Shown here piece after piece: positions 1 through 39,331 of a stretch of DNA of 39,331 nucleotides. Below the pieces are notes generated by a model that worked only from the letters and a program-made list of their open reading frames with translations, had not been told where the DNA came from and ran no database searches. The stretch's first letter is position 1, and the number at the start of each line of letters is the position of its first letter. The stretch is from an uncultured Bacteroidia bacterium (GTDB lineage Bacteria; Bacteroidota; Bacteroidia; Bacteroidales; UBA932). The position numbers were made by a program, and so were the translations under genes. The stretch lies in NCBI GenBank assembly GCA_902781705.1, contig CACZKE010000027.1, forward strand, positions 1 through 39,331, written 5' to 3'.

Positions 1-273
1 GTTAATCTGAACTCCTTCGCATCCAAATTCATACGCCGCTTTGCACCATTGCTCATGGTGACCGATCTGTTTATACAGGGCATACCATGTCAGACCATGC
101 GTCACACATTTCAAGGCCATTTCGTTTGGATTGTCATAATCTTCCCATACCTCGAATTCGTCGAGATATCTGTCATAGAAGAAGTCGGCGAAACGAGCAT
201 CGACACCGGTATTGGCGAATTCTGCGAGGATCTCTTCCTTGCTAAGCAGTTTTTGAGTGTAGTTTTCTTCCAT
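1..273 (-). CDS. Uncharacterised acidic protein, 3' part outside window
   Basis: Open frame of 91 codons from ATG at 273 running off the left edge, so the C-terminus is missing. It begins MEENYTQKLLSKEEILAEF and is rich in acidic and aromatic residues (e.g. DFFYDRYLDEFEVWEDYD at about 27-44), with cysteines and histidines further on (KCVTHG, GHHEQWC). No signal peptide or membrane segment is visible. I do not recognise the family. An in-frame ATG at 303 would add ten residues (MVNFERTTIR) and cannot be excluded. It is transcribed away from the 512 gene, and the intergenic region carries a TGCC-N7-GGCA/TACCTTTG promoter module pointing at it (377-412), shared with the WYL operon, which suggests co-regulation (inference). 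Confidence 0.6.
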   Translation of the reverse strand, partial: MEENYTQKLLSKEEILAEFANTGVDARFADFFYDRYLDEFEVWEDYDNPNEMALKCVTHGLTWYALYKQIGHHEQWCKAAYEFGCEGVQIN

Positions 274-376
274 ACGTATTGTTGTTCTTTCAAAGTTAAC
301 CATTTTTCAGTTCAATCAATCTCCCCAGGCCATACTCTGCTCGGAGAGGATTTTCCAGAGGAGCTCTATTTTATGA

Positions 377-412
377 CAAAGGTAGGCTACATAACTGCCA
401 ATTCATGGCAGT
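377..412 (-). promoter_or_regulatory. Promoter P1 with palindromic operator, toward the 1-273 gene
   Basis: On the minus strand a 7-bp inverted repeat ACTGCCA-N5-TGGCAGT (394-412, core TGCC-N7-GGCA at 396-410) is followed after exactly 11 nt by TACCTTTG (377-384), a perfect Bacteroidetes -7 box. Predicted start near 372 gives a leader of about 70-100 nt. The same module occurs at 450-483 and 867-900. The palindrome sits where a -33 box would be, so it could bind an activator or an occluding repressor. Confidence 0.65.
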
Positions 413-449
413 ACGGATCTATCACGAGTGAATAGGTGGTTTTTCTTCC

Positions 450-483
450 TGCCACGGAATGGCAAACAGTTCCCCTATCTTCG
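450..483 (+). promoter_or_regulatory. Promoter P2 with palindromic operator, toward the 512 gene
   Basis: TGCCA-N5-TGGCA (450-464), then 11 nt, then TATCTTCG (476-483), a -7 box with one mismatch from TAnnTTTG. Predicted start is near 488. The leader carries a five-codon ORF (MINQS, 498-515) whose stop overlaps the ATG of the 512 gene as ATGA, and a 6-bp hairpin at 498-513 that includes the start codon. Confidence 0.6.
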
Positions 484-511
484 CGGCAGTAAACCAAATG
501 ATTAATCAATC

Positions 512-844
512 ATGAATACAGTCAAGTACGAAGAACTCTTTGCGGCCTTCGGGAAAGCTCCCATGAAGGAATTCCTGGAACTCCTGTTTGAAGGCGTACC
601 ACCAGCACTGAAGAAACGTCTTATCATTGAAGACGTATCCTATCACCGTCACAATGCTGATATAGTTACCCTGGAAGCATGGATGGTCATTGACAGCCCC
701 GAATCAGACCGATGGATCTGGGTGCGCGTGGAATCGGATTCCTCACGTAACATGATAGAAAAGCAATTCCTGACAAAGGATTCGTATCGGAAGCAGGAGT
801 TGCACTCACTGGAAGATTGTTTCGAGTATTATGACGAGCATTAA
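512..844 (+). CDS. Uncharacterised 110-aa protein in the WYL cluster
   Basis: Complete ORF of 110 residues starting MNTVKYEELFAAFGKAPMKE and ending in an acidic tail (FEYYDEH). Charged, apparently cytoplasmic, with no signal peptide, no transmembrane segment and no motif I recognise. The pattern of an amphipathic N-terminal helical part (1-40) followed by alternating hydrophobic stretches (DIVTLEAWMVID, RWIWVRVESD) suggests a small alpha/beta protein (inference only). It lies between two promoter modules carrying the same palindromic operator and just upstream of the WYL regulator, so it is probably part of that regulator's target set. The ATG at 512 overlaps the stop of a five-codon leader ORF. 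Confidence 0.7.
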   Translation: MNTVKYEELFAAFGKAPMKEFLELLFEGVPPALKKRLIIEDVSYHRHNADIVTLEAWMVIDSPESDRWIWVRVESDSSRNMIEKQFLTKDSYRKQELHSLEDCFEYYDEH

Positions 845-859
845 AAATGCCGCATTTTT
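843..859 (+). terminator. Weak terminator-like palindrome after the 512 gene
   Basis: AAAAATG-CCG-CATTTTT begins inside the stop codon of the 512 gene. The stem is AT-rich and the T-run is part of the stem, so termination strength is doubtful. It separates the 512 gene from promoter P3. Confidence 0.3.
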
Positions 860-866
860 GCAAAAC

Positions 867-900
867 TGCCGGATTTTGGCAATATTTGCATATACCTTTG
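867..900 (+). promoter_or_regulatory. Promoter P3 with palindromic operator, toward the WYL operon
   Basis: TGCC-N7-GGCA (867-881), 11 nt, then a perfect -7 box TACCTTTG (893-900). Predicted start is near 905, leaving a leader of about 90 nt before the WYL start codon at 994. Palindrome and spacing match P1 and P2, which points to autoregulation if the WYL protein is the binder. Confidence 0.65.
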
Positions 901-913
901 CAATCAGAAAACA

Positions 914-970
914 ATGATGATAAGAGTTAAAGAGTTCAGGGCCTCCGCAGGGATGTGCAGGCCCTTTTAA
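914..970 (+). CDS. Possible leader peptide ORF ahead of the WYL gene
   Basis: An 18-codon ORF (MMIRVKEFRASAGMCRPF) starts about 10 nt after the predicted P3 start and ends just past the hairpin at 938-965. Its coding span covers the whole hairpin, the geometry expected if translation influenced hairpin folding. There is no independent evidence of translation, and ORFs of this length arise by chance. Confidence 0.3.
   Translation: MMIRVKEFRASAGMCRPF
938..968 (+). terminator. Intrinsic-terminator-like hairpin in the WYL leader (possible attenuator)
   Basis: AGGGCCT (938-944) pairs perfectly with AGGCCCT (959-965). An inner GCA/TGC extends the stem to 10 bp with a two-base bulge and a six-base loop. 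A TTTT run follows (965-968). It lies between P3 and the WYL start codon, so it could terminate P3 transcripts early or yield a ~60-nt RNA. Confidence 0.5.
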
Positions 971-993
971 AAAGAAAACAACGACAAAAGTAT

Positions 994-1896
994 ATGGCAA
1001 AGAACTATTTCAACAGGTACGTGTGGCTGATTGACACCATCAATCGCCACGGCCACATTTCCAGGGAAGAGATCAGTCGGCTCTGGGAGCAGTCCTCACT
1101 CAACGACACGGGAGAGGAACTGTACGAGCGGACCTTCCATAACCACCGGGAGGCCATCCTGGATACCTTCGGGATCGAAATCAAGTGCGACCGATCCCTC
1201 GGGTACTACATCGCCAACAGCGACGACCTGGAAGGAGATGGTATCCGGCAGTGGCTGCTGGAGTCCCTTTCCATGAACAACCTGCTGAACGAGAGTTCCG
1301 ACATGCGCGACCGGATCCTCTTCGAGAAGATTCCGTCCAGCCAGAATTGGCTTCCGGTCATCGTGAATGCTATGCGTGACAAGAAGACTGTTGAAGTGAC
1401 CTATCAGAGTTTCACGCGTAATGAGCCGAGCACCTTCATCCTGCACCCCTACTGCCTGAAGCTTTTCAAGCAGCGCTGGTATGTGCTGGGAAGGAGTGAC
1501 GGGTATGATGATCCATGGATCTATGCCCTGGATGAGCGGATGAAGAATGTCATTCCCCAGAAGAAGGCCCTGAAGATGCCCGCGAAGTTCAATGCGGCCA
1601 ACTTCTTCGACAAGTATTTCGGCGTCATCCTCGATGACAGGAAACCTTCCCCCGTCAAGATCAAGGTCGTTTCCAGCCAGGTCAGGTACATTGACTCCTT
1701 GCCGCTTCACGGCACACAGAAGCTCATCGAGGAAACGCCTGAATATGGGATCTTCGAGTATTATCTGGTCCCCACCTATGATTTCCGCCAGGAACTCCTG
1801 AGCCATGGTCCGGACGTTGAAGTCCTTGAACCGGAAGATCTCCGGGACGAGATGAAGGCGGACATCGCCCAGATGTACAAGAACTACGGTCTATGA
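994..1896 (+). CDS. WYL-domain transcriptional regulator
   Basis: Predicted DNA-binding regulator of the WYL family, 300 aa. Residues about 1-75 form a winged-helix part (VWLIDTINRHGHISREEI, then RTFHNHREAI as candidate recognition region). The WYL domain spans about 122-190 and holds the signature stretch RWYVLGR at 151-157, followed by a WCX-type C-terminal region (about 218-298). I chose ATG 994 over the in-frame ATG at 955 because the family normally begins just before the HTH and 955 lies inside the leader hairpin. Its stop overlaps the start of the exonuclease gene (ATGA), so the two are translationally coupled. WYL proteins are known to sense nucleic-acid or other ligands and to control DNA-damage or defence genes (family knowledge). 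The shared operators upstream suggest autoregulation (inference). Confidence 0.9.
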   Translation: MAKNYFNRYVWLIDTINRHGHISREEISRLWEQSSLNDTGEELYERTFHNHREAILDTFGIEIKCDRSLGYYIANSDDLEGDGIRQWLLESLSMNNLLNESSDMRDRILFEKIPSSQNWLPVIVNAMRDKKTVEVTYQSFTRNEPSTFILHPYCLKLFKQRWYVLGRSDGYDDPWIYALDERMKNVIPQKKALKMPAKFNAANFFDKYFGVILDDRKPSPVKIKVVSSQVRYIDSLPLHGTQKLIEETPEYGIFEYYLVPTYDFRQELLSHGPDVEVLEPEDLRDEMKADIAQMYKNYGL

Positions 1897-2387
1897 GAAA
1901 TTTCGCAGCGATAGATTTCGAGACGGCCAACGAGTGCCCGAGCAGCGTATGCAGCGTGGGCATAGTCGTCGTCCGTGACGGAGAGATCGTGGACCGGTTC
2001 TACAGTCTGATCCATCCCGAGCCGGAGTATTACCAGTGGTTCTGCCGGCGGGTGCATGGACTGGGGCCTGAAGATACGGAGGACGCTCCCGTCTTTCCGC
2101 TCGTATGGGAAAAGGTTGAACCTCTTATCGAAGGGTTGCCGCTGGTCGCCCACAATGCCAGGTTTGATTCGGGATGCCTGAAAGCGGTCATGCAGGTGTA
2201 TCGGATGGATTACCCCGACTATGAGTTCCACGACACCCTTTGGGCTTCCAGACGGCATTTCGGACGAAGGCTGCCCAACCACCAACTCCAGACCGTCGCC
2301 GCCGCCTGCGGATATGATCTCATGAACCACCACCATGCCCTTGCCGATGCGGAGGCTTGTGCATATATCGCCATGAAGCTTTTATGA
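1893..2387 (+). CDS. DEDDh 3'-5' exonuclease, DnaQ/RNase T-like
   Basis: A 164-aa single-domain exonuclease of the DnaQ superfamily, predicted to remove nucleotides from DNA or RNA 3' ends using two metal ions. Motifs are complete: Exo I DFET with D8 and E10, Exo II HNARFD with D92, and Exo III with H147 and D152 (HHALAD), making it the DEDDh type. No polymerase, BRCT or UvrC-like fusion is present, so it is not a conventional Pol III epsilon by context. It overlaps the WYL gene by 4 bp, placing both in one operon. A nucleic-acid processing role tied to the regulator, perhaps in damage or defence response, is plausible but unproven. No terminator is obvious in the following 140 bp. Confidence 0.88.
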   Translation: MRNFAAIDFETANECPSSVCSVGIVVVRDGEIVDRFYSLIHPEPEYYQWFCRRVHGLGPEDTEDAPVFPLVWEKVEPLIEGLPLVAHNARFDSGCLKAVMQVYRMDYPDYEFHDTLWASRRHFGRRLPNHQLQTVAAACGYDLMNHHHALADAEACAYIAMKLL

Positions 2388-2529
2388 CTTCATTCTGAAG
2401 CAGCTTTTCTTTCCTGCAAAGAATTCTTAAATTTGGTCTTTGAAGCCACGAGGAACACCACTCAATGAGAATGTACAAAGATACCATCGAGACAGGCGCC
2501 TGGAAGGAAAACTTTGAATAGGCAAAACC

Positions 2530-3159
2530 ATGGGATTGGAATTCAGAAAATTGCGTCGGAGCGAAATCCTCCGCGCGGCGGAACTCGCCGCCCGTTCATT
2601 CGACGGTTACGAATACTTCACGAACTGGTTTCCCGAGAAAGAATCCCGGAACCGGTTCCAGCGTTCGGTCATCAGTCACGAATACCGCACGAACTATGGC
2701 CGGGCTGACTACCTGATGGCCGCCGTCGATGGGAAGATGGCCGCCGTTGCCCAACTCAATCCCCCGACATATAGGAAACCCTCCGATCTCAACTACGTTC
2801 TCCATGGCTGGTTGAACGTTTACAAGAGTGGCGACAGGAAGGTGATCGACGAATGGCTTGCGATGGACGCCGCCGCGGGGCAGCCATGCCATGATTACCA
2901 GAAGACCGGACCCGGCATCTGGTACGCCAGTTCCCTCACCGTCGATCCTGCGTTCCAGGGAACAGGAATCGGCTCGAAGTTCCTTGAATACTGGGAAGGA
3001 TACGTACGGGAAAAGGGTGGCCGGGAGATCGTCTTTTTCACGAATTCCCGGAAGAACCTGGATTTTTACCTGAAACGAGGATATGAAGTCTTCGATGAAC
3101 GGGAAATCGAATACGGTGGGAAAACCATGGGCAGTTGGAGCCTGAAGAAAGTGCTTTGA
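2530..3159 (+). CDS. GNAT family N-acetyltransferase
   Basis: A 209-aa cytoplasmic acyl-CoA-dependent N-acetyltransferase. The acetyl-CoA binding motif A is clear: a beta-strand (WYASSLTVDPAF) followed by QGTGIG at 143-148, then a helix, and the beta6/7 region FFTNSRKNLDFYLKRGYEVFDE typical of GNATs (asparagine, tyrosine and RGY positions). The substrate cannot be read from sequence. The start ATG 2530 directly precedes the first conserved strand. The 142-bp gap upstream contains only an 18-codon ORF (2465-2521) of unclear meaning. The downstream convergent gene is 97 bp away. That gap has a 6-bp hairpin (CACGGA/TCCGTG, 3170-3186) but no T-run. Confidence 0.87.
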   Translation: MGLEFRKLRRSEILRAAELAARSFDGYEYFTNWFPEKESRNRFQRSVISHEYRTNYGRADYLMAAVDGKMAAVAQLNPPTYRKPSDLNYVLHGWLNVYKSGDRKVIDEWLAMDAAAGQPCHDYQKTGPGIWYASSLTVDPAFQGTGIGSKFLEYWEGYVREKGGREIVFFTNSRKNLDFYLKRGYEVFDEREIEYGGKTMGSWSLKKVL

Positions 3160-3256
3160 CAAGATGATGCACGGAGTTCTTCCGTGGTTCAACGATCGGC
3201 CCGGGCCCTACGCGTTCTCCTGCTGCGAATCCCTCCGGGAAGCATGAAGATCGTTA

Positions 3257-3742
3257 TTACTTTTCACGGACCCGTTTTCCGGTCATGTGGTCGATCGTCA
3301 GTTCCAGGATCAAAGCCCGATGTGCATTCTTGACCATGTCGGCTTCGATGTCATAGCCGGCCGGGAACAATTTCCTGCCGAGCGTGCGCAGGAGCGCGTT
3401 TTTCCGCTCTTCATCCTTTACTTCAGCCACCCGGCCGAAGCAGACGACGCTGGTAAAACAGTTCCACCATTCACCGGGATTCTTCACCGGTTCGGAGAGG
3501 ACGGTGAAGCACACCCGGTCATTCGCCCGGACCGCATCCAGTTTATGCCCTTCCAGGGCGCAGTGAAAATAGATCCGCCCATCGGCGAGGAAATAATTCA
3601 TCGGGATACCATAAGGGTATCCATTCTCTCCATGAACGGAAAGGATCCCGCGAGGGGCGCTTTCCAGGATCGAAAGGCACTCTTCCCGGCTCGCTTCCTG
3701 CTTGAACCGGCGCATTGGCCGGAAAACGATTTCATCACTCAT
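3257..3742 (-). CDS. Nim-like pyridoxamine 5'-phosphate oxidase family flavoprotein
   Basis: A 161-aa split-barrel flavin-binding protein of the PPOX superfamily, close to the NimA (5-nitroimidazole reductase) and general FMN-binding group. Typical features are the N-terminal FRPMRRFKQ, the strand GILSVHGENGYPYGIPMNY, and LEGHKLDAVRANDRVCF, where H66 matches the conserved histidine of the EGHK motif. Start ATG 3742 gives the family length; an upstream ATG at 3778 would add twelve residues with no family match. Members reduce or bind flavin- or heme-type ligands; whether this one acts on nitroimidazoles cannot be said. It is convergent with the GNAT and divergent from the GreA-like gene. Confidence 0.85.
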   Translation of the reverse strand: MSDEIVFRPMRRFKQEASREECLSILESAPRGILSVHGENGYPYGIPMNYFLADGRIYFHCALEGHKLDAVRANDRVCFTVLSEPVKNPGEWWNCFTSVVCFGRVAEVKDEERKNALLRTLGRKLFPAGYDIEADMVKNAHRALILELTIDHMTGKRVREK

Positions 3743-3804
3743 ACCATTCTGACTATGACAGATTCCTTGAACATGCAAAAATAGGTAAAACCTCGCGATT
3801 TTGC

Positions 3805-3812
3805 TATCTTTG
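3805..3812 (+). promoter_or_regulatory. -7 box TATCTTTG for the GreA-like gene
   Basis: TATCTTTG matches TAnnTTTG and lies 35 nt before ATG 3848. A -33 box is not evident at the ideal distance. Confidence 0.5.
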
Positions 3813-3847
3813 CATGGGAAAGCCGGCCATCGGCTCCATACAAAAAC

Positions 3848-4327
3848 ATGGAATACCTGTCAAAACAGCGATACGACGAGATTGAATCCGAGTTGAAGCA
3901 TCTGATCAACGTGGTATATCCCAGGGTGCAGGAGGACCTCGCAGAGGCCAGCGCCCAAGGGGACCGAAGCGACAATGCGGGGTACCGTGAGGCAAGGCGG
4001 CTCCAGGCGAAGACCATCAGCCGCATCCGTTTCCTGCAGAAGATCCTGGAGCATTCCCGCGTCATCGATCCGGACGTCCTCCCAAAAGACAGAGTCAGCC
4101 TGCTGAGCCGGGTCGAATTCACGAACCTTTCAACGGATACCCGCATGGTATTCGAGATCGTCAGCCCCCACGAGATGGACCTCGAGGCCGGCAAGATTTC
4201 GCTGAAATCCCCGATCGGCGCCGCCCTGATGGGCAGGAAGGTCGGTGAAATCGCCGAGGCGCAGGTCCCTGCCGGGACCGTTCGCCTGAGAATCGAAAGT
4301 ATCACGTTTGACGCTACACAGTCATGA
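3848..4327 (+). CDS. GreA/GreB-type transcription elongation factor
   Basis: A 159-aa factor of the Gre family, which enters the RNA polymerase secondary channel and stimulates cleavage of backtracked RNA. The N-terminal coiled coil (about 1-75) carries the acidic tip in AQGDRSDNAGY, with D39 and D42 at the positions of the catalytic acidic pair. The C-terminal FKBP-like domain ends with the conserved SPIGAALMGRKVGE. The start is fixed by the family N-terminus (YLSKQRYDEIESEL). It has its own -7 box at 3805-3812 and stands alone. An imperfect hairpin at 4338-4365 follows the stop. Bacteroidetes often carry more than one Gre homologue, so this may be an accessory copy; I do not assign greA or greB. 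Confidence 0.88.
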   Translation: MEYLSKQRYDEIESELKHLINVVYPRVQEDLAEASAQGDRSDNAGYREARRLQAKTISRIRFLQKILEHSRVIDPDVLPKDRVSLLSRVEFTNLSTDTRMVFEIVSPHEMDLEAGKISLKSPIGAALMGRKVGEIAEAQVPAGTVRLRIESITFDATQS

Positions 4328-4337
4328 TCATCGATGC

Positions 4338-4365
4338 GGATTCCGTAATATTGATACGGAAATCC
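4338..4365. repeat. Inverted repeat between the Gre gene and the amidohydrolase
   Basis: GGATTCCGTA pairs with TACGGA-A-ATCC (one bulged base, 7-nt loop), and TCCGTAA recurs once more at 4363-4369. It has no T-run, so an operator for the downstream operon is as likely as a terminator. Confidence 0.35.
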
Positions 4366-4430
4366 GTAAATCGGTTAAGTCCCTTCCGAAAAAAAGCACG
4401 ACCCTTGTAAGAAATATACGATGGAATAAG

Positions 4431-5768
4431 ATGAAACGAAGGCTCGCCATTATCGCAACCCTGATGAGTATCAGCCAGATCGGCCGTGCGCAGATCGACG
4501 TGCACAGCCACATGATTCCGGAGTCATATCTGGAAGCTGTAAAGGCCCACGGCATGGAGATGGATGAAGGCTTCCCTATCCCGGCCTGGAGTGCCGATGC
4601 GCACTTGCAGTTCATGGACGAGGCCGGGATCCAGACCTCTGTCCTGACAATGCCCGCCCCGCAGCCGTATTTCGGAGACGGTGCGCAATCTGCCGCCGTC
4701 TGTCGGAAGTTCAACGAAGAGGCCGCTGCGCTGAAGGCCCTGTATCCGGGCCGTTTCCTGTTTTGCGCCGCCCTTCCGCTACCGGATGTGGGCAAGGCTA
4801 TGGAAGAAGCAGAATACGCTTTGGATGTGCTTGGGGCCGATGGCGTGAAACTGGCGACCAACAGCTACGGGCAGTATCTGGGAGATCCGGAACTGGATCC
4901 GCTCATGGAGTATCTGAACAGCCGGAAAGCCGTTATCATCACCCATCCGCACAAGCCGTCGGCCGCCAACGACAAACTCATCGCCACGGTTCCCCTGGCC
5001 TCTTACGAGTATCTGGCGGAGAGCACCCGTGCCATCCTGAACATGGTTGCGCACGATGTCCTGGTCCGTTATCCGGACCTGAAAGTCGTAGTTCCGCACT
5101 GTGGCTCTTTCCTCCCCAATGCATTACCGCGTTTCAAAGGACTTCTCCCGGTCATGGTGAAACAGGGATACATGCAGCCGGTCGATGTGGACGCCAACAT
5201 CTCCCGCCTGTACTATGATCTCGCCGGTGCCGCCACGGACGACGCTATCGAGATGCTTCTGACGATCACGGAACCCTCACACATCCTCTATGGATCAGAC
5301 TATCCCTACGTCGCTCCCCAAGCCCTCATCGGCGCCCGGAAATCGCTGGAAGCCCGGCTGGCCTCCCATGGCCTGGATCCGCAGGATGTCTTTACAAACA
5401 ATGCAGCCCGCCTGTGCGGGGCCGACATCCCGGTCCGGGAATACGGGGAAAGAATCGTCCGTCTCGCCGAGATCGAGGTTTACCCGGAGAAACTGGAGGA
5501 ATACATGACCTTCGCCAAGGAAGTCGGAGTTGTGTCCATGGCCACGGAGCCCGGCGTCATCGGCCTTTTCTCCATGCAGGACAAAGCCGACCCTTGCAAA
5601 GTCTATATCCTGGAAGTCTATGCCGACAGGAAAGCCTATGAGGCCCATATCCAGACGGGCCATTTCCGGAAATACAAGGAAGGAACCGCCAGCATGGTCA
5701 AGTCCCTCAAACTCATGGATACCCACCCGCTGGTTACTGCGAAACTGTTTAAATCCGCAATCCGATGA
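4431..5768 (+). CDS. Secreted amidohydrolase fused to an ABM monooxygenase-like domain
   Basis: 445 aa. Residues 1-20 are a signal peptide (MKRRLAIIATLMSISQIGRA), so the enzyme is exported. Residues about 22-330 are an amidohydrolase-2/ACMSD-type TIM barrel: metal ligands DVHSH (H25, H27), THPH (H172), VPHCGSFLP (H223) and the catalytic aspartate in LYGSDYPY (D290). Residues about 341-436 form a ferredoxin-like antibiotic-biosynthesis-monooxygenase (ABM) domain (EIEVYPEKLEEYM, then VYADRKAYEAHIQTGHFRKY). ATG 4431 was chosen because it starts the signal peptide; an upstream in-frame ATG would bury it. It overlaps the next gene by 4 bp (ATGA), forming an operon with the CMD-cupin protein. Family members decarboxylate or hydrolyse aromatic or lactone-type acids; the substrate here is unknown. 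Confidence 0.85.
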   Translation: MKRRLAIIATLMSISQIGRAQIDVHSHMIPESYLEAVKAHGMEMDEGFPIPAWSADAHLQFMDEAGIQTSVLTMPAPQPYFGDGAQSAAVCRKFNEEAAALKALYPGRFLFCAALPLPDVGKAMEEAEYALDVLGADGVKLATNSYGQYLGDPELDPLMEYLNSRKAVIITHPHKPSAANDKLIATVPLASYEYLAESTRAILNMVAHDVLVRYPDLKVVVPHCGSFLPNALPRFKGLLPVMVKQGYMQPVDVDANISRLYYDLAGAATDDAIEMLLTITEPSHILYGSDYPYVAPQALIGARKSLEARLASHGLDPQDVFTNNAARLCGADIPVREYGERIVRLAEIEVYPEKLEEYMTFAKEVGVVSMATEPGVIGLFSMQDKADPCKVYILEVYADRKAYEAHIQTGHFRKYKEGTASMVKSLKLMDTHPLVTAKLFKSAIR

Positions 5769-6862
5769 AACCCATCCTTCTGGCAGCGTTCCTGCTGCCC
5801 TCCATGATCATAAACGCACAGAATATGGACAATGCACTCACTCCCCGTCGGCAGGGACTTGCCGTCATGGCCGCACTGGAAGCCAAAGGAGACCAGGCGG
5901 GTCTGGAAAAGGCGGCTTCGGAAGCCTTGGACAACGGTTTGACCATCAGCGAGGCCAAGGAAGCGCTTTCGCACCTCTATGCCTATACGGGTTTTCCCCG
6001 CTCACTGAATGCTTTGGGGACGCTCCAACGTGTCCTGGCCCAGCGCGAGGCGGCAGGCATCCAGGACAATCCCGGGAAAGATGCCGATCCGCTTCCCGCC
6101 GGTTATGACGCGCTGAAACAGGGAACGGCCGTACAGACGCAACTGTCAGGAAAACCCTTCAACTACAGTTTTGTACCCGCGACCGACTATTACCTCAAGG
6201 CCCATCTGTTCGGAGATATTTTCGCCCGCAACACCCTCAGTTTCGCCGACCGTGAGATCGTTACCGTAAGCGCCATCTCCGCCCTCCCGGGATGTGAGCC
6301 GCAGCTGGTCGCCCACGTCTCCGGCGCCCGGAACATGGGGGTCAGCGATGCGGAACTGCGCGCCTTGCCCGCCTTGCTGGAGGAAAAAGTCGGACTCGCA
6401 GAGGCGGAAAGACTCCGCGGGGCACTCAAAGCCGTTCTCGGGGATGACCACACCTCCGTGCAGACAGTGGATTTCTCCGTATGGCCCAAGGGACAGCCCA
6501 ACACGGCTTATGCGCAATTTTTTACGGGAAACAGTTACTTGGCTCCCATGGATGGCGGCGTCGCCAACGTGACTTTCGAGCCCGGCTGCCGGAACAACTG
6601 GCATATCCACCACAAACAGGTCCAGGTCCTGATCTGTGTTGCCGGCCGGGGCTGGTACCAGGAGTGGGGCAAACCCGCCGTGCAACTCGTTCCGGGGACC
6701 ATTGTCGAGATTCCCGAAGGAGTCAAGCATTGGCATGGAGCCGCCAGCGACAGCTGGATGCAGCATCTGACCTTCCACAAGGACGTTCAGGACGGAGCTT
6801 CCAACGAGTGGCTGGAGCCTGTAAGCGACGAGCACTACGAGGCTAATCTTTCCCGAAACTGA
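5765..6862 (+). CDS. Secreted carboxymuconolactone decarboxylase-like protein with C-terminal cupin
   Basis: 365 aa with a short signal peptide (MKPILLAAFLLPSMIINAQ). Two CMD/AhpD-like helical repeats follow, one at about 30-95 (DNGLTISEAKEALSHLYAYTGFPRSLNAL) and one at about 145-225 (LSFADREIVTVSAISALPGCEPQLVAH). Residues about 250-345 are a cupin with histidine ligands (NWHIHHKQVQV and GVKHWHGA). The AhpD CxxC redox pair is absent, so it resembles CMD rather than AhpD peroxidase partners. It is translationally coupled to the amidohydrolase, suggesting sequential steps on one exported aromatic or lactone substrate (inference). Its TGA abuts the stop of the convergent Na/Pi transporter with no intergenic base. 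Confidence 0.83.
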   Translation: MKPILLAAFLLPSMIINAQNMDNALTPRRQGLAVMAALEAKGDQAGLEKAASEALDNGLTISEAKEALSHLYAYTGFPRSLNALGTLQRVLAQREAAGIQDNPGKDADPLPAGYDALKQGTAVQTQLSGKPFNYSFVPATDYYLKAHLFGDIFARNTLSFADREIVTVSAISALPGCEPQLVAHVSGARNMGVSDAELRALPALLEEKVGLAEAERLRGALKAVLGDDHTSVQTVDFSVWPKGQPNTAYAQFFTGNSYLAPMDGGVANVTFEPGCRNNWHIHHKQVQVLICVAGRGWYQEWGKPAVQLVPGTIVEIPEGVKHWHGAASDSWMQHLTFHKDVQDGASNEWLEPVSDEHYEANLSRN

Positions 6863-8578
6863 CTAGGACCGATCCCTTGCCCAACGCTGCGGTAAGTCGG
6901 TCCGGAAGGCCTGCAGCGAACGGATGGTTTTCGCGAGGTTGATCATGTGGTCGGCGATACGCTCGGCGTTGGAAGAGAGTTCCAGGTACTGGGCGCCGAC
7001 GGAAGGGGTGCAGATGCCCTTTTCCATCCGCTCCACATGCCCTTCTTCCATTCTCCGGGTGTAATCGTCGATCTGTTCCTCGATGGCATTGGCCCTTTCC
7101 AGGGCTTCGAGATCCTCGTTCGTATAGGCCTCCAGGGCCGATTTATACAGCCGGTGCAGCAATTCCTTCAACTGGCTGATCTCATACTTTGCATCGTCCG
7201 AGAACTGCTGGGCGGATTCGGACAGGGCTACGGCGTATTCCACGATGTTCTCCGCATAGTCGCCGATCCGTTCCAGGTCGCGGACACTCCGGTATGTGCT
7301 GGACAGATACGTCCGGTCTTTTTCGCCCAATCCGCTCTTGCCGCTCAGTTTCACGACAAAGGCGATGAGTTCCCGGTTGATGAAATTCAGCTGCCGCTCG
7401 TCCCGTTCGAAGAGGTTTTTCTCGGAGAAATCCAGCTGCGTGGCCATCTCCAGGCCGCGGTCCACATTCTGCAGGGCGATTTCGGCCATCTGGAGGATTT
7501 CCCGCTTGACCTGCGAAACCGCCACAGGCGGCGTACGGAGCATGTTGTCATCCACATAACGCAGGGTGAACTCTTCGTCGTGCGCCAACGGCTTCTCGGG
7601 GATCAGCCGCTTGACCAGGGCTACCAGCGCGCCGGTCAGGGGCAGCATGATGAGAACGGTCACCGTATTGAAGAACGTATGGAACATGGCCAGCTGGACT
7701 TGCGGGGCCGACGGGAACAGTTTTTCGAAGAGTCCCCCGAAGGAAACGTCGAACCAGCCGAGCATCCAGGCGACCAGCATGAAGAGCACGACACCCGTGC
7801 AGTTGAACAGCAGGTGGATGAGGGCCGTCCGCTTGGCATTGGTACCGCTGGTGGCACCGGCGATGACCGCCACGACGCAGGAACCGATATTGGAACCCAT
7901 GGTCAGGAAAATACCCTGGTCGATGCCGATGAGCCCCGTGACGACCATCGCAAGGGCGATGGAAGTCATGACCGAGGAACTCTGGATGATGGCCGTGAAC
8001 ACGGTGCCGAGCAGCACCAGCAGGATCGGATTGCCGATGCCCGCGAGGAAGGTCTTCACCCCTTCCAGCGCCGCGAACGCTTCCATGGAACCGCTCATGA
8101 GTTCCAAACCTACGAACAGCAGACCGAATCCGGCCAGGATGCCGCCGACGGTCTTGTAGGTGCTCCGCTTGGCAAACAGGCTGATGAAGGCTCCGAGGCC
8201 CGCAAAAGCGGAGAAGATGACACTGGTGGAGACCGAATTCCCGCCGAACATACCCAGGGCGACGATCTGGGCCGTCACCGTGGTACCGATGTTGGCGCCG
8301 TAGATGATCGTAGCCGCCTGCATCAGGGAGATGATGCCGGCGTTGACGAAACCGATAGTCATCACCGTCGTCGCACCCGAACTCTGGATGGCCGCCGTTC
8401 CCAATGCGCCGATCCCGACGCCGAGCAGTTTGTTGTCAGAAGCCTTGGAAAACAGTTTTTTCAGTTTTTCGGAGCTCGCAGCCTCGAGATTCGAGCTCAT
8501 CATCTGACACGCGATCAGGAATACACCGATTCCGGCGAGCAGCGTCAGCAAGGAAGTGAGAATCGCAGTTAGGTCCAT
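6863..8578 (-). CDS. Na/Pi cotransporter family protein with PhoU domain
   Basis: 571-aa inner-membrane protein. The membrane half (1-320) contains two inverted Na/Pi-cotransporter repeats with the signatures QSSGATT (from 65) and QSSSVMTS (from 199). The cytoplasmic C-terminal half (about 345-560) is a PhoU-like helical bundle (RDLERIGDYAENI, SNAERIADHMINLA), as in the YjbB/NptA group. It probably moves phosphate using sodium, with the PhoU part regulating flux (family knowledge). It is downstream of the metal-uptake genes on the same strand (50-bp gap). I saw no clear -7 box in the gap, so it may be the last gene of that operon. Confidence 0.9.
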   Translation of the reverse strand: MDLTAILTSLLTLLAGIGVFLIACQMMSSNLEAASSEKLKKLFSKASDNKLLGVGIGALGTAAIQSSGATTVMTIGFVNAGIISLMQAATIIYGANIGTTVTAQIVALGMFGGNSVSTSVIFSAFAGLGAFISLFAKRSTYKTVGGILAGFGLLFVGLELMSGSMEAFAALEGVKTFLAGIGNPILLVLLGTVFTAIIQSSSVMTSIALAMVVTGLIGIDQGIFLTMGSNIGSCVVAVIAGATSGTNAKRTALIHLLFNCTGVVLFMLVAWMLGWFDVSFGGLFEKLFPSAPQVQLAMFHTFFNTVTVLIMLPLTGALVALVKRLIPEKPLAHDEEFTLRYVDDNMLRTPPVAVSQVKREILQMAEIALQNVDRGLEMATQLDFSEKNLFERDERQLNFINRELIAFVVKLSGKSGLGEKDRTYLSSTYRSVRDLERIGDYAENIVEYAVALSESAQQFSDDAKYEISQLKELLHRLYKSALEAYTNEDLEALERANAIEEQIDDYTRRMEEGHVERMEKGICTPSVGAQYLELSSNAERIADHMINLAKTIRSLQAFRTDLPQRWARDRS

Positions 8579-8628
8579 AAGTCGTATATTGCCCCGGATT
8601 CATGCAAATACCGTTCCTCAAAAGCGGA

Positions 8629-9114
8629 TTATTGTATGTGGATCGCAACGGACCTGAGTTGCTGCCAGCCGGATGCGTCAGTCACCCGGATCATGAAATG
8701 ATACTCGCCCGGATCGATATCCTCCGGAATGGGGATCTTGATGTCGGCCTCATAGAAAGCAGTGCCCGCGGGAATCGCGTAATCCTTGTTGAAAACCCAC
8801 GGATTCACGGGTTCTCCGTGATCGTGTCCGTCCTCCTCAGGGCATTCTTCCGCTTCGGTGCTATGGGTGTGATGGTCGTGATTGCTGTGGATCTCGATAT
8901 TGAAAGACCCCAGTTCGTCGTTGTCGGAGAAAGCCCAGGCAAAGGGAAGGACGCTGCCGACATGGAATTCCTGGCAGTTCAGCGGAGAGGTATAATCCCC
9001 TACGGCGATGATTTCCGGCGGGGTCATGTCCTTTTCCTTGGTTTTGCCGCAGCATACCAGAAGAAGGGTGAAAGCGGCGAGGGCAGCAGCAGGGATGATT
9101 ATGTTCGTTTTCAT
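8629..9114 (-). CDS. DUF4625 lipoprotein with histidine-rich insert
   Basis: 161-aa predicted lipoprotein: signal peptide with tandem cysteines at 21-22 (LLLVCCGK), followed by the DUF4625 pattern (TPPEIIAVGDYTSP, HVGSVLPFAWAFSDNDELGSFNIEIHSN, and a closing strand VTDASGWQQLRSVAIHI). Residues 76-102 hold HSNHDHHTH and then CPEEDGHDHG, a dense potential metal-binding loop. The gene lies 12 bp downstream of a TonB-dependent receptor, the usual neighbourhood of this family. A surface or periplasmic metal-capture role, zinc most likely, is inferred from composition and context; no biochemical function of DUF4625 is known to me. Confidence 0.8.
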   Translation of the reverse strand: MKTNIIIPAAALAAFTLLLVCCGKTKEKDMTPPEIIAVGDYTSPLNCQEFHVGSVLPFAWAFSDNDELGSFNIEIHSNHDHHTHSTEAEECPEEDGHDHGEPVNPWVFNKDYAIPAGTAFYEADIKIPIPEDIDPGEYHFMIRVTDASGWQQLRSVAIHIQ

Positions 9115-9126
9115 GATGTTTAATCT

Positions 9127-11205
9127 TTAAAAATCGAGTCCCAGCATGAGCGAGGCGTTGATGCCGGGCTCCGGGACACCGATGAGCCGGTAATAATTCG
9201 TATGGTCGTAATAGCGCCGGTTCAGGAGGTTTTCCACCTGCAAACCGGTCTTGACGAGAGTCTTCCCGAGGCGGAAGTTTTTTCCGGCGGAGAGATTGAG
9301 GGTGTACCAGCCGTCGGTAGGCTTCTCGGGCGGGACGATTTCATTCTGAGCTCCGGCTATACGGACGTCCAGTTTGACGAAACCGTCTTCCAGGAAGGAA
9401 TACTTCGCGCTGACATCAGCCTTCCAGGGCGGGCAGAAAGGCAGGGTATAGCCCTTCTTGGCACCGGACATCTGGCGGGCATAGAGGTACTCCCCTTTCG
9501 CTTCCAGTTCCCAGTGACTGGTCAGGGTCCATACGGCCTGCGCCTCGAAACCGGTCCGGAGCACCTGGGCCTGGGTGTACGTATACATCTGAAGCCCCTC
9601 GTAATAGTTGGAGCCGGGGTTCAGGTAGATGTAGTTCGGGAACCAGTTGAAATAGGGATCCAGCCGCAGGGTCAGGCGTTCCCCGATCCAGTTGATGCCG
9701 ACATCCAGTTGGTACGACTGTTCGGGATCCAGGTCCGGCGAACCTTTTTCGTAGCGGAAGATATGGTAGTTCACGCCGTCCGCCCCCAGTTCCTTGGGGA
9801 TGGGAACGCGGAAACTCTTGCCCACATTGGCCTTGAGCACCCAGCGGCCCGGACTCCAGGCGGCTCCGGCGGACCAGGTGAAACTGTCGAAGTGTCGCAG
9901 GATGTCCCCGGAACGTTCCTTGTAAACAGGCGTACCGCTTTCGTCCGGCGTCGTGAACCAGTCCGTATAACTGTGGATGGACGTGTAAACATGATCGTAG
10001 CGGATACCGGCATTCACGTTCAGGTCCTCCGAGAACGTGTGCCGGTCGATGACGAAAACACCGCCGGACAGCGTTTCGAAGTCCGGAATGATGAAGCCCC
10101 AGCCGTCCCGGCGGTTATGTTGGAATTCGGCATCGGCACCCACCTGTAACTGATTCCGGGGCGAGAAATCCACTTTCCCGCCGAATTTGCCGGTGAGGGT
10201 ATGTTTCTGGAAATCCCGTTCCAGGTCATCCGGAGGAATGGGCATGTAACCGTGCGAGACGGGTTCGGAGCGTTCCTGCCGGTGGTTCCACTGCCAGGCC
10301 AGGTCCCCGTCCAGGGAATAACCGGTCCCATGGTAATGGGAATGGTTGTGGACGGTGAGGTGGTTCACGCTCTGCCAGGGCAGGTCGATATCTCTCCGGG
10401 AGGCGTCGTAATCGATATCCGAGAGACGGACTTCCAGGCCGTGTGCATTGGCAAAGAAACCGCTTTTCGCCCAGGTGTCCGACACCTTGAAGTCGTTCCG
10501 GAAATGCTCGCCGACATACCCCAGGGTCAAGGCGGCGTCGGCTTCCCGACCGGCCGTATTGCGCAGCGTACCGTTCTTCAGGGGAATCCGATAGGAATAG
10601 TACTCGATCTCGTCCGTCAGGACCTTGTAATCGGCATAATCCGTCCCTGTCAGGTGCAGACGCCAATAGAAGTGGTCCTTCCTCCCCTGCAGCCGGGTCG
10701 ATATCCCCGCCGACAGGTTGTTGCTGCGTCCGAAGAGATTCACACGTCCCTCGAACGGTTCCACAGGCAGGTAATTGGTATAGATGCCCAGGACCCCGCC
10801 GATGGCGTCGGAACCATACATCAGCGCACCGGGGCCTTTGACGACCTCGATCCGGTCCACGGAGAACTGGTCGATTTCCAGTCCGTGGTCGTCTCCCCAC
10901 TGCTGCCCCTCGTGTTTGATCCCGTCCACTGCGACGGCGATCCGGTTGAATCCCAGCCCGCGGATAGCGGGTTTGGACTGTCCGGAGCCGATGGAGCGGG
11001 CCTGCACGCCGGGGATGGCGCTCAGACTTTGCATGAGGGTTCCGGAGAAATTGTTCTCGATATAGTTCCGGCCTACTTCCACGCTGCCCAGGGTCAGGTG
11101 CATGAGTTCCTGCCGCTGCGACTCTCCATAGATGGTCGCGGGGCCCAGTACCTCGGTGGTGTCCTGTACCTGCAGCATGAAAGCAGCCAGGATGGTTGCA
11201 ATCAT
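9127..11205 (-). CDS. TonB-dependent outer-membrane receptor, probable metal uptake
   Basis: 692 aa. A short signal region leads into a plug domain (about 30-160: LMQSLSAIPGVQARSIG, KPAIRGLGFNRIAVAVDGI, DRIEVVKGPGALMYGSDAIGG) and a 22-strand-type barrel ending in LMLGLDF with a terminal phenylalanine. There is no N-terminal carboxypeptidase-like extension of SusC type. Extracellular-loop-like segments contain histidine clusters (VHNHSHYHGTG), and HEGQQWGDDHG in the plug resembles ZnuD-type receptors. With the His-rich neighbours this favours uptake of zinc or another divalent metal; heme or siderophore uptake is the alternative. The start ATG 11205 is 33 bp after the stop of the small His/Cys protein, in the same operon. 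Confidence 0.85.
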   Translation of the reverse strand: MIATILAAFMLQVQDTTEVLGPATIYGESQRQELMHLTLGSVEVGRNYIENNFSGTLMQSLSAIPGVQARSIGSGQSKPAIRGLGFNRIAVAVDGIKHEGQQWGDDHGLEIDQFSVDRIEVVKGPGALMYGSDAIGGVLGIYTNYLPVEPFEGRVNLFGRSNNLSAGISTRLQGRKDHFYWRLHLTGTDYADYKVLTDEIEYYSYRIPLKNGTLRNTAGREADAALTLGYVGEHFRNDFKVSDTWAKSGFFANAHGLEVRLSDIDYDASRRDIDLPWQSVNHLTVHNHSHYHGTGYSLDGDLAWQWNHRQERSEPVSHGYMPIPPDDLERDFQKHTLTGKFGGKVDFSPRNQLQVGADAEFQHNRRDGWGFIIPDFETLSGGVFVIDRHTFSEDLNVNAGIRYDHVYTSIHSYTDWFTTPDESGTPVYKERSGDILRHFDSFTWSAGAAWSPGRWVLKANVGKSFRVPIPKELGADGVNYHIFRYEKGSPDLDPEQSYQLDVGINWIGERLTLRLDPYFNWFPNYIYLNPGSNYYEGLQMYTYTQAQVLRTGFEAQAVWTLTSHWELEAKGEYLYARQMSGAKKGYTLPFCPPWKADVSAKYSFLEDGFVKLDVRIAGAQNEIVPPEKPTDGWYTLNLSAGKNFRLGKTLVKTGLQVENLLNRRYYDHTNYYRLIGVPEPGINASLMLGLDF

Positions 11206-11238
11206 GTTTTCCTGTTTAAAATGTTTTCTGAAAGGGTC

Positions 11239-11589
11239 TTACCGGGCAGAAAACACAGGCGGGGCGCGGGTCTGGCCCAACCGGACGACAGCAGCGACGA
11301 ACGGCCGGCTCAGAAAACTGTACAGGAAATCGAAACGATGGGCCGCAGGCAGGATGACGGCGGCCAGGGAAATGACGAAGGGAAGTCCCAGGAAATGGCA
11401 CAGGAGACAGTCGGACAGTCCTCCGTCATAGGCGCGGACATGGCCGGCATGCGGAAGATGGTGGACACATTCGGTGCATTCCGCCGATATCTCGATGGTT
11501 TCCTGGTGCGTATGGAGGATCGACGCAAAGAAGGCCGGCAGGAAGACTGCCAGCAAGATCAGGGAAAGGATGCGCCTTCTTTTCTCCAT
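11239..11589 (-). CDS. Small membrane protein with His/Cys metal-binding motifs
   Basis: 116 aa. An N-terminal hydrophobic helix (about 7-25) is followed by HTHQ, C38-x-x-C41-V-HH and HAGH (to 50), then CLLCH (61-65), and a second hydrophobic helix (about 66-83). Such spacing suggests a periplasmic metal site. Small proteins of this type often precede TonB metal receptors in Bacteroidetes; I do not know a characterised member. ATG 11589 was preferred to 11637 because the predicted promoter (-7 box 11598-11605) lies between them. That leaves only about 4 nt of leader. It is the first gene of the likely operon 11239-9127-8629(-6863). Confidence 0.72.
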   Translation of the reverse strand: MEKRRRILSLILLAVFLPAFFASILHTHQETIEISAECTECVHHLPHAGHVRAYDGGLSDCLLCHFLGLPFVISLAAVILPAAHRFDFLYSFLSRPFVAAVVRLGQTRAPPVFSAR

Positions 11590-11597
11590 AACCGGTA

Positions 11598-11627
11598 CAA
11601 AGATAACGTTTTTCCGGCAAATACAAA
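11598..11627 (-). promoter_or_regulatory. Promoter of the metal-uptake operon
   Basis: Minus strand TTTG (11624-11627), 18 nt, TATCTTTG (11598-11605), close to the ideal Bacteroidetes promoter. The box ends 8 nt before ATG 11589, so the mRNA is predicted to be nearly leaderless. The -33 box coincides with the T-run of the upstream gene's terminator. Confidence 0.65.
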
Positions 11628-11655
11628 AAGCCGCCACGGAAAACCGTGACGGCTT
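11624..11655 (-). terminator. Rho-independent terminator of the 11676-12773 gene
   Basis: A 12-bp stem with one mismatch (AAGCCG-x-CACGG / CCGTG-x-CGGCTT) and an AAAA/TTTT loop, at 11628-11655, followed on the minus strand by TTTTT. It lies 20 bp past the stop codon. Confidence 0.85.
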
Positions 11656-11675
11656 ACAGTCAGAAAGACAAGGGA

Positions 11676-12773
11676 TTAGGAAAGGTCGGCGCGGGCCATC
11701 GCATCCTTGTAGTACTGCTGGTCCACGAAGACATCCTCCTTGTACGGGTTGATGTGACGCTTCTTGGCCTGGTAGCAGATGTAGCCGAGGGCGACGGCGT
11801 TCGTGATGAGCGCAAGGGCGCTGATGACGAACATCATCGTAGGATTGGCCGCCACAAGAGACGGATCCACGGTCGTTCCGACGGTCGCAGCCTCGCCGCC
11901 GGCCACCTCATAGAGTTTGCTGATCGTGTCGACACCTTCCGGATACAGGACGGGCAGCGTAGCCCAGGAGAACCACTGCTGGCCGTTCTTGAAGGTTTCC
12001 TGGAAGAGCGGGAACACCTGGGCGAACATGCACCAGATGGCAAGGGTGTTGGCGCGGTTCTGGATCCAGCCGCCACGGTTCCAAAGGAGGGCCGCCACGG
12101 TCGGGGCGAGAAGCAGGGCGATACCGCAGTACCAACTGTGCGTAGGCAGGCAGTTGTAAGTGTAGGCGAAGTTCCAGATGTCATAGACCAGGATGTAGAC
12201 CCAGGTCATGTCGGCCCAGATCATGTCCTTCTTGTCCTTGGAAGGATACACGTTCCACCAGGCGGTCATGCAGAAGATGTTCAGCAGACCGGCCACGCCG
12301 TTCATCACATTGTGCCAGCCGCCGTACTGCCAGACACCCTCGGAAGTAAGCCACCACTTGTTCCAGCCCATGACGGCGGATTCGAAGTCGGAGACGCAGG
12401 CGATGAGGATGTTGATGGCGACGATGATGAACGGGAAAGGTTTGAACCAGTGCTTGGCACCGATGCCCCACTTGTACTTGATCATCATGAAGCCGATGCA
12501 CCCGGCCGTAGCCGCATACAGTTTGGCATAGTGGAACCAGCCCTGCATGTAGATGTGGGTCTGGTTGTTCAGGGCCCAGTCGGCACCGGTGCGGACACCG
12601 ATGGCGATGGCCAGGAAATAGATCGTAAGCGCCACGGGGACGACCAGGAAGGTGATGATGCCGCCGGCCTTGGTCCTGCGGGCGAATTCGTTGAGGAGAA
12701 TGAGACCGAGAAGGACCACGATCAGCATTCCCCACTGGGCAAGCGCATTTGCGCCATAAACTTGGAAGAACAT
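11676..12773 (-). CDS. Multi-pass membrane protein, probably DUF5692 family
   Basis: 365-aa integral membrane protein with about eight to ten hydrophobic segments, the first at about 15-28 (WGMLIVVLLGLILL) and the last at about 315-340. It is rich in tryptophan and asparagine (KWWLTSEGVWQYGGWHNVMNG, DIWNFAYTYNCLPTHSWYCG). The C-terminal soluble tail is NPYKEDVFVDQQYYKDAM. The overall pattern fits what I recall of DUF5692; that assignment is from memory and needs a profile search. No transport or enzyme motif is visible. It is monocistronic, with a strong terminator downstream and a leader containing an imperfect palindrome (12805-12818). Confidence 0.6.
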   Translation of the reverse strand: MFFQVYGANALAQWGMLIVVLLGLILLNEFARRTKAGGIITFLVVPVALTIYFLAIAIGVRTGADWALNNQTHIYMQGWFHYAKLYAATAGCIGFMMIKYKWGIGAKHWFKPFPFIIVAINILIACVSDFESAVMGWNKWWLTSEGVWQYGGWHNVMNGVAGLLNIFCMTAWWNVYPSKDKKDMIWADMTWVYILVYDIWNFAYTYNCLPTHSWYCGIALLLAPTVAALLWNRGGWIQNRANTLAIWCMFAQVFPLFQETFKNGQQWFSWATLPVLYPEGVDTISKLYEVAGGEAATVGTTVDPSLVAANPTMMFVISALALITNAVALGYICYQAKKRHINPYKEDVFVDQQYYKDAMARADLS

Positions 12774-12804
12774 AGAGTTAAGTTATTGATAAAGTATTTT
12801 AGTG

Positions 12805-12818
12805 CCTGTCCGGTCAGG
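12805..12818. repeat. Near-palindrome CCTGtCCGGtCAGG in the leader of the 12773 gene
   Basis: CCTG-T-CCGG-T-CAGG is symmetric apart from the two T positions. It lies 32 nt upstream of ATG 12773. It could be an operator or RNA hairpin; no other copy was noticed. Confidence 0.3.
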
Positions 12819-12892
12819 ATGTTTTATAGTGCTAAAGTAATGCAATTTCGCCAAATAAACAAATGCAGGCGGCCCCGACGCGGCTTTCCGCC

Positions 12893-12923
12893 TTGGAATT
12901 ACCGGGGAACTTTCGTACATTTG
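12893..12923 (+). promoter_or_regulatory. Promoter of the sulfatase-family gene
   Basis: TTG (12893-12895), 20 nt, TACATTTG (12916-12923). It lies 14 nt before ATG 12938 and excludes the upstream in-frame ATG at 12863 as start. Confidence 0.6.
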
Positions 12924-12937
12924 CCGCCCTTTTCCAA

Positions 12938-14911
12938 ATGGCGCATCGTATGACCCGTTCAACGACATACACCTTCAAGGAACTCCTCCAGCCTCTGCTT
13001 TCCGTCCTGCGGAACCTGGCGATGCTGCTGGTCATCTATACCCTTTGCCGTCTGGTGTATTTCTCCCTGAACCGGACGTCATTTCCCGGTGTGGACGGCG
13101 CTTTGCTGCTGCGGATGATGCGGGGCGGCCTCCGGTTCGACATTGCGGCCCTGATGTTCACGAACGTCGTGTACATGCTCCTGGCGCTGCTCCCCTTCCG
13201 GATCCGGAGTACGAAAGGATGGCTGGCCGCCACAAAAGTCGCCTTCGTCGTTCCCAACTTCATCGCCTTCGCCATCGACCTCATGGACGCCGTCTATTTC
13301 CCTTACTCCAACCGGAGGACGACCTGCACGGTGTTCAAGGAATTCGGCGGGGACAGCAACCTCGCAGGCATTTTCCTCCATGAAGCGTTGGCACACTGGT
13401 ACCTGGTCCTGCTGGGAGCGCTGATCCTCTTCATGCTCATCCGTTTCTATGCGGCACCGTATTCCCGGAGAGTAAGTGCTTATGGTTGGAAGGGTTACCT
13501 GTCCCATACCGCCATTTTCGCCGCCGTGCTCTATCCCATCGTGGGCGGGATGCGGGGCGGATTCGGCGGGGATGTCCGGCCCATCGCCCTGAACGACGCC
13601 AAACTTTACTGTACGGAGCCCCTGCAGACGGCGGTGGTCCTGAACACCGCCTTTAGCATGTTCAAGACCGTGGAAGCCAAAGAGTTCCCCCGCCCGGAGT
13701 GGTTCGCGACGGAAGCGGAAGCCCGGGCCGTATTCGATCCCGTTCACACGCCCGGTCCGGATGCCGGATTCCAGCCCAGGAACGTCGTCGTCATCGTCCT
13801 GGAAAGTTTTTCCGCGGCCTACAGTTCCTTCCTGACCGAGTGGCAGGGGGATCCGCATGAGGGGTATATGCCGTTCCTGGACTCGCTGATGCAGGAATCA
13901 CTTGTCTTTCGCCACTCCTTCGCCCACGACAAGATCTCCATCTCCGCCCTCCCGGCCGTGATGACCGGTATCCCAATGGTCATCGAGCCCTATTTCCTGA
14001 CCCCGTACGCCAATGACCGCCTGCGGGGACTGGCCACCGAACTAGTTGAGAACGAGGGCTATAGCAGTGCCTTCTACCATGGGGCGCAACGGCAGTCGCT
14101 GGGCCTCGCCGGCTTTGCCGAGTCCGTGGGCTTCCGGGAGCAGTTCAGCCGGGAATCCTACGGCAACGAAGCCGATTATGACGGAACCTGGGGCATCTGG
14201 GACGAGCCCTTCTTCCGATATTTCAAGGAAGGGCTGGACAGCATGGAAGAGCCGTTCATCGGCTCCATCTTCTCACTGACCTCCCACCATCCCTACCATG
14301 TTCCCCCGCAGTATGAAAGCATCCTTCCGGACGGCCGCATCCCCATGCACAAGTGCGTCGCCTATACGGACCATGTCCTCCGGGAATTCTTCGACAGTTG
14401 CAGCCGGGAACCCTGGTACCGGAACACGCTCTTCGTCATCACCGGCGACCACACCAACCGGATCGACATTCCTTCCTACAACGGTCCCGTGGGCGGGAAT
14501 CTCATTCCCATCATCTTCTACACGCCGGACGGTTCCCTGAAGGGGATGCGGAACGGCGTCGCCCAGCAGACAGACATCCAGGCCACCGTCCTCAGTTACC
14601 TGGGATACGGCCATCCCCATGTGAGTTTCGGCGTGGACCTGCTCACCACGCCGGACGAGGAGACCTTCGCCTTCTATCAGCGGGGAGACATCTATCAGTT
14701 CGTACAGGACGGGTATCTCCTCTGCTTCGACGGGGAAAATTCCGTCGGCCTGTACCGCTTTGCGGAGGACATGCTCCTCGAGAACAACCTGCTGGAAGAC
14801 GGGGATCCGGAGACGGCGGAAAGGGCTTCCCGGATGGAGACCCGGCTCAAGGCCTACCTCCAGCAACTCCTCACCCGCATCGTCGACAACCGCCTGACGC
14901 CGGAATCCTGA
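12938..14911 (+). CDS. LTA synthase-like sulfatase-fold membrane transferase
   Basis: 657 aa. The N-terminal half has about five transmembrane helices (roughly residues 25-215). The C-terminal half (about 270-600) is an alkaline-phosphatase/sulfatase-fold domain facing the periplasm: VVVIVLESFSA with a metal-binding Glu, the nucleophile region FAHDKISISALPAVMTGIP, SLTSHHPYHVP, and the metal site VITGDHTNR. Family members transfer phosphoglycerol or similar groups from phospholipids to surface glycans. In this subgroup a serine (KISIS region) would take the place of the LtaS threonine (inference). True LTA is not expected in a Gram-negative, so decoration of an outer-membrane glycan is more likely. 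The start is set by the promoter at 12893-12923; ATG 12950 is an alternative. Confidence 0.85.
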   Translation: MAHRMTRSTTYTFKELLQPLLSVLRNLAMLLVIYTLCRLVYFSLNRTSFPGVDGALLLRMMRGGLRFDIAALMFTNVVYMLLALLPFRIRSTKGWLAATKVAFVVPNFIAFAIDLMDAVYFPYSNRRTTCTVFKEFGGDSNLAGIFLHEALAHWYLVLLGALILFMLIRFYAAPYSRRVSAYGWKGYLSHTAIFAAVLYPIVGGMRGGFGGDVRPIALNDAKLYCTEPLQTAVVLNTAFSMFKTVEAKEFPRPEWFATEAEARAVFDPVHTPGPDAGFQPRNVVVIVLESFSAAYSSFLTEWQGDPHEGYMPFLDSLMQESLVFRHSFAHDKISISALPAVMTGIPMVIEPYFLTPYANDRLRGLATELVENEGYSSAFYHGAQRQSLGLAGFAESVGFREQFSRESYGNEADYDGTWGIWDEPFFRYFKEGLDSMEEPFIGSIFSLTSHHPYHVPPQYESILPDGRIPMHKCVAYTDHVLREFFDSCSREPWYRNTLFVITGDHTNRIDIPSYNGPVGGNLIPIIFYTPDGSLKGMRNGVAQQTDIQATVLSYLGYGHPHVSFGVDLLTTPDEETFAFYQRGDIYQFVQDGYLLCFDGENSVGLYRFAEDMLLENNLLEDGDPETAERASRMETRLKAYLQQLLTRIVDNRLTPES

Positions 14912-14942
14912 TGAAAAAATGCGGGCCGTACTCCATTTAAAA

Positions 14943-14973
14943 TTGGATTATCCCGCAAAAATGCCTACTTTTG
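14943..14973 (+). promoter_or_regulatory. Promoter of the DUF1846 gene
   Basis: TTG (14943-14945), 20 nt, TACTTTTG (14966-14973), 27 nt before ATG 15001. It lies inside an imperfect inverted repeat (TGCGGG...CCCGCA, about 14920-14956) whose role is unclear. Confidence 0.6.
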
Positions 14974-15000
14974 TGCCCCGTATTCAGCAAAACACATCTT

Positions 15001-16497
15001 ATGAAATACGGGTTCGACAACGAGAAATATCTCAAAATCCAATCGGAGCACATCAAGCAGCGCATCGCCACCTTCGGCGACAAACTCTACATGGAATTCG
15101 GAGGCAAACTCTTCGACGATTTCCATGCCTCCCGGGTGCTTCCCGGATTCGAACCCGACAGTAAACTCAAGATGCTGATGCAGATGAAGGATGACGCGGA
15201 AATCGTCATCGTCATCAGCGCCCTGGACATCGAAAAGAACAAGATCCGGAGCGACCTGGGCATCACCTACGACATGGACGTTCTCCGTCTGAGGGACGAA
15301 TTCATGGACCGGGGCCTCAGCGTGAACAGCGTCGTCATCACCCACTTCAACGGCCAGGCCAGCGCCGAGGCCTACCGCAAGCGCCTGGAAGGCATGGGCA
15401 TCCAGGTCTATTACCACCATACGATCGAAGGATATCCGCACAATGTGGCCCTCATCGACTCGGACGAGGGATTCGGCAAGAACGACTATGTGGAGACCAC
15501 CAAGCCGCTCGTCGTCGTCACGGCTCCCGGCCCGGGCAGCGGTAAAATGGCCGTGTGCCTGAGTCAGCTCTACCAGGAGAACAAGCGGGGCATCAAGGCC
15601 GGCTATGCCAAATTCGAGACCTTCCCCATCTGGAACCTCCCGCTCAATCACCCCGTCAACCTGGCCTACGAGGCCGCCACGGCGGATCTCGAGGACGTGA
15701 ACATGATCGACCCGTTCCACCTGGACGCCTACGGCGAGACGGCGGTCAATTACAACCGAGACGTGGAGATCTTCCCCGTGATGAACGCCCTCTTCGACGA
15801 CATCTACGGATTCTCCCCCTACAAGTCCCCGACCGACATGGGCGTGAACATGGCCGGCTACTGCATCAGCGACGACGAGGTATGCCGTGAGGCCTCCAAA
15901 CAGGAAATCATCCGCCGGTACTATACGGCCATCTGCAATTTTGCCGAGGGCAAGGCTACGGAAGCGGAGGTCGCCAAGATCGCCCTCCTGATGAAGAAGG
16001 CGAAAATCACCACGGACGACCGCCGGAGCACGGTCGCAGCGAAGGAAAGACTGGAAATGGCCCAGTCCGCCACCGCCGCCATCGAACTCGAGGACGGGAC
16101 CATCCTGACCGCCGAAACCAGTTCCCTGCTCGGCCCCAGCGCCGCCCTCCTGCTGAACGCCCTGAAATACCTGGCCGGCATCCCCCACTACGTCAAACTC
16201 ATCCCGCAGACGATGATCGCCCCGATCCAGAAGACCAAGGTCAATTACCTGCACGGGCACAACCCGCGCCTGCACACGGACGAAGTGCTGGTCTCGATCT
16301 CCATCATCAGCCTGATCGACGAGAACTGCAAACTGGCCCTGGACCAGTTACCGAACCTCAAGGGCGCGCAGGTTCATTCCACCGTCATGCTAAGCGAAGT
16401 GGACCGGAAGACTTTCAACAAACTGGGGATCGGGCTCACCTGCGACCCGGTCCGGAAAATCAAGCATCTTCGGAAGAAGGAGGCGGAGGAGGAGTAA
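15001..16497 (+). CDS. DUF1846 domain-containing protein
   Basis: 498-aa cytoplasmic protein matching DUF1846 over its whole length (YGFDNEKYLKIQSEHIKQRI, GGKLFDDFHASRVLPGFEPD, VVVTAPGPGSGKMAVCLSQLY, NLPLNHPVNLAYEAATADLEDVNMIDPFHLDAYG). The PGPGSGKMA stretch (about 177-185) resembles a phosphate-binding loop. The family is structurally known but its biochemical role is not established as far as I know. ATG 15001 gives the family N-terminus; the in-frame ATG at 14971 overlaps the -7 box. The last 38 bp overlap the 3' end of the convergent LAB_N gene. Confidence 0.88.
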   Translation: MKYGFDNEKYLKIQSEHIKQRIATFGDKLYMEFGGKLFDDFHASRVLPGFEPDSKLKMLMQMKDDAEIVIVISALDIEKNKIRSDLGITYDMDVLRLRDEFMDRGLSVNSVVITHFNGQASAEAYRKRLEGMGIQVYYHHTIEGYPHNVALIDSDEGFGKNDYVETTKPLVVVTAPGPGSGKMAVCLSQLYQENKRGIKAGYAKFETFPIWNLPLNHPVNLAYEAATADLEDVNMIDPFHLDAYGETAVNYNRDVEIFPVMNALFDDIYGFSPYKSPTDMGVNMAGYCISDDEVCREASKQEIIRRYYTAICNFAEGKATEAEVAKIALLMKKAKITTDDRRSTVAAKERLEMAQSATAAIELEDGTILTAETSSLLGPSAALLLNALKYLAGIPHYVKLIPQTMIAPIQKTKVNYLHGHNPRLHTDEVLVSISIISLIDENCKLALDQLPNLKGAQVHSTVMLSEVDRKTFNKLGIGLTCDPVRKIKHLRKKEAEEE

Positions 16498-17128
16498 TCC
16501 GCTTTCTCCGCTCCTCCGCAAGACAAATCATCAAGTTCCTGATAGAGAACACGATGGAGAACTGGCCAATGGCCAGTACCCAGTCGTGCCGGATGATGCC
16601 GTAAGTGATGATCATCGCAGAGCCGATGACCGCCAGCACCCAGTGTCCGAGCGGAAGGAAAGACTGCTTGCGCCGATAACTGTACACCAACTGGTACACC
16701 GACCGGATCTCGTAGACGAACTGCGCCAGGACGCCGAACAAGAGCAGCCACAGCGGCACATCCTTGTTATGCAGGAAGGTATCCACGAAGGTGGGCCAGT
16801 CCTGGACGATGAGCGCGAGGATGCACACCGGGAACAGGGCCTGCATGACGATGACGATCCGGGGTACCTTCTTGTACATGCCCATGACGGAGATGTTCCA
16901 CATGTAGATGTAATACCCGACGCTTTCCCCGAAAATGATGGAAAAATCCTTCCGGAGCCACCCATAGACATACAGGACGATGGCGCCGATGCTGGCGAGT
17001 ACCCAGTAGATGCCCGGGTTCTCCACCTGGTGCGATTTTTCGGACAGGTACCACTGGATGAGGATCCTCAGGCCGTAGATTCCCATACCGGCCAGTCCGA
17101 TCAGATATACCCAGAACGGAGAATCCAT
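16460..17128 (-). CDS. Lipid-A-disaccharide synthase N-terminal-like (LAB_N) membrane protein
   Basis: 222-aa inner-membrane protein with two tandem LAB_N-type units, one at about 1-75 (LAGMGIYGLRILIQWYLSEKSHQVENPGIYW) and one at about 125-205 (FGVLAQFVYEIRSVYQLVYSYRRKQSFLPLGHW). Each has the RxxxQW/Y-type signature and paired helices. The C-terminus is proline-rich (TPPPPPSSEDA). Such stand-alone LAB_N proteins lack the LpxB glycosyltransferase domain and are often near lipid or glycan genes. It sits 6 bp downstream of the aminolipid acyltransferase fusion in one operon, suggesting an envelope-lipid role (inference). It overlaps the DUF1846 gene tail-to-tail by 38 bp. Confidence 0.82.
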   Translation of the reverse strand: MDSPFWVYLIGLAGMGIYGLRILIQWYLSEKSHQVENPGIYWVLASIGAIVLYVYGWLRKDFSIIFGESVGYYIYMWNISVMGMYKKVPRIVIVMQALFPVCILALIVQDWPTFVDTFLHNKDVPLWLLLFGVLAQFVYEIRSVYQLVYSYRRKQSFLPLGHWVLAVIGSAMIITYGIIRHDWVLAIGQFSIVFSIRNLMICLAEERRKRITPPPPPSSEDA

Positions 17129-17134
17129 GCCGCC

Positions 17135-18961
17135 CTACTCCGTTCTCGGAGTCCCGTAGAAATGCATCCAGACCTCGTCCTGCAGTTCATCGGGCAGGCC
17201 GCGTAAGATGGCGCGGATGGTCTTTTGCGGGAAATCGCTGTATTTCAAGAAGATGAGCCCATCCAGGGAATCACAGAAATCCGGATCCACGTTGAACAGG
17301 ACCAGTCGGGCCGAGCAACTGAAATACTTGCGCACCAATACCGGGAGCCGGTATTTTCCGTCCGAAAGGGCGGAGAGCAGACGGTCGAACAGGTCGATGT
17401 TCCCGTCCGGTATCTGCAGCAGACCGTCCGGATCCACGCGCAGGAAATCCGGCGTGAAGGGATGGGTAGGCATGGCCACCTGTTCCGCATCCGGCAACGG
17501 GAAATCCCGCTTCAGGTAGTGCGTGATCAGACTTTTGTAAAAATGCGGCACGGCGTTGCTGATACTCACCGGACCGGAGTAATACTCCATTTCCGGGCAC
17601 TTCAGCGTGCACACGGCCAGTCCGGTAAGCAGCAGACGCAGCGGATGGATATCCCGCTGGTACTTCTGCACGATGAACGAACGGCCGAGTTCCAGGGAAC
17701 GGGACAGCATCGAAGGCGCCTTCTCCCCATACCGGACCAGGGTAGATGAATAGAATCCGGGTACGCCGCCGCGCTCTTTCATGATTTCCGGACCGAACCC
17801 CAGCCGATAGGCGCCCGCAATCTGTCCGTCGGCAATATGCCATAGGATCATTTGCTTGTAATAAGCGTCGTAAACGTCTGTATCAAAAGGTTTTCCGGTA
17901 CCTTCCCCCACAGCGCGGAAGGTTTCCTCCCGGAGCCGGTAGAGTTCTTTCATCGTCTGGGGCGCTTCATCCGCGGAGAGCAGATAGGCCCGGTAATCCC
18001 CCACCTCGAAAAGGACCCGGTCTTTCAGGGTCTCCATTTCGGACCGGACAAGTTCAGCCGGAACGGCCTCGGCCAGGGGCTCCAAAGGGGCTGATTCGGC
18101 CTGCGCAGGTCCCGGAATACACTGGGCCTCCAGCGCATAGCAGCGGTTGCGGAGATACTTCCCGAGGGCCGGAATGTCCATGCCGGCGATTTCGGCGGCC
18201 GGAATGGGCTGACCGATCCGCACTTTCACGGTCGTCCCCCGTTTGTTGAAGACCTCGTGGATGAGCCGGACGGTCCTCAGGCGCGGGTGGATCCGGCCCA
18301 AAAGATGGAACATCCGGGAGTTTCCCCCGTCGAAGTAGATCGGAAGGACCGGGAATCCGGACTTCTTGACCAGTTTGACGATATTGTCGGCCCAGGGGAT
18401 GTCCTCGACGACCTTGCCTTCCTGCAGTGCAGTCCGGTTCTTCCCTTTCTGCCAGGTCGCAACTTCGCCCGCGGGGAAAAGGCCGAGCGGCTTCCCATCC
18501 GCGAGATGCCCGAGGGCCGTCCGGATGCCGGAGATGCTGCGGGCCCCGCCGGAAGAGAAGTTGTCCACCGGGATGAAACTCTCCTTCAGACTGGGGATCA
18601 GGGATAGGAAGAAAGTGGTAAGAATCTTATAATCAGGGCGTCTCGAACCAATGACGTCACTCAGGATCATCCCGTCGATGCTCCCGTAATGATGGTTGGA
18701 GACCGTTATGAAACCTCCTTCTTTGGGGATTCGTTCCAACTGTTCGGCCGGAATCTCGAACTGGACGCCCACTTCTTCCAGGACATGGGCAGAGAATTCC
18801 GGACCTTCCGAGTCGCAGAACTTGGAATGGATCCGGTTCACTTCGTCGAATTCCAGCAACTTATAGACAAGGCGGGCGGCGGTGCGTCCGAGGAAGCCTT
18901 TCAGGCCCAGCATCTTCTGCAATTCGTCCCGCTCCAGGATCGTCGTCTTTCTTTCAGACAT
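17135..18961 (-). CDS. Bifunctional PlsC-type O-acyltransferase / OlsB-GlsB-type N-acyltransferase
   Basis: 608 aa. Residues about 60-285 are a PlsC/LPLAT acyltransferase with HYGSID (H91, D96; HX4D motif), the FPAGE block (162-166) and PVLPIYF. Residues about 315-530 are a GNAT-like hemolysin/OlsB fold (YRLREETFRAVGEG, then ILWHIADGQIAGAYRLGFG, SLELGRSFIV). Separate or fused enzymes of this pair make ornithine or glycine lipids: N-acylation of the amino acid, then O-acylation (OlsF, and GlsA/GlsB in Bacteroides). A glycine- or ornithine-lipid synthase is therefore likely. Here the O-acyltransferase is N-terminal, the reverse of the OlsF order as I recall it. ATG 18961 was preferred over an in-frame GTG at 18967. 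The LAB_N gene follows after 6 bp. Confidence 0.85.
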   Translation of the reverse strand: MSERKTTILERDELQKMLGLKGFLGRTAARLVYKLLEFDEVNRIHSKFCDSEGPEFSAHVLEEVGVQFEIPAEQLERIPKEGGFITVSNHHYGSIDGMILSDVIGSRRPDYKILTTFFLSLIPSLKESFIPVDNFSSGGARSISGIRTALGHLADGKPLGLFPAGEVATWQKGKNRTALQEGKVVEDIPWADNIVKLVKKSGFPVLPIYFDGGNSRMFHLLGRIHPRLRTVRLIHEVFNKRGTTVKVRIGQPIPAAEIAGMDIPALGKYLRNRCYALEAQCIPGPAQAESAPLEPLAEAVPAELVRSEMETLKDRVLFEVGDYRAYLLSADEAPQTMKELYRLREETFRAVGEGTGKPFDTDVYDAYYKQMILWHIADGQIAGAYRLGFGPEIMKERGGVPGFYSSTLVRYGEKAPSMLSRSLELGRSFIVQKYQRDIHPLRLLLTGLAVCTLKCPEMEYYSGPVSISNAVPHFYKSLITHYLKRDFPLPDAEQVAMPTHPFTPDFLRVDPDGLLQIPDGNIDLFDRLLSALSDGKYRLPVLVRKYFSCSARLVLFNVDPDFCDSLDGLIFLKYSDFPQKTIRAILRGLPDELQDEVWMHFYGTPRTE

Positions 18962-18996
18962 GAGCACAGGTTACAGTCAGGTTTGCGTACAACATA

Positions 18997-19034
18997 CAAA
19001 TATACTCAATTTTTATTGAAAATCACTATATTTG
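18997..19034. promoter_or_regulatory. Divergent -7 boxes, mirror-image TATATTTG
   Basis: TATATTTG on the minus strand (18997-19004) serves the acyltransferase; TATATTTG on the plus strand (19027-19034) serves the EamA gene. Together they form an inverted repeat with a 22-bp AT-rich spacer. The plus box ends 8 nt before ATG 19043. Confidence 0.6.
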
Positions 19035-19042
19035 CGCCCGCA

Positions 19043-19978
19043 ATGCAGCACCTTGGAGAAATCATTTCGCTCGTCGTCGCCGTTTCCTGGACGGTGACGG
19101 CCATCTTCGCCGACAAAGCCAGCCACCGGCTGGGGTCCATGACGACGAATGTCATCCGCCTGGTCCTCGCCTCCCTGTTCCTCGCCATCCTTCTGTGGAT
19201 CACCCTCGGCCATCCCTATCCGGTCTTTGCCGACGGGAAAGCGTGGCTGTGGCTGGGGCTTTCGGCTCTGGTGGGCTATGTATTCGGCGACTGGTGCCTG
19301 TTCAACAGTTACCTGTCCATCGGGGCCCGTTTCGGGCAACTGTTCATGACGCTGGCTCCCCCGATGGCCGCCATCGCCGGCTGGATCATGCTCGGCGAGA
19401 CCCTGACCTGGAAGTCGATGCTCGCCATGGCCGTCACCCTTTGCGGTATCGCCATTTCCATCCTGAGCCGCGGCGATGGACACAAGGTCAAACTTTCCCT
19501 CCCCCTGAAAGGCGTACTGCTGGGCCTTGGCGCCGGCACCGGACAGGGCGTAGGATTGGTTCTGAGCAAGATCGGCATGCAACATTATGAAGCGGCGGTT
19601 CCAGCCGGGGCGCCGGAACTGATGGAGACGATGCTCCCCTTTGCGTCCACGATGATCCGGGCGCTCATCGGCAGTCTCGGATTCCTGGCCCTGATGGCCC
19701 TGCAGAAGGACCTTCCCCGCCTCAAGGCGGCTTTCCACGACCGGAAGGGAATGTCTTACGCCTTGATCCTCACCCTGTTCGGACCCGTTTTCGGCGTTTC
19801 CCTCTCCCTGATGGCCGTCCAATACACGGATGCCGGCATCGCATCCACGCTGATGGCCCTGACGCCAGTCCTCATCATTCTCCCCTACGCCATTATGTAC
19901 AAGCAGAAGATCCACCTGAAGGAAATCATCGGCGTGACGGTGAGTATGGCAGGTGTGGCAATGTTCTTTCTGCTGTAA
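19043..19978 (+). CDS. EamA/DMT family transporter
   Basis: 311-aa inner-membrane protein with about ten hydrophobic helices in two EamA repeats (about 5-140 and 155-310). Markers are LVVAVSWTVTAIFADKAS at the start, the helix-4 region FGQLFMTLAPPMAAIAGWIMLGE, and its counterpart TDAGIASTLMALTPVLIILPYA in the second repeat. Drug/metabolite transporters of this type usually export amino acids or other small metabolites; the substrate is not predictable. ATG 19043 was chosen because it lies just after the -7 box and starts the first helix. The stop codon abuts the stop of the convergent ThrE gene (an exporter of another family) with no base between. Confidence 0.88.
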   Translation: MQHLGEIISLVVAVSWTVTAIFADKASHRLGSMTTNVIRLVLASLFLAILLWITLGHPYPVFADGKAWLWLGLSALVGYVFGDWCLFNSYLSIGARFGQLFMTLAPPMAAIAGWIMLGETLTWKSMLAMAVTLCGIAISILSRGDGHKVKLSLPLKGVLLGLGAGTGQGVGLVLSKIGMQHYEAAVPAGAPELMETMLPFASTMIRALIGSLGFLALMALQKDLPRLKAAFHDRKGMSYALILTLFGPVFGVSLSLMAVQYTDAGIASTLMALTPVLIILPYAIMYKQKIHLKEIIGVTVSMAGVAMFFLL

Positions 19979-21259
19979 CTAATGCGACAGTCTCCGGCGG
20001 CCGGAGAAGAAACGCTGCGGTAATTCCATCGCCAGGATAATCCCCAAAACAATGGCGATGGCGACCTTGGCCGCCGTAAAACCGGTTGTGCTCGAAAGTT
20101 CTATCTGACTGGAAATCAGATAATACGTACACCAGAAAACACCGGCGCCGGGAACGAGCGGGAAAATCCCGCACAGCAGGAAGACCGCGGCCGGACACTT
20201 TTCAAGCACGGCGAAAACCCGCGACAGGATGCCGATGAAAACCGTCGAAAGCAGGGTCGCGATGGCGACGGACATCCCCGCATGGCGGAACAGGATCAGG
20301 TAAAGCAACCAGCCCAAGGCGCCGACGATACCGGCCGGGACATACTGCTTGCGCGGAACGCCGAACAGGACGGCGAAAGCGGTCGTGCCCACGAAGGCAG
20401 CCAGAGTCTGGATCAGGAGTCCCGCCGTTTCCGGATTCGCCCACACGCCGTTCAGTTCGATCAGGCCGCCGGCCACGGCACCGTCCAGCATGAATCCCAC
20501 GCTCACGCCGATGGCGATGCAGAAAAAGCCCAGCAGGGCGTCCGTGAGCCGGGTCAGGCCGGCCAGGTAATCGGCATTCGCGAGATCCCGGACACCGTTC
20601 ACGAAAGGGACCCCGGGAATGAGCGGCATGATGGCGCCGATGATGATGTTCGCCAGGCTGTTCCCGAAGCCGATCCGGTAGCATCCGAGGCACAACAGCG
20701 TCGCGACCAAAGCATTGCAGATGCCGCCGACAATGCGGGACATATAGCGGCCGCTCACGAGGAAAATGAACACGTTCAGCAGGCAGCCCACGACGAAAGC
20801 GGCGCCGCAGTCCAGCCAGCCGCCACCGAACACGGCGCAGAAGCCGGCCGCGCCGAAAGCGGAACCCAGCGTCTGTTCCCACATGGGCTTGGACGGGGTG
20901 TTGCGGATGTGTTCCAGCCGTTTCCGGGCCTCTTCCAGCGTGCATTTGCCCGCCGAGATGTCATAACTGAGTTGGTTCACTTCCACGACCTTCTGGAGTT
21001 GGATGGGCCGGATGGGGATGAATTCCACATTGGCATAGGTCGATGCCTGGCCACCCGCCTTCTCCACCTTCCCGGCGCTGCCGGTGGTGAAGATTCCGTT
21101 CGAGAGGACGAAGAAATTGCCCCGGTCCACCCCGAAATAGGTGGAAATCCGGGCCATGATGTCTTCCACACGGGATATCTCCGCCCCGTTCTCGAGCAGG
21201 ATATGGCCTGCGATCGAAGCCACTTCCAGAACTTCCGAAAAGTCGTGCTGCTGTTCCAT
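19979..21259 (-). CDS. Fused ThrE-type threonine/serine exporter
   Basis: 426-aa inner-membrane protein combining the two halves of the ThrE family. Residues about 10-260 carry the ThrE domain (EVASIAGHILLENGAEISRVEDIMARIS, then membrane helices with PGVPFVNGVRDLANADYLAG). Residues about 275-420 are the ThrE_2 membrane domain (ETAGLLIQTLAAFVGTTAFAVLFGVP, CGIFPLVPGAGVF). Members export threonine, serine or small dicarboxylates by proton-driven antiport. ATG 21259 is required for the conserved N-terminus, yet a perfect -7 box (21264-21271) ends only 4 nt upstream, predicting a leaderless mRNA. Long-range frame extensions to 21427 run through the repeats and are unlikely. Confidence 0.88.
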   Translation of the reverse strand: MEQQHDFSEVLEVASIAGHILLENGAEISRVEDIMARISTYFGVDRGNFFVLSNGIFTTGSAGKVEKAGGQASTYANVEFIPIRPIQLQKVVEVNQLSYDISAGKCTLEEARKRLEHIRNTPSKPMWEQTLGSAFGAAGFCAVFGGGWLDCGAAFVVGCLLNVFIFLVSGRYMSRIVGGICNALVATLLCLGCYRIGFGNSLANIIIGAIMPLIPGVPFVNGVRDLANADYLAGLTRLTDALLGFFCIAIGVSVGFMLDGAVAGGLIELNGVWANPETAGLLIQTLAAFVGTTAFAVLFGVPRKQYVPAGIVGALGWLLYLILFRHAGMSVAIATLLSTVFIGILSRVFAVLEKCPAAVFLLCGIFPLVPGAGVFWCTYYLISSQIELSSTTGFTAAKVAIAIVLGIILAMELPQRFFSGRRRLSH

Positions 21260-21263
21260 GGTG

Positions 21264-21271
21264 CAAAGATA
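21264..21271 (-). promoter_or_regulatory. -7 box TATCTTTG immediately before the ThrE start
   Basis: A perfect TAnnTTTG on the minus strand, separated from ATG 21259 by 4 nt. With the usual distance, +1 would fall on the A of ATG. Confidence 0.55.
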
Positions 21272-21273
21272 AG

Positions 21274-21360
21274 AGATTTCTCGACAAGCTCGAAATGACA
21301 GGTTATTTTTCGAAATGACAGGTTGTATTTCGGAAGGACAGGTTATTTCTCGAAATGCTG
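21274..21360. repeat. TCATTTCGAG-type intergenic repeat with 20-bp tandem copies
   Basis: Read on the minus strand, 21274-21300 has the form TGTCATTTCGAG-N-CTCGAGAAA typical of dispersed intergenic palindromic repeats. It is followed on the plus strand by a 20-bp periodic unit CGAAATGACAGGTTATTTTT starting at 291, 311, 331 and 351 (last copy partial and diverged). The array runs into the last codons of the M15 peptidase gene, whose C-terminal HFEK and stop are formed by repeat sequence. Confidence 0.7.
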
Positions 21361-22026
21361 GTAATCCTGGACGGAGCGCCAGGTGCCGCCCCAGAAGAAG
21401 CCGTGCTCGCGGAAGAGGCGGTAGCATAGATCATTCTTGTCGATCTTGTGGGGGAAATCCCTGGAACGGTCCGCAAAGGCGGCCGAGCCGGATGGTTTCA
21501 CCCGGGAGCCGCGGACGTAGGGATTCTCCAGCGGATTGATGTCCACGGCCAGGCCCAGCGCATGCTTGGAAAGGGACTTCATCCCGGTCTTGCGCCGATA
21601 GTTGAAACAGGACGTGTTGTCCGCCTCCATCGAGGCCTCGTCGTCCCCGCCGAAATCGTCGATCAGGCGGATGCTCCGGATGGGATACCGGGCTTCGTAC
21701 AAGGCCTTGAAAATGGCGACCAGATCCTCTGCAACCGCTCGGTTGCAGACCATTTCTCCGATCCGCGAAGTGCCTTCGAAATCCACGTAGGAAAGCTGTA
21801 AATAGCACAGTTCATCCAGTTGGATCTCAGCGTCTTCCGGATAAGACACACCCCGCATCCGGTCCGCCACGCGATCCGGGATGGGTGCTGAGGAGAAGAC
21901 CGGCACGAAGACGGCCGCCGTATCTGTGACAGGAGCCGGCTGCGATTCCACCGATACACTCCTTCTCCCCCGGCATCCGGACAGGATGCAGAGCAGCAGC
22001 AGAAGGACGTACGGCGCTTTTTTCAT
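21343..22026 (-). CDS. M15 family D-Ala-D-Ala carboxypeptidase-like lipoprotein
   Basis: 227 aa with a lipoprotein signal peptide (LLLLLCILSGC, C18). The M15C-type zinc peptidase domain covers about 85-227: SLSKHALGLAVDINP gives zinc ligands H155 and D162, and DYQHFEK at the extreme C-terminus gives H224 as third ligand, with DDFGGDDEASMEADNTSCFNYR between. It should cleave cell-wall peptides in the periplasm (D-alanyl or endolysin-like L-Ala-D-Glu bonds; specificity not readable). The C-terminal residues lie in a tandem repeat, but the required zinc-binding motif is intact. Its own -7 box is TAATTTTG at 22037-22044, divergent from the CNNM operon. Confidence 0.85.
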   Translation of the reverse strand: MKKAPYVLLLLLCILSGCRGRRSVSVESQPAPVTDTAAVFVPVFSSAPIPDRVADRMRGVSYPEDAEIQLDELCYLQLSYVDFEGTSRIGEMVCNRAVAEDLVAIFKALYEARYPIRSIRLIDDFGGDDEASMEADNTSCFNYRRKTGMKSLSKHALGLAVDINPLENPYVRGSRVKPSGSAAFADRSRDFPHKIDKNDLCYRLFREHGFFWGGTWRSVQDYQHFEK

Positions 22027-22036
22027 AATCGGACTG

Positions 22037-22073
22037 CAAAATTAGCAAAATCCACCTTAAAACGCTATATTTG
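22037..22073. promoter_or_regulatory. Divergent -7 boxes between the M15 peptidase and CNNM operon
   Basis: Minus-strand TAATTTTG (22037-22044) for the peptidase and plus-strand TATATTTG (22066-22073) for the CNNM gene, 25 nt before ATG 22098. Confidence 0.55.
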
Positions 22074-22097
22074 TAAGTTAATTGACGTTATCAGCGC

Positions 22098-23168
22098 ATG
22101 ACCCTGCTGCTTATATTCCTTCTCGGAGCGATGGCCGTCTCCTTCCTGTGTTCCCTGCTGGAGTCGGTACTCATGTCCACCCCCATTTCCTACATTTCCA
22201 TGAAGGAAGACGAGGGCGACCGCGACGCCATCCGCTTCGCCAAACTCAAGGACAATCCGGACCGTCCCCTGACCGCCATCCTGGCCCTGAACACCATCGC
22301 CAATACCATCGGTGCCGCCGGCGTGGGCCAGCAGGCCACCCTCGTTTTCGGCAGCCAGTGGTTCGGTCTCGTATCGGCCCTGATGACGCTCCTCATCCTC
22401 ATCTTCTCCGAGATCGTCCCCAAGACCATCGGTTCCTATCACTGGAAGAACCTTCTCTGGCTTTCCCGGATCATGAATGCGCTGGTCTTCATCCTCTATC
22501 CGCTCGTCTGGCTGGTGGAAAAGATCCGCCGTCCCCTGGCCGGGGACGAGCCGGACACCGGTATCTCCCGCGAGGAAGTGTCCGCGATGGCGAACATCGG
22601 CGAGGAGGAAGGCGTCATCGACAATTCCGAGAACAAGGTCATCCAGAACATCATCAAGCTGGATGACATCAAGGCTTACGACGTCATGACTCCGCGCGTG
22701 GTAGCGGCCATTGCCCCGGAGAGCATGACCCTCAAGCAGTTCTACAAGCAGGAGGAACTTTCCCACAACTCCCGCATTCCCGTCTATGCCGATTCCCCGG
22801 AATTCATCACCGGCTACATCTTGCGCTATGACGTCCTGGAGAACCTCGCCGAGGACAAGTTCGACACCCGGCTGCGGAGCATCAAGCGCAAGATTGCGGC
22901 CTTCCACGAGGAGACCTCCGTCAGCGACATCTGGGAATCCCTCCTGAAGACCAAGGACCAGATCGCCCTGATCATCGACGACTACGGCTGTTTCCAGGGC
23001 ATCATCACCCTTGAGGATATCATCGAGACCATCCTCGGAATGGAGATCATCGACGAGAACGATACCATCACCGACATGCAGCAGTATGCCAAGGAACGCT
23101 GGCTCAAACGCAAGAACCAGTACAAGCAGATCGTGCTGCCGGACGAAGACCACGAGGATCAGCAATAA
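22098..23168 (+). CDS. CNNM/DUF21 transporter with CBS pair
   Basis: 356 aa. Residues about 1-150 are the CNNM transmembrane domain (SFLCSLLESVLMSTP, NTIANTIGAAGVGQQA, FSEIVPKTIGS). A CBS pair follows (about 195-325: YDVMTPRVVAAIAPES, DDYGCFQGIITLEDIIETILGMEI). The C-terminal CorC_HlyC domain of longer members is absent; the protein ends soon after the CBS pair in a charged tail. The family transports or regulates magnesium and other divalent ions. It is the first gene of a three-gene operon with an HI0933-type flavoprotein (19-bp gap) and RmuC. Confidence 0.88.
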   Translation: MTLLLIFLLGAMAVSFLCSLLESVLMSTPISYISMKEDEGDRDAIRFAKLKDNPDRPLTAILALNTIANTIGAAGVGQQATLVFGSQWFGLVSALMTLLILIFSEIVPKTIGSYHWKNLLWLSRIMNALVFILYPLVWLVEKIRRPLAGDEPDTGISREEVSAMANIGEEEGVIDNSENKVIQNIIKLDDIKAYDVMTPRVVAAIAPESMTLKQFYKQEELSHNSRIPVYADSPEFITGYILRYDVLENLAEDKFDTRLRSIKRKIAAFHEETSVSDIWESLLKTKDQIALIIDDYGCFQGIITLEDIIETILGMEIIDENDTITDMQQYAKERWLKRKNQYKQIVLPDEDHEDQQ

Positions 23169-23187
23169 CCTCCTCATCCATAAACAC

Positions 23188-24378
23188 ATGCCCAGGATCG
23201 CCGTCATAGGAGCCGGTGCCGCCGGCTGTTTCTGCACCGCCGAACTCAGGCGGCTGCGGCCGGAGGCGGCGGTGGACGTGTACGAGGCCGGTCCCAAACC
23301 CCTTGCCAAAGTCGCCATCACCGGCGGCGGTCGCTGCAACCTCACGAATTCCTTCCAGGGGATCCGTTCCCTCGCAGAGGCCTACCCCCGGGGCGAACGT
23401 CTCATGAAACGCCTCCTGAAGGTCTTTTCCCAGGAAGACGCCTGCCGATGGTTCGAAGCCGCCGGCGTTCCCCTCGTCCTCCAGGAGGACCACTGCGTCT
23501 TTCCCCGTTCCCAGGATGCCATGGACATCGTCCGGGCCCTCCTGCGGAAAATGGACGGAGCGCATCTGCATCTCCACACACCCGTCCGATCCGTCATGTC
23601 CGGCTTGAGCGGGCATCTCGAGGTGGATGGCATTCCCTATGATGCGGTCGTCGTCACGACCGGAGGCGCCCCGAAGGGACTTCCCCTAATGGAGGGGCTG
23701 GACCTCGAATGGGTCCCCACAGTACCCTCGCTCTTCACCTTCACCATCCAGGATCCGGGGCTCCGTGCCCTCATGGGCCTCGTGACCGAGGCGTCTGTCA
23801 GCCTTCCCGGCACCGCCTTCAAGGCCGAGGGTCCCCTCCTCATCACCGACTGGGGGCTCAGCGGTCCCGCCGTCCTGAAACTTTCTTCCTATGCTGCCCG
23901 CCATTTGGCCGAGTGCGGATACAAAGCCCCCCTCTGCGTCAACTGGACGGGACTCCGGGAGGAAGAAATCCGGGAAAACCTTCGCAGTATCGCCAAGACT
24001 CACCCGCAGAAGCAGGTATCCAATACCCCGCCGGAAGGACTCCAAGCCCGTCTATGGTCCTATCTGATGGGCAAATCCGGCATCCGGGCCGACATCCGCT
24101 GGGCGGAACTGGGTTTGAAGGGCCTGAACCGGCTCGTCGCCACCCTGACGCAGGACTCCTATTCCATCGCCGGAAAGACCCGGTTCCGGGAAGAGTTCGT
24201 CACGGCCGGCGGAGTCGCCCTTTCCAACCTGGATCCGGCCACCCTGCAGTGCCGGAAATACCCGGGACTTTTCTTCGCCGGTGAAGTCCTGGACATCGAC
24301 GCCATCACCGGCGGATTCAACCTTCAGGCGGCCTGGACCACCGGGTACGTGGCCGCCCATGCCATCGCTGCCTTATGA
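23188..24378 (+). CDS. HI0933-type FAD-dependent oxidoreductase
   Basis: 396-aa flavoprotein of the BaiN/HI0933 family. The N-terminal Rossmann motif VIGAGAAGCF (6-15), the family signature KPLAKVAITGGGRCNLTNS (about 37-55), and the C-terminal FAD-binding ALSNLDPATLQ...GLFFAGEVLDIDAITGGFNLQ are all present. The cellular substrate is generally unknown for this family; one gut homologue has been linked to bile-acid reduction, but I see no basis to assert that here. ATG 23188 gives the correct Rossmann start; the frame extending to 23011 is a shadow of the CNNM gene. It overlaps rmuC by 4 bp. Confidence 0.88.
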   Translation: MPRIAVIGAGAAGCFCTAELRRLRPEAAVDVYEAGPKPLAKVAITGGGRCNLTNSFQGIRSLAEAYPRGERLMKRLLKVFSQEDACRWFEAAGVPLVLQEDHCVFPRSQDAMDIVRALLRKMDGAHLHLHTPVRSVMSGLSGHLEVDGIPYDAVVVTTGGAPKGLPLMEGLDLEWVPTVPSLFTFTIQDPGLRALMGLVTEASVSLPGTAFKAEGPLLITDWGLSGPAVLKLSSYAARHLAECGYKAPLCVNWTGLREEEIRENLRSIAKTHPQKQVSNTPPEGLQARLWSYLMGKSGIRADIRWAELGLKGLNRLVATLTQDSYSIAGKTRFREEFVTAGGVALSNLDPATLQCRKYPGLFFAGEVLDIDAITGGFNLQAAWTTGYVAAHAIAAL

Positions 24379-25670
24379 AAGAGATCCTCATCATCGTCGC
24401 ACCCATCGCGGCCGCCCTCCTCGTAATTGCCGTCCTCATCACTTGGCTCGTCCTGAAGTCCAAGTATGGGAAAGCCATGAATATCGTTGAGAACCAACTG
24501 ATTGCTTCGCAGGGTGAAGTCAAGTCCCTGACCGCCCTCCGGGAGAACGATCTCCTCGCCCACGAAAAGTCCGTCGCCCTCCTGAAAGAAGCCCACGACG
24601 CCGCCCTCAAGCAGCAGATCGCCGCCATCCGCGCCGAAATGACGGCCGAGACGGAGCGCCTGCTCAAGCAGCGGGAGGAGGAACTCTCGCGCAAGGCGGA
24701 GGAGACTTTCAAGAACATTTCCGGCAACCTGGACAAGGACCTGAAGGAGATGAAGGACGCGTTCGAGGCACAGAAGAAAACGCATACGGAGACTTCCGCT
24801 TCCCTGAAAGAGCAGTTGGAAGGGGCTGTCCGGAATCTCGCGCACCAGACGCAGGACATCGGCAAGAAGGCCGACAACCTGGCCTCCGCCCTCAAGGGGC
24901 AGAACAAGATGGCCGGCTGCTGGGGCGAGACCATCCTGTACAACATGCTCGTTGCGGAAGGGATGGTGGAAGGCCGGGACTTCGACAAGGAAGAGACGCT
25001 TCGTAACGCGTTGGGGCTCATTGTATTGAACGAGGACAGCGGAAAGCGGATGCGGCCCGACTTCATTCTCCATTACCCGGACAGGACGGAACTTATCATC
25101 GACGCGAAAGTGTCCCTGGACGCCTATTCCGACTGGTCATCCGCCGAGGATGAAGCCACCAAGGCCGATGCCGCCCGCCGCAACCTCGCCGCCATCCAGG
25201 CGCAGATCAAGTCTCTCGCCACCAAACGCTACCAGGACTATATCCGCGACGGTTACAAGACACTGGACTACGTCATCATGTTCATCCCGAACTACGGGGC
25301 CCTGCAACTGGCCAAGACCCTCGCTCCGGACATTTTCCGCGAGGCCTACAACCAGGGCGTCCTCCTCACGACGGAAGAGACCCTGATGCCTTTCCTGCGG
25401 ATGATCCGCATCGCCTGGACCAACTACGACCAGGCCCGGAACCAGGAAAAGATCGTCAAGGCGGCCCAGACCATGATCGACCGCGTGGCCGATTTCTCAG
25501 CCGCCCATGCCGCCATGGGCAAGAAACTGGAGGAAGCCGTGAAGGAGTATGAAAAATGCTCCGCCAAGATCGGTGAATCCGGACAGAGCATCCTCGTATC
25601 GGCCCATCAACTCGTGAAACTGGGCGTTCCTAAGAATCCGAAGAAGCCGCTTCCTGAAATCGAAGGGTGA
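24375..25670 (+). CDS. rmuC: DNA recombination protein RmuC
   Basis: 431 aa. An N-terminal membrane anchor (about 3-27: ILIIVAPIAAALLVIAVLITWLVL, with a lysine-rich stop) is followed by a long coiled coil (about 35-165) and the RmuC nuclease-like domain (about 170-385): KMAGCWGETILYNMLVAEGM, MRPDFILHYPDRTELIIDAKVSLDAY (PD...DxK-type residues), YVIMFIPNYGALQLA. RmuC limits recombination at short inverted repeats and has also been linked to defence against mobile elements in some bacteria. It is translationally coupled to the HI0933-like gene. Its 3' end overlaps the convergent heptose gene by 41 bp. Confidence 0.92.
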   Translation: MKEILIIVAPIAAALLVIAVLITWLVLKSKYGKAMNIVENQLIASQGEVKSLTALRENDLLAHEKSVALLKEAHDAALKQQIAAIRAEMTAETERLLKQREEELSRKAEETFKNISGNLDKDLKEMKDAFEAQKKTHTETSASLKEQLEGAVRNLAHQTQDIGKKADNLASALKGQNKMAGCWGETILYNMLVAEGMVEGRDFDKEETLRNALGLIVLNEDSGKRMRPDFILHYPDRTELIIDAKVSLDAYSDWSSAEDEATKADAARRNLAAIQAQIKSLATKRYQDYIRDGYKTLDYVIMFIPNYGALQLAKTLAPDIFREAYNQGVLLTTEETLMPFLRMIRIAWTNYDQARNQEKIVKAAQTMIDRVADFSAAHAAMGKKLEEAVKEYEKCSAKIGESGQSILVSAHQLVKLGVPKNPKKPLPEIEG

Positions 25671-26832
25671 TTTCCGCAGTCTCCATCAGCACGAAGCCGA
25701 TGCCGCAGTTTGCGGCGAATTCGCGGTCATAACGGGAATCCCCCAGCATGACCGTCTTCTCCGGCCTGACTTCCGGATACGCCGCGAGGATCTCGTTGAA
25801 CATGCCCCGGTTGGGTTTGCGGCGCGGATCGTCATCCGACAGAGCAGTACACAGGTAGATTCCGTCAATCCTGCCGCCGGCGGCGGCGATTTCTGCGAGC
25901 ATCCGCGCATGGACCGCCTCCAGTTGTTCCTGCGTCATCCGACCTTTTCCAACGCCCCGCTGATTCGTGACAAGAAAGATATGGCGGAAGTGTCCGGCCC
26001 ATTTCCGGAGGCTTTCCAGAATTCCGGGAAGGAAGGTGAACTTGTCCCAGGAGGTAACATAATCACCCGGCAGCCAGCGGTTTATGACGCCGTCGCGGTC
26101 CAGCAGAAGCGTATCGGCGTCCATGGCCAGCACGACATCCGAGGCCTTCAGGACCGCCTGGATCTCCGGCAGTTCCCGCTGCGCCCGCGCATAATCCTCC
26201 GGAATGCCGATATCGATGAAATACCCGTCCTGCACCTGCCCGGCGACGAGATGGGCGGCGGCCAGGGGCTCCAGCAGGTCTTTCTCGAAGGAAAACCGTT
26301 TCGGATAGAAGGCGAAGTCCAGTTGGGAACGCACAAGCGCATAGACGCCGCCGTTGATGAGTCCTTCGGCGCAGGCCGCCTTTTCATGGAAGCCCGTCAC
26401 AAGTTCACCGTCCCAGTCCACGGCGCCGTACCGGTCGAAATTCCGCATGGGCTTCAGGGCCAGCGTTACCGGAGCACTGAAAGAAAGGGCGTCCAGGTCC
26501 ACGTCGAAAAACGTATCCCCGTTCAGGACGATGACCCGGTCTTCCCGGCATTTCGTAAGTGCCAGGCGGATTCCTCCACCGGTTCCCAGGGGTTCCTCTT
26601 CCACGGCATAACTGATTTCGAACGGCCAGGCGCGGGAGTCCATGTAACTGAATATCACCTCCCTGAGATAGCCCACCGAAAGGACGACATGGGATACGTC
26701 ATACCTTGACAGCCACTCCAGCATGTACTGCAGGAAGGGCCTCCCGTCCACAGGAGCCATACATTTGGGGACCTCGCTGACGACGCTGCGCAGGCGGGTT
26801 CCCAGCCCGCCGGCCAGGATTATCGCTTCCAT
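25630..26832 (-). CDS. Bifunctional heptose-1-phosphate nucleotidyltransferase / heptose bisphosphate phosphatase
   Basis: 400 aa. Residues 1-225 are a sugar nucleotidyltransferase of HddC/RmlA type (AGGLGTRLRS at 7-16, catalytic NGDTFFDVD around D106, YFIDIGIPEDY). Residues about 240-395 are a HAD phosphatase of GmhB type (LLLDRDGVINRW with D245 and D247, LVTNQRGVGKG, RRKPNRGM, MLGDSRYD). The zinc-loop cysteines of classical GmhB are missing (YLCTALSDDDPRRKP keeps one Cys). The fusion would remove the C7 phosphate and load a nucleotide onto heptose-1-phosphate; GDP or ADP specificity cannot be read. It overlaps the kinase gene by 13 bp, so consecutive pathway steps are coupled. A sedoheptulose-7-phosphate isomerase (gmhA) is not in the window. 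Confidence 0.87.
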   Translation of the reverse strand: MEAIILAGGLGTRLRSVVSEVPKCMAPVDGRPFLQYMLEWLSRYDVSHVVLSVGYLREVIFSYMDSRAWPFEISYAVEEEPLGTGGGIRLALTKCREDRVIVLNGDTFFDVDLDALSFSAPVTLALKPMRNFDRYGAVDWDGELVTGFHEKAACAEGLINGGVYALVRSQLDFAFYPKRFSFEKDLLEPLAAAHLVAGQVQDGYFIDIGIPEDYARAQRELPEIQAVLKASDVVLAMDADTLLLDRDGVINRWLPGDYVTSWDKFTFLPGILESLRKWAGHFRHIFLVTNQRGVGKGRMTQEQLEAVHARMLAEIAAAGGRIDGIYLCTALSDDDPRRKPNRGMFNEILAAYPEVRPEKTVMLGDSRYDREFAANCGIGFVLMETAEITLRFQEAASSDS

Positions 26833-27872
26833 ACTTCGGGGACCTTGTCGGTCTCATAGACGCGCCAGGCATGGGCACCCCTTTCCGTAAACTGGAAAGG
26901 CACCACCTGGCCGGGAAGTTTCCCGAGCGCCTGGACGACGGCCATCTTGCGGGCGGGCGGAACCATGAGCATCATGAAACCGCCGCCGCCGGCCCCGGAC
27001 ACCTTCCCCGAAAGCGCACCGGCTCCGATAGCCGTGTCAAAGGCCTCCTGGATGACGGGATTGGTAATGGCACCGGCCATCTTCTTCTTGTCCTCCCAGG
27101 CTTGGCCCAGGATGCGGCCGAACTCGCCCATATCCCCCTTGAGAAGGGCGAACTTCATGTCCTGGGAACTCTGTTTGATCCGGTGCATGGCCTCGATGGC
27201 GGTGGCATTGCCGGAAGAAGTGTTTTTCTGCTGCTCGCTGATGATGGCGGCGCTGGAACGGGAGCGACCCGTATAATAGAGGACGAGGGAGGACTCCAGT
27301 TCGTCGACGATCCAACTCTTGATCTTGAGCGGATTCACGATGACGATGTCGTCCCGGAGGAATTCCATGTAGTTGAAACCGCCGAAAGCGGCCGCATACT
27401 GGTCTTGCTTTCCGCCGGCGAGGGCGAGGTCCTTCCGCTCGATTTCGTACGCCAGACGGGCGATTTCGTAGTCACCGAGGGGCAGGTTCATCCACTCGGC
27501 GAAACACTTGAGGATGCACACCACCATCGTGGAGGAGGTGCCGAGACCGGATCCGGCCGGCGCATCGTTATAAGTCGTGATGGAAAAGGCGCCGGGAACG
27601 GGGCCGAAATCCTTCACGACGCGCGCATAGACACCCCGAATCAGGTCAGGGGCGCCTTCCAGCATGTCCCCGAGGGGGCAGCGAAGATGCGCATCGGCAT
27701 CATAGGCATCGATCTGTACCCAGTCCCCTTCCTGCGTTTCGATGGTGCAGTAGGCGGAGAGGTTGATGGTCGCATTGAGGATCAGGCCGCCGTACAGGTC
27801 GCTGTAGGGAGAGACGTCGCTTCCTCCCCCGGCCAGACCGAGTCTCAGGGGTGCTTTGCTTCGGATGATCAT
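26820..27872 (-). CDS. hddA: D-glycero-D-manno-heptose 7-phosphate kinase (GHMP family)
   Basis: 350 aa. The GHMP signature PAGSGLGTSSTM at 105-116 binds ATP phosphates. The N-terminal RSKAPLRLGLAGGGSDVSPY and the C-terminal KVSGAGGGGFMMLMVP complete the three GHMP motifs and match HddA closely (GGGSDV, KQDQYAAAFGGFN). It would phosphorylate heptose-7-phosphate at C1, feeding the bifunctional enzyme encoded immediately downstream (13-bp overlap). The product supplies heptose for LPS core, capsule or glycoprotein. Upstream it overlaps the coiled-coil lipoprotein gene by 4 bp. The symbol rests on motif agreement plus pathway context. Confidence 0.85.
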   Translation of the reverse strand: MIIRSKAPLRLGLAGGGSDVSPYSDLYGGLILNATINLSAYCTIETQEGDWVQIDAYDADAHLRCPLGDMLEGAPDLIRGVYARVVKDFGPVPGAFSITTYNDAPAGSGLGTSSTMVVCILKCFAEWMNLPLGDYEIARLAYEIERKDLALAGGKQDQYAAAFGGFNYMEFLRDDIVIVNPLKIKSWIVDELESSLVLYYTGRSRSSAAIISEQQKNTSSGNATAIEAMHRIKQSSQDMKFALLKGDMGEFGRILGQAWEDKKKMAGAITNPVIQEAFDTAIGAGALSGKVSGAGGGGFMMLMVPPARKMAVVQALGKLPGQVVPFQFTERGAHAWRVYETDKVPEVWKR

Positions 27873-28648
27873 TGGGCGAGCAGGGACATTTTTTCCCGGA
27901 CGGCAGCGATGCGGTCAGAGGCATCGGCATAACCGGTCTCGAGGGCCTTGCTGTAGTACAGGATGGCTTTTTCGTACATTTCCACGGTCAGGGATTTGAC
28001 CTTGGCCTTGTCTTTGCGGCGGGAGACGGAAGGGGCGTCGTCACCGAGCGCCTCGAAGTCCTGGCCGGCCTGGAAAAGCATCCGGGATTGCTCCCGGACC
28101 GCTTTTTCCAGCGTGGCCTGCTGGGCGTTGATGGTCTCGTTCTGCATGACGATGGTCCCGTGCTGGGCCGTAATCGTCTCGTTCTGCTCGCTGATGGTCC
28201 GGTCCTTTTCCACGATCTCGGCCCGGAGGTCTTCGATCTCCTTCTCCTTCTCGGCAATGACAGTCTTGAGACTGGACACGACTTTCCGGTACTCCGCATT
28301 GTCGCGGGTGAGCCGTTCCAACTGGTCCAGTTTTCCCTTGATGTCCTGGATGCTGTTCTCGATCATTTCCACCTGGTTCAGACGGGCGGTCCCCTGCTCT
28401 ACGTCGGTCCTGAGGACGGCGGTCGAACCGGAAATCTGGGATAGTTCCTGCAGAATGTTGTCCACGGCGGCGGCCTGTTCGATATAGCCGTTGCGCGTCA
28501 CTTCCGCACTGGCCTTGAGGTCCTCATAGGCCTGGACTACGGTGTCGTAATCCTCCTTGGGGACGGTCTCGCCCTTGGGAACGAGGAAATCGCAGGAGGC
28601 GGCCAGAAGAAGACCTCCCAGCATACTGATTATCGGGAGAGTTCGCAT
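27869..28648 (-). CDS. Coiled-coil lipoprotein of unknown function
   Basis: 259 aa. Lipoprotein signal peptide (MLGGLLLAASC, C19), then a long coiled coil (about 45-190) with heptads and near-repeats (TISEQNETITAQHGTIVMQ; ETINAQQATLEK), and a C-terminal helical segment (about 215-255: EMYEKAILYYSKALETGYADASDRI) resembling one TPR unit. It is likely a periplasmic scaffold or envelope-spanning lipoprotein. No family name recognised. It lies in the middle of the operon, overlapping the preceding lipoprotein by 19 bp and the kinase by 4 bp, so its expression is tied to heptose activation. Confidence 0.75.
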   Translation of the reverse strand: MRTLPIISMLGGLLLAASCDFLVPKGETVPKEDYDTVVQAYEDLKASAEVTRNGYIEQAAAVDNILQELSQISGSTAVLRTDVEQGTARLNQVEMIENSIQDIKGKLDQLERLTRDNAEYRKVVSSLKTVIAEKEKEIEDLRAEIVEKDRTISEQNETITAQHGTIVMQNETINAQQATLEKAVREQSRMLFQAGQDFEALGDDAPSVSRRKDKAKVKSLTVEMYEKAILYYSKALETGYADASDRIAAVREKMSLLAQ

Positions 28649-29010
28649 AGGAAATTCGTCTTTTCGAAGCGGATGGTCGTGAGTTTCAGGTCCGAACGGT
28701 AGGACACGGTTCCGGCGCCGAGTTCCTCGGAAGAGACCGTTCCGTCATCCGTTACCGTGAAAGTATATACCGCAGGTCCATAGACGGTCACGCGGGCGAT
28801 CTGGTACTGGCGCTCGGCAATCTTCTTCACGGAGGCGGTGGCGTAGCGCGTCTCGCCTTCCGAGATGAATTTCATCGAATAACTGCCTTCCAGGTTGCCT
28901 ATTTTCTGGACATCCGGGACGGTGCTCACCTGCCGGACGGAACGGCCGGCGCAACCCGCCAGGAGGGCGCACAGGACCGTGAGAAAGGCCAGGTAACGGA
29001 GGGTTTTCAT
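28630..29010 (-). CDS. Small lipoprotein of unknown function
   Basis: 126 aa with a clear lipobox (VLCALLAGC, C20). The mature part is beta-rich (SYSMKFISEGETRYATASVKK, YQIARVTVYGPAVYTFTVTDDG), perhaps a small lipocalin-like or beta-sandwich fold, and ends in FLCELSR. No recognised family. It starts 12 bp after the flavodiiron gene and overlaps the coiled-coil lipoprotein by 19 bp, so the two lipoproteins may act together at the envelope. Confidence 0.72.
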   Translation of the reverse strand: MKTLRYLAFLTVLCALLAGCAGRSVRQVSTVPDVQKIGNLEGSYSMKFISEGETRYATASVKKIAERQYQIARVTVYGPAVYTFTVTDDGTVSSEELGAGTVSYRSDLKLTTIRFEKTNFLCELSR

Positions 29011-29022
29011 AAGGCTTCGGGA

Positions 29023-30201
29023 TTATTGCAGGATGGCGTCGGCCAGGGCCTCCAGGGCGGCCCGGTCGGATTCTTTCATGCGGCTGCGGAGGGTGACGAG
29101 GTCGCCCACGATCTCGACATCCTTCATCGCGCCGAACATTTCCTTCATCACCTTGCCGGCCGAAGGGGCCCAGGTGCCGTTTTCCACGAGGGCGACCTTG
29201 CGCTTCTGCCAGGATTTCATCTGGAGGGTGTGGATGAAGTTGTAAGCGGGGCTGAAGAGTCCGCCGTCATAGGAAGCGGCCAGTACGACCATACGGCCAT
29301 ATCGGAAGGCGTCTTCCACGGCTTCGGCCTGGTCGTCGCGGGTCAGGTCGGACATCGCCACTTTCGGGCAGCCCTTCGCCAGAAGGATTTCCTTCAGGCA
29401 TTCGGCTGCGGCCAGGGTACCGCCATGGATGGAAGCGCAGGCGATGAAAACACCCTCGGTTTCAACGCCGTAGGTGCTCCATGTCTGGTACAGGTCGATA
29501 TACTCCTTCAGGTTCTCGCGGAGGACGGGTCCGTGAAGAGGAGCAATCACGGCCGGACCCAGGGGCAGGACTTTCTTCAGAAGTACCTGCACCGGAGCGC
29601 CGTATTTGCCGCAGATGTTAAAGTAATAGCGGCGGGCCTCGCAGGCCCAGTCGTCATCTTCTTCGCCGAAATAGCCGCACTTCCCGAGGGCGCCGAATTT
29701 GCCGAAGGCATCGGCGGCGAAAAGGACTTTGTCCTTCTCGTCGAAGGACACCATGACCTCGGGCCAATGCACCATCGCGGCCCCGAAGAACCGGAGCGTA
29801 TGGGTGCCCAATTCAAGGGTGTCCCCTTCTTTCACCGCCAGGGTTTTAAAGGTCTCGCCCTCAAAGAATTGGCCGAGGAAAGCGAGGGCCTTTGCCGAGG
29901 CGACGACCTGCGCCTGCGGATACTTCCGCGCAAAGGCCAGGATGCTTCCGGAGTGGTCCGGTTCCATGTGATGGACCACAAGAAAATCCGGAGTCCGGCC
30001 TTGAAGGGCCGCTTCCAGATTCTGCAGCCATTCCCCGGTCATCCGGGCATCGACCGAATCCATCACGGCCACTTTCGTGTCCAGGATGAGATAGGAATTG
30101 TAGGACATGCCTTCCGGCACGATATACTGGCTCTCGAACAGGTCCAGTTCCAGGTCGTCGACCCCGATGTACTTGATATCGTCTGTGACGCTTTTGATCA
30201 T
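29023..30201 (-). CDS. Flavodiiron protein (FprA family A-type flavoprotein)
   Basis: 392-aa cytoplasmic enzyme that reduces O2 to water and/or NO to N2O in anaerobes. The metallo-beta-lactamase-like domain has a full diiron site: H78-x-E80-x-D82-H83, H145, D164 and H223. The C-terminal flavodoxin domain (about 245-392) begins with GVFIACASIHGGTLAAAE, the FMN phosphate loop. No rubredoxin or flavin-reductase extension is fused, so an external electron donor is needed. It is first in the five-gene operon, with its own -7 box at 30223-30230. Its pairing with lipoproteins and heptose genes is unusual. Fits an obligate anaerobe coping with oxygen. Confidence 0.92.
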   Translation of the reverse strand: MIKSVTDDIKYIGVDDLELDLFESQYIVPEGMSYNSYLILDTKVAVMDSVDARMTGEWLQNLEAALQGRTPDFLVVHHMEPDHSGSILAFARKYPQAQVVASAKALAFLGQFFEGETFKTLAVKEGDTLELGTHTLRFFGAAMVHWPEVMVSFDEKDKVLFAADAFGKFGALGKCGYFGEEDDDWACEARRYYFNICGKYGAPVQVLLKKVLPLGPAVIAPLHGPVLRENLKEYIDLYQTWSTYGVETEGVFIACASIHGGTLAAAECLKEILLAKGCPKVAMSDLTRDDQAEAVEDAFRYGRMVVLAASYDGGLFSPAYNFIHTLQMKSWQKRKVALVENGTWAPSAGKVMKEMFGAMKDVEIVGDLVTLRSRMKESDRAALEALADAILQ

Positions 30202-30222
30202 ATCGTTTCGTCTTTAATCCTA

Positions 30223-30230
30223 CAAATATA
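30223..30230 (-). promoter_or_regulatory. -7 box TATATTTG of the flavodiiron-heptose operon
   Basis: A perfect TAnnTTTG on the minus strand, 21 nt before ATG 30201. No second -7 box was noticed inside the operon down to 25630. Confidence 0.55.
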
Positions 30231-30257
30231 ATCCTTTTTTCCGACGGAAAAAAGACG

Positions 30258-30857
30258 TCAGCGGATCTCCACGGCAGGCCAGCCGTAATCCTTGTACACC
30301 TTCGCGGAAAGCCCGTGCTTTTCCACATAGGCGGCGATGGCGGCTTTGCGCACCGCCTCCCGATGGTTCTGGTCGGAAAGGGCGGTCTGGAAGTCCTCGA
30401 AACGGTCGCCGAAAATGGCCTTGGCAGTGGGCAGGAACGCGCTTCCGTCCCCGACGGCATCAAAGCCCGTCACGGTGAAGTGGCCGGCCTCATCCTGCTT
30501 CACATGCATTTTTCCGGGGTGGCTGCCGCCGGAGACGAACATGAGGGTATCGCCGACGACGTTGTAATTGTCCACCCAATAACTGCCCCAGACCTGGATA
30601 TCGTCCTGACTGCTCTCGTCCACGGAGATGTAATCGTGATACGGGATGCAGACCTCGCCGGACGCATATTGCGACCCGATGACCTCGATCAGGTATTTGT
30701 CGATGGCATGGAAATACGTTTCCTTTTCCTGAACGGCTTCCGCGGCCTTCGTTTCGGGGGCCTCGGCCGCCGCATTCTTCTTCTGTCCGCGCGTACCGCA
30801 GGAAACGGCGGCAAGAATCATCGCCATGGCCATCAAGCCCATTTTGAAGTGTCTCAT
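30258..30857 (-). CDS. Lipoprotein of unknown function
   Basis: 199 aa. Lipobox MAMILAAVSC (C20), then a low-complexity Ala/Glu/Lys linker (about 25-45) and a globular domain (about 47-199) beginning TYFHAIDKYLIEVIGSQYASGEVCIPYHDYIS. The SYWVDNYNVVGDTLMFVSGGSHPG part suggests an NTF2-like or similar small alpha/beta fold, but I do not recognise a family. ATG 30857 was chosen because it starts the signal peptide; the in-frame start at 30944 lies inside the YccF gene. It is the last gene of the GH43-YccF-lipoprotein operon (25-bp gap after yccF). Confidence 0.72.
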   Translation of the reverse strand: MRHFKMGLMAMAMILAAVSCGTRGQKKNAAAEAPETKAAEAVQEKETYFHAIDKYLIEVIGSQYASGEVCIPYHDYISVDESSQDDIQVWGSYWVDNYNVVGDTLMFVSGGSHPGKMHVKQDEAGHFTVTGFDAVGDGSAFLPTAKAIFGDRFEDFQTALSDQNHREAVRKAAIAAYVEKHGLSAKVYKDYGWPAVEIR

Positions 30858-30882
30858 ATAATTGAACGTTAACGATTGATTG

Positions 30883-31251
30883 TCAATGGATTTCCTTCCC
30901 AAACGGAAAGATGGAGCCGATGGCCATCTTGAAATGCTGGCCACCCCACGGGATGCCCACGATGGTTATGCACAGGATGAGGCCGCAGACCAGATGGATG
31001 ATGGCGATCTCCCACCAGCCCAAGAGGATCCACAGTAGGTTCATCACGATGGACAGGCATCCCGGCTCGTTGGGCCCGTCCACCAGTTCATGCCCGAATG
31101 GCCACAGCGCGTAAGTGCCCAGTTTGAACAGTTGCACGCCGAAAGGGATGCCGATGACGGTCAGGCACATCAACAGCCCCACCAGGTAATAGATGATGGC
31201 GACCAGAAGGCCGCCCAGTACTAGCCAGACAATGTTTCCCAGGAATTTCAT
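30883..31251 (-). CDS. YccF domain-containing inner-membrane protein
   Basis: 122 aa consisting of two YccF repeats, each of hydrophobic helices with the signature TVIGIPFG / TIVGIPWG (residues about 31-38 and 94-101), ending in PFGKEIH. About four transmembrane segments. The family is widespread; its function is undefined. It begins 15 bp after the GH43 stop codon and is followed 25 bp later by a lipoprotein gene. Confidence 0.88.
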   Translation of the reverse strand: MKFLGNIVWLVLGGLLVAIIYYLVGLLMCLTVIGIPFGVQLFKLGTYALWPFGHELVDGPNEPGCLSIVMNLLWILLGWWEIAIIHLVCGLILCITIVGIPWGGQHFKMAIGSIFPFGKEIH

Positions 31252-31266
31252 ATCGGTAAAAAGGGG

Positions 31267-32238
31267 TTAAAGCCGGGTGGCAGGAACGCCTTCGAAGGTG
31301 ATCTTGACCGGAAGGATCCGGCCGTCCTTGTCGAAATGCAGGCGTTCGATGCATACGACGCGGTTGTTTCCGTCGGTCGCGCCGAGCGGATGCCGGTGAT
31401 AGATGATATAGTATTCGTCCGCGCCCCGGCCTTTGATGACGGAATGATGGCCGGCGCCCGTCCCGACCCCGGGATCGGACTCGAGGATCGTGCCGATGCG
31501 CTCGAAGGGACCGAAAGGACTGTCCGACATCGCATAGGCGACGTGATAATCCGGGCCGGTCCATCCGCCTTCGCTCCACATGAAGTAATAGACGCCGTTC
31601 CGCTTGAGCATGAAGGGACCTTCGACATACCCTTCCGGCGTGATCTCCTTGAACATCTCGCCGTCCGCAAAGGGGACGAGACTCTTCAGGTCGTCTCCCA
31701 AGCGGACCATGTTGCAGTGCCGCCAGCCGCCGTAGTACATGTAATACGTCCCGTCGTCGTCCCGGAACACGAACTGGTCGATGGGCTGCGCCCCGTTGAT
31801 GACTTCATCGATGAGTGGATGCCCCAGGGCATCCTTGAACGGTCCGGCCGGGTTGTCGGCCACGGCGACGCCGATGCCGCCCTCCCCCTTCTCATGCATG
31901 TCATTGGCCCCGAAGAACAGGTAGTAGGTACCGTCCTTCTCGATGACGGAAGGTGCCCACAGGGCCTGGTTCAGCCAGGAGATGTTTTCCTTCGAAATAA
32001 CCTTCTCATGCTTGGTCCAGTGTACGAGGTCCTTGGACGAGAATGCGTCCATGAACAACTGCTCTTCGTAGGGTCGGGACCAGGTCGGATAGATCCAGCA
32101 GGTATGGTCGAAGACGATGCCCTCCGGGTCGGCATACCAGCCCTCGAACAGCGGATTCCCACTGGTCCGGGAGGCATTCCCTGTGCAGGAAAGGACTGTC
32201 AGGGACAGGACGAATGCGGATAGGATCTGGGGTTTCAT
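31267..32238 (-). CDS. Glycoside hydrolase family 43-type lipoprotein
   Basis: 323 aa. Lipoprotein signal peptide (FVLSLTVLSC, C18). The rest is a five-bladed beta-propeller of GH43 type with the catalytic triad in place: D37 in WYADPEG (general base), D154 in PIDQFVF (pKa modulator) and E206 in VEGPFM (general acid). Blade motifs include LWAPSVIEKDGTYYLFFGAN and GAGHHSVIKG. Likely an arabinosidase or xylosidase acting on plant or host glycans at the cell surface; exact activity is uncertain. No SusC/SusD pair is adjacent, so this is not a classical polysaccharide utilisation locus. A 7-2-7 palindrome sits at its promoter (32250-32269). Confidence 0.88.
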   Translation of the reverse strand: MKPQILSAFVLSLTVLSCTGNASRTSGNPLFEGWYADPEGIVFDHTCWIYPTWSRPYEEQLFMDAFSSKDLVHWTKHEKVISKENISWLNQALWAPSVIEKDGTYYLFFGANDMHEKGEGGIGVAVADNPAGPFKDALGHPLIDEVINGAQPIDQFVFRDDDGTYYMYYGGWRHCNMVRLGDDLKSLVPFADGEMFKEITPEGYVEGPFMLKRNGVYYFMWSEGGWTGPDYHVAYAMSDSPFGPFERIGTILESDPGVGTGAGHHSVIKGRGADEYYIIYHRHPLGATDGNNRVVCIERLHFDKDGRILPVKITFEGVPATRL

Positions 32239-32249
32239 CAGAAGAATCG

Positions 32250-32269
32250 TTTGTATTCATACAAAGGTA
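32250..32269 (-). promoter_or_regulatory. GH43 promoter with palindromic operator
   Basis: Minus-strand -7 box TACCTTTG (32262-32269) overlaps a perfect inverted repeat TTTGTAT-N2-ATACAAA (32250-32265) that covers the predicted start site. A ten-base part (TTGTATGAAT) recurs at 32311-32320 near the divergent promoter, suggesting one regulator for both directions. Confidence 0.5.
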
Positions 32270-32310
32270 GCAATTTTTCCGTAACACCTTACCCCATACG
32301 GCTCCCCCTC

Positions 32311-32341
32311 TTGTATGAATCCGCAGAAATCGCTATATTTA
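32311..32341 (+). promoter_or_regulatory. Promoter of the HdeD-like gene
   Basis: TTG (32311-32313), 20 nt, TATATTTA (32334-32341; last base deviates from TAnnTTTG), 40 nt before ATG 32382. Confidence 0.45.
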
Positions 32342-32381
32342 CATTCTAACGAAAAGTAATCCATTCAAACTAAACCTGTTT

Positions 32382-32936
32382 ATGAAGACAAGTACTAAAA
32401 TCTGGCTCTGCATCGCAGGCCTTTTGCTCATCATCCTGGGTGTGGTGTGCATCGCCAAGCCCGACATTACGCTGGTGTCTGCCGCGTGGACGCTGGGTTG
32501 CCTCACCTTGATCGCCGGTATGGCGAAGATGGTGTTCACGCTCAAGACGCAGGCTTTCCTGCCCAACAGCGGCACACGCATGCTGAGCGCCCTTCTGGAC
32601 ATCTTCTTCGGCTGCTTCTTCCTGTTCAACATCCTGGGAACCGCCATTTCCCTCCCGGTGGTGTTCGCCATCTGGGTGATGGTCGAAGGTATCGTGATCG
32701 CCGTCCAGAGTTTTGATTACAAAGCGGTCGGATTCCCGCAGTGGTGGGTCCTGCTCATCCTGGGCGTGTGCGGCGCCGTTCTCGGTTTCTTCGGTCTCCG
32801 GAACCTCGACGTCACCGCGGGTGTACTCTCGACCATCATCGGCCTCGGTATCATCGCCAACGGTCTGGCCTATATCCTCGCCGTCGTGGGTGTGAACCGT
32901 TTCGAGAAGAAAACCGACGAGATTGCCCGCTTCTAA
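32382..32936 (+). CDS. HdeD/DUF308 family membrane protein
   Basis: 184-aa inner-membrane protein with six hydrophobic helices in DUF308 repeats (IWLCIAGLLLIILGVVCIAKP, then WTLGCLTLIAGMAKMV, a middle repeat FGCFFLFNILGTA and a closing GLGIIANGLAYILAVVG). The repeated GLLLI.GV..I-P motif is the family hallmark. E. coli HdeD takes part in acid resistance; the role in Bacteroidales is undefined. It is monocistronic, with a strong terminator right after the stop. Confidence 0.87.
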   Translation: MKTSTKIWLCIAGLLLIILGVVCIAKPDITLVSAAWTLGCLTLIAGMAKMVFTLKTQAFLPNSGTRMLSALLDIFFGCFFLFNILGTAISLPVVFAIWVMVEGIVIAVQSFDYKAVGFPQWWVLLILGVCGAVLGFFGLRNLDVTAGVLSTIIGLGIIANGLAYILAVVGVNRFEKKTDEIARF

Positions 32937-32953
32937 GCGCATCTCCCCAAAGG

Positions 32954-32990
32954 AAAGCCCTGACAAACCGCGTGGTTTGCCAGGGCTTTT
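32954..32990 (+). terminator. Rho-independent terminator of the HdeD-like gene
   Basis: AAAGCCCTG-A-CAAACC pairs with GGTTTG-C-CAGGGCTTT (15 bp, one mismatch, short loop), followed by T residues. It starts 17 bp past the stop. Confidence 0.9.
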
Positions 32991-33008
32991 CCATTCCCAA
33001 GTGGAAGA

Positions 33009-33087
33009 CTACCTCATCGCGATGAGGAAGTTCTCGTACCCCAGTTCCACCAGGCGGTTCAGGACGTCCTCCTTCCCAATTGACGTA
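33009..33087 (-). pseudogene. C-terminal gene remnant
   Basis: The minus strand encodes GKEDVLNRLVELGYENFLIAMR followed by TAG at 33009-33011, with codon use like the flanking genes. The frame is closed shortly upstream, where the lipoprotein gene 33088-33579 begins to overlap. It looks like the surviving 3' end of a gene whose 5' part was lost. Parent family not recognised. Confidence 0.4.
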
Positions 33088-33579
33088 CTATTGTTTCAGC
33101 GAATAAGTGACAGAGATGTCACCTTTGCCGAAGAATGACTTCAATTCATCGGCAGACAGGCCCTCCACCTTGCCCAGCCGCGTGTAAGACCAGCTGTTGC
33201 TACCATAGAAAACACAGATGTTGTTGCCATTATAGAGCAGGATGTCCCCGGATGCGGCCGTGATCTGTTCGTCCTGGCGCGTCAGCGAAAAACCCAGCGG
33301 GCCATAGTGCTCGAATCCATTGGCCTTCATCCGAACGGTAACAGGACCGGCTTTCAGTTTTTCTGCAAGCTCCTTGGAAGCGGGATTGTCGGAAAGGGTG
33401 GCGGTAATGGTCCTGCCACCGGCGGTGATCGTCATAATCATAGCTGTTGATTGGCTGTTATCCTCCTGCTTCTCCTCTTCCTGCCGGGGCTGCGGAATCT
33501 CCGCCGGCTGAATCTTCCCGCAGGAAAGAAGTGCCATGGAAGAGACACAGGCAAGGAGAATCGTGGTAATCACTTTCAC
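33088..33579 (-). CDS. Lipoprotein with probable cyclophilin-like domain
   Basis: 163 aa from GTG 33579. Lipobox SMALLSC, then a Glu/Gln-rich linker (PQPRQEEEKQEDNSQ), and a beta-rich domain from about residue 45 (MIMTITAGGRTITATLSDNPASKELAEKL, DILLYNGNNICVFYGSNSWSYTRLGKV) that matches the cyclophilin-like (Cyclophil_like) fold seen in many Bacteroidetes lipoproteins. A start further upstream (TTG 33627) overlaps the preceding fragment but would put a charged stretch before the signal peptide; GTG 33579 or 33573 gives a normal signal peptide. It lies downstream of the alpha/beta hydrolase and the truncated propeller fragment in the same direction. Confidence 0.7.
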   Translation of the reverse strand: MKVITTILLACVSSMALLSCGKIQPAEIPQPRQEEEKQEDNSQSTAMIMTITAGGRTITATLSDNPASKELAEKLKAGPVTVRMKANGFEHYGPLGFSLTRQDEQITAASGDILLYNGNNICVFYGSNSWSYTRLGKVEGLSADELKSFFGKGDISVTYSLKQ

Positions 33580-33623
33580 TTCAATGTCATTTATTTCGGT
33601 TTTCCGGCCGATGGAAAACCGGG

Positions 33624-33815
33624 TCAATCCAGTTTCAAACCTTCATGCACGGCATAACCGATGTATTCCGCTCCTGCATTCCGGCCGTTGTACCAGAGCT
33701 GCCAACGGTCGTTTTCCTCGTCGCGGTAAACGCTGGGCTTATAGCAGGCCAAGGCATCGAAATAGCCCTCATAGTTGAACTCGGGGACCATGACGGGGCC
33801 GGAAGGACGGAGCAT
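33624..33815 (-). pseudogene. Truncated beta-propeller glycosidase fragment
   Basis: A 63-codon frame with YKPSVYRDEENDRWQLWYNGRN and EYIGYAVHEGL, which are final-blade motifs of GH43/GH130-like five-bladed propeller enzymes normally about 300 aa or longer. Only the C-terminal fifth remains. Its ATG overlaps the TAA of the alpha/beta hydrolase (TAATG), so it may still be translated by coupling. Readable upstream codons in the same frame (REPEV) suggest that the break lies within the hydrolase 3' end. Call it a remnant rather than a functional enzyme. Confidence 0.55.
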
Positions 33816-34897
33816 TACTTCAGGTTCCCTTTGAAGAAGTCCTCGATCTTGTCGTAAGGGATCACGCCTGCGACATCGTCGTAGAGGTCCACGTGGGATG
33901 CTCCTGGGATGATCAGAAGTTCTTTGTTGCCTTCCTTGGCGCTTTCACCGACAACATGCTTTCCGGTCATGCGCTCGAAGGCATACTCGCTGAAATAGCG
34001 GCTGTGGGCCTTCTCGCCGTGGATCAGAAGCACGGGAGCCTCAATCTCTCCCGCCCAGGCAAGGAGGGGCTGGTTCAGGAAGCTCTGGCAGCCGATGACG
34101 TTCCAGCCGTCGTTGGAGTTGCCGCTGCGCACATGATAGCCGCGGGGCGTCTTATAATAGGCGTGATAGTCCTTGACGAACCAGGGTGCATCCTCAGGAA
34201 GCGGATCGATGACGCCGCCGGCACGCTCGTAAGTACCCGAGGCATAATCCTTCGTGCGCTGGGCCGCCAGGGCGCGGCGCTTTTCCTGACGCTGCGCGGG
34301 CGTATCCTCGCTGGCGAAATATCCTTCCACATTGACCTTGCTCATGTCATACATCGTGGAAGCCACCGTGGCCTTGATCCGCGGATCGAGGGCGGCCGCA
34401 TTGACGGCCATGCCGCCAAAGCCGCAAATGCCGATGATGCCGATGCGCTCCGGATCCACCAGGTCGCAATTGGACAGGAAATCGACAGCGGCCAGGAAGT
34501 CTTCCGTGTTGATGTCGGGGGATGCCATCCTGCGGGGTTCACCGCCGGATTCTCCGGTGAAGGAAGGGTCGAAGGCAATGGTCAAAAAGCCCCTTTCTGC
34601 CATGTGCTGGGCGTAAAGGCCGCTCGACTGCTCCTTGACGGCGCCGAAAGGACCGCTGACCGCAATGGCCGGAAGTTTGCCCTCGGAATTCTTGGGGACA
34701 TACATATCTGCGGCCAGTTCAATGCCGTAGCGGTTGTGGAAGGTAACCTTGCAGTGGTTGACAAGTTCAGATTTCGGGAAAGTTTTGTCCCACTCCTGGG
34801 TAAGATTCAATGTGCTCATATGCTCGTTTGTGTTTGATTGGCAGGCAAGCAGTGTCAGGGCTGACACGAAAACCGGGATGAGATGCTTGATGGTCAT
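33815..34897 (-). CDS. Alpha/beta hydrolase lipoprotein, dienelactone-hydrolase-like
   Basis: 360 aa from ATG 34897. Lipoprotein signal peptide (FVSALTLLAC, C19). The hydrolase fold has the nucleophile elbow GICGFGG with cysteine C148 in place of serine, as in dienelactone-hydrolase-type enzymes, followed by NAAALDPRIKATVASTMYDM. LLIHGEKAHSRYF and GASHVDLYDD supply the other catalytic regions. Members of this subgroup act on small esters or lactones. It is divergent from an AraC-type regulator with only 128 bp between start codons, the usual arrangement for a regulator and its target. The in-frame start at 34933 lies upstream of the -7 box and is unlikely. Confidence 0.85.
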   Translation of the reverse strand: MTIKHLIPVFVSALTLLACQSNTNEHMSTLNLTQEWDKTFPKSELVNHCKVTFHNRYGIELAADMYVPKNSEGKLPAIAVSGPFGAVKEQSSGLYAQHMAERGFLTIAFDPSFTGESGGEPRRMASPDINTEDFLAAVDFLSNCDLVDPERIGIIGICGFGGMAVNAAALDPRIKATVASTMYDMSKVNVEGYFASEDTPAQRQEKRRALAAQRTKDYASGTYERAGGVIDPLPEDAPWFVKDYHAYYKTPRGYHVRSGNSNDGWNVIGCQSFLNQPLLAWAGEIEAPVLLIHGEKAHSRYFSEYAFERMTGKHVVGESAKEGNKELLIIPGASHVDLYDDVAGVIPYDKIEDFFKGNLK

Positions 34898-34917
34898 ACA
34901 ACAGTGATTTACTTTTG

Positions 34918-34999
34918 CAAAGGTAGCCGGCATGGGCGGAATTCTATTACCTATTTTTGCCCATTATTTACCAATATCGCAGAATAATGCTTAATTTTG
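34918..34999. promoter_or_regulatory. Divergent promoters of the hydrolase and AraC genes
   Basis: Minus-strand TACCTTTG (34918-34925) is 20 nt before ATG 34897; plus-strand TAATTTTG (34992-34999) is 26 nt before ATG 35026. The 66 bp between them are AT-rich (several TTTTGC/TATTTAC stretches) and would hold the AraC binding site. Confidence 0.55.
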
Positions 35000-35025
35000 C
35001 AAAAATCCATACCCTTTCAAGTGCT

Positions 35026-35919
35026 ATGAAGAGCATCCTTCACATCTCCGAGCCCAATGTGTACGCCCGTTCAGTAGGGGCTCCGGAGTTGCATCCCCTG
35101 GTAAGCGTCATCCACTATGACGAAGTGTCTCCCATCCGTACCAGTCTGAACCGGTACGGCGTTTACGGGCTCTTCATCCAGCAGAACTTTCCGAAGCATC
35201 TCACCTATGGGATGAAAATGTTCGATGCGGCCGAAGGGTCCATCTTCGCCGCGGAACCTGGGCAGATCGGCGGCAAAGAAGACGATGGAGAGGATCTCTA
35301 TATCAAAGGATGGGCATTGCTGTTCTCCCCGGAACTCCTCCGGGGAACCGACCTGGAGGTAAAGATGAAGGACTACAGGTTCTTCTCCTACTTCGCCGTG
35401 GAGACCTTGAAAATGGAGTCCTCGGAATGGGGCCGCATCACCCAACTGCTCACGCAACTCAGGCACGAGTTGCAGGAAAACGAAGATTCCCCGACGCTGC
35501 GGGACGTCGTCCTGGGATATATCCGCCTGATCCTGGAATACTGCCAGCGGATCTACCTGCGCCAACTGTCGATGGAAGACAGGGCTTCATCGGACATCCT
35601 CAAACGCTTCCACGACCTGCTCAGGGGGTATTATCTGGATGGCAGACAATTGGAACTCGGCATCCCCACCGTCCAATACTGCGCCGGACAACTTGCCTAT
35701 TCCCCCCGCTACCTGGGCGACGTAATTCACAAATCCACCGGCGGAACGGCCATCGGCTACATCCATGCCTTCGTGATCGAGCAGGGTAAGAGCCTCCTGA
35801 TGAACGGACATCCCGTAGGCGAAACCGCCCTCCTCCTGGGCTTCGAATTCCCGCACCACTTCACCCGCCTCTTCAAGAAGGTGACCGGCCTTACGCCGAC
35901 GGAGTTCCTGGGGAAATAA
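35026..35919 (+). CDS. AraC family transcriptional regulator
   Basis: 298 aa from ATG 35026. The N-terminal part (1-190) is a cupin-like sensing domain (LNRYGVYGLFIQQNFPKHLTYG, DLYIKGWALLFSPELLRGTDL). The C-terminal AraC DNA-binding domain (about 200-296) has two HTHs; the second is VGETALLLGFEFPHHFTRLFKKVTGLTPTEF. The domain pattern is that of the common Bacteroidetes AraC regulators adjacent to oxidoreductase or hydrolase targets. It likely controls the divergent alpha/beta hydrolase operon. ATG 34957 is in frame but precedes the -7 box. Confidence 0.88.
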   Translation: MKSILHISEPNVYARSVGAPELHPLVSVIHYDEVSPIRTSLNRYGVYGLFIQQNFPKHLTYGMKMFDAAEGSIFAAEPGQIGGKEDDGEDLYIKGWALLFSPELLRGTDLEVKMKDYRFFSYFAVETLKMESSEWGRITQLLTQLRHELQENEDSPTLRDVVLGYIRLILEYCQRIYLRQLSMEDRASSDILKRFHDLLRGYYLDGRQLELGIPTVQYCAGQLAYSPRYLGDVIHKSTGGTAIGYIHAFVIEQGKSLLMNGHPVGETALLLGFEFPHHFTRLFKKVTGLTPTEFLGK

Positions 35920-35920
35920 T

Positions 35921-36118
35921 CGGGAAACTGCAGCACATTGGCATAGCTGGCAGCCTGGCGGCGCATTGGTGGATGTCTATTACCGGAAAGCGGAAGACAA
36001 GCAGTTTGCCAGATACTTCGATTATGCGGATTTCTCAAAGGGTGTCGAATATCCCCTTCACGAAATCACGAAAAGACAGATCGCCACACTGGAATCCTTT
36101 GCCATCGACAAGAAATGA
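35921..36118 (+). pseudogene. C-terminal gene remnant after the AraC gene
   Basis: The plus strand reads, in a frame different from AraC, RETAAHWHSWQPGGALVD and then VYYRKAEDKQFARYFDYADF and GVEYPLHEITKRQIATLESF up to TGA 36116-36118. Composition and codon use are those of real coding sequence, but no start codon or upstream part exists, because the AraC gene occupies it. It is a 3' remnant fused behind araC. AHWHSWQPGG is vaguely cupin-like; I do not assign a family. Confidence 0.5.
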
Positions 36119-36150
36119 TGTGCACCTGTTTGGCTGCTGATTTGCCTGGG

Positions 36151-36215
36151 CAAGCCGGCTTATATCATTGATCAATTCTTTCCGATATAATTGCCGAACC
36201 GGTTCCAGCCTGCCG
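36151..36215. repeat. Repeat copy A (duplicated gene end)
   Basis: 65 bp, identical at about 60 positions to 37644-37707. On the minus strand it encodes AGWNRFGNYIGKN plus stop and about 20 nt of shared 3' flank. It contains the palindrome ATTGATCAAT. Confidence 0.75.
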
Positions 36216-36384
36216 ATCTGCCAGGAGACCCGCCGGCAATGCCGCCATGCATAGAGCGTATCGTTTGAGAAAGGTGCGCCTATCCATTACGATGGAATCT
36301 GTCGCAAAGATAGCCATTCTCCCGGAAAATCCCGAATGCAAGAGTTTCCGTCAACCGGCGTCAAACGACAAACGTGGATGGTGG

Positions 36385-36504
36385 TCAACTCGGGATTGAT
36401 TTGAGGGTGACGCAGAGCTTTTCGGCATACCGGACAGTGGCGGTACTGTTCTCGGCCTCGATGATGTCCCATTCACCGTTTTCCTGATGGAACTGATATA
36501 TATT
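36385..36504 (-). pseudogene. C-terminal gene remnant
   Basis: The minus strand reads YQFHQENGEWDIIEAENSTA followed by TVRYAEKLCVTLKSIPS and TGA at 36385-36387. The frame closes upstream at the rhomboid promoter. It is coding-like, but only about 38 codons are left. Family not recognised. Confidence 0.4.
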
Positions 36505-36508
36505 TCAC

Positions 36509-36516
36509 TATCTTTG
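36509..36516 (+). promoter_or_regulatory. -7 box TATCTTTG of the rhomboid gene
   Basis: A perfect TAnnTTTG ending 7 nt before ATG 36524; a leader of about 3 nt is predicted. Confidence 0.55.
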
Positions 36517-36523
36517 CAAGCGT

Positions 36524-37135
36524 ATGGTTACGCTGATTATCATTCTGATTACCGCAGGGGTAAGCATCCTGTGCTTTACAGGAACGCTGAACATCCATTC
36601 GTGGGTGTTCAACGCATATCAGGTATGGCACAGGAAACAATGGCACCGGATGCTTTCCTATGGCCTTGTCCACAGCGGTTGGGGACACCTGATTTTCAAC
36701 ATGCTTACGCTGTATTTCTTCGGACCGGTGGTGGAGCAGTACTTCGCCGCCGCGTTCGGTGCAACGGCGGGAGCCATCCTCTTCGCCGTCCTGTATGTCA
36801 GCGCCATCGCCGTCTCCACGGTGGGTGACCTGTTGAAGTACAGGAACGACTACGGCTACAATGCCGTCGGAGCCTCCGGCGCCGTTTCAGCCATCCTATT
36901 CACCTCGATCCTTTTCGAGCCGAAGATGGGCATCTACATCTTCATGATCCCCATCCCGATACCCGGGTACATCTTCGCACCGCTATACCTGCTCTACTGC
37001 TGGTATATGGCCAGGCGGAACATGGACAACATCGGCCATACCGCCCACTTCTGGGGAGCCGTCTATGGCCTGGCCTTCCCGCTGCTGTGCAGACCGTCGA
37101 TTTTCACCCACTTTCTCTCTCAGCTGGGACTTTAA
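36524..37135 (+). CDS. Rhomboid family intramembrane serine protease
   Basis: 203 aa with about six transmembrane helices. Catalytic serine in GASGA (S118) and histidine in HTAHFWGA (H175); H55 and N59 in HLIFNM stabilise the oxyanion as in GlpG. Short N-terminus, no cytoplasmic extra domain. It cleaves transmembrane segments of unknown substrates in the inner membrane. It is followed after 11 bp by the AlaX-type gene and probably co-transcribed with it. Intact despite lying in a region of gene remnants. Confidence 0.9.
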   Translation: MVTLIIILITAGVSILCFTGTLNIHSWVFNAYQVWHRKQWHRMLSYGLVHSGWGHLIFNMLTLYFFGPVVEQYFAAAFGATAGAILFAVLYVSAIAVSTVGDLLKYRNDYGYNAVGASGAVSAILFTSILFEPKMGIYIFMIPIPIPGYIFAPLYLLYCWYMARRNMDNIGHTAHFWGAVYGLAFPLLCRPSIFTHFLSQLGL

Positions 37136-37146
37136 ACCCTGAGGAC

Positions 37147-37605
37147 ATGGAACCTGTATTGAACGCCCACAACAAGGAGGAGTATCCTCCGATGCATACG
37201 GCCGAGCATATCCTGAACGCCACGATGGTCCGGATGTTCGGCTGTCCGCGCTCCCGGAACGCCCATATCGAGCGCAAGAAATCCAAGTGCGATTATGAAC
37301 TTCCCTCCTGCCCAACCGATGAGCAGGTATCGGCCATAGAGTCCACGGTCAATGAGGTAATCTCACGCAACCTGGATGTGACGGTCGAGTTCATGCCCCG
37401 GAATGAAGCGGCAGCCATCGTCGATCTGAGCAAACTCCCCGCCGGCGTTTCCGAAACGCTCCGGATTGTCCGCGTGGGCGATTATGACGCCTGTGCCTGC
37501 GCCGGAGCCCATGTGAAGAATACCTCCGAAATCGGTGTCTTCAAGATCCTCAGCCATGACTTCGAGAACGGCCGCTGGCGCGTCCGGTGGAAAATCACGG
37601 AATAG
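37147..37605 (+). CDS. AlaX-type trans-editing tRNA synthetase SAD-domain protein
   Basis: 152 aa containing only the second additional domain of threonyl/alanyl-tRNA synthetases. Zinc/active-site residues are complete: HTAEH (H17, H21) and C118-x-x-x-H122 in CACAGAHVKNT. Such free-standing proteins hydrolyse mischarged tRNA (Ser- or Gly-tRNA-Ala, or Ser-tRNA-Thr) in trans. ATG 37147 was chosen because it follows the rhomboid stop by 11 bp; the frame upstream to 37087 overlaps the rhomboid gene. Exact tRNA specificity cannot be read. Confidence 0.85.
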   Translation: MEPVLNAHNKEEYPPMHTAEHILNATMVRMFGCPRSRNAHIERKKSKCDYELPSCPTDEQVSAIESTVNEVISRNLDVTVEFMPRNEAAAIVDLSKLPAGVSETLRIVRVGDYDACACAGAHVKNTSEIGVFKILSHDFENGRWRVRWKITE

Positions 37606-37643
37606 TCCAAAAGCCTTTATACGGATAATCGGGATTCCCGCAG

Positions 37644-37707
37644 CAAGTCGGCTATATCATTGATCAATACTTTCCGACATAATTGCTGAACCGGTTCCAG
37701 CCTGCCG
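37644..37707. repeat. Repeat copy B (duplicated gene end)
   Basis: 64 bp, about 60 of 65 aligned positions identical to copy A. On the minus strand it encodes AGWNRFSNYVGKY plus stop and the same 3' flank. Differences give S/G, V/I and Y/N changes. Confidence 0.75.
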
Positions 37708-37738
37708 CTTTTTGGTAATCGCCCACATGGGCCATCGG
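37664..37738 (-). pseudogene. C-terminal remnant ending AGWNRFSNYVGKY
   Basis: The minus strand reads PMAHVGDYQKAAGWNRFSNY and VGKY then TGA. It ends abruptly at about 37738, where plus-strand AraC coding begins. The gene has lost its promoter and N-terminal part. Parent family not recognised. Confidence 0.45.
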
Positions 37739-37739
37739 G

Positions 37740-37877
37740 ACGGCCACGGACTGGATTGACAAATGCGTCATCCTGGAAATCAGCGAGTCGCTGGGGTTTT
37801 CCTCCCAGTCCTTCTTCGGGAAATATTTCAAGCGGGTGAAAGGCGTATCACCCAAAGAATACAAGGCGAAGAATTAG
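37740..37877 (+). pseudogene. AraC family regulator remnant
   Basis: The plus strand encodes TATDWIDKCVILE directly joined to ISESLGFSSQSFFGKYFKRV and KGVSPKEYKAKN with stop TAG at 37875-37877. This is the C-terminal HTH of a Bacteroidetes AraC regulator, but the N-terminal sensing domain is missing and about 15 codons between the WIxxxxxLE and ISExLGF parts are deleted. The native terminator is retained (37864-37890). Confidence 0.75.
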
Positions 37878-37890
37878 TTCGCCTTTTTTT
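37864..37890 (+). terminator. Terminator of the AraC remnant
   Basis: AGGCGAA / TTCGCCT stem with the stop codon in the 7-nt loop, followed by seven T residues. Confidence 0.88.
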
Positions 37891-37949
37891 TATGAAAAAA
37901 CGTCAACAGCTCATGAAATATTGATAACGACAGCCTGCGATAAGCCGCG

Positions 37950-37957
37950 TACCTTTG
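37950..37957 (+). promoter_or_regulatory. -7 box TACCTTTG of the acetyltransferase operon
   Basis: A perfect TAnnTTTG 25 nt before ATG 37983. Confidence 0.55.
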
Positions 37958-37982
37958 CAGCAGGAATCAAAACTGAAGCAAA

Positions 37983-38510
37983 ATGGAAGGATTTATCGTT
38001 GACCCCAGAAAGTCGGGACCGGAGGAGTTCCAGAAGGGAATGCGGGATGTAAAGCTCGTTTTCGCCATCAATCATACGATGCCCTACACGGAGGAGTATG
38101 ATGCCCTGGTAAAAGAATTATTCGCCGGGAAAGTTGGAGAAGGAAGCCGCGTGCTGCCTCCGTTGAACCTGGTCTGCGCCGATCAGGTTACTATCGGCAA
38201 TAACGTCCTTGTCATGGGCGGGAGCCTCATGATGTCCCGCGGCGGAATCACCATTGACGACGGCGCCATGATTGCGGCCAATGTGCAGCTTATCTCCAAC
38301 AACCACGACCTTCATGACCATGCCCTGCTGGTATGCAAGCCCGTCCATATCTGTCGCAACGCCTGGATTGGCGCCGGAGCCACGATCCTGCCCGGGGTGA
38401 CCGTCGGCGAGAATGCTGTCGTCGCTGCCGGAGCCGTGGTCACCAAAGACGTCGCACCGAATACCGTCGTGGGCGGAAACCCTGCGAAACTCATCAAAAC
38501 CATCGAATAA
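37983..38510 (+). CDS. Hexapeptide-repeat sugar O-acetyltransferase
   Basis: 175 aa of the LacA/maltose O-acetyltransferase group. The left-handed beta-helix repeats run from about residue 65 to 170 (VTIGNNVLVMGG, ITIDDGAMIAANV, NAWIGAGATILPGVTVGENAVVAAGAVVTKDV, NTVVGGNPAKLI). The catalytic histidine is probably in ISNNHDLHD. It transfers acetyl from acetyl-CoA to a sugar hydroxyl in the cytoplasm. The N-terminal helical part is shorter and less typical (MEGFIVDPRKSGPEEFQKGM). Its stop overlaps the start of the aldo/keto reductase (TAATG), so both form an operon. Confidence 0.87.
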   Translation: MEGFIVDPRKSGPEEFQKGMRDVKLVFAINHTMPYTEEYDALVKELFAGKVGEGSRVLPPLNLVCADQVTIGNNVLVMGGSLMMSRGGITIDDGAMIAANVQLISNNHDLHDHALLVCKPVHICRNAWIGAGATILPGVTVGENAVVAAGAVVTKDVAPNTVVGGNPAKLIKTIE

Positions 38511-39331
38511 TGAAACACATCCTCACCCTCGCGGCCATCCTGATTACAGCAAGCTGCGCCTCCCAGGAAACAAAAACACAAAACTCTTTACCCATGAACC
38601 AGACCACCCTTACCCTTAACAACGGCGTCGTGATTCCGCAATTCGGACTTGGCGTCTATTCCATCCCTGCCGGGGAAACCACCTACAACAGCGTGCTGAC
38701 CGCCCTGAAGGCCGGTTACCGTCACATCGACACCGCCCACGCCTACGGCAACGAGCGCAGCGTCGGGCAGGCCGTCAAAGACAGCGGCATTCCGCGCGAC
38801 AGCATCTGGATTACCAGCAAACTCTGGCCCAATGAGTACGGCAGGGAAATTACCCCCAAGCAGCTGGACAAGATGCTGGAACGCCTTGGTCTTGAGTACC
38901 TTGACCTTGTTTATCTGCACCAGCCCTTGAGAGATTATAACGGCGGTTGGAAGGCGCTGGAAGCTGCCCTTGAAGCCGGTAAGGTCCGCGCCATCGGCAT
39001 CAGCGACTTCGACTTCAACGACGAACTGTTTAACTCCATCGTGGAGCCTGCCCGCATCAAGCCCCAGATGTTCCAGATCGAGTGCCACCCGTATGCCCAG
39101 CGTGAACACTGGCAGGAAATGGCCAAGAAACACGGCATCCAGATTGAATGCTGGTTCCCGCTCGGCGGCCGCGACAGCCATGGCGAGATCCTCCGCGACC
39201 CGGTGATCAATGAAATCGCCAAAGCTCACGGCAAGTCAGCCGCGCAGGTCATCATCCGCTGGCACATCCAGAAAGGCTTCTGCGTGGTTCCCGGCTCCTC
39301 CAACCCCAAGCACATCCAGGAGAACATCGAG
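38510..39331 (+). CDS. Aldo/keto reductase lipoprotein, 3' end outside window
   Basis: 274 codons from ATG 38510, running off the right edge. A lipoprotein signal peptide (LAAILITASC, C16) is followed by a linker and an NADPH-dependent AKR TIM barrel with the tetrad D74, Y79 (DTAHAYGNE), K104 (TSKLW) and H137 (LHQP), plus the cofactor region VPGSSNPKHI. Export of an NAD(P)H enzyme is odd, since nicotinamide cofactors are cytoplasmic. An internal ATG at 38594 (MNQTTLTL) would give a normal cytosolic AKR, so the true start should be tested. It overlaps the acetyltransferase stop by one base. Confidence 0.85.
   Translation, partial: MKHILTLAAILITASCASQETKTQNSLPMNQTTLTLNNGVVIPQFGLGVYSIPAGETTYNSVLTALKAGYRHIDTAHAYGNERSVGQAVKDSGIPRDSIWITSKLWPNEYGREITPKQLDKMLERLGLEYLDLVYLHQPLRDYNGGWKALEAALEAGKVRAIGISDFDFNDELFNSIVEPARIKPQMFQIECHPYAQREHWQEMAKKHGIQIECWFPLGGRDSHGEILRDPVINEIAKAHGKSAAQVIIRWHIQKGFCVVPGSSNPKHIQENIE

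Follow-up and report, generated by a model that had tools for sequence, protein, structure and literature searches.

Organization of the Locus

The window, that is, the whole stretch of DNA that was analysed, is 39,331 nucleotides long and constitutes an entire contig (C27) from the genome of an uncultured Bacteroidales bacterium. At its left end lies a small minus-strand gene (1–303, starting at 303 or at a later ATG), whose 3′ end is cut off because the gene reaches the end of the contig; its product had no match in Pfam, NCBIfam or PADLOC. A plus-strand gene at 512–844 encodes a 110-aa protein of an uncharacterised family, for which a model with a pLDDT of 86 was predicted and no match at E ≤ 0.001 was found among PDB structures. 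Further along the same strand is the gene for a WYL regulator of 300 aa (994–1896), in which Pfam, the predicted model and fold comparison place a winged helix-turn-helix (wHTH), a helical linker, a WYL domain and a WCX domain. Its stop codon is overlapped by the start of a 164-aa DEDDh-type exonuclease gene (1893–2387, plus strand), identified by an RNase_T match in Pfam and by exonuclease models. The PADLOC matches of the regulator and the exonuclease are at the domain level only, which is no demonstration of a role in defence. The operon has this one WYL gene, and a second is found elsewhere in the genome (C17).

Between the promoter of this operon and the WYL gene, the plus strand at 938–965 can form a leader hairpin followed by a short U run (fold z −2.84), which could be an attenuator. 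The hairpin is kept in near relatives; among nine sequences, both-sided changes occur at 3 of the 20 predicted pairs, although the consensus has a slightly unfavourable covariation term (+0.37). A search of positions 300–1100 against Rfam gave no match.

Three Palindrome–Promoter Modules

A preliminary description of this DNA had reported three identical modules around the WYL gene, in each of which a palindrome, TGCC-N7-GGCA, is followed after exactly 11 nt by a −7 box. A scan of the window found all three just as described. The first, on the minus strand, has its palindrome at 396–410 (TGCCATGAATTGGCA) and its −7 box at 377–384 (read from 384 to 377, TACCTTTG) and faces the leftmost gene. 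The second, on the plus strand, combines a palindrome at 450–464 (TGCCACGGAATGGCA) with a −7 box at 476–483 (TATCTTCG) and faces the 512 gene. The third, also on the plus strand, consists of a palindrome at 867–881 (TGCCGGATTTTGGCA), which is conserved upstream of WYL orthologues, and a −7 box at 893–900 (TACCTTTG); it faces the WYL–exonuclease operon. An imperfect copy of the palindrome (TGCCGCATTTTTGCA, 848–862, plus strand) lies 19 bp upstream of the third module and is perhaps a second dimer site. As a general feature, a second upstream operator was ruled out, since a TGCC at −18 to −20 was present in only 8 of 56 WYL promoters.

The full pattern (TGCC-N7-GGCA, 11 nt, TAnnTTnG) occurs at three places in the 3,067,297 bases and 43 contigs of the genome, all of them in the window, while a reversed control occurs at none. 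Clearly, the modules and their fixed spacing are not accidental, as had been argued; in fact, the original observation is confirmed and is stronger than it first appeared. When a T-rich version of the pattern was allowed up to one mismatch, it recovered two of the window sites (that at 450 has two mismatches) and, elsewhere in the genome, just two places, one of which precedes an AddB-like nuclease gene (C6:7817); the control recovered none. The palindrome core by itself is another matter. It had been expected about once per 65 kb and is in reality found at 70 places, or one per 44 kb, against 107 for its reversed control. The core alone was therefore ruled out as the signal, which lies in its combination with the −7 box. 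The preliminary description had noticed no further exact copy in the other intergenic regions; the window as a whole has two more cores, at 1700–1714 (within the WYL gene) and 32560–32574, and neither is followed by a −7 box at 11 nt.

The spacing is fixed in relatives as well. With the gap left free between 3 and 30 nt, 54 of the 57 matches in 151 genomes of the genus (both site classes described below taken together) had it at 11 nt, and the reversed control gave five matches. The spacer carries at most 0.36 bit of information per position. Conservation is highest in the right half of the palindrome, TTTTGGCA, which is on the promoter side in every case, and the −7 box is an ordinary TAnnTTTG. 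The left half lies where 180 other promoters of the genus have a −33 box, with TTG enriched 3.4- to 4.0-fold at that place; the absence of a TTG −33 box from the modules follows in part from the pattern that was searched.

Conservation with the WYL Gene

It had been suggested that the upstream regions of orthologous WYL operons be compared, and this comparison shows the module to be conserved. The best 80 of 183 relatives of the WYL protein were taken from named genomes, mostly gut and rumen Bacteroidales MAGs, and were picked without reference to the motif; three loci with too little upstream DNA were left out. A strict module (TGC(C/T)-N7-GGCA, 11 nt, T(A/T)nnTTTG, within 300 nt upstream) precedes 57 of the 77 testable WYL genes, and its frequency falls with identity to the window's protein, from 33 of 36 at 60% or more to 18 of 25 at 50–59% and 6 of 16 at 43–49%. 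The same test found it before 31 of 551 other same-strand ORFs of those loci, genes of the regulon included. With a free gap of 0–30 nt before the WYL genes, 58 counts fell at 11 nt and eight at all other gaps (three at 9, one at 12, one at 17, two at 29 and one at 30). Since 25 of the 57 module-bearing WYL genes have no adjacent exonuclease, the module evidently follows the WYL gene; an exonuclease without a strict module was seen at six loci.

The strict module is missing from 20 of the 77 orthologues. In four loci that miss it (L250 and L252 of Rikenellaceae, L256 of Bacteroides sp. and L257 of Bacteroidales), inspection by eye shows that TGCC, the N7 centre and the 11-nt gap are kept and that the right half is worn. 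At these loci the exonuclease is 87–88% identical to that of the window, and the WYL protein only 50–51%. Given these diverging identities and the worn half-site, the two genes seem to have had different histories. More distant WYL genes, found by an order-level search at 27–51% identity, carry the module in only 1 of 18 cases (L400). None was found in the 220 nt upstream of 13 loci with WYL paralogues of 30–37% identity (L019–L031); several of these paralogues sit behind recG in one operon, and thus the 220 nt examined are not their promoter. A scan of viral contigs for phage carriers matched 15 stretches, with no relative among them.

The association also holds at the level of whole genomes. 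Of 200 genomes of the genus, 74 contain the pattern, at 138 places in all; the reversed control gave 11 by our own count. The sites were sorted, by definitions made after they had been seen, into class W (A/T-rich ahead of the right half and without a following CA), class C (followed by CA) and a remainder, and WYL orthologues were searched for separately as proteins with an identity of 54% or more. Of the 26 genomes with a WYL orthologue, 23 have class W sites, as do 25 of the 174 without (Fisher p 6e-14), a count in which three genomes that hold WYL fragments (G018, G184 and G213) are taken as being without. When the sites directly before WYL genes are removed, the figures are 19 of 26 and 25 of 174 (p 2e-9). 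Many of the class W sites in the 25 genomes without a close orthologue precede an AddB-like gene. Class C sites do not track this WYL protein, being found in 4 of the 26 genomes with it and 31 of the 174 without (p 1), and the same holds for the remainder, found in 2 of the 26 and 15 of the 174 (p 1). Some of the named loci are the same contigs as those of the genus genomes (L202, for example, is G114:C5), and the two sets are therefore not independent.

Genes behind the Module in Relatives

In 835,218 bases around these WYL genes, with the WYL promoter itself excluded, 71 modules have the gap of 11 nt, compared with 16 at all other gaps from 0 to 40. The first genes behind the modules, in counts where some loci figure twice because they belong to both sets, are led by AAA ATPases (26, two of which were tested and match IetA models in PADLOC), WYL genes (18), AddB-like nucleases (9), the 512 family (8), the exonuclease alone (7) and a family of 171–174 aa without assigned function (6). 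Smaller groups, with families assigned through Pfam, are GmrSD nucleases (3), FtsK-like translocases (2), PLD nucleases (2) and one MoxR ATPase of the MoxR–vWA ternary type, and small proteins without assigned function are also found there.

The eight sequences of the 512 family, among which two pairs are near-identical, are 37–96% identical to that of the window, and in seven of them a module starts 53–62 bp before the ATG. A homologue of the leftmost gene, 39% identical, has a module 58 bp upstream (L219). Each of the three window targets thus recurs behind the same module elsewhere. In a near relative (G186, locus L128) the three-module layout is repeated with a different third gene. The regulon of two proteins without known function and an exonuclease that had been proposed is accordingly true of this genome, while in relatives it is larger and variable. 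At another locus (L180:4649-6220), a TROVE (Ro60-like) gene adjoins another WYL paralogue and has a module with the 11-nt gap 114 nt before its ATG.

A Second Class of Sites at Repair Genes

The class C sites have the same 11-nt gap and occur in part of the genus. They can be written TGTGCC-N7-GGCACA, with CA after the core in all and, as judged by eye, TG before it in 22 of the 31 strict ones. Such sites precede recA in L113, L115 and L150 (recA being named here from sequence and not by a family search), a recG gene followed by a WYL paralogue in L125 and, with looser flanks, an AddB-like nuclease gene. The AddB-like genes, of about 970 aa, were at first guessed to encode SusC or UvrA; Pfam identifies the products as PD-(D/E)XK nucleases, and AddB-like is our own reading of them. 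Within the genus, 12 of 30 AddB-like loci (L367–L396, of which L384 is unreliable), that of the window's genome included, have a module with up to three mismatches, in all 12 at 11 nt. The corresponding figure for recA is 8 of 30 genus loci, again all at 11 nt, with L291 and L299 doubtful. An order-level search listed 30 recA loci, of which two belong to the genus and one of these is the window's own; none has a module.

As a general control of recG, class C was not borne out, as only 1 of 30 recG upstream regions has a module at 11 nt. In five others (L306–L309 and L311), TGCC-N7-GGCA is placed at the −7 box itself or immediately behind it, an arrangement suggestive of repression. A reading of class C as a sigma-54 promoter was dropped because the distances, in a manual comparison with the sigma-54 motif, do not fit. 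In the window's own genome, a class C palindrome (G000:C1:192558-192589, L036) stands 9 nt, and not 11, before TATATTTG and directly precedes a 177-aa gene without assigned function.

The WYL paralogues of the recG type have recognition helices of the form R-(T/S)-F-x-N-H-R, as does the WYL protein of the window, and this shared helix makes the recG-linked WYL protein a natural candidate for the reader of class C sites. Class C may mark a WYL-controlled repair regulon in an order reported to lack LexA-type regulators (PMC8565304).

Comparison with Known WYL Systems

The solved structure nearest in fold to the predicted WYL model is DriD, and the order of parts in the model (wHTH, three-helix linker, WYL, WCX) is that of a DriD-type activator. 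Residues R46, T47 and F48 of the recognition helix are invariant in 55 WYL sequences. The arginine pair with which PafB contacts ssDNA (R211/R214), as mapped through alignments, is not kept: position 175 is W here and R in 36 of the 55, and position 178 is S or A in 51 of the 55, which leaves ssDNA uncertain as a ligand.

DriD is described as a WYL activator with a small regulon that includes the exonuclease gene recJ, and its palindrome, with a centre of 7 nt, covers a poor −35 box at a constant distance from the −10 (PMC12340889). The modules share with it the 7-nt centre, the position over the −35 (here −33) place, the constant distance from the −10 (here −7) and the small regulon with an exonuclease gene, in this case the DEDDh exonuclease. 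They differ in their half-sites (TGCC/GGCA here, ATACGAC/GTCGTAT in DriD), in phylum and in targets, and an ssDNA signal is described for DriD. DriD does not control its own gene, whereas a module here precedes the WYL gene itself. A second comparison is offered by the mycobacterial PafBC, a heterodimer of two WYL proteins that acts by sigma adaptation, where a WYL-WCX activator assumes the −35 contact and recognises a −26 motif (PMC11804915).

The WYL proteins CapW and BrxR repress CBASS and BREX islands and have palindromic binding sites in promoter regions (PMC9122588, PMC9122601). Like the present system, they combine a wHTH-WYL regulator near defence genes with palindromic sites and control of their own expression. 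They are unlike it in being established as repressors and in where they bind, for CapW sites overlap the −10 and BrxR repeats come after the predicted −10, whereas all three palindromes of the window end 11 nt before the −7.

The preliminary description had also held that Bacteroidetes generally lack LexA, which is too broad. Non-canonical LexA proteins occur in many Bacteroidetes and are reported absent from Bacteroidales (PMC8565304). Palindromic sites at repair genes are what they have in common with the present system, and their predicted targets include a COG0847 exonuclease; they are S24 repressors with the motifs CTAA-N5-TTAG and GGA-N5-TCC, unlike the WYL system here. A Pfam search with the regulator protein alone found WYL and WCX and no S24 domain.

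Proposed Mechanism and Alternatives

The most likely interpretation, and one in which we have reasonable confidence, is that the three modules are promoters of one small WYL regulon, in which a DriD-like dimer would replace the −33 box and activate transcription. A dimer of the WYL protein, the likely binder, would sit on TGC(C/T)-N7-GGCA with the left half in the place of the −33 box, so that the −7 box TAnnTTTG would be all that remains for sigma. Once bound, the dimer, which a ligand presumably switches on, would anchor RNA polymerase much as DriD does at sites that overlap the −35, and so activate the leftmost gene, the 512 gene and the operon that encodes WYL itself and the DEDDh exonuclease. 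Anchoring of this kind would explain why the 11-nt distance to the −7 box is fixed while the letters between are free. The AAA ATPases, PLD and GmrSD nucleases, and FtsK-like and MoxR ATPases behind the same code suggest an output that is probably a response to nucleic-acid damage or to phage. The earlier proposal, a small regulon governed by the WYL protein (or another dimeric factor) bound where the −33 box should be, agrees with the −33 position of the sites, their conservation upstream of WYL orthologues, their tracking of the WYL gene and their presence at homologues of both unassigned genes; that interpretation is partly supported and is here extended.

A WYL dimer could instead act as a repressor of the CapW/BrxR type, covering the promoter and blocking RNA polymerase until released by a ligand derived from phage or damage, with the fixed gap as the best blocking position. 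Autorepression is common, and several recG loci have a related palindrome on or just after the −7 box. CapW and BrxR themselves, as WYL repressors of defence genes that bind promoter-region palindromes, add to its appeal (PMC9122588, PMC9122601). A blocker, however, needs neither an exact gap at more than 100 promoters with unrelated spacers nor the loss of the −33 box; the palindrome here ends 11 nt before the −7, whereas CapW sites overlap the −10; and DriD is the nearer fold. Repression is a serious but unlikely alternative to the DriD-like activation favoured here.

It is quite improbable that some other dimeric factor reads the modules and that the WYL gene is merely one of its targets. 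Such a factor would accommodate the class W sites of those 25 genomes (of 174) in which no close WYL orthologue is present, as well as class C, which has the same geometry and does not track this WYL protein. Yet 57 of 77 WYL genes have the module before them, whether or not an exonuclease is adjacent, and modules track WYL genome-wide even when the WYL promoters are subtracted; some of the exceptions hold WYL fragments, and the recG-linked paralogue, which shares the recognition helix, could read the rest. Still less can be said for the recognition sequence of an alternative sigma factor, in which TTTTGGCA would be the upstream element. The right half is indeed the best conserved and always points toward the promoter, but it is paired with a left half, TGC(C/T), to form a palindrome, there is nothing unusual about the −7 box, and the sites track the gene of a dimeric DNA-binding protein; this reading is very unlikely. 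Finally, chance, or the inheritance of one promoter copied along with its genes, could draw on the core being common and not enriched in this genome, and is held to be refuted by the spacing peaks, by reversed controls of 0, 11 and 5 against 3, 138 and 57 places, by spacers that share no sequence and by sites before non-homologous genes in different genomes.

Implications

In the literature searched, no paper on a WYL operator in Bacteroidales was found among the matches listed. The promoter code described here is best read as a WYL code of the DriD type, and its regulon was likewise not found among those matches. The code bears on how damage and anti-phage genes are controlled in Bacteroidales, which are reported to lack the LexA-type regulators of their phylum (PMC8565304). 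It is conceivable, as a tentative and rather speculative extension, that in these bacteria paralogous WYL activators run damage and defence responses through one promoter code (TGCC-N7-GGCA exactly 11 nt before the −7, replacing the −33 box), with the flanks sorting the regulons. Sites of the form C-TGCC...GGCA-R would then serve the exonuclease-linked WYL protein and its local defence-like cluster, and those of the form TG-TGCC...GGCA(CA) a dispersed repair regulon (recA, the AddB-like nuclease and the recG–WYL operon) read by the recG-linked WYL protein.

Any genome can be scanned for this promoter code, for which the analysis also names targets, a DriD-type candidate regulator and a prediction about spacing that separates activation from repression. 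Where genes of unassigned function follow the code, as the 512 family does, they are candidates for a role in defence or repair. Taken together, the relatives mark the modules as a conserved switch for a few nuclease, defence-like and uncharacterised genes in gut bacteria, and the WYL protein itself probably works it.
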